Shown one piece after another: positions 1 through 42,876 of a stretch of 42,876 bases of DNA. The position numbers and the translations under genes are program-made. Numbering within the stretch: position 1 is the stretch's first letter; each line of letters starts with the position of its first letter. The DNA comes from a virus, in the IMG/VR virus record IMGVR_UViG_3300025120_000140, positions 1-42,876 of that record; one strand, 5' to 3'. The notes below the pieces were generated by a model. The model was not told the origin of the DNA and made no database searches. It was given only the letters and a program-made list of their open reading frames with translations.

Positions 1-2
1 TA

Positions 3-815
3 GGTCTATTCCCTACATTGTTTAGCGCTATCGAAAATGATGGTTCGGTTGCTCACAATGGTTCAGATGGTTATGAAGCAATAACAAACATATTGCCGCT
101 AATACCATCTAGCAAATGGAGGAATAAAATCTTTAATTTAATGCACGAAAGTAGATATTTTATTGAAGAAGAATTCTCTAGTAGTAATGCTTTTTATAAT
201 GATGCATATAAATGCGGTGGTCACGTTTCCATCTCTAGCAATGATTATGGGGACTCAAAACATTTTTTAAATGCAATGAGACCATATCTAGGAATAGTAT
301 ATGCAATGAATAGAAAACGTTTAGCTAATAGATATTGTTTAGGGAATATAAATTGTCCAATTAACCCTACAAATGCTATCACTAGGAGAGATAACAAGTA
401 TAATGCAATTCAATTGAAATCTTATGGAGTCGTAGAATTTAGATTATGGAGCAGAGTAACAAGCGTAAATCAATTAAAAAATCGATACGCTTTAATGCAC
501 GAAATCGCGCAAGCTAGTAAAACTTTGATATCTAAAGATGCTTTTTCTAGTCGTATACGACCAATTATTATGCGAATGTATAACAATGATGCCGCTAAAG
601 TAGATAGCTTACTTAAACTAGCTAAGTCATTCGATAAGATGCTAACTAAAAATGTGTTGGATGAAAATGTTATCCCTTATATATATGCTTATAGGAATAA
701 CAATTTAGCCGATAGTGACCAAAGAAACGCGAGCATACAACAAATGTTTTTCACTCAGAAAGGTTACAGAATGTGGAAACGCGGAGAAGTTGAATTCAGT
801 AAAATGGTTGGTTGA
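3..815 (+). CDS. Amidoligase family enzyme (ATP-dependent COOH-NH2 ligase), 5' truncated
   Basis: The reading frame is open from base 3, so the N-terminus lies beyond the left edge; the first internal start (TTG 18) is not the true one. Seen: an ENDGSV block followed by GYEAIT, then a CGGHVSIS block, then YGVVEFRLW. These match the order of the family's conserved blocks (DGS, GxE, CGxHVH-like, EFR), although GYE replaces the usual GFE and the second H of HVH is S. Members of this family have a glutamine-synthetase-like fold and join carboxylates to amines using ATP. The downstream genes encode a glutamine amidotransferase and a gamma-glutamylcyclotransferase, the usual partners of phage amidoligases, which supports the call. 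The substrate is unknown. The gene ends in TGA and is followed by a strong hairpin terminator at 838-865. It contains one copy of the 17-bp palindromic motif at 548-564. Confidence 0.75.
   Translation, partial: GLFPTLFSAIENDGSVAHNGSDGYEAITNILPLIPSSKWRNKIFNLMHESRYFIEEEFSSSNAFYNDAYKCGGHVSISSNDYGDSKHFLNAMRPYLGIVYAMNRKRLANRYCLGNINCPINPTNAITRRDNKYNAIQLKSYGVVEFRLWSRVTSVNQLKNRYALMHEIAQASKTLISKDAFSSRIRPIIMRMYNNDAAKVDSLLKLAKSFDKMLTKNVLDENVIPYIYAYRNNNLADSDQRNASIQQMFFTQKGYRMWKRGEVEFSKMVG
548..564 (+). repeat. 17-bp palindromic motif, copy 1
   Basis: TAGTCGTATACGACCAA, with a perfect 12-bp palindromic core GTCGTATACGAC. It lies inside the amidoligase gene. The identical 17-mer recurs at 3876-3892 and near-identical copies at 14510-14526 (inverted) and 38856-38872. 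Confidence 0.6.
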
Positions 816-837
816 TTTATCAGCAAACTAATATTAA

Positions 838-865
838 AAGGAGCGCTAACGCGCTCTTTTTTTTT
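838..865 (+). terminator. Rho-independent terminator after the amidoligase gene
   Basis: GAGCGC (841-846), loop TAAC, GCGCTC (851-856), then nine T. The perfect GC-rich stem with a T-run directly after it is a classic intrinsic terminator. It confirms that TGA 813-815 is a real stop in this genome. Confidence 0.9.
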
Positions 866-867
866 GC

Positions 868-1144
868 CCTAAATTAAAGTTTTGTGCAGTTATGCTGCAT
901 AATCTTAGGTAAATACAACAGCGACAGCAGACACCAGCAGACACCAGCAGACAGCCAGTCAAAAAAGTTGACACCCTGTAAAAAATAACAGGTAAGCAGG
1001 AATGCCCATTTGGGGACAAAAATGCCCATTAGGGGTAATAAATACCCACGAATACCCAACGCGGGTAATTGTTTGATGTTTGATTTTTTGAATAAATCAA
1101 GGTTGGGTACGATGTCGTATCTTTTTGGGTACGATAGCATATCT
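868..1144. repeat. Repeat-rich non-coding region (candidate origin or regulator-binding region)
   Basis: Bases 816-1249 hold no convincing gene. Seen in order: a hairpin with outer arms CCTAA/TTAGG and inner arms TGCAG/CTGCA (868-908); a 10-bp tandem repeat ACACCAGCAG (about 924-955); hairpin CCTGT/ACAGG (975-992); AATGCCCATT followed by TGGGG or AGGGG at 1001 and 1021 (period exactly 20); AATACCCA at 1041 and 1051 (period 10) running into the inverted repeat TACCC/GGGTA (1053-1067); and two 20-base repeats starting TTGGGTACGAT at 1103 and 1125 (period 22). Spacings near whole helical turns suggest protein binding on one DNA face. It sits between a terminator and a promoter. Function is not proven. 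Confidence 0.5.
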
Positions 1145-1162
1145 AAAATAAAGTGTATATCA

Positions 1163-1194
1163 TTTGGCTATGTCTAATTAATGTCTTATCTTTG
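1163..1194 (+). promoter_or_regulatory. Bacteroidota-type promoter upstream of the GAT-GGCT gene
   Basis: TTTG at 1163-1166, a 20-bp spacer, then TATCTTTG at 1187-1194. This fits the Bacteroidota -33/-7 consensus (TTTG, TAnnTTTG). The spacer is also nearly identical to that of the promoter at 3914-3945 (28 of 34 bases match from the base before TTTG to the base after TTTG). Expected transcript start is near 1200, about 50 bases before ATG 1250. Confidence 0.75.
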
Positions 1195-1249
1195 TGTAAT
1201 AATCAGAGGTCAGCGGACACAATGTCTACTCCTCACAAACAAATAAACT

Positions 1250-1603
1250 ATGTGTATAATAATTGTAAAGTCGAAAGACAAAAAAGTCTCGCAGTCAGTA
1301 TTACGAGCATCATCATTAATAAACCCTCACGGACTAGGTGTAATATGGCTAGACACTAACGAGGTTAACTATCACAAATCAAAAGAATGGTCGGTACTAG
1401 ACACAGACAGACCCTACATCGCTCATTTCAGATATGCTACTAAAGGTAAGATTAACAGAGAGAACACCCATCCATTTGAATGCGGTAATAACTCTAATGA
1501 ACTACTAATGCATAATGGAACTTTGCTAGGCTATGGCTCAAAAGATTTATGTGATAGTAAGCAACTAGCTAATGAACTAGGACACAGACCACGACACCAA
1601 TGA
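1250..1603 (+). CDS. Class II glutamine amidotransferase domain (N-terminal part of a TGA-split GAT-GGCT fusion)
   Basis: The protein starts M-C-I-I-I-V, which places Cys2 as the N-terminal nucleophile of an Ntn-type glutaminase after Met removal. Further family signatures visible are HGLGV, the AHFRYATKG block followed by NTHPF, the LMHNGTL oxyanion block and DSKQLA. Such domains hydrolyse glutamine and hand ammonia to a synthetase or ligase, here most simply the neighbouring amidoligase. The open segment is 117 codons, shorter than a full domain. After TGA 1601-1603 the same frame continues without another stop (REILGQHDSRFV and on) into the cyclotransferase. That continuation looks like the missing end of the GAT fold, so the TGA seems to interrupt one longer gene. 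Promoter at 1163-1194. Confidence 0.8.
   Translation: MCIIIVKSKDKKVSQSVLRASSLINPHGLGVIWLDTNEVNYHKSKEWSVLDTDRPYIAHFRYATKGKINRENTHPFECGNNSNELLMHNGTLLGYGSKDLCDSKQLANELGHRPRHQ
1601..1603 (+). other. In-frame TGA splitting the GAT-GGCT reading frame
   Basis: Translation in the frame of ATG 1250 reads on from 1604 to 2335 with no further stop, giving a 362-codon frame with this TGA at codon 118. The flanking residues read RHQ-stop-REILGQ. The segment 1604-1726 has no ATG in this frame. The TGA could be a point mutation, a sequencing error or a recoded codon; sequence alone cannot decide. Confidence 0.75.
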
Positions 1604-1726
1604 AGAGAAATTCTAGGTCAGCACGATTCTAGATTCGTATCTTATAACAAGCGCAACAGACAATACCAAATCTATAACAAAAATCTTTGGACTCAAAAAG
1701 ATGGTGTATGGTTTTCAAAAACTAAT

Positions 1727-2335
1727 GTGTTACAAGACAATCTTGTAGCGGTGTATGGTACTCTTAAAAAAGGTTACTCAAACAATAGTATGTTAAGCGG
1801 CTCACGATACGTAGGTAAGGGAACTACTCTTGATAAATACCCTTTAGAAGTTAGCGGTCTTCCTTATCTACACGATGTAAAAGGTAGCGGTTACAATGTC
1901 GATGTACATATATATAAAGTAAGCGACAACGTACTTAAAAATCTTGATTCACTTGAAGGACACCCTTATCATTACAAACGTAGTGAGATAATGATAAAGC
2001 GCAAGAAAGGTCAGATTAAATGTTGGGTATACTTTATACAGACAAGACCCTATTCAAACCATATGAACTGCATACAAAGTTATAAGCAAGAGAGACCAAG
2101 CACGAACTATAGAGGCTCCTCTTATCCTTATAATTTCTTTCGTAACGAAGACTATAAACCAAGCTATACTAAACGTATAACTGATTTTTATTCTTCTGTA
2201 GAGACAGACCAAGAAGAAAGATATTGCAGCACTTGTATGGTAGAGGTCAAAACAGATGACCACGAGATTAGTGATTCGAAATACTATTGTGAGATTTGTT
2301 GCAACCATTTCACAGAAAGCGAAGTAATGAAATAA
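1727..2335 (+). CDS. Gamma-glutamylcyclotransferase (AIG2-like) with C-terminal zinc ribbon; second part of the split GAT-GGCT gene
   Basis: VAVYGTLKKGYSN is the signature phosphate-binding-like loop of the GGCT/AIG2 fold. SLEGHPYHYKR carries the conserved acidic residue (E of LEG) used in cyclisation, and GQIKCWVYF is the last core strand. The family releases 5-oxoproline from gamma-glutamyl amines, or edits such amides. About 60 residues after the core, YCSTC and YCEIC form a CxxC-x19-CxxC zinc ribbon. GTG 1727 is the only usable start in this segment; more likely the domain is translated as part of the frame that starts at 1250. It is the last gene before the hammerhead ribozyme at 2386-2436. 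Confidence 0.8.
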   Translation: MLQDNLVAVYGTLKKGYSNNSMLSGSRYVGKGTTLDKYPLEVSGLPYLHDVKGSGYNVDVHIYKVSDNVLKNLDSLEGHPYHYKRSEIMIKRKKGQIKCWVYFIQTRPYSNHMNCIQSYKQERPSTNYRGSSYPYNFFRNEDYKPSYTKRITDFYSSVETDQEERYCSTCMVEVKTDDHEISDSKYYCEICCNHFTESEVMK

Positions 2336-2356
2336 TTGACTAAACGTTACTTTGTG

Positions 2357-2384
2357 GGGGAAGTTTATTGACATTTTCTTCCCC
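2357..2384 (+). other. Stable hairpin directly upstream of the hammerhead
   Basis: GGGGAAG (2357-2363) and CTTCCCC (2378-2384) form a perfect 7-bp stem with a 14-base loop. It lacks a T-run, so it is not a standard terminator. After ribozyme cleavage it would be the last hairpin of the upstream mRNA and could protect that 3' end (inference). Confidence 0.55.
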
Positions 2385-2385
2385 T

Positions 2386-2436
2386 TCTGTTCGGTAGTGT
2401 GTACTACCGCTGATGATTCGAAAACGATGAAACAGA
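2386..2436 (+). ncRNA. Hammerhead ribozyme, type III (predicted self-cleaving RNA)
   Basis: All core elements are in order. Stem III TCTGT (2386-2390) pairs with ACAGA (2432-2436), 5 bp. Cleavage triplet GTT ends at T2391. Stem I CGGTAG (2392-2397) pairs with CTACCG (2404-2409), 6 bp, loop TGTGTA. Core CTGATGA occupies 2410-2416. Stem II TTCG/CGAT with loop AAAA follows, 3 bp plus a T-T mismatch at the core-proximal pair that is usually G-C. GAA 2429-2431 completes the core. Because stem III is open, this is type III. Predicted cleavage is between 2391 and 2392. It lies in a 125-base gap, 24 bases before ATG 2461, so it would separate the GAT-GGCT message from the small-gene message. Confidence 0.75.
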
Positions 2437-2460
2437 TATACAAACTTTAAAATAAAAACA

Positions 2461-2595
2461 ATGAATAACTTAGATAAATTAAAACTACAAATTGAAATCT
2501 CTAAAAAAGAATTAGACAATAATTTCAGCGAAAAACAATTTGACCACTTACTTAAATTACAATTACACTTACTTAAATTACAATTAAATAAATAA
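2461..2595 (+). CDS. 44-residue protein with duplicated leucine-rich heptad
   Basis: MNNLDKLKLQ start, preceded by AAAAACA, the same start context used by several neighbours. The C-terminus contains HLLKLQL twice in tandem, caused by a 21-bp DNA duplication (2546-2566 and 2567-2587). The heptads suggest an amphipathic helix or short coiled coil. First gene after the hammerhead. I do not recognise a family. Confidence 0.55.
   Translation: MNNLDKLKLQIEISKKELDNNFSEKQFDHLLKLQLHLLKLQLNK
2546..2586 (+). repeat. 21-bp tandem duplication inside the 44-residue gene
   Basis: ACTTACTTAAATTACAATTA at 2546-2565 recurs exactly at 2567-2586, a period of 21 bp, so the reading frame is kept. Confidence 0.8.
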
Positions 2596-2617
2596 CAATA
2601 AACTAAAAACAAAAACA

Positions 2618-2806
2618 ATGAATAACTTAACTTTAATGAAAATGTTTCTTGTTATGGGAGACACAACAGAACAAACACTAAAAGAAAAAATTGCATATAA
2701 AGAACGTATTATATTTGCAACTCAAGGTATTATTAAGCCAAGTAATTGGGCAGAACTAAGTGATGAAGTAAAACTAAATAGATTAACTAAACTACAAACA
2801 ATATAA
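2618..2806 (+). CDS. Small early protein of unknown function (62 aa)
   Basis: Its start region AAAAACAATGAATAACTTA (2611-2629) is identical over 19 bases to that of the preceding gene (2454-2472), which suggests that the start region was duplicated or that both are under the same translational control. The protein is soluble and helix-prone, with no recognisable motif. Next gene follows after 4 bases. Confidence 0.6.
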   Translation: MNNLTLMKMFLVMGDTTEQTLKEKIAYKERIIFATQGIIKPSNWAELSDEVKLNRLTKLQTI

Positions 2807-2810
2807 AATT

Positions 2811-3014
2811 ATGAATGCAAATGATTTATTAAAATTCTTGAACGCGGTAGCGGAAGAAGTAAAACAAAATGGAAGAACACTAGAAGATGTCACTATAAAC
2901 TTTAGAAGAACAGATGATTCAGATGTTGAAGTTTGTGATTCTATAGGTGTAGATTTATTTGATTCTGAAACAAATAAAATAATAGAGAGTCTAGTACTAA
3001 TGGGTAAATATTAA
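2811..3014 (+). CDS. Small acidic protein of unknown function (67 aa)
   Basis: Acidic protein (MNANDLLKFLNAVAEEVKQN start) with several Asp and Glu in the middle. It lies 4 bases behind its neighbour in the same operon. Small acidic early phage proteins often bind host factors, but nothing here identifies a target. Confidence 0.6.
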   Translation: MNANDLLKFLNAVAEEVKQNGRTLEDVTINFRRTDDSDVEVCDSIGVDLFDSETNKIIESLVLMGKY

Positions 3015-3037
3015 ATTACTAACTAAATTAAAAAACA

Positions 3038-3328
3038 ATGAATAAAACAGAATACCAACTGCTGAAGTTAAATGGTAGGGAAATGACAAATGAAACCTTA
3101 CAACGTTTTGATTATATCTACCGAGATATAGTAAAACAAGCTACACAACTAAGAGAACAATACCAAGCAGACAACGAGCCTATTATGAATCAGACAATCA
3201 ACAAAACAAGAACAGATTTATACAAGGTAATGAACAACACAACTAAATTTAATAACGAAGTTATGATAGTGTTAAATCTTATTGATGATTTAACAGAGAA
3301 ACTCAAGAACTTAAAAATAAAAAACTAA
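3038..3328 (+). CDS. Small helical protein of unknown function (96 aa)
   Basis: ATG is preceded by the A-rich context AAAAAACA. Charged, Asn- and Gln-rich, with long helical stretches (ending LNLIDDLTEKLKNLKIKN), consistent with a coiled coil. Stop TAA and the next ATG share one base, so translation is probably coupled. Confidence 0.6.
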   Translation: MNKTEYQLLKLNGREMTNETLQRFDYIYRDIVKQATQLREQYQADNEPIMNQTINKTRTDLYKVMNNTTKFNNEVMIVLNLIDDLTEKLKNLKIKN

Positions 3329-3660
3329 TGCAATATAAAATTATGGAAATAGAAACAACAATAAACTATATGTCGACAAATGATTTTGTCCACGCAAACA
3401 AACTACAAAAAGTAGCTGAAGAACTCTTCGGTAAAGATTGGGTAGCTGAAGACGATGTTGAACAAATCGAAAAACTCTTAAACAAAGTAGCACCCAACAA
3501 GTATATGGTAACTTGCTATGGCGAAATGTTTAATAGTGATTATGATATAGAAGTAAGAGAACTAGATTGCACTACTAATTATTCTACTAACGAACTTAGG
3601 AAAGAATTAAAGCGCAGAGGTTTTTTTAGTTATGGTTGGGAGCCAAGTAAAATTTTTTAG
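3328..3660 (+). CDS. Small protein of unknown function (110 aa)
   Basis: Starts in a TAATG overlap with the upstream gene; an alternative start is ATG 3343. The C-terminal part (STNELRKELKRRGFFSYGWEP) is basic after an otherwise acidic protein. No family recognised. Ends 2 bases before the next gene. Confidence 0.6.
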   Translation: MQYKIMEIETTINYMSTNDFVHANKLQKVAEELFGKDWVAEDDVEQIEKLLNKVAPNKYMVTCYGEMFNSDYDIEVRELDCTTNYSTNELRKELKRRGFFSYGWEPSKIF

Positions 3661-3662
3661 AT

Positions 3663-3878
3663 ATGAACTACGATAATTGGAAATTAGCAACACCAGAATC
3701 TGAATCTGGATACTTAGTAAGTAATTGCTGCGGAACGGACTATGATGAGGATGATGATGGAAATACTTGTCTTGATTGTGGGGATGAATGCGAGGAGATT
3801 GATGAGAGAGAATACAGACAAGGCAGGAAAGATGATTGGGATGAGATGCAAGCAGATGAGGATAGGTTAGAAAAATAG
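3663..3878 (+). CDS. Small zinc-ribbon-like acidic protein (71 aa)
   Basis: A cysteine cluster of form CC-x13-CxxC-x3-C (SNCCGTDY, then TCLDCGDEC) sits between residues about 22 and 43, typical of a small zinc ribbon. The rest is strongly acidic (Asp/Glu runs). Possible roles are DNA or RNAP binding (inference). Its stop codon TAG 3876-3878 is also the first three bases of the 17-bp palindromic motif. Confidence 0.6.
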   Translation: MNYDNWKLATPESESGYLVSNCCGTDYDEDDDGNTCLDCGDECEEIDEREYRQGRKDDWDEMQADEDRLEK

Positions 3879-3892
3879 TCGTATACGACCAA
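3876..3892 (+). repeat. 17-bp palindromic motif, copy 2
   Basis: TAGTCGTATACGACCAA, identical to the copy at 548-564. It overlaps the stop of the preceding gene and lies 21 bases upstream of the promoter at 3914-3945, a good place for an operator. Confidence 0.65.
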
Positions 3893-3913
3893 CTAATAAA
3901 AGGTACAATAATA

Positions 3914-3945
3914 TTTGGAGATGTCTAAATAATGTTGTACCTTTG
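3914..3945 (+). promoter_or_regulatory. Bacteroidota-type promoter, extended motif shared with 1163-1194
   Basis: TTTG 3914-3917, spacer, TACCTTTG 3938-3945. The spacer repeats TGTCTAA-n-TAATGT seen in the promoter at 1163-1194. Conservation inside a spacer suggests an additional protein contact. Drives the block from 3969. Confidence 0.75.
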
Positions 3946-3968
3946 TCTATTATAAATATATTATAACT

Positions 3969-4088
3969 ATGAACTTAAAAAACTTTATACAAGAATGTAA
4001 AGACAACCCAACTGAACTTATACTTAACATAATACTCCTATGTTTTTTAGGACTAGTGTTTTATGTAACTATGTGGGTATTTTATTAA
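3969..4088 (+). CDS. Small single-pass membrane protein (39 aa)
   Basis: A short soluble start (MNLKNFIQECKDNPTE) is followed by one hydrophobic segment from about residue 17 to 38 (LILNIILLCFLGLVFYVTMW), then a two-residue tail. First gene after the promoter at 3914-3945. Small membrane proteins in this position can act on the host envelope or in superinfection exclusion, but there is no direct evidence. Confidence 0.6.
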   Translation: MNLKNFIQECKDNPTELILNIILLCFLGLVFYVTMWVFY

Positions 4089-4106
4089 TCCTTAAATTAA
4101 ATTATT

Positions 4107-4337
4107 ATGTATATTAAAATTAACAAAGTAGAACTAGCAACCAAGCTAGCAAGAATGGAAACCGAAGCGGTTTTAGATGGAACTAAATTTACTATTGAAC
4201 TTGTAAACGACAAAGGTCAAGTATACGAAACCAAGTATTCAGAGGAAGGTCAAGCGGTCTTCAACCAAGCATACGATATGTATTCGGATGTTATAGAATC
4301 AACAAAGGAAAAACTCAAATCCATACCCTTCGGTTAG
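4107..4337 (+). CDS. Small protein of unknown function (76 aa)
   Basis: Starts MYIKINKVELATKLARMETE; mixed alpha/beta, mildly acidic, no cysteine. One base separates its stop from the next ATG, so the two are co-translated. No family recognised. Confidence 0.6.
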   Translation: MYIKINKVELATKLARMETEAVLDGTKFTIELVNDKGQVYETKYSEEGQAVFNQAYDMYSDVIESTKEKLKSIPFG

Positions 4338-4338
4338 A

Positions 4339-4605
4339 ATGCAGCACGTAATACAAGAACTCCTCCACGAGAAACATCTTAAGGAGGAGTATAAAAGAAA
4401 TGTAATCGAATTTAATAACTACTTCAGATATAGCGGTAAAGAAGAAAAACTCAACCCTAAAATAGCTTACTTAATAGAAAAAGAAAAACGTTATAAAGAA
4501 AAAATGTATAGCTGGGAAAAAACCGATATGTCGGAATATAAACTAACTCAAAGATATGTACGCAAAACTAATCGCAGACAAACTAATATTAAAAAGAAGA
4601 CTTAA
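4339..4605 (+). CDS. Small basic protein of unknown function (88 aa)
   Basis: Lys/Arg-rich, especially the C-terminal RKTNRRQTNIKKK, suggesting nucleic-acid binding. Its last 50 bases overlap the start of the gene at 4556 in another frame. Confidence 0.55.
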   Translation: MQHVIQELLHEKHLKEEYKRNVIEFNNYFRYSGKEEKLNPKIAYLIEKEKRYKEKMYSWEKTDMSEYKLTQRYVRKTNRRQTNIKKKT

Positions 4606-4729
4606 AAAAATAGAGGCTCAGTTAAAAAAAGAAAAATCAAAAACTGCCGTCAACTGGACTACTTGTAACAAAAAACTTATTGATGGACACTGGTACATTA
4701 AAGGCTCAGATGTTTTGATGAACAACTAA
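4556..4729 (+). CDS. Small basic protein overlapping its upstream gene (57 aa)
   Basis: ATG 4556 to TAA 4727-4729. An N-terminal Lys-rich helix (LILKRRLKKIEAQLKKEK) is followed by NWTTCNKKLIDGHWYIKG, a compact Trp-rich tail. It fills an otherwise empty 157-base gap. No family recognised. Confidence 0.5.
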   Translation: MYAKLIADKLILKRRLKKIEAQLKKEKSKTAVNWTTCNKKLIDGHWYIKGSDVLMNN

Positions 4730-4744
4730 ATTAAACTATATTTA
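4713..4744 (+). promoter_or_regulatory. Possible promoter for the gene at 4763
   Basis: TTTTG 4713-4717, 19-bp spacer, TATATTTA 4737-4744. The last base of the -7 box differs from the consensus G, so this is weaker than the other plus-strand promoters. Confidence 0.4.
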
Positions 4745-4762
4745 CACTAAAAATAAACTGCT

Positions 4763-5155
4763 ATGAAATTAATACTGGATGAGATTCTATGGAGAAAATC
4801 TTTAAAAACTCCTAATAAAAAAAGAATACAAAAACTACAACAACTAGCTAACAGAAAAAAAGTATCTTATACTGCTTTTAAACAAACTGGAGAAGTAATG
4901 AAAATGAAACATTATATGGAGGAGTACAGACCATTTGATTCATCTAATATAGATATGGGATTAAGGATATTACCTAATGCTCATAGTGTTATAAGGTATG
5001 TGGGAGGTTTTGTTTTATTTATACTGGAAGGAAAAAATTATGCTTTTTACTACGACAGAACTTTGGAAGTATCACTGGATTTAAAAGCACTGGAAAAATT
5101 ATTATACAAAAAAAAGGTAGAGTCGTTTATTGTTAATTATAAAGACAGAGATTAA
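4763..5155 (+). CDS. Protein of unknown function (130 aa)
   Basis: A basic N-terminal helical half (to about residue 50) is followed by a beta-rich half with AHSVIRYVGGFVLFILEGKN and YAFYYDRTLEV. No signal peptide. Stop and next start overlap in TAATG. No family recognised. Confidence 0.6.
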   Translation: MKLILDEILWRKSLKTPNKKRIQKLQQLANRKKVSYTAFKQTGEVMKMKHYMEEYRPFDSSNIDMGLRILPNAHSVIRYVGGFVLFILEGKNYAFYYDRTLEVSLDLKALEKLLYKKKVESFIVNYKDRD

Positions 5156-5445
5156 TGGGGGAAAAAAACAAATACTACTGGGACACAACAAGAAATATGT
5201 CTTCAACCCAAGAAACAGACAACAGAGTACCTGCATATTATGTAGGCAGGACACCAAGAACTGGATACTACCAAGCACGTTATGTAGTAGAGGACTTTGA
5301 TTGCACTTATAACGTAGGCACTGCGGTCACATACTGCTTACGTTCAAAATTCAAGCACGAGGATGGAGGACTAGAATGCTTAACCAAAGCAAAGGCTCAC
5401 CTTGAATTTGAAATTGAACGTCTAAAAAATTTGCACAATAAATAA
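5155..5445 (+). CDS. Protein of unknown function (96 aa)
   Basis: Tyr- and Thr-rich (GRTPRTGYYQARYVVEDF), one compact domain ending in a charged helix. Translation probably coupled through TAATG. Its last codons contain the -33 box of the promoter at 5430-5461. Confidence 0.6.
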   Translation: MGEKNKYYWDTTRNMSSTQETDNRVPAYYVGRTPRTGYYQARYVVEDFDCTYNVGTAVTYCLRSKFKHEDGGLECLTKAKAHLEFEIERLKNLHNK

Positions 5446-5461
5446 ACATTATTTATATTTG
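5430..5461 (+). promoter_or_regulatory. Bacteroidota-type promoter of the replication block
   Basis: TTTG 5430-5433, 20-bp spacer, TATATTTG 5454-5461: a full consensus match. Expected start near 5468, giving a leader of about 160 bases before ATG 5632. Confidence 0.7.
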
Positions 5462-5505
5462 TATGAGTGTTTTCATAATCGAATGTTGTCATATACGTTC
5501 GTAAT

Positions 5506-5598
5506 AAAGAAGGAGCAAGACTGCGGTCGCTAATGACCAATTATATATCGGACTAAGAATCCCTAATGTTAAATGTTTTGTAGTTTTGCTCCTTTTTT
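5506..5598 (+). ncRNA. Structured leader or small RNA ending in a T-run
   Basis: AAGGAGCAA (5510-5518) pairs with TTGCTCCTT (5586-5594), extendable with A-T pairs into the six-T run 5593-5598. Inside, GGTC/GACC (5525-5538) can form a second hairpin. The 186-base gap 5446-5631 has no convincing gene. Options are a small RNA made from the promoter at 5430-5461, or an attenuator before the replication genes. I do not recognise a known riboswitch or ribozyme in it. Confidence 0.4.
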
Positions 5599-5631
5599 GT
5601 TTCCTAAAATTTAATAATAAAATAAAATAAA

Positions 5632-5934
5632 ATGAAAAGAGAAGTATTCAATAAACTAGTAGATAACATATGTAAAATATGTGAGATAACTAAAGACCAA
5701 TTGTTTTCTAAATCTAAAATAAGAAAGAGTGTAGATGCGAGGCACTTGTTATATCATACTTGTAAGCAGCGAAATATGAAACTGGTTACAATTCAAGGTT
5801 ATATGAATGACAATGGTTACACCATAAATCATTCTTCTATTATTCACGGAATAAATGTTGTGGAAGAAAACATCAGCCACGACTCTGATTACATTACCAT
5901 CACAAATCAGATTCAAGAATGCAGCGCACTTTAG
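5632..5934 (+). CDS. Stand-alone DnaA domain IV-like DNA-binding protein (100 aa)
   Basis: Residues about 29-77 read RKSVDARHLLYHTCKQRN, then TIQGYMN and NHSSIIHGIN. This is the pattern of the C-terminal DnaA domain that reads DnaA boxes (R-x-x-VDAR near the start of the fold, H-[ST]-[ST]-[IV] in the recognition helix). There is no AAA+ ATPase domain, so it cannot load helicase the way DnaA does. It may bind phage origin sequences or compete with host DnaA. A second, divergent copy is at 13012-13434. First gene after the structured leader; ATG preceded by an A-rich stretch. Confidence 0.65.
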   Translation: MKREVFNKLVDNICKICEITKDQLFSKSKIRKSVDARHLLYHTCKQRNMKLVTIQGYMNDNGYTINHSSIIHGINVVEENISHDSDYITITNQIQECSAL

Positions 5935-6341
5935 AAAATATTTTTGAAGAGGCTAGGCAGGACGAATTTTCTGCTGTTTTGGACGGAAAAAATTTTGAGG
6001 CTAGATTACTCTACGGCATCAGAATTGAAAAAGATTCAGAAACTCAGAGTATTATTATACATAACACAACAATAGGAGGAGATTTTTACAAGGAGATAAC
6101 ACCAGAACAATATAAAACTTTTTATAAAAAAGGTTGGAGATTAGGAGTATTTGTCTTATGTTTGTCTAACTATCGTAGAAAATTAAGTATGGTAGAAACA
6201 AGCATAAAGAAAGAGGTAAACTCCAGAAAGAATGCTAAGCACATACAAACACTAAAAAAATCAAGGGAGAGACTAATGAAGTCTTTCACTAAGATAACAA
6301 AGAAAATAAATTTAATAATCAAACAAACAAACAATGACTAA
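5919..6341 (+). CDS. Protein of unknown function (140 aa)
   Basis: Overlaps the upstream gene by 16 bases and the next by 8. The N-terminal half is acidic and beta-prone; the C-terminal half is a long, strongly basic helix (Lys/Arg-rich from about residue 75), suggesting nucleic-acid binding or a coiled coil. No family recognised. Confidence 0.6.
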   Translation: MQRTLENIFEEARQDEFSAVLDGKNFEARLLYGIRIEKDSETQSIIIHNTTIGGDFYKEITPEQYKTFYKKGWRLGVFVLCLSNYRRKLSMVETSIKKEVNSRKNAKHIQTLKKSRERLMKSFTKITKKINLIIKQTNND

Positions 6342-6933
6342 ATTAAAAACAATTAGTATTAAAGGAAAGGCTTACGTTGAAGTTAAAGAGAGACTTAAGC
6401 ATTTTAGAAAAACCTATCAACACGAGTACGGATTAGTAACCAACGTATTAAATCACAATTCAGATAGTATATTAATAAAAGCTGAAATTATAGATAAAAA
6501 GAATGGTTTCGTTGTCGCTGATGGTGTGGCTTTTGAAGAGTCTGCATCATCTTTTATAAATAAAGGTAACTATGTGGAAAATTGTCAGACATCTGCTTGG
6601 GGAAGAGCATTAGGAAACTTTGGGATTGGATTAGATTCTTCGGTATCCTCTTATGAAGAGAGCGCTAACTGGAAACTAAACGATGTACCAGTACAACCAG
6701 TACAACAATATGAAAAGGATGGTATAACAATGAAACCATATACTAAGCTTAAAGTAGACTTAGACCAAAAGGGTACTAAAGAAGTTGTAGATATAGAAAA
6801 AATGCTAAATTATATTGCTGCACAAAAAATCAAAAGTTTAAAAGGTGCTTTAAAAATGCTAGCCGATAATGATTACATCATTACTAATGAGGTAGAGAAA
6901 AATGTTAACCTCCTTTTTAAAACTAAGAAGTAA
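6334..6933 (+). CDS. Putative single-strand annealing protein (ERF/Rad52-like)
   Basis: The block VENCQTSAWGRALGNFGIG (residues about 81-99) matches the TSAxGRAL-x-x-xGIG pattern of phage ERF-like proteins. The N-terminal half has alternating strands and helix (GKAYVEVKERLKHF, ILIKAEIID) as in annealing folds; the C-terminal half is a Lys-rich linker and helix. It lies directly before a RecE-like exonuclease (TAATG overlap), the classic exonuclease plus annealing partner pair for double-strand-break and concatemer recombination. Alternative: a different phage ssDNA-binding family. Confidence 0.55.
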   Translation: MTKLKTISIKGKAYVEVKERLKHFRKTYQHEYGLVTNVLNHNSDSILIKAEIIDKKNGFVVADGVAFEESASSFINKGNYVENCQTSAWGRALGNFGIGLDSSVSSYEESANWKLNDVPVQPVQQYEKDGITMKPYTKLKVDLDQKGTKEVVDIEKMLNYIAAQKIKSLKGALKMLADNDYIITNEVEKNVNLLFKTKK

Positions 6934-7679
6934 TGAATGAATTCGAAAAAGCTATTGTAAATAAACTTAAAGATGATAAGGAATATTACGATGGGGTAGG
7001 TAGGAATTATTTATCTAACTCCGATATAAGTACTCTTTTAAATAATCCTAAACAATTTAGAACTCCTCGTCCAGACAACAAGAACTTTGTATATGGGAGA
7101 TACTTTCATCAACTTATTTTAGAACCAAACAAGTCTGATAACTTTCTTATTTGTGATGCTGCATCTAGAAGTACGAAAATCTATAAGGAATTCATAGCAG
7201 AACACAACTTAGAAGTAGCACTATTAAAAAAAGAGGCGGAAGAAGTTGTAGAACTTAAAAATGTTTTAGTTAATAATATGGATTTTTGTATGGAGATATT
7301 ACAGAAAGGTAATACATACGAAACACCAATGATAAAGGAGATAGGAGGTGTGTTGTGGAAAGGAAAAGCAGATATTGTAACATCAACTAATGTTATAGAT
7401 ATTAAAACAACAAGTAACCTAGATGCATTTGGATACAATGCTAAATGGAAATATTACTATTGTTCACAAGCATATATATATCAGCAGTTATTTGGTAAAC
7501 CCCTTATATTTTTAGTTATAGAAAAAACTACTGGTCAATTAGGATGGTTTGATTGCGGTCAAGAATTTTTAGAACTTGGTAGAGGTTATGTGGAAGAGGC
7601 TATAGATGTGTACAATGCATATTTTGGAGATAATCCTACAAACAACATAGATACCTATTATATTAAAAAAACTTTATAA
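6933..7679 (+). CDS. RecE-like PD-(D/E)xK exonuclease
   Basis: Active-site pattern: GKADIV (D147) and VIDIKTT (D156, K158) form the D-x-n-(D/E)-x-K core; upstream GRYFHQLIL (H59) and downstream YYCSQAYIYQQ (Q-x-x-x-Y) are the flanking motifs of the exonuclease VIII C-terminal family. Length 248 aa is close to the usual catalytic domain, without RecE's long N-terminal extension. Predicted to resect double-stranded ends 5' to 3' and to work with the annealing protein encoded just upstream. Confidence 0.8.
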   Translation: MNEFEKAIVNKLKDDKEYYDGVGRNYLSNSDISTLLNNPKQFRTPRPDNKNFVYGRYFHQLILEPNKSDNFLICDAASRSTKIYKEFIAEHNLEVALLKKEAEEVVELKNVLVNNMDFCMEILQKGNTYETPMIKEIGGVLWKGKADIVTSTNVIDIKTTSNLDAFGYNAKWKYYYCSQAYIYQQLFGKPLIFLVIEKTTGQLGWFDCGQEFLELGRGYVEEAIDVYNAYFGDNPTNNIDTYYIKKTL

Positions 7680-7832
7680 ATGAAAAAAAATAAATTAAAT
7701 AGCAAAAATCCAAAATATAAATCTGGTAGAGGTTACAACGATAAAAAAGATGAGAGTGAAAAACAAAATCAAACAAAAAAAATAATCAATGAAACAAAAA
7801 GTTTTAAAATTTATGCAGTCTATTCGAAATAG
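7680..7832 (+). CDS. Small Lys/Asn-rich protein (50 aa)
   Basis: ATG directly follows the TAA of the exonuclease gene. Very basic and probably disordered (KNKLNSKNPKYKSGRGY). Stop TAG 7830-7832. The next gene starts inside it in another frame. Real existence is supported mainly by the tight packing. Confidence 0.45.
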   Translation: MKKNKLNSKNPKYKSGRGYNDKKDESEKQNQTKKIINETKSFKIYAVYSK

Positions 7833-7962
7833 CTTTCGTATGACTCCAAAAGGTACTATTATGTGGGTGCGTGTTCCAATGACCTGCACAGATAGACAAG
7901 ATAAGGATGATATCATTATCTCAACAATTAATCATTTGGAACAAACAATTAAAATTAAATAA
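7789..7962 (+). CDS. Small protein of unknown function (57 aa)
   Basis: ATG preceded by AATCA; MKQKVLKFMQSIRNSFRMTP start, then a beta-like WVRVPM stretch and an acidic-to-helical end. Overlaps the 50-residue gene by 44 bases and ends one base before ATG 7964. Confidence 0.5.
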   Translation: MKQKVLKFMQSIRNSFRMTPKGTIMWVRVPMTCTDRQDKDDIIISTINHLEQTIKIK

Positions 7963-7963
7963 T

Positions 7964-8206
7964 ATGTCAGATTACGAACACAAAGCAGGTAACGGAAGTT
8001 TATTTAGAAACTCTAATAAAACACCTGAAAACAATCAGCCAGATTATTCTGGACAAATTATGTTGCAAGACGGAAAAATGCAACAAATTGCTGGATGGGT
8101 AAAGGAAGGTCAGAAAGGAAAATTCTTTTCACTTAAACTTAGCGACCCTTATGTTAAAGAAGAAGGTAAGCAAGAAGTTAAAGTAGATAAAGATTTACCT
8201 TTTTAA
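7964..8206 (+). CDS. DUF736-like small protein (80 aa)
   Basis: ATG 7964 (MSDYEHKAGNGSLFRN) is preferred over ATG 7907, because the latter would overlap the upstream gene by 56 bases and adds a non-homologous extension. GSLFRNSNKTPENNQPDYSG, then IAGWVKEGQKGKFFSLKL, follows the DUF736 pattern (G-x-LF-x-N, PDY-x-G, W-x-KEG-x-KGK-F-SL). Function of the family is not established; position next to recombination genes fits a DNA-metabolism role. Followed by a terminator. Confidence 0.65.
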   Translation: MSDYEHKAGNGSLFRNSNKTPENNQPDYSGQIMLQDGKMQQIAGWVKEGQKGKFFSLKLSDPYVKEEGKQEVKVDKDLPF

Positions 8207-8226
8207 TCTAGTAAATTACTATAAAG

Positions 8227-8251
8227 AGAGAGTCTTAAAGGCTCTTTTTTT
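8227..8251 (+). terminator. Rho-independent terminator after the recombination block
   Basis: GAGTC (8230-8234), loop TTAAA, GGCTC (8240-8244, one G-T pair), then seven T; the stem can extend outward with AGA/TTT. Confidence 0.75.
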
Positions 8252-8262
8252 ATGGTTTTTTT

Positions 8263-8277
8263 TATGTCGTTATGACA
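8263..8277. repeat. Inverted iteron-like copy
   Basis: TATGTCGT (8263-8270) is the reverse complement of the ACGACATA unit found at 8365-8445, and is followed directly by TATGACA. Confidence 0.5.
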
Positions 8278-8355
8278 AAAAAACTATTTATATACTTTAT
8301 ATAGAAAATAATAATTATATTTATGAACTTATTTTATACTAAAAAGAGTAATTAT

Positions 8356-8445
8356 ATGACATAAACGACATAACACTTGATAATCAACAACTTATAAAAA
8401 ACAAACCGACATAAAACCGACATACAAACGACATACTATGACATA
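8356..8445 (+). repeat. Iteron-like direct repeats before the primase-helicase gene
   Basis: Unit (A/C)(C/T)GACATA occurs at 8356 (ATGACATA), 8365 (ACGACATA), 8406 and 8417 (CCGACATA), 8428 (ACGACATA) and 8438 (ATGACATA, which begins with the start codon). The last four start 11, 11 and 10 bases apart, i.e. on one face of the helix. The region 8252-8355 is very AT-rich. Iterons plus an AT-rich stretch next to the primase gene fit a replication origin or an autoregulatory operator. Confidence 0.65.
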
Positions 8446-10852
8446 TCCAATAACCATATTTCAAAATATAAAAGAAACAACAACTCCTTACCACGTAGAT
8501 GTATCAGTTAGTTTAGATAGGATTAAAACAACTGGAGCATCTAAAGAACTTATAAAAAGAATTAGAAAAGAAAAAGACAAGAGTAAACGTAACGAATTAA
8601 AAAAGATGTTACCAGCTATTTGTTTTTCTGGAACATTTAATAAAAGAGTAGATACAAGTTTGACTGAACATTCTGGATTAATATGTTTAGATTTTGATGG
8701 TTATCCTAAAGTAAAAACAATGCTTGATGACAAAGCTGCTATCAGTAAAAACCCTTACGTATTTGCAGTTTTTATTTCTCCGTCTGGAAATGGATTGAAG
8801 GTTTTAGTAAAGATACCTAAAGACAAAGACAATCACGTTAATTATTTTCAGTCACTACAAAAACATTTTAATTCAGAATACTTTGATACAACATCTAAAA
8901 ACATTTCAAGAGTATGTTATGAAAGCTATGACCCTTTATTATTTAGTAATCCAGATAGTAAAGAGTGGAATGAGATATTAGAAATAGAATACAAAGAAGT
9001 TAAAAAGCACGTAGACCCTTTAACAATACCAATAACGGATGAAAATAAAATAGTAGAAATATTAGTTAGGTGGTGGGAAAAAAAATTTCCAATGAGTGAA
9101 GGACAAAGAAATCAAAATACTTATGTATTAGCAGCAGCTTTTAATGATTATGGAGTACACGAAAGTTTAGCATCACACATACTATCACAATATGCTACAA
9201 GAGATTTTAATAATGCAGAAATACAAAGAACAATTAAATCTGCATATGCAAACACAACAAACTTTGGAACAAAGTATTACGAGGACAATGAAAAAATTAC
9301 GGAGGTTAAAAATAAATTAAGGCAAGGTGTCCCAAAAAATGAGATTCGGTGTCAATTAGAAAATGCTGATATTGATACCGAGGTAATAAATTCAGTACTT
9401 GAAAGAGCAGATGAGGATAATAAAAATCAAGTGTTTTGGATAAAGTCTAATAAAGGTGTTATTAAAATTGTACACATATTATTTAAACAATACTTAGAGG
9501 ATAATGGTTTTTACAAGTATTGTCCAGAGGGTGGTAAAAGTTATGTTTTCGTTAAGGTTAGTAATAACTTGATAGACCACACATCCGAAAAAGAAATTAA
9601 AGATTTTATTTTAAACTCTCTTCTTAAATTAGAAGACTTAACTATCTATAATTATTTTGCTGACCACACTAGATTTTTTAAAGAAGAATTTTTATCTCTT
9701 CTGTCTACGATAGATATATACTTTATTGAAGATACCAAGCACGAGGCATATTTATATTATAGAAACTGCGCAGTAAAGCTAACTCGTAATGAAGTTATTC
9801 CTATTGACTATATTGATTTAGGAGGTTACGTTTGGAAAGAGCAGGTAATAGATAGAATATTCACAATATGTAAAGTATTGGATTGTGACTATAAACAATT
9901 TGTTTCAAACATTTGCGCAAACGATATGGGCAGAGTAGCTACGATGGAAAGCACTATAGGATATTTAATGCACGGATATAAAAACTTGTCTAATTCACCA
10001 GCGGTAATTCTTAATGATGAAATAATATCAGACAACCCAGAAGGTGGAACTGGGAAGGGATTGTTTATGAATGCATTACAACAAATGAAAAAGCTAGTTT
10101 TTATAGATGGTAAATCATTTAACTTTGAAAGGTCGTTTGCATATCAAACAGTTTCTGCGGACACACAAATACTTTGTTTTGATGATGTAAAAAAACATTT
10201 TGAATTTGAAAGATTGTTTTCTGTAATTACAGAAGGATTAACTTTAGAAAAGAAAAATCGTGATGCTATCTCTATACCTTTTAAGAAATCTCCAAAAATA
10301 GCCATTACAACTAACTATGCATTAAAAGGAAGTGGTAACTCACATTCAAGAAGAAAATGGGAAATAGAATTAAATCAACACTATAACAAGAACTATTCTC
10401 CATTAGATGAATTTAACAAATTAATGTTTGGAGATTGGGATGATGCAGAGTGGTGTGTGTTTGATAACTATATGGTGTATTGCTTGCAACTACATTTAAA
10501 CGAAGGACTTATAAAATCAAATTTTGTAAATCTAGCCGTCAGACACTTATCTGCTGAAACTAGTCACGAATTTATAGAGTGGTGTGGATTGTTAAAAGGA
10601 CAGAGTGTAAACTCCAAGCTAATGACAGAAAAAAGAATTTATAAAAATTATTTGTATCAAGAATTTATAGAAGAGAATCCAGATTATGCACCTAAATCAA
10701 AAATGACTATTTCTAGAACAAAGTTTAATAAATGGCTTTCAGCTTATGCTTTGTTTTATAGCGGTCAAATACCAGTGGAGGGGAGAGATATGAACGGAAG
10801 ATGGATTATAATAAAAGAAAAATTAGACCCACAAGAGGAAATGGATTTTTAA
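8438..10852 (+). CDS. Primase-helicase (BT4734/VirE-N-type primase domain plus SF3-like helicase)
   Basis: Residues about 1-190: BT4734-like N-terminal region with LICLDFDGY (D85, D87) and SPSGNGLKVLVKIP (114-127), matching the metal-binding DxD and the second motif of archaeo-eukaryotic-type primases. Residues about 205-290: a helical PriCT-like region (GQRNQNTYVLAAAFNDYG). Residues about 500-720: helicase core with Walker A NPEGGTGKG, Walker B ILCFDDV and sensor TTNYALKGSG, as in SF3/D5-like replicative helicases. The C-terminal tail has a winged-helix-like segment. It would prime and unwind the phage origin. The iteron array ends on its own start codon, suggesting autoregulation. Confidence 0.85.
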   Translation: MTYPITIFQNIKETTTPYHVDVSVSLDRIKTTGASKELIKRIRKEKDKSKRNELKKMLPAICFSGTFNKRVDTSLTEHSGLICLDFDGYPKVKTMLDDKAAISKNPYVFAVFISPSGNGLKVLVKIPKDKDNHVNYFQSLQKHFNSEYFDTTSKNISRVCYESYDPLLFSNPDSKEWNEILEIEYKEVKKHVDPLTIPITDENKIVEILVRWWEKKFPMSEGQRNQNTYVLAAAFNDYGVHESLASHILSQYATRDFNNAEIQRTIKSAYANTTNFGTKYYEDNEKITEVKNKLRQGVPKNEIRCQLENADIDTEVINSVLERADEDNKNQVFWIKSNKGVIKIVHILFKQYLEDNGFYKYCPEGGKSYVFVKVSNNLIDHTSEKEIKDFILNSLLKLEDLTIYNYFADHTRFFKEEFLSLLSTIDIYFIEDTKHEAYLYYRNCAVKLTRNEVIPIDYIDLGGYVWKEQVIDRIFTICKVLDCDYKQFVSNICANDMGRVATMESTIGYLMHGYKNLSNSPAVILNDEIISDNPEGGTGKGLFMNALQQMKKLVFIDGKSFNFERSFAYQTVSADTQILCFDDVKKHFEFERLFSVITEGLTLEKKNRDAISIPFKKSPKIAITTNYALKGSGNSHSRRKWEIELNQHYNKNYSPLDEFNKLMFGDWDDAEWCVFDNYMVYCLQLHLNEGLIKSNFVNLAVRHLSAETSHEFIEWCGLLKGQSVNSKLMTEKRIYKNYLYQEFIEENPDYAPKSKMTISRTKFNKWLSAYALFYSGQIPVEGRDMNGRWIIIKEKLDPQEEMDF

Positions 10853-10853
10853 T

Positions 10854-11111
10854 ATGAAAAAAACTCCAGAAGAAATCTTTGACATAGCTATAAAAAATTC
10901 TTATATGGTGTTGTTTGAAGAGGCTGATGAGGAAGAAATAATGAAATCAAAAGAATATTATTTTGCTCACAACCCTTTTTCTCCTTACTCAAAAAAATTA
11001 ATACAAACAATGCTAGAACACTTCATTGCTTTAGAAGATTATGAAAAGTGTTCAATTTTAAAACAAGAACTATCAGAATGGAATTTAGACAATATCAGAA
11101 GGAGATTATAG
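10854..11111 (+). CDS. Small acidic protein with a UVR-like C-terminus (85 aa)
   Basis: Starts one base after the primase-helicase stop. Acidic helical N-terminus. Residues about 62-78 (FIALEDYEKCSILKQEL) resemble the UVR helical-hairpin motif of UvrB/UvrC and ClpC-type proteins (A-x-x-x-[DE]-[YF]-E-x-A-x-x-L-[KR]-x-[EQ]), which mediates protein-protein contact. Possibly an accessory to the neighbouring helicases. The motif match is short, so this is tentative. Confidence 0.55.
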   Translation: MKKTPEEIFDIAIKNSYMVLFEEADEEEIMKSKEYYFAHNPFSPYSKKLIQTMLEHFIALEDYEKCSILKQELSEWNLDNIRRRL

Positions 11112-12307
11112 AAAAAGGCTTAAGTATTTTAAAAAAACATAAGTTTTTATATTTAGCTATGGAGGTACGAACTGGTAAGACACTAACTAGTTTGGGATTA
11201 GCAGGACGTTTAAATTGTAAAAACGTTTTGTTTATTACGAAAAAAAAAGCTATTTCATCTATTGAAGACGACTATAAGTTACTTAATCCAGGCTATTTAC
11301 TCCAGGCAATAAACTATGAAAGTTTACATAAAATTGATTCACCTGGCTGGGATATGATAATTTGTGATGAGGCACATTCAATGGGAGCTTTTCCTAAACC
11401 AAGTAAAAGAGCTAAACAAGTAAAGATTCTTATCAAAAAAGAAAATCCTTATGTAATACTATTATCTGGAACTCCTACTCCAGAATCTTACTCTCAAATG
11501 TATCATCAAGTATATGCAATACCAAGTAATCCATTTGCTCAGTATAAAAATTTTTATCGCTTTAGTGATGATTATGTTAATGTTACTCTTAGACCAATAG
11601 GAGGTATGTCTATAAGACAATACAAAGAAGGTTCGCAAAAAATTTTAGAAAGAATGAAGCCATTCACTATATCATACACGCAAGCTGAAGCAGGGTTTAA
11701 GGTAGAAACAAAAGAAAAAATACTTACTGTTCGTATGTCTGATAAAACGTATCACCTTATAAAAAAACTAAAAAAAAATTTAGTAATCGAAGGAAGAGAA
11801 GAAACAATATTAGCAGACACATCAGTAAAACTAATGATGAAAATTCACCAGCTAAGTTCTGGAACAATAAAGTTTGAAAGTGGTAATGGTATGGTGCTTG
11901 ACCACACTAAAGCAAAGTTTATTTACAAACAGTTTACAAAAAAAAAGGTAGGTATATTTTATAAGTTTGTAAACGAACTTAAGGCTCTTAAGGATATTTA
12001 TAAAGATGAGCTAACAACAGAGCTAGAAGAATTCAACACCACAAACAAATCAATTGCATTACAGATTGTTAGTGGTAGAGAAGGAATATCTTTAAGAAAA
12101 GCAGAATCATTAATATACTACAACATAGATTTTAGCGCTACATCTTACTGGCAATCAAGAGATAGGATGACGACCAAAGAAAGATTAAAGAATAATATAT
12201 ATTGGATATTTGCAGAAAAAGGTATAGAAAAAAAAATATACAAAGCTGTATCTAATAAAAAAGATTATACTCTAAATCATTTTAAAAGAGATTTGTTAGA
12301 TTTGTAG
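11078..12307 (+). CDS. SF2 (SNF2-like) DNA helicase
   Basis: ATG 11078 (MEFRQYQKEI) is preferred over ATG 11048, since RQYQ opens the helicase fold and the longer form only adds 10 residues inside the upstream gene. Motif I MEVRTGKT (K34), motif II DEAH (97-100), motif III SGTP (130-133), and motif VI-like QSRDRM near residue 360 replaces the usual Q-x-x-GR-x-R. About 409 aa, so a compact two-domain enzyme like those encoded by many phages beside VRR-NUC nucleases. Likely role: DNA remodelling in replication or recombination. Confidence 0.8.
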   Translation: MEFRQYQKEIIEKGLSILKKHKFLYLAMEVRTGKTLTSLGLAGRLNCKNVLFITKKKAISSIEDDYKLLNPGYLLQAINYESLHKIDSPGWDMIICDEAHSMGAFPKPSKRAKQVKILIKKENPYVILLSGTPTPESYSQMYHQVYAIPSNPFAQYKNFYRFSDDYVNVTLRPIGGMSIRQYKEGSQKILERMKPFTISYTQAEAGFKVETKEKILTVRMSDKTYHLIKKLKKNLVIEGREETILADTSVKLMMKIHQLSSGTIKFESGNGMVLDHTKAKFIYKQFTKKKVGIFYKFVNELKALKDIYKDELTTELEEFNTTNKSIALQIVSGREGISLRKAESLIYYNIDFSATSYWQSRDRMTTKERLKNNIYWIFAEKGIEKKIYKAVSNKKDYTLNHFKRDLLDL

Positions 12308-12308
12308 A

Positions 12309-12491
12309 ATGAAGTTCATTAGGTTTTTTGTAATTTGGATAAGCCAGAACCTAGCTATTCCTTTTTGGATTGTAGGACACATACACTTGTCAATTAATAG
12401 CTATCACGATTTATTAGAGTTAATGTGTTCCTTAAGTATGAATATAATTGTCTTTATAGGGTTTCTAGAAGACTATAGAAAGAACGGATGA
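12309..12491 (+). CDS. Small membrane protein (60 aa)
   Basis: Two hydrophobic segments, about residues 4-25 (FFVIWISQNLAIPFWIVG) and 36-53 (LMCSLSMNIIVFIGFL), with charged ends. Starts one base after the helicase stop; its TGA overlaps ATG 12488. No family recognised. Confidence 0.55.
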   Translation: MKFIRFFVIWISQNLAIPFWIVGHIHLSINSYHDLLELMCSLSMNIIVFIGFLEDYRKNG

Positions 12492-12730
12492 CAGAGCAAC
12501 AGATACAAAATAAAAGAATTAAAGAACTTGAAGCGGATGGTTATTATGTTATTAAGTTAATTAAAACAAACAAAAACGGTATACCAGATATTATTGCTAT
12601 ACCAGCAGGGAGCGAAGTTTTATTTAGTGAAGTAAAAAAACCTAATGGGAGGCTAAGTATATTGCAAGAGTATAGACTAAAAGAATTAAATAAGTATGGA
12701 TTTAAAACAGAAGTATATAGAGGAGACTAA
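12488..12730 (+). CDS. Stand-alone VRR-NUC domain nuclease (80 aa)
   Basis: KTNKNGIPDIIAIP (GxPD) and FSEVKKPNGRLSILQ (E-x-K and Q) give the GIPD-x-n-E-x-K-x-x-x-G-x-x-S-x-x-Q pattern of the VRR-NUC branch of PD-(D/E)xK nucleases. Almost the whole protein is the domain, as is typical in phages. The relatives cut Holliday junctions and other branched DNA. Position behind an SF2 helicase suggests they act together on replication intermediates. Confidence 0.85.
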   Translation: MTEQQIQNKRIKELEADGYYVIKLIKTNKNGIPDIIAIPAGSEVLFSEVKKPNGRLSILQEYRLKELNKYGFKTEVYRGD

Positions 12731-13043
12731 ATCCTACGAGTTAGATGAGGAATTTTTAGACCAGCTTAGAGAAATACCAATTAAACACAGTGTTCCCATT
12801 GTAGTTCTGATGGATGTAAACGCTGAAAGATTACCAGAATTAGACGGATGGACACAAGCAGCTGGAGCAGTAATAAGAGGAAATCCTTCAACTTTTTATG
12901 AAGTAGAATATTTAAAAGAAAAAAACGAAAAACCTTTTTACATTACCATTACAGAAACAGATGCCGATACATATTTAGACCACATACTTACAAACACAAC
13001 ATTTAAAGAAGATGACGTATATAACAGAATTAAATACTCTTAG
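12696..13043 (+). CDS. Protein of unknown function (115 aa)
   Basis: Overlaps the nuclease gene by 35 bases and the next by 32. Acidic, with a central alpha/beta segment HSVPIVVLMDVNAERLPELDGW. No catalytic motif recognised. Confidence 0.6.
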   Translation: MDLKQKYIEETKSYELDEEFLDQLREIPIKHSVPIVVLMDVNAERLPELDGWTQAAGAVIRGNPSTFYEVEYLKEKNEKPFYITITETDADTYLDHILTNTTFKEDDVYNRIKYS

Positions 13044-13434
13044 GTTTAAAAAATTAAGAGCAGCCGTTAACACAGTTTTTGGTGTAGATATTTTAGACAA
13101 ATGCAGAAAAAGAAATTATGTAGATGCGCGTATGGTGTATTCTAAAATTCTCAGAGACGAAAAAACTTCTTATCAAGTTATAGGTCAATCACTTTTAAAA
13201 AACCACGCATCAATTGTATACTATATTAAATCTATAGATTGGATACTAGAACACGACAAGCTTTTAAGAAGAAAATATAGACACTGTATAAATATAATTA
13301 AAGATGATGGAAATAGAGCTTTAACTATAGAGCTTAATAAATATTCTAAGCAAGAATTAATTTTATGGGTAAAAAAACTTAAGAACCAAAATAATTTATT
13401 ATCTTTGGAATTAGAGCGTCTAACAATAGACTAA
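13012..13434 (+). CDS. Second DnaA domain IV-like DNA-binding protein (140 aa)
   Basis: Residues about 33-75: KRNYVDARMVYSKIL, then YQVIGQSLLKNHASIVYYIK, the same VDAR plus NH-[AS]-SI pattern as the protein at 5632-5934, with a better-conserved IG-x-x-L turn. The C-terminal half is a Leu-rich helix (KKLKNQNNLLSLELERL) that could dimerise as a coiled coil. No ATPase domain. Having two such proteins in one phage suggests an origin-binding pair or a regulator plus initiator. Confidence 0.65.
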   Translation: MTYITELNTLRFKKLRAAVNTVFGVDILDKCRKRNYVDARMVYSKILRDEKTSYQVIGQSLLKNHASIVYYIKSIDWILEHDKLLRRKYRHCINIIKDDGNRALTIELNKYSKQELILWVKKLKNQNNLLSLELERLTID

Positions 13435-13457
13435 ACAACGACAATATGACAATATAA

Positions 13458-13646
13458 ATGGGCAGCAACGGAGTCGAGAAGGATAAAATTAAATTCATCA
13501 ATTACACGATGGACGAAATCCACGACTCTCTCTCCATCATATACGAAAGCTTTATTGATAATGAATATCCTAAAGTTACTACAGAAGTAAAAAAGACCAT
13601 ATCTATCCTCAACGCTCTAAAAGAATCTATACAAGACGAAATTTAA
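13458..13646 (+). CDS. Small protein of unknown function (62 aa)
   Basis: Helical, mixed charge (YTMDEIHDSLSIIYESFIDN). Stop TAA is directly followed by ATG 13647 of the phosphoesterase gene. No family recognised. Confidence 0.55.
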   Translation: MGSNGVEKDKIKFINYTMDEIHDSLSIIYESFIDNEYPKVTTEVKKTISILNALKESIQDEI

Positions 13647-14744
13647 ATGAGCGACTCTACAAAATACGGAGGCAAAAGAATGAGGCTTACAGCTGAAGAG
13701 GCTGAATTAATAAACGAATATAGAGGGGATAATTTAGATAACATAAACGGTAACACCGCTTTAGACATACATCTTAAAGACAGAGGTATAGACAAGAAAG
13801 ATGTGGTCAGTGTTAAACACTGGCAAAGTATGAGCGGTGAATTAAGGTTTTCGATTGTAACTAAAGAAAATATAGGTCTCGATGAAGACCAAATATTTAA
13901 AAAAATCAATGACTTCATAGCAGAACACTCCCCAGCATATGAAATTAAACTTGCACCAGCAGGAGAACATCTATTAGTGATAAACCCTGCCGATATTCAT
14001 ATAGGTAAATATGCTAACGAATTAGAAACTGGAGAGTCTTATGACTGCACTATAGCTGTCGAAAGAGTTCTGGAAGGACTAACTGGTCTCATACACAAAG
14101 CTAAAGGATTTAAGGTTGACAAGATATTGTTTTGTATTGGTAATGATATTCTCCATATAGATAATGTTTATTCAACTACTACTAAAGGAACTCATCAAGA
14201 CACCGATGGTAAATGGTGGGAGCATTATGAAATAGCTTTAATGCTATACGTAAAGTGTGTGGAAATGTTAAGAGAAATAGCACCAGTAGATGTGTTACAC
14301 AGTATGAGTAATCACGATTATCAATCTGGCTTTCACCTGGCACATACTTTAAAAAGTTGGTTCAGAAAAGCTAAAGATGTTAAGTTTGATATTAGTGTAG
14401 CATACAGAAAGTATTATATATATGGTACAAACTTAATAGGCTTGGAACACGGTGACGGTGCAAAAATGGAACAACTTCCATTATTGATGGCTCAAGAAAA
14501 TCCAAAGGATTGGTCGTGTACGACTCATCGATACTGGTACCTACACCATATTCATCACAAGGTAAAGCACAAATGGTTAGACGCTAAAGACTATATAGGG
14601 GTTACTGTAGAGTATATGAGGTCTCCTTCTTCGGCAGATAGCTGGCACTCAAGAAAAGGTTATACAGGCGCTCCTAAAGCTTGTGAAGCTTTTATTCACC
14701 ACAAGACTAGCGGACAAGTTGCTAGGCTTACTCATTACTTTTAA
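13647..14744 (+). CDS. Calcineurin-like metallophosphoesterase
   Basis: Metal-binding motifs in order: NPADIHIGK (D116, H118), IGNDIL (G-N-D, 165-167), MSNHDY (N-H-D, 222-224), EHGDG (268-270) and a His-rich LHHIHH (299-304) corresponding to the final GH-x-H. An N-terminal extension of about 105 residues precedes the fold. Phage enzymes of this type are nucleases or phosphodiesterases related to SbcD/Mre11; the recombination context fits DNA-end processing, but substrate cannot be read from sequence. Last plus-strand gene; its stop overlaps the stop of the converging minus-strand gene. Confidence 0.8.
   Translation: MSDSTKYGGKRMRLTAEEAELINEYRGDNLDNINGNTALDIHLKDRGIDKKDVVSVKHWQSMSGELRFSIVTKENIGLDEDQIFKKINDFIAEHSPAYEIKLAPAGEHLLVINPADIHIGKYANELETGESYDCTIAVERVLEGLTGLIHKAKGFKVDKILFCIGNDILHIDNVYSTTTKGTHQDTDGKWWEHYEIALMLYVKCVEMLREIAPVDVLHSMSNHDYQSGFHLAHTLKSWFRKAKDVKFDISVAYRKYYIYGTNLIGLEHGDGAKMEQLPLLMAQENPKDWSCTTHRYWYLHHIHHKVKHKWLDAKDYIGVTVEYMRSPSSADSWHSRKGYTGAPKACEAFIHHKTSGQVARLTHYF
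14510..14526 (-). repeat. 17-bp palindromic motif, copy 3 (inverted, in a gene)
   Basis: Plus strand TTGGTCGTGTACGACTC; the reverse complement differs from copies 1 and 2 at two positions. Inside the phosphoesterase gene. Confidence 0.45.
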
Positions 14745-14881
14745 GATTTTTTGAAACTACCTTTTTTAGGACGTTTGTTTTTAAATCCGTCAGTTGCGTA
14801 GTATAACTTTACTTGCGCTTCAGTAAACGTTCTACCACTTGGACTTTTATATTTATTTTTTCCTATTTTTTTAAAAGGCAT
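14741..14881 (-). CDS. Small basic protein (46 aa), last gene of the late operon
   Basis: MPFKKIGKNKYKSPSGRTFT start, then EAQVKLYYATDGF and a Lys-rich tail. The KYKSPSGRTFT-x-x-Q-V-x-x-YYA layout looks like a small helical DNA-binding or virion-associated protein, with which I can connect no named family. Its ATG overlaps the TAA of the giant gene by one base (TAATG), so translation is coupled. Tail-to-tail overlap of 4 bases with the phosphoesterase gene. Confidence 0.65.
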   Translation of the reverse strand: MPFKKIGKNKYKSPSGRTFTEAQVKLYYATDGFKNKRPKKGSFKKS

Positions 14882-17800
14882 TATTTCGGTCTGGTGTTTG
14901 AACTTTTGTTTTGTCTTGTTTGATTATTAATTTGTTTGCTTCTTGTATTTAAACTTGGAGTTGTTATTGTCTGTATCAAACTATTTTTTCTAGAAGGTCT
15001 CATATCTTTTGGGAATGCCGTTGGAGCACCTCCTATTAATAACCAAAAGTTGTAAGCAAAGTATTTTTCGTCTTGTGCCATATCCACAGCAGCTTCAAAT
15101 GGAGTAAATTGAACACCTAATCTGAATTGTATTAATTCATATAATACAGCCGTCATAATGTTAACATCTCCCAAAGGTCCCTTTTTTCCTACTGATTCTC
15201 CAGCAGATTTTGCCATTTCAACAAATGGATTAGTTATCGGTGAGTTCGGATTTTTATAATCTTTACCATCTCGTATATTTTCATATGTTTGAATAGACTC
15301 CATCAATGCAGGAATTGCGTTTATAAGAGCAATCATTCCATAATACTGAAATAGTCTTCTGCGGAACTCGTCTTCATCTTTAGGGCTACCAAATAATAAC
15401 ACAAAGTTAGCTACTGCTGCAAATAAAATACTAGATAAAAAAGCATTAAAAGGTGCTCCTCTTACGTCTTTCATATCTGGAACTACTCCTTCAACAAAAA
15501 CATCTTTAAGAAAATTAGATGTATGAAAATAAGTATTGCTAAGAAATTGTAATGGTGAGCTTGTAAATGCAGTAAACATTCTAGCTAAACCATTTTTAGA
15601 CGTTTGTATACCAGATTTATCTATACCTCTTCTGCTTTGATTTGTTAAGTTATAATCATTAAATACTCGTAGAGCATCTTCGTGAGAAAAACCTTGAGAG
15701 ATTAACTCGTCATATACTACTAAGTAACCAGTAACACCAGCTATATCTCCTACACTGGTAAAGTAACCAAATGCCGATTGTAATATTTGGTAAGAATTAC
15801 TAAATTTTTTAAATGAAGAGGGGAGACCTGCATCTTCTCTACCACTATATAAAGAAAATATATTACCTTCTTCTTGTTCTAATATTCTAGATTCTACAGT
15901 AGCTGATATTTTTTTCATCTTAGCAACTGTTTGTTTAAAATTAAGTGGGTTTAAATACTTTGATGCTTTTAAATTAAACTCTGCAAATGTAATAGCTTCA
16001 CTTGGAACATTGCTAAGTATTTGCCCGAGTAGTTCTGGTATTTGAGATATAACGCTTCTGTCTTTTTCAAATATAGGGTCTCCTTTTTTTCTTTTTTGAT
16101 AAACAGAATATTTACCAGCAGTGTATAAAGGATATGCAAGAATAAAAGAAGAGGCTTGTTTAGGTACTTGCATAAGCTTTAAACCTAAATAATAACTAGT
16201 CATTAGTTGTGTACCTTGGCTAACATACTTTGCCTTATCTTCACCTCTTGTGACTCCTCTAGGGTCTAAGGCTACATTAATATTGTATACTAAAATATTT
16301 TTCATACCAGAAGCATCAAGTAATGCCTTAACAGATGGTATTCTTAAAAGCTGTTCGACTATTTTAGCTGGTTCAGCATAAGCCTCATACCTTGAAACCT
16401 CTTCCATATAATTATCTAGCACCGCAAAAAAGTCTAATCCCAACAACATTCTTAAGTCTTCTTCTTGTTTAGTTCTTTCAGCAAAACTATTAGGAGAGAA
16501 AGCGTTTATAGTTGACAGTGGACTAGTAGGGTCAACTTTTAAATCATCACCTTTTCTAGGTTGACCTTTACTTTCAGTGGCTTGAGGAAAATAATTTTCT
16601 TCATAAGGTAAGTTAACTCCAAATATTCTACGATGTATATCATTAGCCTGTTCATAGCCTTCGGTGCTTAAATATTCTATTACTTTATCTACAAACTCAA
16701 TAGCTCCAGGTAAATTTTTATTTGCATAAGCCACTATTTTAGCTATAGCTTTTTCATCTACACCATCAGCACTTAATACTCTTCTTCCTCTTGGGTTTTG
16801 ATATAGAGCATACATACGCAAAGCTTCTCCCAGTGTAAATATTGAAGATGTTTCTCCATCTAATCCTTGTTTGTTTACATTTTTTAATGTAATTTCTACT
16901 GACTCTTTAGCTCTTTGTTTTAAAGATTGATAAGCTGTTATGTCTCCTATCTTAAACCCTATAGACCTCCCTAGTGCATTAGGATATTTTTTTTGATTAA
17001 ATATTCCTTGAGCTATATCTATAAGTATCTGACGTTTATCCAAGCTTATTTGATGAAATATTTCATTTGTATCGGCTAGTCTGTAATAAAAATCATTTTC
17101 AAAAAATTTACCTTTTCTAGCGTCTAAACCTGCATAAAATAAATTACCAGCAGCCAAAGCTTCTTTAGAACTTAATTTAAGTTGCTTTATTATAGATGCT
17201 AAATCAAGATTTATTAATTTATTCTTTAAATCCTTCATAGACATATTAAAGCTATATCCACCATCTTTATTGTTAAAGCCTTTCATTATTTTTTGTCTTT
17301 CCTGTTGGCTTAAATTGTCTACATTTAAAGGAGTACCATCTTCATTAAATAACTCTGGATTAGTTTTTTTAATTTGATTATTTGCTTTTTCTGTCAGTTT
17401 TTCTATTTCAGCTTTACGTTTTGCACTGTCTAAGGTATACTGTTCTCTTCCTATACTTCTTTTGTCTTTTAAGTCTTGTAGCACTTGCTCTATTTCTGGC
17501 AAAGACATATTAAATATATCACCTAGCACAGCAAATGCATCAGCTCTTGCAACTAACTCTCTTTTTTCTCTGCTATCTGGATTACCCAACGCATCATTTA
17601 TAGCATCTTCTAAAATAGAAAGGTTAGCAGCTTCTTCTTCAATAAATTGTTTATTGTCTGTTAAATAAGCATCAACAAGTTCTTTAGCAGCAACAAAAAA
17701 TTCTTTAGTTGTAATATCTATATCCGATGACTTTCTTGTTTTATTACCTAATGTTTTAAGTGTTTTAGAATTAGTGTCTACCAGTTTTTTTATTTCTTGT

Positions 17801-20800
17801 ATAACACTATCTTTTATTCTTAAGTTTTGAGCATCAACTTCTGCAACTACTTTTTCAACTTGAGCTAAATAATTTCTTTTATTTACATCAGCAATAGTTT
17901 TATTTAATCTATTCATTACACTACGAGGCACCATCAAACCTTTTGGAAAGTTTAATCTAATAAAGTCTTTTAAATCTTTCTTTACTTTCTGTATGTCTCT
18001 TTCAGTTTTTCTACGCAATTGTATTCTGCTACGCAGCTCTCTTATTTGTTTTTGAATATTTCTATCTGCAGTAATACCAACTACTCTGTCGAACTCAACC
18101 ATCAATTCATCTTGTATTTCTTTTGGCTGAGAAGCAAAGATTGGATTAGTTTCTAATTGTTTTTTAGCAAAAGCTCTTACTTCAGCAGGTGTTTTTGCGG
18201 CTGCTAAAACTTTTTTATTTACTGGATATTTATTAAGGATTTGTTGAGTGGTTAATCCTTTAGTAGCTTTTGGAAATCTTTTTTTAATTCTTTCTACGTG
18301 CTGTTTTTTTATTTGAGTTGTTGTTCCTTTACCTAAAAAGTCAACTACTTTTCTGTATGCTTCAGTAAACAATGCGTTTCCTAAGTTAGCTCCTCCTTGT
18401 AAATTTCTAAAGGCAGGTGGCATCTCTTGCCCTTCAATAAGCTCCATCGCTAAAGCATCTTGAATCTGGTCAGTACTAAACTGGTTTCGACCTTTCAACA
18501 CCTCTTTTATTTGAACGTCTGTTATTCCTTTCTCTCTAGATTCTTTAACAATAACCTCTATATCTGTACCCTGTGGTACTTCAGCTTTTTGCTGTGACAA
18601 AGACGGTAATCTCATCTGTCCTCCTTCTTCAACTTCAACACCTACATTAGGGTCCACAGCTTGCCCTCCTAATAATTCACGCATAGTCATATTAACAAAG
18701 TCTTCTAGCGACATACCTCTGATATCTTGAGCAAAAGTTTTACTCGCAAATAAATCTTTTAATTTTAAGAACTGTTTTCTTACAAAGTTCATTAATAAAT
18801 CAAACCATTTAGCTAATCCGCTTTTTGCTGCTTTTCCTTCTTGCGCTTGTCCTGCTCTTCTTTTACCTTCTTGTGCTATATATTCTACTAAAGCTTCCTC
18901 TCTTGCCTTATTGCCTTCACCATATATTTTTACTTGTTTGTCATATTCTTTTTGTCCTTCTTGAGTAGAGGTAATAAGTTGAAGACCTCTTTTGTAAAGC
19001 TTAGAACCTTTTTCTCCAGACCTTTTGCTTTTTAAATAATCAATAAACATATGTCCAAACTCGTGTAATGGTAACGATAATGTTTTATCATCTGGATTTA
19101 AATATATACTTCCATCACCTTTTGCACCATAAGCTATATAGCCATCTTTAGTAAGTCTTTTTACTATACCTGGTTTGTTTATGTTTTCTTCAAAAGCTTC
19201 TACACTATCAAATACTTTAACCCCAGGGAACGCTTTGCTTAATAAATCAATTAGTTCTTTTCTGGTTTCTGGAGAAGCTTCAGCTTCTTGTCGAGCTTCT
19301 CTTTTTAATTTTTCTCCTTTAAATAAATCTAGTTTTCTTTTACCACCTTCTTGTGCAATATGGTATCCAGTTATTTTCCCTGTTACTTCATCATTATTAG
19401 TTATTAAATCATATCCAAAAGTTTGTAATCCTTTTTTCAATGGACTTATATTTGAAATTGTATTAGGGAAAAATCCAGTTTCAGTGTCATAACCATAGTC
19501 TAGTAATAAGTTTTTTAAAGGTATACGTCTTTGACTTAAACTTACATCAGAACCTCCTTTTCTATCTCGTTTTACTTCAGACCATTCTTGTCTAGCCCAA
19601 TCTGGAATTGCAGATGTAGCGGTAACATTTTCATTTAACGCTCCTTCGTCTACTAAAACAATAGTACCATCAGCTCTTTGACCCCAGTTTCGTGCAGCTT
19701 TAAAATCATTCCACAATAAATCATAGTTTAAAAAGTCTGTTAATCCTAACTCTTCCATTGTTTCAGTTAATTCAACAGGTCTATTTCTAATATTAAAATC
19801 CCTAGCATCATATTTTTGTAAAGGTTTTAAAAACTCTCTTACTGCTTTATCGTTACGTGGAACTTTTTCTACTACAATATAATCTGTTCCCACCTCATAA
19901 ATGTTTGGAACTAATCCTCCGAGCATACGCAAGTCTCCATATCCAATTGATGCGTTTTGTTGTAGACCTCTAGGGTTTTTAGCAATTTTAATTACCCTGT
20001 CATTACCTATGTCATACACATCTCTTGTTGTACCACCAGGAATTCTTTTATCTTTTATTGCGCTTAGAGGAACTTTACTAAAAGCTACAACATCGGTGTT
20101 ACTTGTTTTGTCATTGGTAAAAAGTTCGCTTATATTTTGTTGGCTTAATTGAACATCTGGTGATGCTGCTACTCTTGTTACACCCCCTCCTTGTTGTTTA
20201 GCCTCTCTTTTAGCTTCAGCTATATCTTCTTTGTAAGAAGCAATTTCAGATTTAGCGTCTTCTCTTAAGTCAATTTTTTCATCTTTAGTAAGACCAGGCG
20301 TTTTTAAATCTTGTTTGAGTTGTTCTTTTGTAGATAAAATTTCATTATTTAAATCTTCTAGTGTTGCTTCTAAATCTTCATTAACACTATCTGTCGTTTC
20401 AACTTCAACTTCTTCAACAACATCTTCTCCTGCGTCTACTGCATTAAGATTACCTCCTTCGTTTACGGCTTGTTGCAATGCATTTATAGGTCTGCCAAAT
20501 AAATTTATAGATAATTCATTTACTTCAGTTAATGTTTCAGAGTCTACCTTTTTATTTACTGCTAACGAATTCAATGCACTTTTAATTTGGCTTAATTCTG
20601 TTCCAAATATACTTTTAGAAGCAGGTGTTTTAGATAATTGGTTTTGAAGGCTTAACAACTCCATCATTGTTGTTTGTATCGGAACATTATCCGATTTAGT
20701 AACCTGGTCTGGAGACATTAACATTAAATTTTTTGCTTCTCGTTTGTTTCCTATATTAACTTGTATGTTTTCTACAGTCTCCATTGGTAACAGTTTTAAT

Positions 20801-23640
20801 TCTCCCATAGAGTTCGCCCAATTTGAAACTTGCTCATCATTACCTATCATATTTGAATAATTAACAGGGTCTGCCATTCTTTCACCAGCAATAATTCTTT
20901 CGTTTTTCATAGCTGTTATAGTAGCATTCATAACCATATTACTGGTGTTGTTACCAAATGCACCAATTGCTTCAAGAGCTATTTCTTCTGCAACAAATTC
21001 TTTATTGTTTAAAAATTGATTATTTAACTGTGCTAAATATTCTCCGTAAGCCTCTCCTGCAGGGTCTACTACTGCTCTTTCCGCAGCTAGTAATCCAAAT
21101 TTTTTCCAACCAAAATCTCCTTTGCCTACTAAAAGTCTACCAGCCATTCTTGCTGTCATATAATCTATAATAGCAATAGGAATCCCCCTAGCTAATCCTA
21201 CCTCTCTTGCCTCTTTCCATACCTCATCTGATTGAACAGCCTTTAAAACACTTTGTGGGCTAGCTATATCATATCCTTTTAATGTCATTGCTTCAAATGC
21301 AGCATTAGTGTATTCCATAGCTACAAGTGTAGCTGCAGAACCTAATTGAAGACCTGTAACAAACCCTCCAGCTCCAGCGATTAATTTCTTTTTTGCACCA
21401 CCTGGTGTAGTTAAAGCAGCCTCTCCTCCTACCACAGCCGCTGAACCTAATACCATTTGAACACCGTAAGGTAAAATTTCTGAAAAAGAACCTGCCGATA
21501 AAGACATACCCATATCTAATGGATTATCCATAAAGACATCTAAACTTTCTCTAAAACCTTTACTTCTTCTCCACTCTAGCATTTCTATCGAAGACCCCTT
21601 ACTTGATGTATAAGACTCCATAAGTTTGTCTGATATATACTCAGCTGCTTGAGAGTTGCTCATTCCTAAAATCCCTTCCATTTCTTTAGGGTCATCCGTC
21701 ATACTCATAGCAAGAATCACCTTACCAGCCTCACCTCTTTTTCTTCTTGTATTCCATTCATTAGACACATTTGCCCACATCCCTTTTAATATCTTACCAC
21801 GTGCAGTTTTATTGTTTTTAGAATCTAAATAAGTTTTTGAAATTAAAAATTGGTCAGCAGCATATTTTTTATTCATATCTACTTGAGCAACTGCAGCAGT
21901 TAAAAAATTAGCTAAAGCCACATCTTCTGGAGGAAGAACGTCATCATTTATAAGCTTAGGTAAGTTTTCAATTTTTTTACCAAACTTTTCTATAGATAAA
22001 CTATTTAATATAACTTCGCTCTGAACAGCTTGTGCATTTATTTCTACAGCTTCTTGTGTGTATTTTTCTCTTCTTTTTGCAGCCTCTACATCCCAGGCTA
22101 TAGTAGTAGATACATAGTTAGGGTCTTGTGTTGCAGTGTAAAGATTATCTCTAATTAATTTTTGTCTGTCACGATAAGCCTTGTAGTCTCCACGCAACAT
22201 ACCTTCTTCAGTAAATAAATTAGGATACAAAGCTTTCTCTTCTTCTGTTGCTATAAACTTATCCCCTGTAAACATACCATTAGAATCTCTTTTTATATTT
22301 CTCATTGGCTCTGTAAGACCATTTTTTGTGAGTTCATCAATAAAGAAAAATTCATCTCTTGCTTCTTCGTATGCCGTTTGTGATTTAAAAAGTTGATTAA
22401 AGTTTTGTACACCGTTGTTTTGAAAATATATTTGTTTTTCTAAATCTACTGTGTTAGCTTCTTTCCATAATCCTTTTGCAAACTCATCTGCTTCTTCTTT
22501 AGTATTAAAGGCATATACCTCTCCACGTTCACGAGCCATTTTTAACATTTCATCCATTTGTGTTTTTGGGTCGTATTGAATCCAGTCTTCACTATATGTA
22601 GATTGATTTGAAGGGTCTTTAGGAAACAAAGAAGGAATGGCTAAATGTTTATCATCTACTTCTACAGTTGTCATTAATACCGATGAATAGTCAGAAGTGT
22701 CGTAATTAAATCTAGCGCCTGTACGTGATTGTTTTACATTTAATGATTTAGAAATAAAATCATCGTTAGGAGTAGGGTCACTTGGATTTGAACCTCTTAA
22801 ACTCATAAATCCTCTCAACTCATTTTTGTTTTGCGGAACACCATCTTGTAGTTTTAATTCAAAAGTGCTTAATCCATCAGTAGAAACTATACTTACAATC
22901 TCCTCTCCTTCACCTGTAACAGGTGCATTTCTTGCACGAATTCTTGTTCTAAATGGCAGTGTATAAGCATCTTTTGCTTTTTGAGCAAAGCCTTGATAAG
23001 GATTATCAATAACAAACCCATAAGGACCTATATTTTCTTGTAAGCTTTTTATAATATTGTTAGGGGTATAGTCTACTTCATTAACAGACAACAGTATGTC
23101 TTGGTAATCTTTTTGACCTGGTTGTGAACTGAGAGAAGCGTCTCTTTCTCTTGCATCAGATGCGTAAGTATTCTCACCTTCTTGCAAAGCTATAAAATCA
23201 CTTCCATCTTTAACTCCCCTTTTCAAAGGCATATCACCCTTAAGTAGGTTAATTTCTTCTGGAGTTACAACTTCTTCAGTTTTTATATCTACAATAGTAT
23301 TTTTATCTCCACCAACTGGAAGTGGTTCCTTTTTTTTTTCGTCTGAAGAAAAGTATTTTTTGATAGTATCTTTAAACCAGTTAAAATTAGACGTAGCTGA
23401 ATTAACTCCTCCAGCATCATCAAATTCAGAACTTTTAGAAGAAATATCAAAGAACTCATCAAACTCTTCAAAACTAGTAAATGTTTCTTTATCTACAGCT
23501 TCATATACATCCTCTGGTTTAGCATCTGCATAAAATTCTGTAAATGATTCAAACGTAGGAAACATCTCTTTGTTAACTACGAAGTTGTCATAGAATTCAC
23601 CAGTAGTAAAAACTGAATTTTTGTTTTCTTCAACTGCCAT
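14881..23640 (-). CDS. Giant virion-associated polyvalent protein (2919 aa) with kinase-like and HExxH regions
   Basis: Regions seen: an acidic N-terminus; a motif near residues 350-390 (GEVYAFNTKEEADEFAKGLWKE) common in ejected podovirus proteins; hydrophobic segments around 710-790; a protein-kinase-like region around 1190-1340 (GGTTRDVYDIGNDRVIKIAK with the ATP lysine, then LLWNDFKAARNWG as catalytic-loop-like, then LVDEG as DFG-like); a zinc metallopeptidase-like region with HEFGH at 1526-1530 and EEALVEYIA as a possible third ligand; long helical and coiled stretches; and a C-terminus with several membrane-like segments (about 2480-2510, 2730-2785) and NLTNQSRRGIDKSG. This is the architecture of proteins carried in the capsid and injected with DNA. 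No RNA polymerase DFDGD motif is present. Confidence 0.7.
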   Translation of the reverse strand: MAVEENKNSVFTTGEFYDNFVVNKEMFPTFESFTEFYADAKPEDVYEAVDKETFTSFEEFDEFFDISSKSSEFDDAGGVNSATSNFNWFKDTIKKYFSSDEKKKEPLPVGGDKNTIVDIKTEEVVTPEEINLLKGDMPLKRGVKDGSDFIALQEGENTYASDARERDASLSSQPGQKDYQDILLSVNEVDYTPNNIIKSLQENIGPYGFVIDNPYQGFAQKAKDAYTLPFRTRIRARNAPVTGEGEEIVSIVSTDGLSTFELKLQDGVPQNKNELRGFMSLRGSNPSDPTPNDDFISKSLNVKQSRTGARFNYDTSDYSSVLMTTVEVDDKHLAIPSLFPKDPSNQSTYSEDWIQYDPKTQMDEMLKMARERGEVYAFNTKEEADEFAKGLWKEANTVDLEKQIYFQNNGVQNFNQLFKSQTAYEEARDEFFFIDELTKNGLTEPMRNIKRDSNGMFTGDKFIATEEEKALYPNLFTEEGMLRGDYKAYRDRQKLIRDNLYTATQDPNYVSTTIAWDVEAAKRREKYTQEAVEINAQAVQSEVILNSLSIEKFGKKIENLPKLINDDVLPPEDVALANFLTAAVAQVDMNKKYAADQFLISKTYLDSKNNKTARGKILKGMWANVSNEWNTRRKRGEAGKVILAMSMTDDPKEMEGILGMSNSQAAEYISDKLMESYTSSKGSSIEMLEWRRSKGFRESLDVFMDNPLDMGMSLSAGSFSEILPYGVQMVLGSAAVVGGEAALTTPGGAKKKLIAGAGGFVTGLQLGSAATLVAMEYTNAAFEAMTLKGYDIASPQSVLKAVQSDEVWKEAREVGLARGIPIAIIDYMTARMAGRLLVGKGDFGWKKFGLLAAERAVVDPAGEAYGEYLAQLNNQFLNNKEFVAEEIALEAIGAFGNNTSNMVMNATITAMKNERIIAGERMADPVNYSNMIGNDEQVSNWANSMGELKLLPMETVENIQVNIGNKREAKNLMLMSPDQVTKSDNVPIQTTMMELLSLQNQLSKTPASKSIFGTELSQIKSALNSLAVNKKVDSETLTEVNELSINLFGRPINALQQAVNEGGNLNAVDAGEDVVEEVEVETTDSVNEDLEATLEDLNNEILSTKEQLKQDLKTPGLTKDEKIDLREDAKSEIASYKEDIAEAKREAKQQGGGVTRVAASPDVQLSQQNISELFTNDKTSNTDVVAFSKVPLSAIKDKRIPGGTTRDVYDIGNDRVIKIAKNPRGLQQNASIGYGDLRMLGGLVPNIYEVGTDYIVVEKVPRNDKAVREFLKPLQKYDARDFNIRNRPVELTETMEELGLTDFLNYDLLWNDFKAARNWGQRADGTIVLVDEGALNENVTATSAIPDWARQEWSEVKRDRKGGSDVSLSQRRIPLKNLLLDYGYDTETGFFPNTISNISPLKKGLQTFGYDLITNNDEVTGKITGYHIAQEGGKRKLDLFKGEKLKREARQEAEASPETRKELIDLLSKAFPGVKVFDSVEAFEENINKPGIVKRLTKDGYIAYGAKGDGSIYLNPDDKTLSLPLHEFGHMFIDYLKSKRSGEKGSKLYKRGLQLITSTQEGQKEYDKQVKIYGEGNKAREEALVEYIAQEGKRRAGQAQEGKAAKSGLAKWFDLLMNFVRKQFLKLKDLFASKTFAQDIRGMSLEDFVNMTMRELLGGQAVDPNVGVEVEEGGQMRLPSLSQQKAEVPQGTDIEVIVKESREKGITDVQIKEVLKGRNQFSTDQIQDALAMELIEGQEMPPAFRNLQGGANLGNALFTEAYRKVVDFLGKGTTTQIKKQHVERIKKRFPKATKGLTTQQILNKYPVNKKVLAAAKTPAEVRAFAKKQLETNPIFASQPKEIQDELMVEFDRVVGITADRNIQKQIRELRSRIQLRRKTERDIQKVKKDLKDFIRLNFPKGLMVPRSVMNRLNKTIADVNKRNYLAQVEKVVAEVDAQNLRIKDSVIQEIKKLVDTNSKTLKTLGNKTRKSSDIDITTKEFFVAAKELVDAYLTDNKQFIEEEAANLSILEDAINDALGNPDSREKRELVARADAFAVLGDIFNMSLPEIEQVLQDLKDKRSIGREQYTLDSAKRKAEIEKLTEKANNQIKKTNPELFNEDGTPLNVDNLSQQERQKIMKGFNNKDGGYSFNMSMKDLKNKLINLDLASIIKQLKLSSKEALAAGNLFYAGLDARKGKFFENDFYYRLADTNEIFHQISLDKRQILIDIAQGIFNQKKYPNALGRSIGFKIGDITAYQSLKQRAKESVEITLKNVNKQGLDGETSSIFTLGEALRMYALYQNPRGRRVLSADGVDEKAIAKIVAYANKNLPGAIEFVDKVIEYLSTEGYEQANDIHRRIFGVNLPYEENYFPQATESKGQPRKGDDLKVDPTSPLSTINAFSPNSFAERTKQEEDLRMLLGLDFFAVLDNYMEEVSRYEAYAEPAKIVEQLLRIPSVKALLDASGMKNILVYNINVALDPRGVTRGEDKAKYVSQGTQLMTSYYLGLKLMQVPKQASSFILAYPLYTAGKYSVYQKRKKGDPIFEKDRSVISQIPELLGQILSNVPSEAITFAEFNLKASKYLNPLNFKQTVAKMKKISATVESRILEQEEGNIFSLYSGREDAGLPSSFKKFSNSYQILQSAFGYFTSVGDIAGVTGYLVVYDELISQGFSHEDALRVFNDYNLTNQSRRGIDKSGIQTSKNGLARMFTAFTSSPLQFLSNTYFHTSNFLKDVFVEGVVPDMKDVRGAPFNAFLSSILFAAVANFVLLFGSPKDEDEFRRRLFQYYGMIALINAIPALMESIQTYENIRDGKDYKNPNSPITNPFVEMAKSAGESVGKKGPLGDVNIMTAVLYELIQFRLGVQFTPFEAAVDMAQDEKYFAYNFWLLIGGAPTAFPKDMRPSRKNSLIQTITTPSLNTRSKQINNQTRQNKSSNTRPK

Positions 23641-23648
23641 ATAATCAA

Positions 23649-25790
23649 TTAATTAGATTTATCAAAGTCTTTTTTTGCTTCTAAAAAATACTGCTGCATT
23701 AATGGATAATCCAATGCTAATGCTTTTATAGCAGGGTCTTCAGATTGTTTATGAGCATTTCTTATAGCATTAATAGATGGATATACTCCTTGAGTATAAC
23801 CTAAAATTTCAGTTGGTACTATGGTAGAAATAACTGTTTCATCTGTAACCTTAACACGAGAATCTGCTTGTTGTCTACCCATACCATCGTTCCATTGAAC
23901 TTTAGGGTCAAGTTTATTAGCAGCTTTTCTGTCAATTATAAACTGTTCTTGTTTAGAATACTGTTTACCTAACATTTTTGATAGCTGTCTAGGAGTTATT
24001 TTACCGTCTACATTTAATGCATTATAAATTTCTCTCACAACAGCATTAGTAGTAGATGGTTCATCCACCTCTAAATAAACTGGAGCTGTCATTACTTCTG
24101 GTAAATAAACCTCTAACACATTATCTTCTACTTTATCTATAATTAATCCTGTTAAATTTTTAGATTTATTTGGATTAGTTTGTTTAGCAAATATTTCATT
24201 TAAACCAAACGATAAAGCATCTGCACCTTTACCTTGTACATATTCGTCAATGTTAGTTATATAATCATTAAGACTTATGTTTTTAGCAGTATCTCCTGTA
24301 CCCACTACAATTTGAAGTGCATTGTATGGGATATCAGTTTCTGATATTCCTGGTGAATTAAAATCAACATATTTATTATCTTCACCCATCAGTCTTTGCC
24401 CACTTATTAATTTACCATAGTTCTGTTTACCAAGTCTATTTTGCATTTCACTAACAGTACTACCAATATAAAAACTTCCTTGATTTAAAAAGTCTTTATT
24501 ATCACCAGACATTGATATTGGCATAGTATTATTTTGATTAGTGTTTTTGTCAAAATAAGTAACAGTTAACTGATTTCCTTTTGAACTAATATCTGTAATG
24601 TCTATCATTTTATCGTTATTACGAGATTCGGCTATAATAGTATTTTTAGCAGACTCAAAATTCGATGTACCTACTGCATTTCTAAGATTCATCCAGTTAG
24701 ATGCAGCGTCAAATATTTGTATACTTTCATTATTATAAGCTGCAGAATCTTTATCAAACCCACCAGGAGTAGCTTTTTTTGTAGTTTTTCTAGGTATCTT
24801 TAAATCTAATTGAGCTGCTAAAACTTTATAAGCTTCTTCCTGTAAATACTTACCTTGTTTACTCTCTAAGTCTATATTATAAACACCAGCATCATCTGGC
24901 TTCATATAAATAGCATTTTTGTTTTTTGCTTTATTTACATCATCTGTAAATTCCCACGGAGTTCCGTCTGGAGACATTCTTGCAAAGTCATATAGTATAC
25001 TACCAACATTATCTGGAGTACTTAGATAAGACATTAGTTGTTTTTTTGATGCATCTTTAAATTTAGGATTTTGTCTAATATCATCTCGTATACTTCCATC
25101 ATCTTTATTTTGCTGATAGGCAGGTGCAAGCATTTTAAATGAACTTTCAATTGCAGCATTAACATTAAACTTATCGGTTTTTTGACCCATCCATCCCAAC
25201 ATAGTACTAACTTGCTGGAAGTCAGCTGTATTTGTAGATAAACTTCTTACTGTTTTATCGCCTACTTTTTTTGAAACTAACTTACCATTAGATACCTTCA
25301 TAGTAACAGGGTCTATAAATGCAGCTGTAGTCCTAAAGTCATTAAAGCTTTGAACTTTTCCTGCCGCCCATCCATCTTTTCCAGATAATTTATCTTCTTC
25401 TAATCTTTTTTGTTGTTCTTCTAGGTACCCATTGTATTTGTTTGCAATAGCTATAATTTGTGCAGTACCATTGGAAAGGTTTTGAGATAGTTTAGTAAAT
25501 TGTTTACGATTCATACTACCATTATCTAAATTACGTTTTAACATTAAGTTGTAATTAGATGCATTATTTACATAATCTAAAATATAATCACTTGATTCTT
25601 GGTCTCCACCTTCTGGAGCGCTTTGTAATTGTGTAGCTAACTCTTGTGTTACTAAAGCATCAGCAGCTTCATTTTCTTCTTTTAATTTTTGTTGTTCAGT
25701 AAGCATATCTGAAAACTGAGTTGCTACTGCTCCCCAGTTTACATTTGTTTCTGCTTCTCTTTGCGCGTATCCTATATATGTTTTAGCCAT
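23649..25790 (-). CDS. Probable internal virion (ejected) protein (713 aa)
   Basis: Begins MAKTYIGYAQREAETNVNWG. Helical, Gln/Asn-rich N-terminal 150 residues, then mixed alpha/beta. No enzyme motif recognised. Location between the gp14-like protein and the giant protein mirrors the order of internal core proteins in T7-like podoviruses, so an ejection-tunnel role is the best inference. Confidence 0.55.
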   Translation of the reverse strand: MAKTYIGYAQREAETNVNWGAVATQFSDMLTEQQKLKEENEAADALVTQELATQLQSAPEGGDQESSDYILDYVNNASNYNLMLKRNLDNGSMNRKQFTKLSQNLSNGTAQIIAIANKYNGYLEEQQKRLEEDKLSGKDGWAAGKVQSFNDFRTTAAFIDPVTMKVSNGKLVSKKVGDKTVRSLSTNTADFQQVSTMLGWMGQKTDKFNVNAAIESSFKMLAPAYQQNKDDGSIRDDIRQNPKFKDASKKQLMSYLSTPDNVGSILYDFARMSPDGTPWEFTDDVNKAKNKNAIYMKPDDAGVYNIDLESKQGKYLQEEAYKVLAAQLDLKIPRKTTKKATPGGFDKDSAAYNNESIQIFDAASNWMNLRNAVGTSNFESAKNTIIAESRNNDKMIDITDISSKGNQLTVTYFDKNTNQNNTMPISMSGDNKDFLNQGSFYIGSTVSEMQNRLGKQNYGKLISGQRLMGEDNKYVDFNSPGISETDIPYNALQIVVGTGDTAKNISLNDYITNIDEYVQGKGADALSFGLNEIFAKQTNPNKSKNLTGLIIDKVEDNVLEVYLPEVMTAPVYLEVDEPSTTNAVVREIYNALNVDGKITPRQLSKMLGKQYSKQEQFIIDRKAANKLDPKVQWNDGMGRQQADSRVKVTDETVISTIVPTEILGYTQGVYPSINAIRNAHKQSEDPAIKALALDYPLMQQYFLEAKKDFDKSN

Positions 25791-25807
25791 TTTTATCGTA
25801 AATAATT

Positions 25808-26716
25808 TTATTTTGGGTCATCAGTTAATCCAGTATTATCTAATGGTATTTCATAGCCTTTTAAAAACTTTCTAAAATCTTTAAACCCTTGTTGTCCTAG
25901 TTGGCTATTCATCTGGTCATAAAATGCATTTACTCCTCCTATTTGAGAGTTCCCTTGAGCATCCATAGCAGGTCTATTCATTAGGTCAAACGTAGCTGTA
26001 AAGTCCATATTTTTAAATTGCATTCCAGAAGGGTCGTTTTGAAAAGCTTCTATTGATGCTTGACCTGCAGTTTTAACAGTTCCATCTGATAATTTAGTAT
26101 CTGTAAATCCAGCTTTTAAAGCACGGTCTTGTACTTTCCCTGCGTCACCACCAGATGCCGCTCTATTATCACTTAAACCTGTTCCTAAACTAACACCAGC
26201 TTTTAATGTATCTCCAATTCCTTGAATACCTGCTGCTGTATATAAATTAGCTTGTTGCTCAGCTCTTCCTGCTGCAACTTGCGCTCCTTTTACTTCTTCT
26301 AAATCTAACTGAACTCCAATATCTCTAAGCCTAGCATCTTCTTGTGCAACTAACATATCAATTTTTTGTTGCTCCGCTCCCATTGCAACTCTTTGTTTTG
26401 CTTGCGCTTGATTCTGTGCAGCTAAAACTCTACCTGCAACTGCTGCCGCTCCTCTTTCGCTTTCAGCTCCAGCGGCTGTAGCTTGCGCACCTGCCGACAA
26501 TAAAGCTTCTCTTTCTAATTCATATTTTTCTTTACCTATAGAAAGGTTTTTATAAAAGTTTGTGTCTAATTTTTCTCTTGCTTTTAACAATGCTTGTTCA
26601 GCATCATATTCTGCATCAGCTGCTGCTCTTCTTTGTGCCGCTGCTTGAACAAAATTTACAGTCATTCCTCCAGCTGACAAAGCTAATCCTGCTATTAATA
26701 AACCTACTGCTGACAT
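25808..26716 (-). CDS. Internal virion protein, T7 gp14-like (302 aa)
   Basis: An N-terminal hydrophobic segment (VGLLIAGLALSAGGMTVNFV) is followed by a long Ala/Gln/Glu-rich helix (residues about 25-170, starting QAAAQRRAAADAEYDAEQ). That layout of membrane segment plus Ala-rich coiled helix is typical of gp14-type ejected proteins that insert in the outer membrane. Overlaps the cupin gene by 13 bases. Confidence 0.65.
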   Translation of the reverse strand: MSAVGLLIAGLALSAGGMTVNFVQAAAQRRAAADAEYDAEQALLKAREKLDTNFYKNLSIGKEKYELEREALLSAGAQATAAGAESERGAAAVAGRVLAAQNQAQAKQRVAMGAEQQKIDMLVAQEDARLRDIGVQLDLEEVKGAQVAAGRAEQQANLYTAAGIQGIGDTLKAGVSLGTGLSDNRAASGGDAGKVQDRALKAGFTDTKLSDGTVKTAGQASIEAFQNDPSGMQFKNMDFTATFDLMNRPAMDAQGNSQIGGVNAFYDQMNSQLGQQGFKDFRKFLKGYEIPLDNTGLTDDPK

Positions 26717-27228
26717 ATTTCTTTTTTTATATTTATAACATCACTGGGTAACTCCCTGTAATTATTTGTAAATAACTCTAATTCTGCATCCAAAACATTT
26801 GTTGCATTAGTTTTATGAACGCAACTCCATTCAACATCTTCGTGTATATAAAACACTCTCTGTGTTCCTTTTTTAGTAAACACAGTATGAGGAGCCTTTA
26901 CTCTAACTATTTCTCCGTCATCAGTTAAATATGACAACTCTCCTTTAAGCAAAAAAGAAGGGTGTTCTTGTTTGTGTATTAAACTTACAATAACCGCTCC
27001 CTTTGGCATAAAAATCTCTCTAGTATATAAGCCTCCTTCAAAATGGTGTTTCAACGGAGCTGTTTTTTTTAATCCTTCAGATTGTTCATCTCCAGGATTA
27101 TGTGTTAAGGCTCCCTCAATAACACTAATTTTGTTTTTAAAGTTCTCAATTTTTTCCCACAAAATACCTCTTGACGCAGGTATTTGCCCTAAAATGTTTT
27201 GAGCTATTAAATTATCAGAACTACTCAT
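26704..27228 (-). CDS. Cupin-fold protein in the virion operon (174 aa)
   Basis: Residues about 65-140 carry a double-stranded beta-helix pattern: LYTREIFMPKGAVIVSLIHKQEH, FLLKGELSYLTDDGE, APHTVFTKKGTQRVFYIHEDVEW. The H-x-n-H positions (H85, H88, then H at 129) are candidate metal ligands, though the classic G-x5-HxH is incomplete. A role as a virion decoration or as an enzyme acting on the host surface is possible. Promoter element at 27243-27250. Confidence 0.6.
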   Translation of the reverse strand: MSSSDNLIAQNILGQIPASRGILWEKIENFKNKISVIEGALTHNPGDEQSEGLKKTAPLKHHFEGGLYTREIFMPKGAVIVSLIHKQEHPSFLLKGELSYLTDDGEIVRVKAPHTVFTKKGTQRVFYIHEDVEWSCVHKTNATNVLDAELELFTNNYRELPSDVINIKKEICQQ

Positions 27229-27242
27229 CTACTTAATTTAGA

Positions 27243-27250
27243 CAAAGATA
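27243..27250 (-). promoter_or_regulatory. Late promoter -7 element (TATCTTTG)
   Basis: Minus strand TATCTTTG, 15 bases before the cupin ATG at 27228. The -33 region has no clear TTTG, as for the other late elements. Confidence 0.5.
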
Positions 27251-27256
27251 CTAATT

Positions 27257-28075
27257 TTAAGGGAAACTTTTCATAACGTCTGACTCTACAGCAAACAGTT
27301 CTGTTGCAGTAGTATCTGCATTTGTTAAAGTAAACTCAGCGTAATGTCCTAAGATGCCATTAGACTCAGCAATTTGATTTTTTATATACATAATATATAC
27401 TTCTGTACCACTAGCTGGAAAGCTTGTTGTATTACCGCCAGTGTTGTTTACCGTTATGGTATTTACACTTGTAGCTAAGTCAAAAGTTATAGCTGTTATT
27501 TTACCAGCTTCAACTGGAGTCAAAGTGGCATTAAAAGGTCCAATTGCATAATATATAGTGTCATTAATGTTTATCATTGAACCTAAATCTACACTCATAC
27601 TAAATGTTAAAACACAAGTAGAAGTTCCTACACCAGTCCTTACAGATTGTTTTGCGACACCTTGTACAGAACGTAATGGAAACTCACCGCTTATTGGATT
27701 AGCATTATTGTTTCTTAAATAAGCAAAGAACTCACCTTCTTTTTCTACAAAAAAAGTATTAGTAATGAATCCTGTGTCTTGTATATCTGACTTTACAGTT
27801 GCCGACCAACTACTATCTGATTGAATAGATAGTGTTTTAAATAATTTATTTTCTAAAGGAGCTTGATTAAATACACTAGTAATCGAAGAACTAAATTGTC
27901 CTCCATAATAATTATTTCTAGTTACACTATTAGAATTATGACGATATAATTTACCTTGAAAAAAAGTATACAAATACCCACTCATTCCAATTATTTGTTC
28001 TGGAATAAAAGAATAAAAAGATGGAAAACCTGCAGAAGTTTCGCTATAAGTAACTGTTTGATTAGTAAATGCCAT
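27257..28075 (-). CDS. Tail nozzle-associated virion protein (272 aa)
   Basis: Residues about 15-130: FPSFYSFIPEQIIGMSGYLY, KLYRHNS, NNYYGGQFSSSITSVFNQ, LFKTLSIQSDSSW. These are the spaced aromatic blocks I know from the C-terminal part of nozzle/stabilisation proteins in Bacteroidota podoviruses, here in a separate gene. The rest is beta-rich with Thr/Asn-rich loops. Starts 11 bases after the nozzle gene stop. Confidence 0.55.
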   Translation of the reverse strand: MAFTNQTVTYSETSAGFPSFYSFIPEQIIGMSGYLYTFFQGKLYRHNSNSVTRNNYYGGQFSSSITSVFNQAPLENKLFKTLSIQSDSSWSATVKSDIQDTGFITNTFFVEKEGEFFAYLRNNNANPISGEFPLRSVQGVAKQSVRTGVGTSTCVLTFSMSVDLGSMININDTIYYAIGPFNATLTPVEAGKITAITFDLATSVNTITVNNTGGNTTSFPASGTEVYIMYIKNQIAESNGILGHYAEFTLTNADTTATELFAVESDVMKSFP

Positions 28076-28086
28076 ATATTATTATT

Positions 28087-31000
28087 TTAAGGTGCGCATC
28101 CCACAACGGATACTATTACACTTTCATTATTAAGCTCGATTGCTTGTTCTCCTCCTGTAGTAGGGTCGTTAATTCCTGTTAAAACAAATCCAGCGGTAGT
28201 AAAAAGTCTATCAGCATATCCAGGTGATGCTGAGTCAGTATTTACAGCAGGAGAAGTTCCATTTGCATTAGCATAAACTCTTGTTCCAACTGACCATCCT
28301 CCAGCTCCAGGGTATTGACTAGGTATGGCAAATATTTGCCCACCATTATCAGTTGCTCCAGCACAAGCTAAAGCAGATGTACTATATGTTTGAGTTACAT
28401 CAGCATCTGCACTTGTTAAAGCTACTGGACAAGCTACAGTAAACAAAGTAGATAAATAATCAGAACTTGATATTAAGTTAAAAATTTCTACATCTAAATA
28501 ATTTGTTGTAGCACTTGTTTTAGGAACCACTAAAGTACACACTTGCGGATTAGTAGCAGTTGTTTTAATTTGTCCTGTACCTACTGCAACATATTGAGTA
28601 GTATTAGGAATCACCACATATTGACTTGCAGAGTCTAGTTCAGCTACTGGATAGTTTCCAGAAGCAGGTAAAGTTCCAGTACCATTTACACCTAAATATA
28701 CTGGAGTATTTAAACTATTTGGACTAACATCCCCAAATGTTTGTGAAGTCCATTTATTATATCTAACTCCATTATAAATAACATCTATACCCTTTGGCAT
28801 TTCCCAAGGAATCCAAGTAATTACAACTGCTCCAGTTGAAGCTGTAAATAAATGTCTCGACTGAAATACACTTGGTGCAGCTGTTTTATAATAAATTGCA
28901 CTAGGTCCACAACTTATACCGCACGTACAGTTTGTTGTATCTGGTTGTAAAACACCAAGTTTTTGAAGCCTTACAACAACACCATCACTATAATATCCAT
29001 CTGCCGCTACAGTTGATTGTGTTTGACTAGTGTATACTACTGTTGAGCTAGATAATGTAGCTCCATTTAAAGAATAAAAAGCTTGAGCATTAACACAGCA
29101 CGCATTAAATCTATCAGCAGTTAAATCTGCTGTACCAGCTTGATATCTTAATTGAACTGAAGTTAAATTTCTGTAATCCCATATCATATATAAATACGTG
29201 GTATTTGAAGCTCTAGCAAATTGTCCGTTAAACAAAGTTGGTTGTCCAGCAAAATTAGTGTTAGTTTGTGTAGAAGCAGCGACTAAAGCATTGATATCAG
29301 TAGCGTTGTTTTGATATAATGTATTGCTTTCTAAATATCTAAACTTATCTCCAGGTATTTCAAATTGAAAATTAGCAGGAGGTAATTTGTTAGATTGTAT
29401 AGTCACATATGCACCGTTTGGAGGAAAAGACCCCAGTCCTGTTTGACCAGTTATCATTGAATACTGAGAAACAGTTGGTGTAGCTCCACTTTGAAAATCT
29501 ACAAACGTAGATGTAGTCGGAGAGCTATATAATGGATTAGTAGAGTATGGAGGCGCTGGCGAAGCTGCAGGAAAAATATTCCAAAAAAACTGATTGTAAT
29601 TAGACAATGTGTCTTCGTCTTGTCTTGTTAAGCAAACTTGCACAACATTTAATGTGGCTGAAAGTGGACAATCTTGACGTATAGTCCATTCGCTATTTCC
29701 AGCTGTCTGTGTAGCGGTAATTGACACTTCTGTTATAGAAGGAACGTCTCTAATAATAGTTATAAATCCATCTGTCGATACAGCTCCGCTTGTAACAGTT
29801 TGTGTAGCACCACTACCATTTAAGTAAGTAGCTACAAAGGTTGTAGTACTTCCACTTGTTAAGCCTACATTATAATTAAATCTAGCATTACCAGATTCGT
29901 TGTTTAATAAATATACAAAAGTTTGTGGAGTACCCGCTTCACATATAAAGCTAACATCTACACCACAATTATATTTTAAGTCTGGTTGAGGTAATAATGT
30001 GTTATTAATACTTAATACGTACTCATTCATATAAGGGTCAAATCCACCAATTTTTTGTGTTTGTGATGATTCAATAAATAAATCTCTAAAATATCCTCTC
30101 ATTCCTCTTTCTGATATTACTCCTAATGCTTCGTTTGTACCACCTACTCCTTTTAATTGAATTATAGCTCCTCTTTTTACATCAGTAAAAAATTTATCAG
30201 CACCCCATTCAGTATAGCTTTCTGGGTTATTACTAATACCATAATCTTCTACTCTTGCAATTTGAGTTCCTAAAACTTCTGGAACCGATGTTAATGAACT
30301 TCCTCCAGCAGCATCAGACAAAAGATTTTTACCTGCTAAAACATATGTAATCTTATCTTCTTGTAAAGCAAGAACATCTGTTTTTCTTCCAGACAATACT
30401 TCTATTGGTCCATAAGACTCTTCAAGTTGTTTAAAGTTTACTAAACCTAAATTGAATTCGTTTAATTTATTTATGTTTGATTCGTCATTATATATTCCAC
30501 TGTATGTAATATCTGAAAATCTATGCGCTCTTTTATATATTTGTTCAGTAGCTCCAAAGACTCTATTTCCTAAAGAAAATCCTTTTCCAGAAATAGAATC
30601 TCTAATTTTATAACTTTCAACTCCATTACCAAATGTAAAAGCATTAAAATTATTTAAATATACAACGCCAGCGACTGATGCTGTTTGATTTACATCATTA
30701 GTGTTTGTTCCAGACATATGAAGACCACCAGTTATATCGTAATTGTCTTCTCCTTCATAAAATACTCCTGGAGAAGCATCTAAAGGTTCAGACTCAAAAA
30801 CTAAAGTTGCTTCACTTCTAATTATTTGAACATCCATTTTTAAAGACGACCTACGCTTATCACTTCTTCCACAATTAATTCCACCTTGAACAACAGCAAC
30901 TAAATTATTACTTGTTCCACTACCAGTGCTATCACTAGCTCTTCCAAAACGCATATAATAAGTTTTAACTAAATCATCACCAAATGCAGAGGCTACTGCT

Positions 31001-33813
31001 TCTGCAGTACTACAAGTGGTTGAGGCTGCACCTCCATAGAATAAAGTGTCATCGAAAATAAAATTACCATTACTTCCGCTATCTCCTACATCCCAAACTC
31101 CAGAGTTTAATTGAGCTTCAATATTATCTCCAATAAACCAATCATACACATTTGCATATGAATTTCTAGCTACTAAACCACGCAGGTCTAAAGTATAAAC
31201 AACTCTTTCACAACTTCTATTTCCATCACCAGGTCCACGTCTTTGGAATTTCATAAACCAATTAATTACACTTCCTTGAGGAACATCAACATCAACATAT
31301 TTTGGGTCTGTAGTAGTTAGTGGGTCTGCAGCAGAAGGGTTTAGATTTGAAAACGGATAATATCCAGTTACAGCATTATCTCCTCCTTCATTTGGATTTT
31401 CCCAATTACCTCCTCCTGGACAAGTAGAAATTAAAGCGCTACTACCTGGATTATAAATATTATTGTTATCTGTAGCAGCAGACCAATTTGATGGTGTTAG
31501 CGCCATATAAGAACCAGAGGGTATAGCTACATTACGAGCAGGATTAGACCCCTCAATTGGGATTGTTATAAAGTCTTTTAATTGTGCTTCTTTTTCTAAA
31601 ACTGTAGTATAAACACAAGATGTTTGCACACCAATTGTGTCTCTTTTAACTATAAGCCTATCTCCTTTTTCAACTTTTTGTGCGTTCTCCCCATCTAATA
31701 AACACCATACTCTAGTAGAGTTAGGGTCTAAAAAGAATATATTAGTATAAATAGTATTATAAGTATCTCTATCTGGTTGAATAATAAATTTATATTTGCT
31801 CGCCCACTTAGGAGCTTTCATTGCTACAGGAATTGTTACTTTAATTTTATTTACTGAAGTAGATTCACTACAAGGAACTGGAATAGTATTTTGTGGACTT
31901 ACAATAGGAGTAGAACTTCTTCCAAAGTCATCCATATAAACTATAGCTGTTTCATAGTTTCTATTACTTTTTAATGTTTTAGGATTAGAAATATCTTTAA
32001 ATGCTGCATCTGAAGATACAATTTTATAGTAATTATAAACTACTTGAGTAGCAGTTGCTGCTCCAGAATAAACACAAGTGTCAACATAAGCCATAGCCAT
32101 TAATTTAATACCTATAACATTAGCGTCTGTTGAGCTTGTTAAAATTCCTAAATTTGCAAATGCAAAATCTTGTGTAGGTGTTCCTCCAGTACAAAAGACA
32201 TCGCTTGTTCCGCTCCAACATTTTGTTAAAGTAGTACTACTTCCTCCACTAGCATTAATTAAATTCTGTGGAACTATACAATTAAAAACTGATGAAACGT
32301 TAATTCCATTTGCACAATCTTGAACTGTAGTAAAGTTTGTTGGTGAGCCTATATACTGTATAAATTCACTACTAGTAGCTAAATCAAAAGCACTCGTGTA
32401 ATCTCTTGGAAAAACAAATTCAATTTGTAAATTGTTAACTGCTCCAGAAACATCTGGCGGTGTGAAAGCACCAGAAATATTACCACCAAAACCTTGATGA
32501 TTAAAGCTTATATCCATAACCAAAGAAGCACCTTGTTTTAACACTAATGGAGTCCCACTAACTAACCCATCCTCAGTCATATAAACTATCATTTGACCAT
32601 CTGTTACTGTATAAGTAACTGGTGAGCCAGACGTACAATCCATATCTATAGCTGCGTTTTGTTTTGTTATAGGCAAGTCTGTTTCATTAACTATTGTAGA
32701 GTCAAGTTCAGTTACATAATTAAAAATAATAGGATTATTTGTAGAATCTACTAAATCATAACCCTCATAGTAATTACCATACATTAATCTGTTACCCATT
32801 AATGTTTGAGATTTTGCTAACAAAGGAACGTTATCATATAACCTTAAAATTTCTGAGTCTTCTAGAATTGTAAATATTTTGCTGTTATCAAAAAGAACTG
32901 TTTCTGTGTTATTATCACCCAAACCTAATTCTTCTTTATTGAAAGACTCTATAACTTTTATTATATTTTTATCAGCTTCTTTAAAAAGTATTTGTATTTC
33001 TTTTACTAGTGAGCTTCCTGTATTATAAGATAAGTTAACAGCATTAAACTCGTTTACCATACCTTCATTTAAACCGCTTTCTAAACTTAAATTAAATGAT
33101 TTAGGGTCAAAAGCTGGCTGCGTAAATTGTGATGTAGCAGAGTACTCATCATTTGCATATCTATATCTGTAAGCAAAACAAATTAATCTTTCTTCTAAAT
33201 AAGTTTCATTATTTACAATATTAAGTAATGCTATATCTGGAGCAGCCATTGGTGGCTTCTTAATAACTAAAACTTCTTCTGCTGTAAATTGGTCAATATT
33301 ACCTACTGTAGGATTTTCATAGTTTTTTGTAACGTCAAAAAATCTAGGGGGGTTGTAATTGTCAGTAAAAAATATTAGATTATTTACTTTATTAATTCCG
33401 TTAATTAAATATTTATCTGTAAAGTTTAATGTTGATTGTGTACCACTACCATCATCAATACTTATCATATGGTAAGTTGTAACTTTAGAAATTATATTGT
33501 AAGATAAAACTATATCTAAAACGTTTGTTGCTCCTAACCCAGTAGCATCTGCGTGAACAAACCAATAAATAGTTTCATTAGCAGTGTCAGCAAAAGAACC
33601 TAGTGTTTTAAAGCCATATGTAGTTCCGCTTGGATACTCTGGAGTAATTAATAATTCATTACCTTTTGAGTTTTCTACAGAACCAATTTCAGAATTTTCT
33701 GTAGAGCCAAGTCTAACGTTTAACGCATCAATATATTCGCCTTGAGGAACTAATCGTTCATCAACGCTTTTATTCATTCGTCCTTGTATAAAATTTCTTA
33801 AAGTTTTAGCCAT
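28087..33813 (-). CDS. Very long tail nozzle / stabilisation protein (1908 aa)
   Basis: The N-terminus (RNFIQGRMNKSVDERLVP, then GEYIDALNVRLGSTENSEIG, then VENSKGN) and a later block (WGADKFFTDVKRGAIIQL, ISERGMRGYFRDLF, GFDPYMNEYVLSIN at about 1210-1300) are the marks of T7 gp12-like nozzle proteins in crAss-like phages, where they form the tail tip. The usual protein is roughly half to two-thirds this length; additional Thr/Ser-rich beta domains occur in the middle and at the C-terminal 550 residues (Cys pairs such as TNCTCGISCG), which may be receptor-binding parts. Confidence 0.75.
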   Translation of the reverse strand: MAKTLRNFIQGRMNKSVDERLVPQGEYIDALNVRLGSTENSEIGSVENSKGNELLITPEYPSGTTYGFKTLGSFADTANETIYWFVHADATGLGATNVLDIVLSYNIISKVTTYHMISIDDGSGTQSTLNFTDKYLINGINKVNNLIFFTDNYNPPRFFDVTKNYENPTVGNIDQFTAEEVLVIKKPPMAAPDIALLNIVNNETYLEERLICFAYRYRYANDEYSATSQFTQPAFDPKSFNLSLESGLNEGMVNEFNAVNLSYNTGSSLVKEIQILFKEADKNIIKVIESFNKEELGLGDNNTETVLFDNSKIFTILEDSEILRLYDNVPLLAKSQTLMGNRLMYGNYYEGYDLVDSTNNPIIFNYVTELDSTIVNETDLPITKQNAAIDMDCTSGSPVTYTVTDGQMIVYMTEDGLVSGTPLVLKQGASLVMDISFNHQGFGGNISGAFTPPDVSGAVNNLQIEFVFPRDYTSAFDLATSSEFIQYIGSPTNFTTVQDCANGINVSSVFNCIVPQNLINASGGSSTTLTKCWSGTSDVFCTGGTPTQDFAFANLGILTSSTDANVIGIKLMAMAYVDTCVYSGAATATQVVYNYYKIVSSDAAFKDISNPKTLKSNRNYETAIVYMDDFGRSSTPIVSPQNTIPVPCSESTSVNKIKVTIPVAMKAPKWASKYKFIIQPDRDTYNTIYTNIFFLDPNSTRVWCLLDGENAQKVEKGDRLIVKRDTIGVQTSCVYTTVLEKEAQLKDFITIPIEGSNPARNVAIPSGSYMALTPSNWSAATDNNNIYNPGSSALISTCPGGGNWENPNEGGDNAVTGYYPFSNLNPSAADPLTTTDPKYVDVDVPQGSVINWFMKFQRRGPGDGNRSCERVVYTLDLRGLVARNSYANVYDWFIGDNIEAQLNSGVWDVGDSGSNGNFIFDDTLFYGGAASTTCSTAEAVASAFGDDLVKTYYMRFGRASDSTGSGTSNNLVAVVQGGINCGRSDKRRSSLKMDVQIIRSEATLVFESEPLDASPGVFYEGEDNYDITGGLHMSGTNTNDVNQTASVAGVVYLNNFNAFTFGNGVESYKIRDSISGKGFSLGNRVFGATEQIYKRAHRFSDITYSGIYNDESNINKLNEFNLGLVNFKQLEESYGPIEVLSGRKTDVLALQEDKITYVLAGKNLLSDAAGGSSLTSVPEVLGTQIARVEDYGISNNPESYTEWGADKFFTDVKRGAIIQLKGVGGTNEALGVISERGMRGYFRDLFIESSQTQKIGGFDPYMNEYVLSINNTLLPQPDLKYNCGVDVSFICEAGTPQTFVYLLNNESGNARFNYNVGLTSGSTTTFVATYLNGSGATQTVTSGAVSTDGFITIIRDVPSITEVSITATQTAGNSEWTIRQDCPLSATLNVVQVCLTRQDEDTLSNYNQFFWNIFPAASPAPPYSTNPLYSSPTTSTFVDFQSGATPTVSQYSMITGQTGLGSFPPNGAYVTIQSNKLPPANFQFEIPGDKFRYLESNTLYQNNATDINALVAASTQTNTNFAGQPTLFNGQFARASNTTYLYMIWDYRNLTSVQLRYQAGTADLTADRFNACCVNAQAFYSLNGATLSSSTVVYTSQTQSTVAADGYYSDGVVVRLQKLGVLQPDTTNCTCGISCGPSAIYYKTAAPSVFQSRHLFTASTGAVVITWIPWEMPKGIDVIYNGVRYNKWTSQTFGDVSPNSLNTPVYLGVNGTGTLPASGNYPVAELDSASQYVVIPNTTQYVAVGTGQIKTTATNPQVCTLVVPKTSATTNYLDVEIFNLISSSDYLSTLFTVACPVALTSADADVTQTYSTSALACAGATDNGGQIFAIPSQYPGAGGWSVGTRVYANANGTSPAVNTDSASPGYADRLFTTAGFVLTGINDPTTGGEQAIELNNESVIVSVVGCAP

Positions 33814-33814
33814 A

Positions 33815-34441
33815 TTATTTTAACCACTTATCTTTTCCTCTCATATTCATTAAAAGCCTTCCTGGATGTATATTACTCATCCTTATTTTTGCATTTCTTA
33901 ATAAAGCACTTTTGTTTTTCTTAGCTCTATTAACAACGTACTCTTGAACATTTAATTTACTATTTAAAATAGAATATTGAATATATGCATATACATAATC
34001 TTCAAATAATTTGTTTACGGTTATTTCGCTATCTATTCCGCCTTCCATCCCATCAGATACATATTCTAAAATACATAATTGGTTACGCATATTAGAACTA
34101 AAATTTATAACCCCTTTCTTAGAATCAATCCTAAATGTTGGATTAGCATTAGCAGTTTCAGTGTTTAATCCATACATAGATATTCCATATGAATAATCAA
34201 AATACCAGCACCCATTATGCTGATAACCAAGCATCCCATCAAACATTGCACCTTGATTAAGATACATTGTTCTGTCTTTTTGTTTTATTCTGTTAAAGTC
34301 TAATTCTGAAAACTCTGGTTTTAAAATATTACCTAATTCATCAAATAAAATATTTGTAGCCTGGTCTTGTAAATATGCAGACGAAGAATTAATTTGAATG
34401 TTTTCTGTTAAAGGTCTTAAGACTCCGTTGTCATCTAACAT
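33815..34441 (-). CDS. Tail adaptor-like protein, C-terminal part (after an in-frame TGA)
   Basis: Starts at the first ATG (MLDDNGVLRPLTENIQINS) after TGA 34490-34492. Sixteen codons between the TGA and this ATG (LRFILPQDYVNWVRLS) are in the same frame and belong to the protein, so the whole gene is best read as 33815-34744, 310 codons. The C-terminus is basic (IRMSNIHPGRLLMNMRGKDK). In related podoviruses a single uninterrupted gene of this kind encodes a tail-tube or head-tail adaptor next to the nozzle gene. Confidence 0.6.
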   Translation of the reverse strand: MLDDNGVLRPLTENIQINSSSAYLQDQATNILFDELGNILKPEFSELDFNRIKQKDRTMYLNQGAMFDGMLGYQHNGCWYFDYSYGISMYGLNTETANANPTFRIDSKKGVINFSSNMRNQLCILEYVSDGMEGGIDSEITVNKLFEDYVYAYIQYSILNSKLNVQEYVVNRAKKNKSALLRNAKIRMSNIHPGRLLMNMRGKDKWLK

Positions 34442-34489
34442 AGAAAGTCTTACCCAATTAACATAATCTTGAGGTAAAATAAATCTTAA

Positions 34490-34492
34490 TCA
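34490..34492 (-). other. In-frame TGA interrupting the tail adaptor gene
   Basis: The minus-strand frame reads SVGP-stop-LRFILPQ. Downstream codons 34442-34489 are open in the same frame and lead into ATG 34441. No change of frame is needed to join the two parts. Confidence 0.75.
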
Positions 34493-34744
34493 AGGTCCAA
34501 CACTTAATTCTAAAACTTTTATTTCTTTAAATGCATCATAGTTTAATTCTTGTATAGCTCTTTTTGCGTGAAATAAAATTTTATATCTTTCTTCATTATT
34601 TACTAATGAATGATTTCCGTCATACATTAACAAAAAATTGTTTACTATGTCAGCTAAACTAACGTATTGATAAGAACCCCAATTTGCATTTTTCGGTTCT
34701 ACACCACTATTTTCGTAATATTTATAATCGTCTAAGTATGCCAT
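34490..34744 (-). CDS. Tail adaptor-like protein, N-terminal part (ends in the in-frame TGA)
   Basis: MAYLDDYKYYENSG start, then SYQYVSLADIVNNFLLMYDG and FHAKRAIQELNYDAFKEIKVLELSVGP: the helical N-terminal domain of the adaptor family. It stops at TGA where homologs would continue into a strand (LRFILPQDYVNW). TAATG overlap with the upstream gene. If the TGA is real and not bypassed, the product lacks about 70 percent of the protein. Confidence 0.6.
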   Translation of the reverse strand: MAYLDDYKYYENSGVEPKNANWGSYQYVSLADIVNNFLLMYDGNHSLVNNEERYKILFHAKRAIQELNYDAFKEIKVLELSVGP

Positions 34745-35463
34745 TATTGTTCTGAATTATTTTCTAGTTGGTCTTGTGTGTTTGCATATTGTACAACTTG
34801 TTCTTCTCTAATTGATACCCCAGCATATCCTAATATTTTAACTACTAAATCTGGCTCGTAATCTGCCGATAATTCAAAGTCTTGGTAAGATGCGGAAGAA
34901 GCATCAAAAACAGGTTCACCTCCAGTAACATTTAAATATGTCCATACAGGAGGTAAAGGATATCTTATATACTGCGCTTTAACTTGATTAGCACCTGTTA
35001 TAGTAGATGGAAAAACAGTTAATACAGACCCTTCTGTTGTGTATGCAGGATATGTAGTATTTGGAGCTGTTAAGTTAGAATTGTTTAACAAAGTAATTTT
35101 ACCGTGACTGGCTCTTTCTGCTTCACCAGTATATGTAGTTCCAGCAGTATCAAAACATAAAATTTTATTTATTAAATAATAATCTGCTGGTAAAGTGTAT
35201 GTGTTGTTAGCAAGATTTGCTAACGCTGCAGTAACAGAAAACAAATCAATTACTTCAACAATACCTTTAGATATATCAGCATAACCAGTTCCAGACTGAC
35301 GTGCATTTTCTTTAATTATTTGATAGTTATATTCATAAAATAAATCTTCAAATAAATCTAATTGCGCTTGTTTAGCATATAAATTAAAATCGTTAGGAGC
35401 AATATAACCATAGTTGTTTTTATTTAATATTGCTAATACTGTATTTCTTACTGAGTTAATCAT
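34744..35463 (-). CDS. Tail adaptor / head-tail connector-like structural protein (239 aa)
   Basis: ATG 35463 (MINSVRNTVLAILNKNNYGY) is chosen over ATG 35505, because the longer form would begin inside a terminator hairpin and upstream of the promoter element at 35479-35486. The segment NNYGYIAPNDFNLYAKQAQLDLFEDLF is characteristic of a conserved tail-completion family of Bacteroidota podoviruses; the middle is beta-rich (TEGSVLTVFPSTI) and the end helical and acidic. Position between capsid and nozzle genes supports a head-tail joining role. Confidence 0.65.
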   Translation of the reverse strand: MINSVRNTVLAILNKNNYGYIAPNDFNLYAKQAQLDLFEDLFYEYNYQIIKENARQSGTGYADISKGIVEVIDLFSVTAALANLANNTYTLPADYYLINKILCFDTAGTTYTGEAERASHGKITLLNNSNLTAPNTTYPAYTTEGSVLTVFPSTITGANQVKAQYIRYPLPPVWTYLNVTGGEPVFDASSASYQDFELSADYEPDLVVKILGYAGVSIREEQVVQYANTQDQLENNSEQ

Positions 35464-35478
35464 CTGTAATCGTTTGTA

Positions 35479-35486
35479 CAAAGATA
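35479..35486 (-). promoter_or_regulatory. Late promoter -7 element (TATCTTTG)
   Basis: Minus strand TATCTTTG, 16 bases before ATG 35463 and immediately downstream of the terminator at 35488-35520. No good -33 TTTG at the expected distance. Confidence 0.55.
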
Positions 35487-35487
35487 A

Positions 35488-35520
35488 ACAAAAAAAAAGA
35501 GGCATTAAATTTATGCCTCT
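35488..35520 (-). terminator. Rho-independent terminator (minus strand) after the repeat-containing virion gene
   Basis: Perfect 8-bp stem AGAGGCAT/ATGCCTCT (35498-35505 and 35513-35520), 7-base loop, then a run of about ten T on the minus strand. Confidence 0.9.
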
Positions 35521-35542
35521 TTCTTAAGTTAGTTAATTTATA

Positions 35543-36496
35543 TTAAGCCACTTCTACGCCAGTAATGTAAATTGTAGGTGGTAACTCAACTCTTACAGCT
35601 CCAGTTGCTCCAGATGCTGCTTTAAGCATAGCATTTTGAAATGCTGCAACCATTGGACTATTGATTTGTGTTACCGCATCGTGAGTTAAAGTAATTTTCC
35701 AATCACCACTCATAAATAATTCAGTAGTTAAATCAGTTTTTGGATTTACAAACATTATTCCAGATATAGGAACAAATCTTTGTAATGCTCTAGTGTCTGA
35801 ATAGATACTAAATGCCTCTCCAGTTGCCATTATACTACCACTTAATTTTAATCTATTGTCACTAACAACTTCTATAACTCTTGCACTTGTAGAATCCGTG
35901 GTATTAATCACTTCATCTTTAGCAGCTACTGTAGTTAAAAAGTTTTGACCATTATCAAATAATTGGTCAGCTGGAGTAGAAATAGTGTATCCGTCTTCTA
36001 AGTCTGCATAAGCAGCTCCAAAAATATTAGCACTTAAAGTTAATGCTTGCCCAACAAAAGGAACAGATGGGTTATTAGAGTTTAATGCAGTTACAGTTGC
36101 AGTACTAGTTGTTACAGTATTAGTTACTGTATCTCCTATTGCTACACCTAAACTAGTAAAATTACCTGCAGCATCAAATAATACATTAGGTCTGTATATA
36201 CTAAAGTTAGCAGCATTAGGCATAGTACCTCCAGTAATTTGTAAATTATTATTATCAGTGACATTTAACACAGTTCCTATTAATGCACCATTAGTAATAT
36301 CAGCAACAATATCATTTGCTAATATCCCAGAAGTATTAAAGGTTCCTCCAGTAACAGTTATTGTTGTACCTGTAGCCGCAGTTTGCGTTCCAGTTACAAT
36401 AAAATCAGCATCCGCTGTACCTGTTGCTGGTGCTACATTAGTCTGGACTCCTGAATCCACAACTAAAGACTCACCAAATGAAATATATTTTGCCAT
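35543..36496 (-). CDS. Beta-rich virion protein with internal repeats (317 aa)
   Basis: Three related modules of about 60-80 residues: ILANDIVADITNGALIGTVLNV with NLQITGG and FSIYR; VAIGDTVTNTVTTSTATVTAL; AAKDEVINTTDSTSARVIEVV with RLKLSGS and FSIYS. This D-x-V-x-N, then V-x-x-V, then L-x-L-G, then F-x-IY pattern recurs in phage head and tail beta-sandwich proteins. The C-terminal 80 residues (GIMFVNPKTDL, LPPTIYITGVEV) differ. Encoded alone between a terminator-promoter pair and a terminator, suggesting high, separate expression, such as a capsid decoration protein. Confidence 0.6.
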   Translation of the reverse strand: MAKYISFGESLVVDSGVQTNVAPATGTADADFIVTGTQTAATGTTITVTGGTFNTSGILANDIVADITNGALIGTVLNVTDNNNLQITGGTMPNAANFSIYRPNVLFDAAGNFTSLGVAIGDTVTNTVTTSTATVTALNSNNPSVPFVGQALTLSANIFGAAYADLEDGYTISTPADQLFDNGQNFLTTVAAKDEVINTTDSTSARVIEVVSDNRLKLSGSIMATGEAFSIYSDTRALQRFVPISGIMFVNPKTDLTTELFMSGDWKITLTHDAVTQINSPMVAAFQNAMLKAASGATGAVRVELPPTIYITGVEVA

Positions 36497-36524
36497 ATCT
36501 TTATTTATATTAATTATTAAAGAA

Positions 36525-36532
36525 CAAAGATA
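36525..36532 (-). promoter_or_regulatory. Late promoter -7 element (TATCTTTG)
   Basis: Minus strand TATCTTTG, 29 bases before ATG 36496, just after the terminator at 36535-36564: the same terminator-promoter cassette as at 35479-35520. Confidence 0.55.
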
Positions 36533-36534
36533 AG

Positions 36535-36564
36535 CAAAAAAAAGAGACTACTTTGGGTAGCCTC
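36535..36564 (-). terminator. Rho-independent terminator (minus strand) after the 249-aa virion gene
   Basis: Stem GAGACTAC/GTAGCCTC on the plus strand (36544-36551, 36557-36564; one G-T pair on the minus strand), 5-base loop, then eight T on the minus strand. Confidence 0.8.
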
Positions 36565-36572
36565 TTCTAGTA

Positions 36573-37322
36573 TTATTTTTTAGAAATTTTTTCTTTGGAT
36601 TCTAAAAGCTTTAACGACTCTAAACCTTCGTCTGATTTAAAATAAGAGGATACAATATAATTGGTTTCTTCACCAAATGGTACTGTAAGCATTCTATTTT
36701 TATTAGATTTAGTATTAAAGTGTACGTCTTTACCTTTTTGAATTAACAAGTTATTATCAAAAAATGTTTGAACTTTAGCTTGTAGTTTTAACATAGGGTC
36801 CTTAAGTACTGTTAAAAATCCTTCTGGGTCGTTTTTAGCATATATTAAAACATCACGTTTTAATTCAGCTGTTGAAACCTTTGAGACATCAATACCAAAT
36901 AATACTCTAGCAACTTGTTCTAACTGGTCTATTTCTAAAGTTCTAGCCTCAACTAATGCATCTACTTGAGCATTTAAAACTTCTACATCTTGTCGTGCAT
37001 CAGACTCAGTATCTACTTTTCTAAATACTCTTTCATATCCAGGATGAAACTCTAAAAACATTTGTAAATTTGGATTGTTTTTTGGGACATTTAAAAATCC
37101 ATCTTCAAAAACAATAGGCTCTAATATTTTATTACCATCTTGTTCGTCTGCAAAAATTGATTTTTGATTCCTTGAATAACAGAGTTCTCTGTTTTGTTGT
37201 TTTTCTTCATCCCAATATAAAAGAGTGTTTCTTTTATTATGATGAGATGCTAGCATAAATGATAGTGGTGCATTACCATCTACCAATACATACGTTTCGT
37301 TTTTTAAAATTTTCTTTTTCAT
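36573..37322 (-). CDS. Virion-associated protein of unknown function (249 aa)
   Basis: An N-terminal beta-rich segment with a Lys-rich start (MKKKILKNETYVLVDGNAPL), a central Glu/Leu helix (residues about 105-150), then a helical C-terminus ending in a charged tail. Position directly behind the major capsid gene is typical for head-completion or decoration factors. No named family recognised. Confidence 0.55.
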   Translation of the reverse strand: MKKKILKNETYVLVDGNAPLSFMLASHHNKRNTLLYWDEEKQQNRELCYSRNQKSIFADEQDGNKILEPIVFEDGFLNVPKNNPNLQMFLEFHPGYERVFRKVDTESDARQDVEVLNAQVDALVEARTLEIDQLEQVARVLFGIDVSKVSTAELKRDVLIYAKNDPEGFLTVLKDPMLKLQAKVQTFFDNNLLIQKGKDVHFNTKSNKNRMLTVPFGEETNYIVSSYFKSDEGLESLKLLESKEKISKK

Positions 37323-37343
37323 TATATTTAATTTAATTTGATT

Positions 37344-37373
37344 AAAAAAAAAGGGAGGAGCGAACCCCTCCCC
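37344..37373 (-). terminator. Rho-independent terminator (minus strand) after the major capsid gene
   Basis: GC-rich 8-bp stem GGGAGGGG/CTCCTCCC on the minus strand with a TTCG loop (plus strand 37353-37372), then nine T. Very stable, in keeping with a highly transcribed gene. Confidence 0.9.
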
Positions 37374-37388
37374 TTAGTAATTACTTCC

Positions 37389-38837
37389 TTACGACTTGAA
37401 TAAGAAGAAGTTGTTAGCACCTAAAGTACATACACATCTTTCAGATAAGAAGTTAACGTTCATCACGTCATCGCCAGTTGTAGTAGCGCCTCCTGCTCCT
37501 CCAGTAATCCACGTTTTATATCTTCTGTCTTCAGTTTCTGAAGCTCTATATCTAACGTGCAAGAATGGTCTCTTAGCATTTTTACCTAAAACTTGGTCAT
37601 ATACAGTAGTTGAACCTGCTGGTACCATTAATCCATTAATAGTTCCACCAACTAAACCACCTCTCATTGTTGGGTCATTTAAGTATTTCCAGTCAGACTT
37701 GTAGAAGTCATATCCTCTACGGAATCCTCTGAAACCTAAGTTTAACGCCATTTCCTCATCATTGTCAAATAATCCGTATGAAGTACCGTTGGCACCATAA
37801 GAATTTTGAGAAGCTAACATATCGTCAATATCAAATCCAAAGTTTCTGTTTAAGAAAATAACATTTTCTTCAATAGAACCTTGCTTATCTAATCTTTCGA
37901 TAATATCGTCAAACTCAGCTAATGCAACTGGATTACCTCCAGACCAAACATTACCTCTTGTTCCAACAACGTGGAATACACCTTCAGTACCCTTGTTTCC
38001 TACTGGTGAAACTGCAGCTGCTGCTCCAGAACCTGCTACTGCTGGTACTGCTTCAATCATTGCTGTTTCTAAGTAGTCATCAAAACGTAATCTTGTGTCG
38101 TGTTCAGACTTTAAATACCATAAGTATCCGTTAGCTCCGTCTTCTCCAGATATTTCAATCCATCCAATTTGAGCCATATCAGAACCTGCAATACTGTAAG
38201 TATCTTTTAGGATAATTGGTGAATTACTGAATATAGAGTCATCAGAGATTAAAGTTTCTGCCATTGTAGGAGTTCCTTTTCTGAATTCTGACCCATAAAC
38301 AAATATAGACATTGTTGACGCATTAGCATAAGCAGCTTGAGTAGCTTCGTAATATGCAACTGTACATTGTCTGTTAGGATAATCTACAGCAGTTACAACT
38401 GCTTTGTTACTAAAAGCTGACGCTGCAGTCTCATCAGAAATCATAATTGTTTGACCAACTCTGATTGCAATTCCCCCTGCTACACCTGTTGAAGGCTGAG
38501 TAGCTGGGTCGATTTGACCTACTGGTACTGTTAATACTTGCGTAGTTTCGTTACCTACATAAGAAGCTAGAGTAACTCCAGTATACTTAGTATGTAATCT
38601 TCCTTGTTCCGCCCACTTTACCATATCTGAGTTAGACGGCATTTCAGCACCTACCATTCTTAAGAATGATGATACTGTTCTGTTTCCATAACGTTCGAAT
38701 TCTTTTTCATACGTATCTGGTAGATATGTACTTAAAAAATCGAAGTTGTTAATGTAGTTAGTTTGAGTAGTAATCTGCTGCGCACTAGGCTGCAACTGAA
38801 AATTTAACAAACCACCTGTTTCAATAGCTCCTGCCAT
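37389..38837 (-). CDS. Major capsid protein (HK97-like fold, crAss-like type; 482 aa)
   Basis: The sequence has the N-terminal arm (TNYINNFDFLSTYLPDTYEKEFERYGNRTV), a middle insertion, LKSEHDTRLRFDDYLETAM, an MCP-type EFDDIIERLDKQGSIEENVIF helix-strand unit, and RYRASETEDRRYKTWITGGAGG near the end, which I associate with capsid proteins of Bacteroidota podoviruses. Length and position (scaffold upstream, adaptors downstream) agree. A very strong terminator follows. The leader contains the fourth copy of the 17-bp palindromic motif, 18 bases before the ATG. Confidence 0.8.
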   Translation of the reverse strand: MAGAIETGGLLNFQLQPSAQQITTQTNYINNFDFLSTYLPDTYEKEFERYGNRTVSSFLRMVGAEMPSNSDMVKWAEQGRLHTKYTGVTLASYVGNETTQVLTVPVGQIDPATQPSTGVAGGIAIRVGQTIMISDETAASAFSNKAVVTAVDYPNRQCTVAYYEATQAAYANASTMSIFVYGSEFRKGTPTMAETLISDDSIFSNSPIILKDTYSIAGSDMAQIGWIEISGEDGANGYLWYLKSEHDTRLRFDDYLETAMIEAVPAVAGSGAAAAVSPVGNKGTEGVFHVVGTRGNVWSGGNPVALAEFDDIIERLDKQGSIEENVIFLNRNFGFDIDDMLASQNSYGANGTSYGLFDNDEEMALNLGFRGFRRGYDFYKSDWKYLNDPTMRGGLVGGTINGLMVPAGSTTVYDQVLGKNAKRPFLHVRYRASETEDRRYKTWITGGAGGATTTGDDVMNVNFLSERCVCTLGANNFFLFKS

Positions 38838-38855
38838 AATTAATAGTTTTATGAT

Positions 38856-38872
38856 TAGTCGTATGCGACCAA
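38856..38872 (+). repeat. 17-bp palindromic motif, copy 4 (in the capsid gene leader)
   Basis: TAGTCGTATGCGACCAA, one base different from copies 1 and 2. Between the scaffold and capsid genes, 18 bases upstream of the capsid ATG on the minus strand. In RNA it could form a small GTCG/CGAC hairpin. Confidence 0.55.
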
Positions 38873-38890
38873 TCTGGTTTTAAATTTATT

Positions 38891-39988
38891 TTATTTTCGG
38901 CTTCTAATCCTTAAACTCTTTCCAGAGTCTGGATTAATAGTCCTAATTTTCATTCCTCCTTTAGCAGTAGATACTTCTGGTGTGTTACGTAATCCCATTT
39001 TTATATTTTTGGTTTTACGCGCATCACCTTCAATAGCTTCTGATTTGCCTTGCTCATAAAAGAACTCAGCAAACTTATCTGGATTCATCGCTAATGATAA
39101 CGCTTTATGATACCCACTGACATTCTCCATCATTCCGTCTTTATCCATATACTTATTTACAAAGTTCATTATATTAGAATTAGACTTCTTTAATGTTTCT
39201 GCGTCACCTGGTTTATACGTTATATTATTCTCACCTATTTTAAATTCAAAACCTTTGAATTCGTTTGAAAATACTTCGTTAGATTTCTTGGCGAACCAAT
39301 CTCTCTTTCTTTCTGTCAACTCACGTTGACTAGCAGCATCATTAACATACTGTTTGTACTCAGCCAATTGTTCTTTAACATCATTAGACATATCAGCTGT
39401 TCTTGACTCAAGAGGCTGACTATACTTGTCTTTCTGTTCGTTAAAAAACTTATTAGCTTTTCTAACAATTTTTTTCTTTGCTAACTTTTTCTTTTTAATA
39501 GTAGATTCATCATCTAAATCTTCATCTATTAAGTAGTCTTCCATTAAAACCTCAACATCATCACTGTCTACAGCTTCTTCGGTAGCTAAGAAATATTCAG
39601 CTAGCAAACTATCTGGCTCCATATCATCAAAGTTTTGATTTAGTTTTACAAAATCTTCAACTCCTCGACCTGTTTCCTTTTTATATTTTAAATACGCTGC
39701 GACATCTTCTGGTAAATCTTCTTTTGTTTCTCGCTCAGTAACTAAATCATCAAATGAATTAATTTCTTTTCCGTATCTGTTTTTTAAATAACTTAACACT
39801 TCTTCTTCTTGCAGTTCAGCCTTTTCTACTGGTTTCTCTACTTCTTTTGAAGATTCAGTTATTTTAGTTTCTTCTGAAGACTCATTCGTGTCTTCATTTA
39901 ATTTTTCTTCGTGTTTTTCTAGTAGTTCGTTTTCTACTTCTACCGCTGATTTTTGGTCAGCAGTAACTTCTTTAATTTTTAATGCCAT
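38891..39988 (-). CDS. Capsid scaffolding protein (365 aa)
   Basis: A very acidic N-terminal half (Glu/Asp runs to about residue 160), a Lys-rich helix (IKKKKLAKKKIVRKANKFF), then coiled-coil-like helices and a basic C-terminus (KSLRIRSRK). The acidic helical body with a basic tail, placed between portal and capsid genes, is the classic scaffold layout. Confidence 0.7.
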   Translation of the reverse strand: MALKIKEVTADQKSAVEVENELLEKHEEKLNEDTNESSEETKITESSKEVEKPVEKAELQEEEVLSYLKNRYGKEINSFDDLVTERETKEDLPEDVAAYLKYKKETGRGVEDFVKLNQNFDDMEPDSLLAEYFLATEEAVDSDDVEVLMEDYLIDEDLDDESTIKKKKLAKKKIVRKANKFFNEQKDKYSQPLESRTADMSNDVKEQLAEYKQYVNDAASQRELTERKRDWFAKKSNEVFSNEFKGFEFKIGENNITYKPGDAETLKKSNSNIMNFVNKYMDKDGMMENVSGYHKALSLAMNPDKFAEFFYEQGKSEAIEGDARKTKNIKMGLRNTPEVSTAKGGMKIRTINPDSGKSLRIRSRK

Positions 39989-40008
39989 TTGATTTAATTT
40001 AATTTGTA

Positions 40009-40016
40009 CAAAGTTA
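40009..40016 (-). promoter_or_regulatory. Possible late promoter -7 element (TAACTTTG)
   Basis: Minus strand TAACTTTG, 20 bases before the scaffold ATG at 39988, in the same TTGTACAAAG context seen at 35479-35486. No clear -33 box. Confidence 0.4.
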
Positions 40017-40043
40017 ATGATTTAATTATTGTTTATTTAACGT

Positions 40044-42479
40044 CTATCTTGGTTCAAATTCCGACAAATTAAAACCATCTAAACTATCTTCATTAGATTC
40101 AAATCGTTGAGGTGGTAAATTGTTTTGTCGTTGATTAATCAATCTAGACTGCTCGTTATTTGCTTGAGTTATTCTATCAGACTTAGCAGTTTCTCTTTGG
40201 TTTTCTCTTTGCTGCAAACTTTTTTCACTAATATCTCTAAGTTGTTGGTTGTACCCAAATTCTTTGTCCATTAATGTAGCTTTAAGTTGTGCTTCAGCAT
40301 TTAGTCTTTCAATTTCAAAAGCTACTTTAGCTTGTTCTAATTGCATTTTAGCTTGACTTTCAGCTTGGATTTTTTGCATAGCTGTTTGAGCCGCCAACTG
40401 TTGAGACTGCATTTGTATCTCACCTTGCTGCTGTTGTTTCTGCATTTCAAACTGCCTATCTTTTTCTTCTTTTTTCAACCTCTTCATTTTAAGAAGTTGA
40501 TTGGCAAGTTTTAAATTGTGTATTTCTCTTATGTCAATTGCATCCTCTAAGTTTATATCACCTTTAGATAATGCTAAACTAATGTTTTGCTCTAATTGTG
40601 CTTTTTCTTCTATGTCTGGTGTAACTTCTATAAAAATACCAAAGTCATAAATATAAAGGTCATTCATTTCTTTAATAACAGCAACATTATATTTCCCAAT
40701 TTGATTTGCAAACTCTTCTCTAAATTCAGCGTATTCTAATATATCACCCATACGAAGAGTTAACCCTTCAGCTAAAGTTCTATAAATATATAACGCTCCA
40801 TCTAAAATATGTCTAGTAGCAGTGTTTGAATTTAAAGCAGCCATTTTTTGTATACCTACCAATGCATTTGCATCTGGGGTATTACCATCTTTAGCTTCAC
40901 TAAGTCCAGTTACTTGTCTTATCATATTTAAATAGTTATTTAAATTAGTAATAAGCATTTGTGTTTTACTAGCTCCAGAGTTAGATGTTAATTGTGTAAT
41001 TGGTACTTTACCTTGATTAAAATCTCCGTCTTGTGTGTAGCTTCTTCCAACTACACTACCAGTTTGAAAATATAATCGCAAGGCATCCTCTGGATTATAT
41101 GCATTACCAGTACCTAAATCAACTTCGTTTAAACCATCAGCATCTATATAAACCCCATCTGGCACGACTCTTGATATAACTTGTTGTAATTTTAAATGTG
41201 TTAACTGAATTAAATCAGCAAATGGTAGCATTCTTCTTGTTAAAGACTCTATCACTCCTTTATACATTCTTGGAGCAGTTGCAACATAATTAGGCAATGC
41301 ATTCTGTGTAGCTGACTTAGGTCTTACCATATTTTCAGCTAACTCCCATTTTAAAACAATATTAGTTCCCATAACCATAATACCGTTATACCAAACATCT
41401 ATAGTTTTTTCAACTTTTTCAAATTTTCCATCCTCCATCATTTCTTCTGGTGGATTAAATTGGTCGTCTTTTTCTATAATTTTAGAACCTCCATTTTCAT
41501 TATACTTCTTTTTATAAACATACTTTTTAGTAGTTTTATAATTAAAGTATAATAGTGTACAGGTGTCTTTATAAAACAAACTATTACTATAATACTGAGC
41601 AACATTAAAATAATCATACCACTGTTGACTCATTGTACTTATTTCTTCTAAATCTTCTTTTGTTAAAGATTGGTCAATTTTCATTAATTCTGTTATTGCA
41701 AGAGTTTTAATTTCTCCCCAATAAAAACAATCTTTAAAATGTGGGTCTTCAGTATAACTATAAATTAAATTAGCTGGGTCTATATATGAAACCTTAACTC
41801 CATTCCCTGGCTCAAATTCGTGTTTAGCCGCTCCAATACCTAATACGGTTAAATCATAATCAATTCTTTTTCTAATATCTTCATAATGATTTAAAGCAAA
41901 TAAAGTATCTATCCCTTCTTCTTGAGCTATTTCAATAGCTGGCTTATAATTAAGCTGCATATACAATGCTAGCTCTTCATTTGAATTAGGTAAATCTTCT
42001 GGACTCATTGTAAAAGGATTAACTCCAAAGTTATCTTGAACTGCTTTGAGCATATCTTTAGAAACCATTTGAGCTTCAATCATATCTTGAAATTGCGTTC
42101 GTCTGCTTTGAGACATAGCATCTTGAGCATATGCATTTACTTTAAAAAGCCTGTCTGACATTCCATTAACAACTAAGTCAATAAACTTTGGAATAACAGG
42201 AACAATCGCCCAATCTAAATTTAAATACGATAAATCTCCGTCTACCGCTAATTCGTTTTTATATTTGGCTATTGACTGCTCTCCTCGAGCATACAATCTT
42301 AATCTGTTAAAGTCTTGCCATTGACTATAATATCTACAACTGTTTGAATCTTTTCTAAACCATTCGTATTGTATAGCTTGACCTATCATCAAACCATACT
42401 CTTCTGTAGCCATTTCTGCTTCAGAAGCAAACTGATTAGGAAACCCAACATTAGATATATTTATTTTAGTTTCTATCAT
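40044..42479 (-). CDS. Portal protein (811 aa)
   Basis: Blocks such as QWQDFNRLRLYARGEQSI, LDWAIVPVIPKFIDLVVNGM, VSYIDPANLIYSYTEDP and KDGNTPDANALVGIQKM are the portal signatures of crAss-like and related Bacteroidota podoviruses. The clip/wing/stem region is followed by a Gln-rich coiled coil from about residue 660 to 760 (MQKQQQQGEIQMQSQQ), a barrel-like tail. Forms the dodecameric DNA gate at the capsid vertex. Encoded directly after the small gene at 42480-42860, with its stop adjacent to the portal start. Confidence 0.85.
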   Translation of the reverse strand: MIETKINISNVGFPNQFASEAEMATEEYGLMIGQAIQYEWFRKDSNSCRYYSQWQDFNRLRLYARGEQSIAKYKNELAVDGDLSYLNLDWAIVPVIPKFIDLVVNGMSDRLFKVNAYAQDAMSQSRRTQFQDMIEAQMVSKDMLKAVQDNFGVNPFTMSPEDLPNSNEELALYMQLNYKPAIEIAQEEGIDTLFALNHYEDIRKRIDYDLTVLGIGAAKHEFEPGNGVKVSYIDPANLIYSYTEDPHFKDCFYWGEIKTLAITELMKIDQSLTKEDLEEISTMSQQWYDYFNVAQYYSNSLFYKDTCTLLYFNYKTTKKYVYKKKYNENGGSKIIEKDDQFNPPEEMMEDGKFEKVEKTIDVWYNGIMVMGTNIVLKWELAENMVRPKSATQNALPNYVATAPRMYKGVIESLTRRMLPFADLIQLTHLKLQQVISRVVPDGVYIDADGLNEVDLGTGNAYNPEDALRLYFQTGSVVGRSYTQDGDFNQGKVPITQLTSNSGASKTQMLITNLNNYLNMIRQVTGLSEAKDGNTPDANALVGIQKMAALNSNTATRHILDGALYIYRTLAEGLTLRMGDILEYAEFREEFANQIGKYNVAVIKEMNDLYIYDFGIFIEVTPDIEEKAQLEQNISLALSKGDINLEDAIDIREIHNLKLANQLLKMKRLKKEEKDRQFEMQKQQQQGEIQMQSQQLAAQTAMQKIQAESQAKMQLEQAKVAFEIERLNAEAQLKATLMDKEFGYNQQLRDISEKSLQQRENQRETAKSDRITQANNEQSRLINQRQNNLPPQRFESNEDSLDGFNLSEFEPR

Positions 42480-42860
42480 TTATTTTAGTAATTCGCTCAA
42501 AGTTCCTTTATTAGCATATCTTGCAAAGTTAATGCTTATTTTTGATTGTTTTTTAGTAGGCGTGTACAGATGTTTTTGATTAGCCATAACAGCTAATCCA
42601 GAGCTAATTGAAGCATCATACTTAGTCCTATTGTTTATCTCAAATTTCGCCCAATCTTCTAAAGTCCTCATAAATGGCATTGAACCCATTTCATCTGAAT
42701 CTCTAAACGTGCCAGTAGAATCAATACCTACATATTTTTCAATATATGATTCTATTGCTGCTGCGTGAGATTGTTTTACATCTTCTGATGAATTAGGAAT
42801 CCCACCTAATTCTTTTTCTGTTTTAGAAAGTTTGTTATATGTTTTGTCTGGTCTGTTCAT
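42480..42860 (-). CDS. Protein of unknown function upstream of the portal (126 aa)
   Basis: Basic, helical; MNRPDKTYNKLSKTEKELGG start and KKQSKISINFARYANKGTL near the end. One base pair separates its stop from the portal ATG. In this slot other podoviruses have small packaging proteins, but I see no HTH or terminase motif. The 16 bases to the right edge contain the end of another frame (possible TAG at 42862-42864 on the minus strand), perhaps the terminase. Confidence 0.55.
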   Translation of the reverse strand: MNRPDKTYNKLSKTEKELGGIPNSSEDVKQSHAAAIESYIEKYVGIDSTGTFRDSDEMGSMPFMRTLEDWAKFEINNRTKYDASISSGLAVMANQKHLYTPTKKQSKISINFARYANKGTLSELLK

Positions 42861-42876
42861 ACTAAAACCTCGGTAT

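Follow-up and report, generated by a model that had tools for sequence, protein, structure and literature searches.

What is the short element that fills the gap at positions 2386-2436 of this viral DNA, and what would it do to the transcript that carries it? The window, that is the whole stretch of 42,876 nucleotides analysed here, is an IMG/VR record of 42.9 kb that may be a fragment. A sequence-only reading had placed in this gap a type III hammerhead ribozyme with a full core, between an amidotransferase gene and small early genes, and had proposed that it forms an RNA-processing unit with a hairpin on its 5' side. The features of the locus are the following.

1164-1194, plus strand: promoter-like element of the Bacteroidetes type (TTG...TAnnTTTG), the nearest such match 5' of the ribozyme
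1250-1603, plus strand: class-II glutamine amidotransferase-like gene (PF13230, E 1.3e-6)
1727-2335, plus strand: gamma-glutamyl cyclotransferase gene (GGACT/AIG2-like; PF06094, E 1.4e-19; phrog_2520), directly upstream of the ribozyme
2356-2385, plus strand: GC-rich hairpin with arms 2356-2363 and 2378-2385, 8 bp including a terminal G-U, and a loop of 14 nt
2386-2436, plus strand: complete type III hammerhead ribozyme, 51 nt, supported by covariation and by a covariance model from which the window was left out
2386-2390, plus strand: 5' strand of stem III (TCTGT), 5 bp with 2432-2436; U2390 is U16.1, and the U16.1-A15.1 pair is included
2391-2392, plus strand: predicted cleavage point GUU^C, 3' of U17 (2391) and 5' of C1.1 (2392), placed from the core position
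2392-2409, plus strand: stem-loop I, 7 bp between 2392-2398 (CGGTAGT) and 2403-2409 (ACTACCG), loop GUGU
2410-2416, plus strand: core CUGAUGA
2417-2428, plus strand: stem-loop II, with the U10.1-U11.1 mismatch (2417/2428), 3 bp between 2418-2420 (TCG) and 2425-2427 (CGA), loop AAAA
2429-2436, plus strand: core GAA (2429-2431) and 3' strand of stem III (2432-2436, ACAGA; A15.1 is 2432)
2461-2595, plus strand: small ORF of 44 aa, its ATG 24 nt past the ribozyme
3915-3945, plus strand: second copy of the promoter-like element, 3' of the ribozyme

Inspection of the 51 nucleotides confirms every core element of the hammerhead class at the positions first proposed: C3-U4-G5-A6-N7-G8-A9, G12-A13-A14, the A15.1-U16.1 pair, and a residue 17 that is not G (U2391). 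The minimum-energy structure obtained with RNAfold is the described hammerhead plus one extra pair, U17-A14. Stem III is open while stems I and II are closed by loops, which is the type III topology. Of the stem lengths originally given (5, 6 and 3 bp), those of stems III and II stand, and stem I has 7 bp, not 6. The T-T mismatch reported beside the core is present (U2417/U2428): at the base of stem II, the window copy has U-U instead of the consensus G-C, a tolerated natural variant. The GC-rich hairpin likewise exists and meets stem III without a gap, with limits at 2356-2385 rather than 2357-2384. The adjacent upstream gene is the cyclotransferase and not the amidotransferase, which lies one gene further up; a small ORF does follow downstream. 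A coding function for the ribozyme stretch was rejected, as it lies between ORFs and the overlapping minus-strand ORFs look spurious. Scanning the window record with the family model described below identifies one hammerhead copy only, and a second, weak match at 10905-10950 (12 bits) was discarded because its stems I and II are unpaired.

Pairing is maintained in close relatives, the check that had been suggested for this locus. Six viral contigs (L122-L127), whose cyclotransferase is 97% identical to that of the window, carry the ribozyme letter for letter and keep the 5' hairpin. In a more distant relative (L128, 81%), the sole ribozyme change turns an A-U pair of stem I into G-U, so that the pair is kept, and both arms of the hairpin are altered with pairing intact. 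The 44-aa ORF is absent from the six contigs, where a different small gene starts at the same 24 nt spacing, and yet another gene lies downstream in L128. Inside this 44-aa ORF, which is missing from close relatives, there is a perfect tandem 21-nt duplication (CACTTACTTAAATTACAATTA, twice) at 2545-2586.

To place the element in a family, IMG/VR was searched with a pattern in which the core and a few loop letters were fixed and pairing was not required. It matches at least 120 places, whereas a control pattern with a scrambled core has no match in 2.9 million viral contigs; counts from the family scans refer to the matches listed, and the loci share ancestry. The full sets of stem I (6/6) and stem II (3/3) pairs form in all 105 distinct sequences among the matches listed, compared to just 6.8 of 105 for stem I when partners are shuffled. 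The covariation score of 48 selected sequences reaches 0.92 and does not exceed 0.11 once partners are slid; since these sequences were selected partly for pairing, the 105-sequence count is the cleaner test. The window scores 70.3 bits (E about 1e-22, a rough value given the approximate calibration of the family models) with a covariance model built from 25 sequences, the window left out. The letters C-U-G-A-N-G-A are invariant in the family alignment, having been fixed by the search pattern, and the loops UGUGU(A/G) and (A/G)AAA, where a type III hammerhead would form the tertiary loop I-loop II contact for activity at low Mg2+, recur also in matches from a pattern with free loop letters. 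The feature is real, and family covariation strongly supports, on sequence grounds, the type III hammerhead first proposed, a design shared by related viruses and by small bacteria in their hundreds.

The surroundings of the family bear on its role. Among the matches listed, same-strand genes, as delimited with a simple ORF caller, flank 113 of the 138 intergenic viral copies, the remainder being 15 divergent leaders, 9 converging ends and 1 antisense copy. The next same-strand start codon follows the listed copies at a median of 22.5 nt (quartiles 18-29), and the upstream stop codon precedes them by 31-61 nt (quartiles). As this stop codon is at most 60 nt away in 79 of 108 listed copies and the gap is largely occupied by the hairpin, little room is left for a promoter, and the ribozyme must mostly be co-transcribed with the upstream gene.

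The hairpin itself is a recurrent component. For 109 distinct intergenic copies among the matches listed, the 50 nt on the 5' side of the ribozyme fold with a mean z of -3.6, compared to -0.5 downstream, and the mean upstream MFE at listed ribozymes is -17.5 kcal/mol, compared to an average of -8.4 kcal/mol for gene ends elsewhere on these contigs. In 34% of the listed copies, against 0.8% of shuffled sequences, a perfect stem of 9 bp or more stops no more than 2 nt from stem III. Since only 1 of 122 abutting hairpins among the matches listed is followed by TTTTT, this class does not consist of ordinary terminators, and the plain intrinsic terminator reading was rejected for it; TTTTT follows 7 of the 51 listed hairpins placed 3-15 nt from the ribozyme. 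The window hairpin lacks the U-run of an intrinsic terminator; its tail, TTCTGTT, belongs to stem III and to the predicted site of cleavage.

We consider it probable that this recurring phage cassette, in which a strong hairpin and a hammerhead precede the start codon by about 20 nt, cuts polycistronic mRNA and leaves hairpin-protected ends. The promoter-like elements at 1164-1194 and 3915-3945 are near-identical 31-mers of the form TTGGnnATGTCTAAnTAATGTnnTAnCTTTG, of which none is expected in shuffled sequences, and are candidate phage promoters. An early transcript would probably begin near 1195, cover both the amidotransferase and the cyclotransferase and continue into the small genes. On emerging from transcription, the ribozyme would cut 3' of U2391, giving an upstream mRNA whose last 6 nt follow the hairpin and carry a 2',3'-cyclic phosphate, and a downstream mRNA that starts with a 5'-OH flush on stem-loop I. 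Both hairpin ends should resist exonucleases, so that neighbouring cistrons could be kept and decay separately. The RNA-processing unit proposed at the outset is thus supported in its anatomy, by the recurrent abutting hairpin, the same-strand genes, the fixed start-codon distance and the little promoter room, and from this anatomy we infer the cutting and the protection. A counterpoint is the short stem III; U-U at 10.1/11.1 together with a 3-bp stem II could also make cleavage slow.

Two systems invite comparison. In T7 early mRNA, RNase III cuts between cistrons and leaves hairpin-ended mRNAs, an analogous outcome reached by a protein enzyme rather than by a self-cutting RNA, and not a relative. 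The RiboJ insulator of synthetic biology, which combines the sTRSV hammerhead with a hairpin in the 5' UTR for a uniform 5' end, also sets a hammerhead beside a hairpin, but it is artificial and its hairpin lies downstream, whereas that of the window cassette lies upstream.

Precedents are found in prophages and haloviruses. Perreault et al. 2011 (PMC3088659) describe prophage hammerhead clusters in Clostridium scindens, Azorhizobium caulinodans and Agrobacterium tumefaciens where, as in the window family, several hammerheads surround single genes or short blocks in phage-like regions. According to this study, tandem phage and prophage hammerheads cut polycistronic RNA in vitro, one array doing so also in E. 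coli, and the role proposed for the clusters is to divide long phage transcripts into mRNAs the length of an operon or a gene. Compared to the clusters as presented there, the window family differs by its uniform 51-nt type III design, its marine phages, U-U at 10.1/11.1, the strong 5' hairpin and the fixed start spacing. For haloviruses HF1/HF2, the same source maps an early mRNA 5' end to a hammerhead located 13 nt ahead of the start codon (PMC3088659). Like the window copy, this HHphage element lies just 5' of a start codon in a polycistronic transcript; unlike the window family, it belongs to archaeal viruses, has a core insertion and comes with no hairpin unit in the portion of PMC3088659 considered. 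By analogy, the mapped HF1/HF2 end and the cleavage of prophage arrays in vitro and in E. coli make activity at the present locus likely.

The HF1/HF2 case (PMC3088659) is equally a precedent for a ribozyme whose main task would be 5' leader maturation for the downstream gene, much as in RiboJ: it would strip upstream RNA and the 5' triphosphate to give a uniform leader and an open start region, the upstream gene being incidental. The tight distance to the start codon, compared to the wider one to the upstream stop codon among the matches listed, also speaks for it, as do copies without a same-strand upstream gene, such as those of the elemo phages. Leader copies that follow an opposite-strand gene (the 15 of 138 among the matches listed, and the elemo phages by annotation) fit 5'-end maturation better than intergenic cutting. 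However, leader maturation does not need a strong 5' hairpin, which suggests that the upstream fragment has a function as well, and most copies lie between co-directional genes; as the main function it appears rather unlikely.

The cutting of polycistronic mRNA between genes remains the preferred reading, and the U-U mismatch has to be considered with it. Against the Rfam model RF00008 (Hammerhead_3), the window scores 17.4 bits for a gathering threshold of 48.5, so that the gathering-score match suggested as a check was not obtained. At this threshold, Rfam has no match in the window or in seven copy-rich loci; the RF00008 match is visible with a 71-base query, and a permissive 401-base search returned chance families only. 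L049:592-646, a family member with G-C at 10.1/11.1, aligns with RF00008 end to end at 47.6 bits, and the Rfam miss therefore reflects the Rfam model; as no checked copy reaches the threshold, annotation misses the family. The satellite RNA and viroid model shares topology and core with the phage family, while the window copy, below its curated score, differs by its short loops, 4-nt loop II and U-U. The family belongs to the type III hammerheads already known; its loops are short, and the window shares U-U at 10.1/11.1 with about half of the even viral sample (47 of 95 among the matches listed). Contrary to what had been supposed, the mismatch is hence not unusual, the more so since natural U-U hammerheads were already reported in 2011, with U-U the most active mispair at 10.1/11.1 (PMC3088659). 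G-C siblings are present in the same family and in the same genomes as U-U copies.

The state at 10.1/11.1 is coupled to residue 17: among the matches listed, A17 accompanies U-U in 118 of 140 copies and C17 or U17 accompanies G-C in 158 of 187, and nine A-A copies have U17 (seven) or C17 (two). Of 16 mixed-state phage loci among the matches listed, 12 open with a G-C copy, read in the direction of transcription, and 11 close with a U-U copy, an order that we treat as a lead, the loci being non-independent, partly retrieved by a U-U pattern and with positions that may be orthologous. Both associations would suit a regulated switch, in which U-U and non-GUC sites make cleavage slow or conditional (on temperature, Mg2+, or a phage or host factor) and the ribozyme acts as a timer or sensor, and regulated cleavage is proposed for slower phage variants in PMC3088659. 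The loops are short and uniform, without an aptamer-like insertion, and the association of states is perhaps just inherited by position, which makes such a switch improbable. A degenerate, inactive relic, to which the score below the Rfam threshold and the mismatched stem II base could point, is very unlikely in view of the six identical relatives, the L128 change that still pairs as G-U, the strong covariation with an intact core, and the activity of U-U, the highest among mispairs at this position (PMC3088659).

Intergenic cutting, as preferred here, is also supported by loci with multiple same-strand copies a few kb apart at most. All 38 IMG/VR records selected for having a match contain one to five copies on a single strand per record, and in 48 of 50 multi-copy loci among the matches listed all copies share a strand, with a median spacing of 1.1 kb. 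That successive copies (two to five on the same strand, 0.1-4.6 kb apart, at many of the listed loci) release transcripts one gene in length, which become circles or serve as small RNAs of their own, is hardly likely at all, given the single copy in the window record and a 2011 search for spliced or circular products that found none (PMC3088659).

A broader proposal is tentative: the cassette may be an RNA-based system dedicated to mRNA segmentation in a sizeable marine phage group and in related Patescibacteria elements, each genome having several copies with cutting rates tuned through the coupled 10.1/11.1 and residue 17, early copies being canonical and later ones U-U. The function of phage hammerheads has been a question since 2011, and the family offers a uniform cassette with a clear mechanistic prediction, namely a hairpin 3' end, a 5'-OH hairpin 5' end and about 20 nt to the start codon. 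The natural series of U-U, A-A and G-C copies and the related copy in the cultured elemoE/F phages make function directly testable.

Phage hammerhead clusters have been known since 2011; the wide spread in Patescibacteria is unexpected. Bacterial genomes often carry this design too (GTDB genome contigs L244-L361), most of those listed being Patescibacteria (Saccharibacteria, Parcubacteria and others), and complete stem I is found in 121 of 127 distinct pattern matches from bacterial genomes among the matches listed. One Saccharibacteria genome holds nine copies, and the hairpin beside stem III is enriched in bacterial-genome copies too. The PMC literature, where most subscription papers and preprints are absent, yielded no paper joining hammerhead, ribozyme and Candidate Phyla Radiation, and nothing on this hammerhead family.

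The genes upstream of the ribozyme, for 60 copies among the matches listed, include the phrog_1297 ATPase (10), cyclotransferase (8), HNH endonuclease (8) and amidotransferase (6). Together with a weak amidoligase match at 18-815 of the window, these neighbours suggest a possible link to a peptide-modification operon. The assignment of the phage host to Bacteroidota rests on the nearest named phages and the promoter-like motifs. BLAST of the window region against named phages gave no match, and neither did that of L049. The nearest named phage, MW202828, has no hammerhead copy and just 36 nt from its cyclotransferase to the next gene; the hairpin-ribozyme unit is thus dispensable at the cyclotransferase site. 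Of six other named phages found by a primase search, elemoE alone carries a copy, with none in Panino, Leef_1, Larrie, P12024L and phi46:1. A related hammerhead lies on the minus strand in cultured Flavobacterium phages, at 17867-17919 in elemoF (L243, MT497071) and at 18099-18151 in NC_055854. That of elemoF is located 15 nt 5' of the gene that opens the leftward operon, and some 180 nt upstream there is a TATATTTG box.
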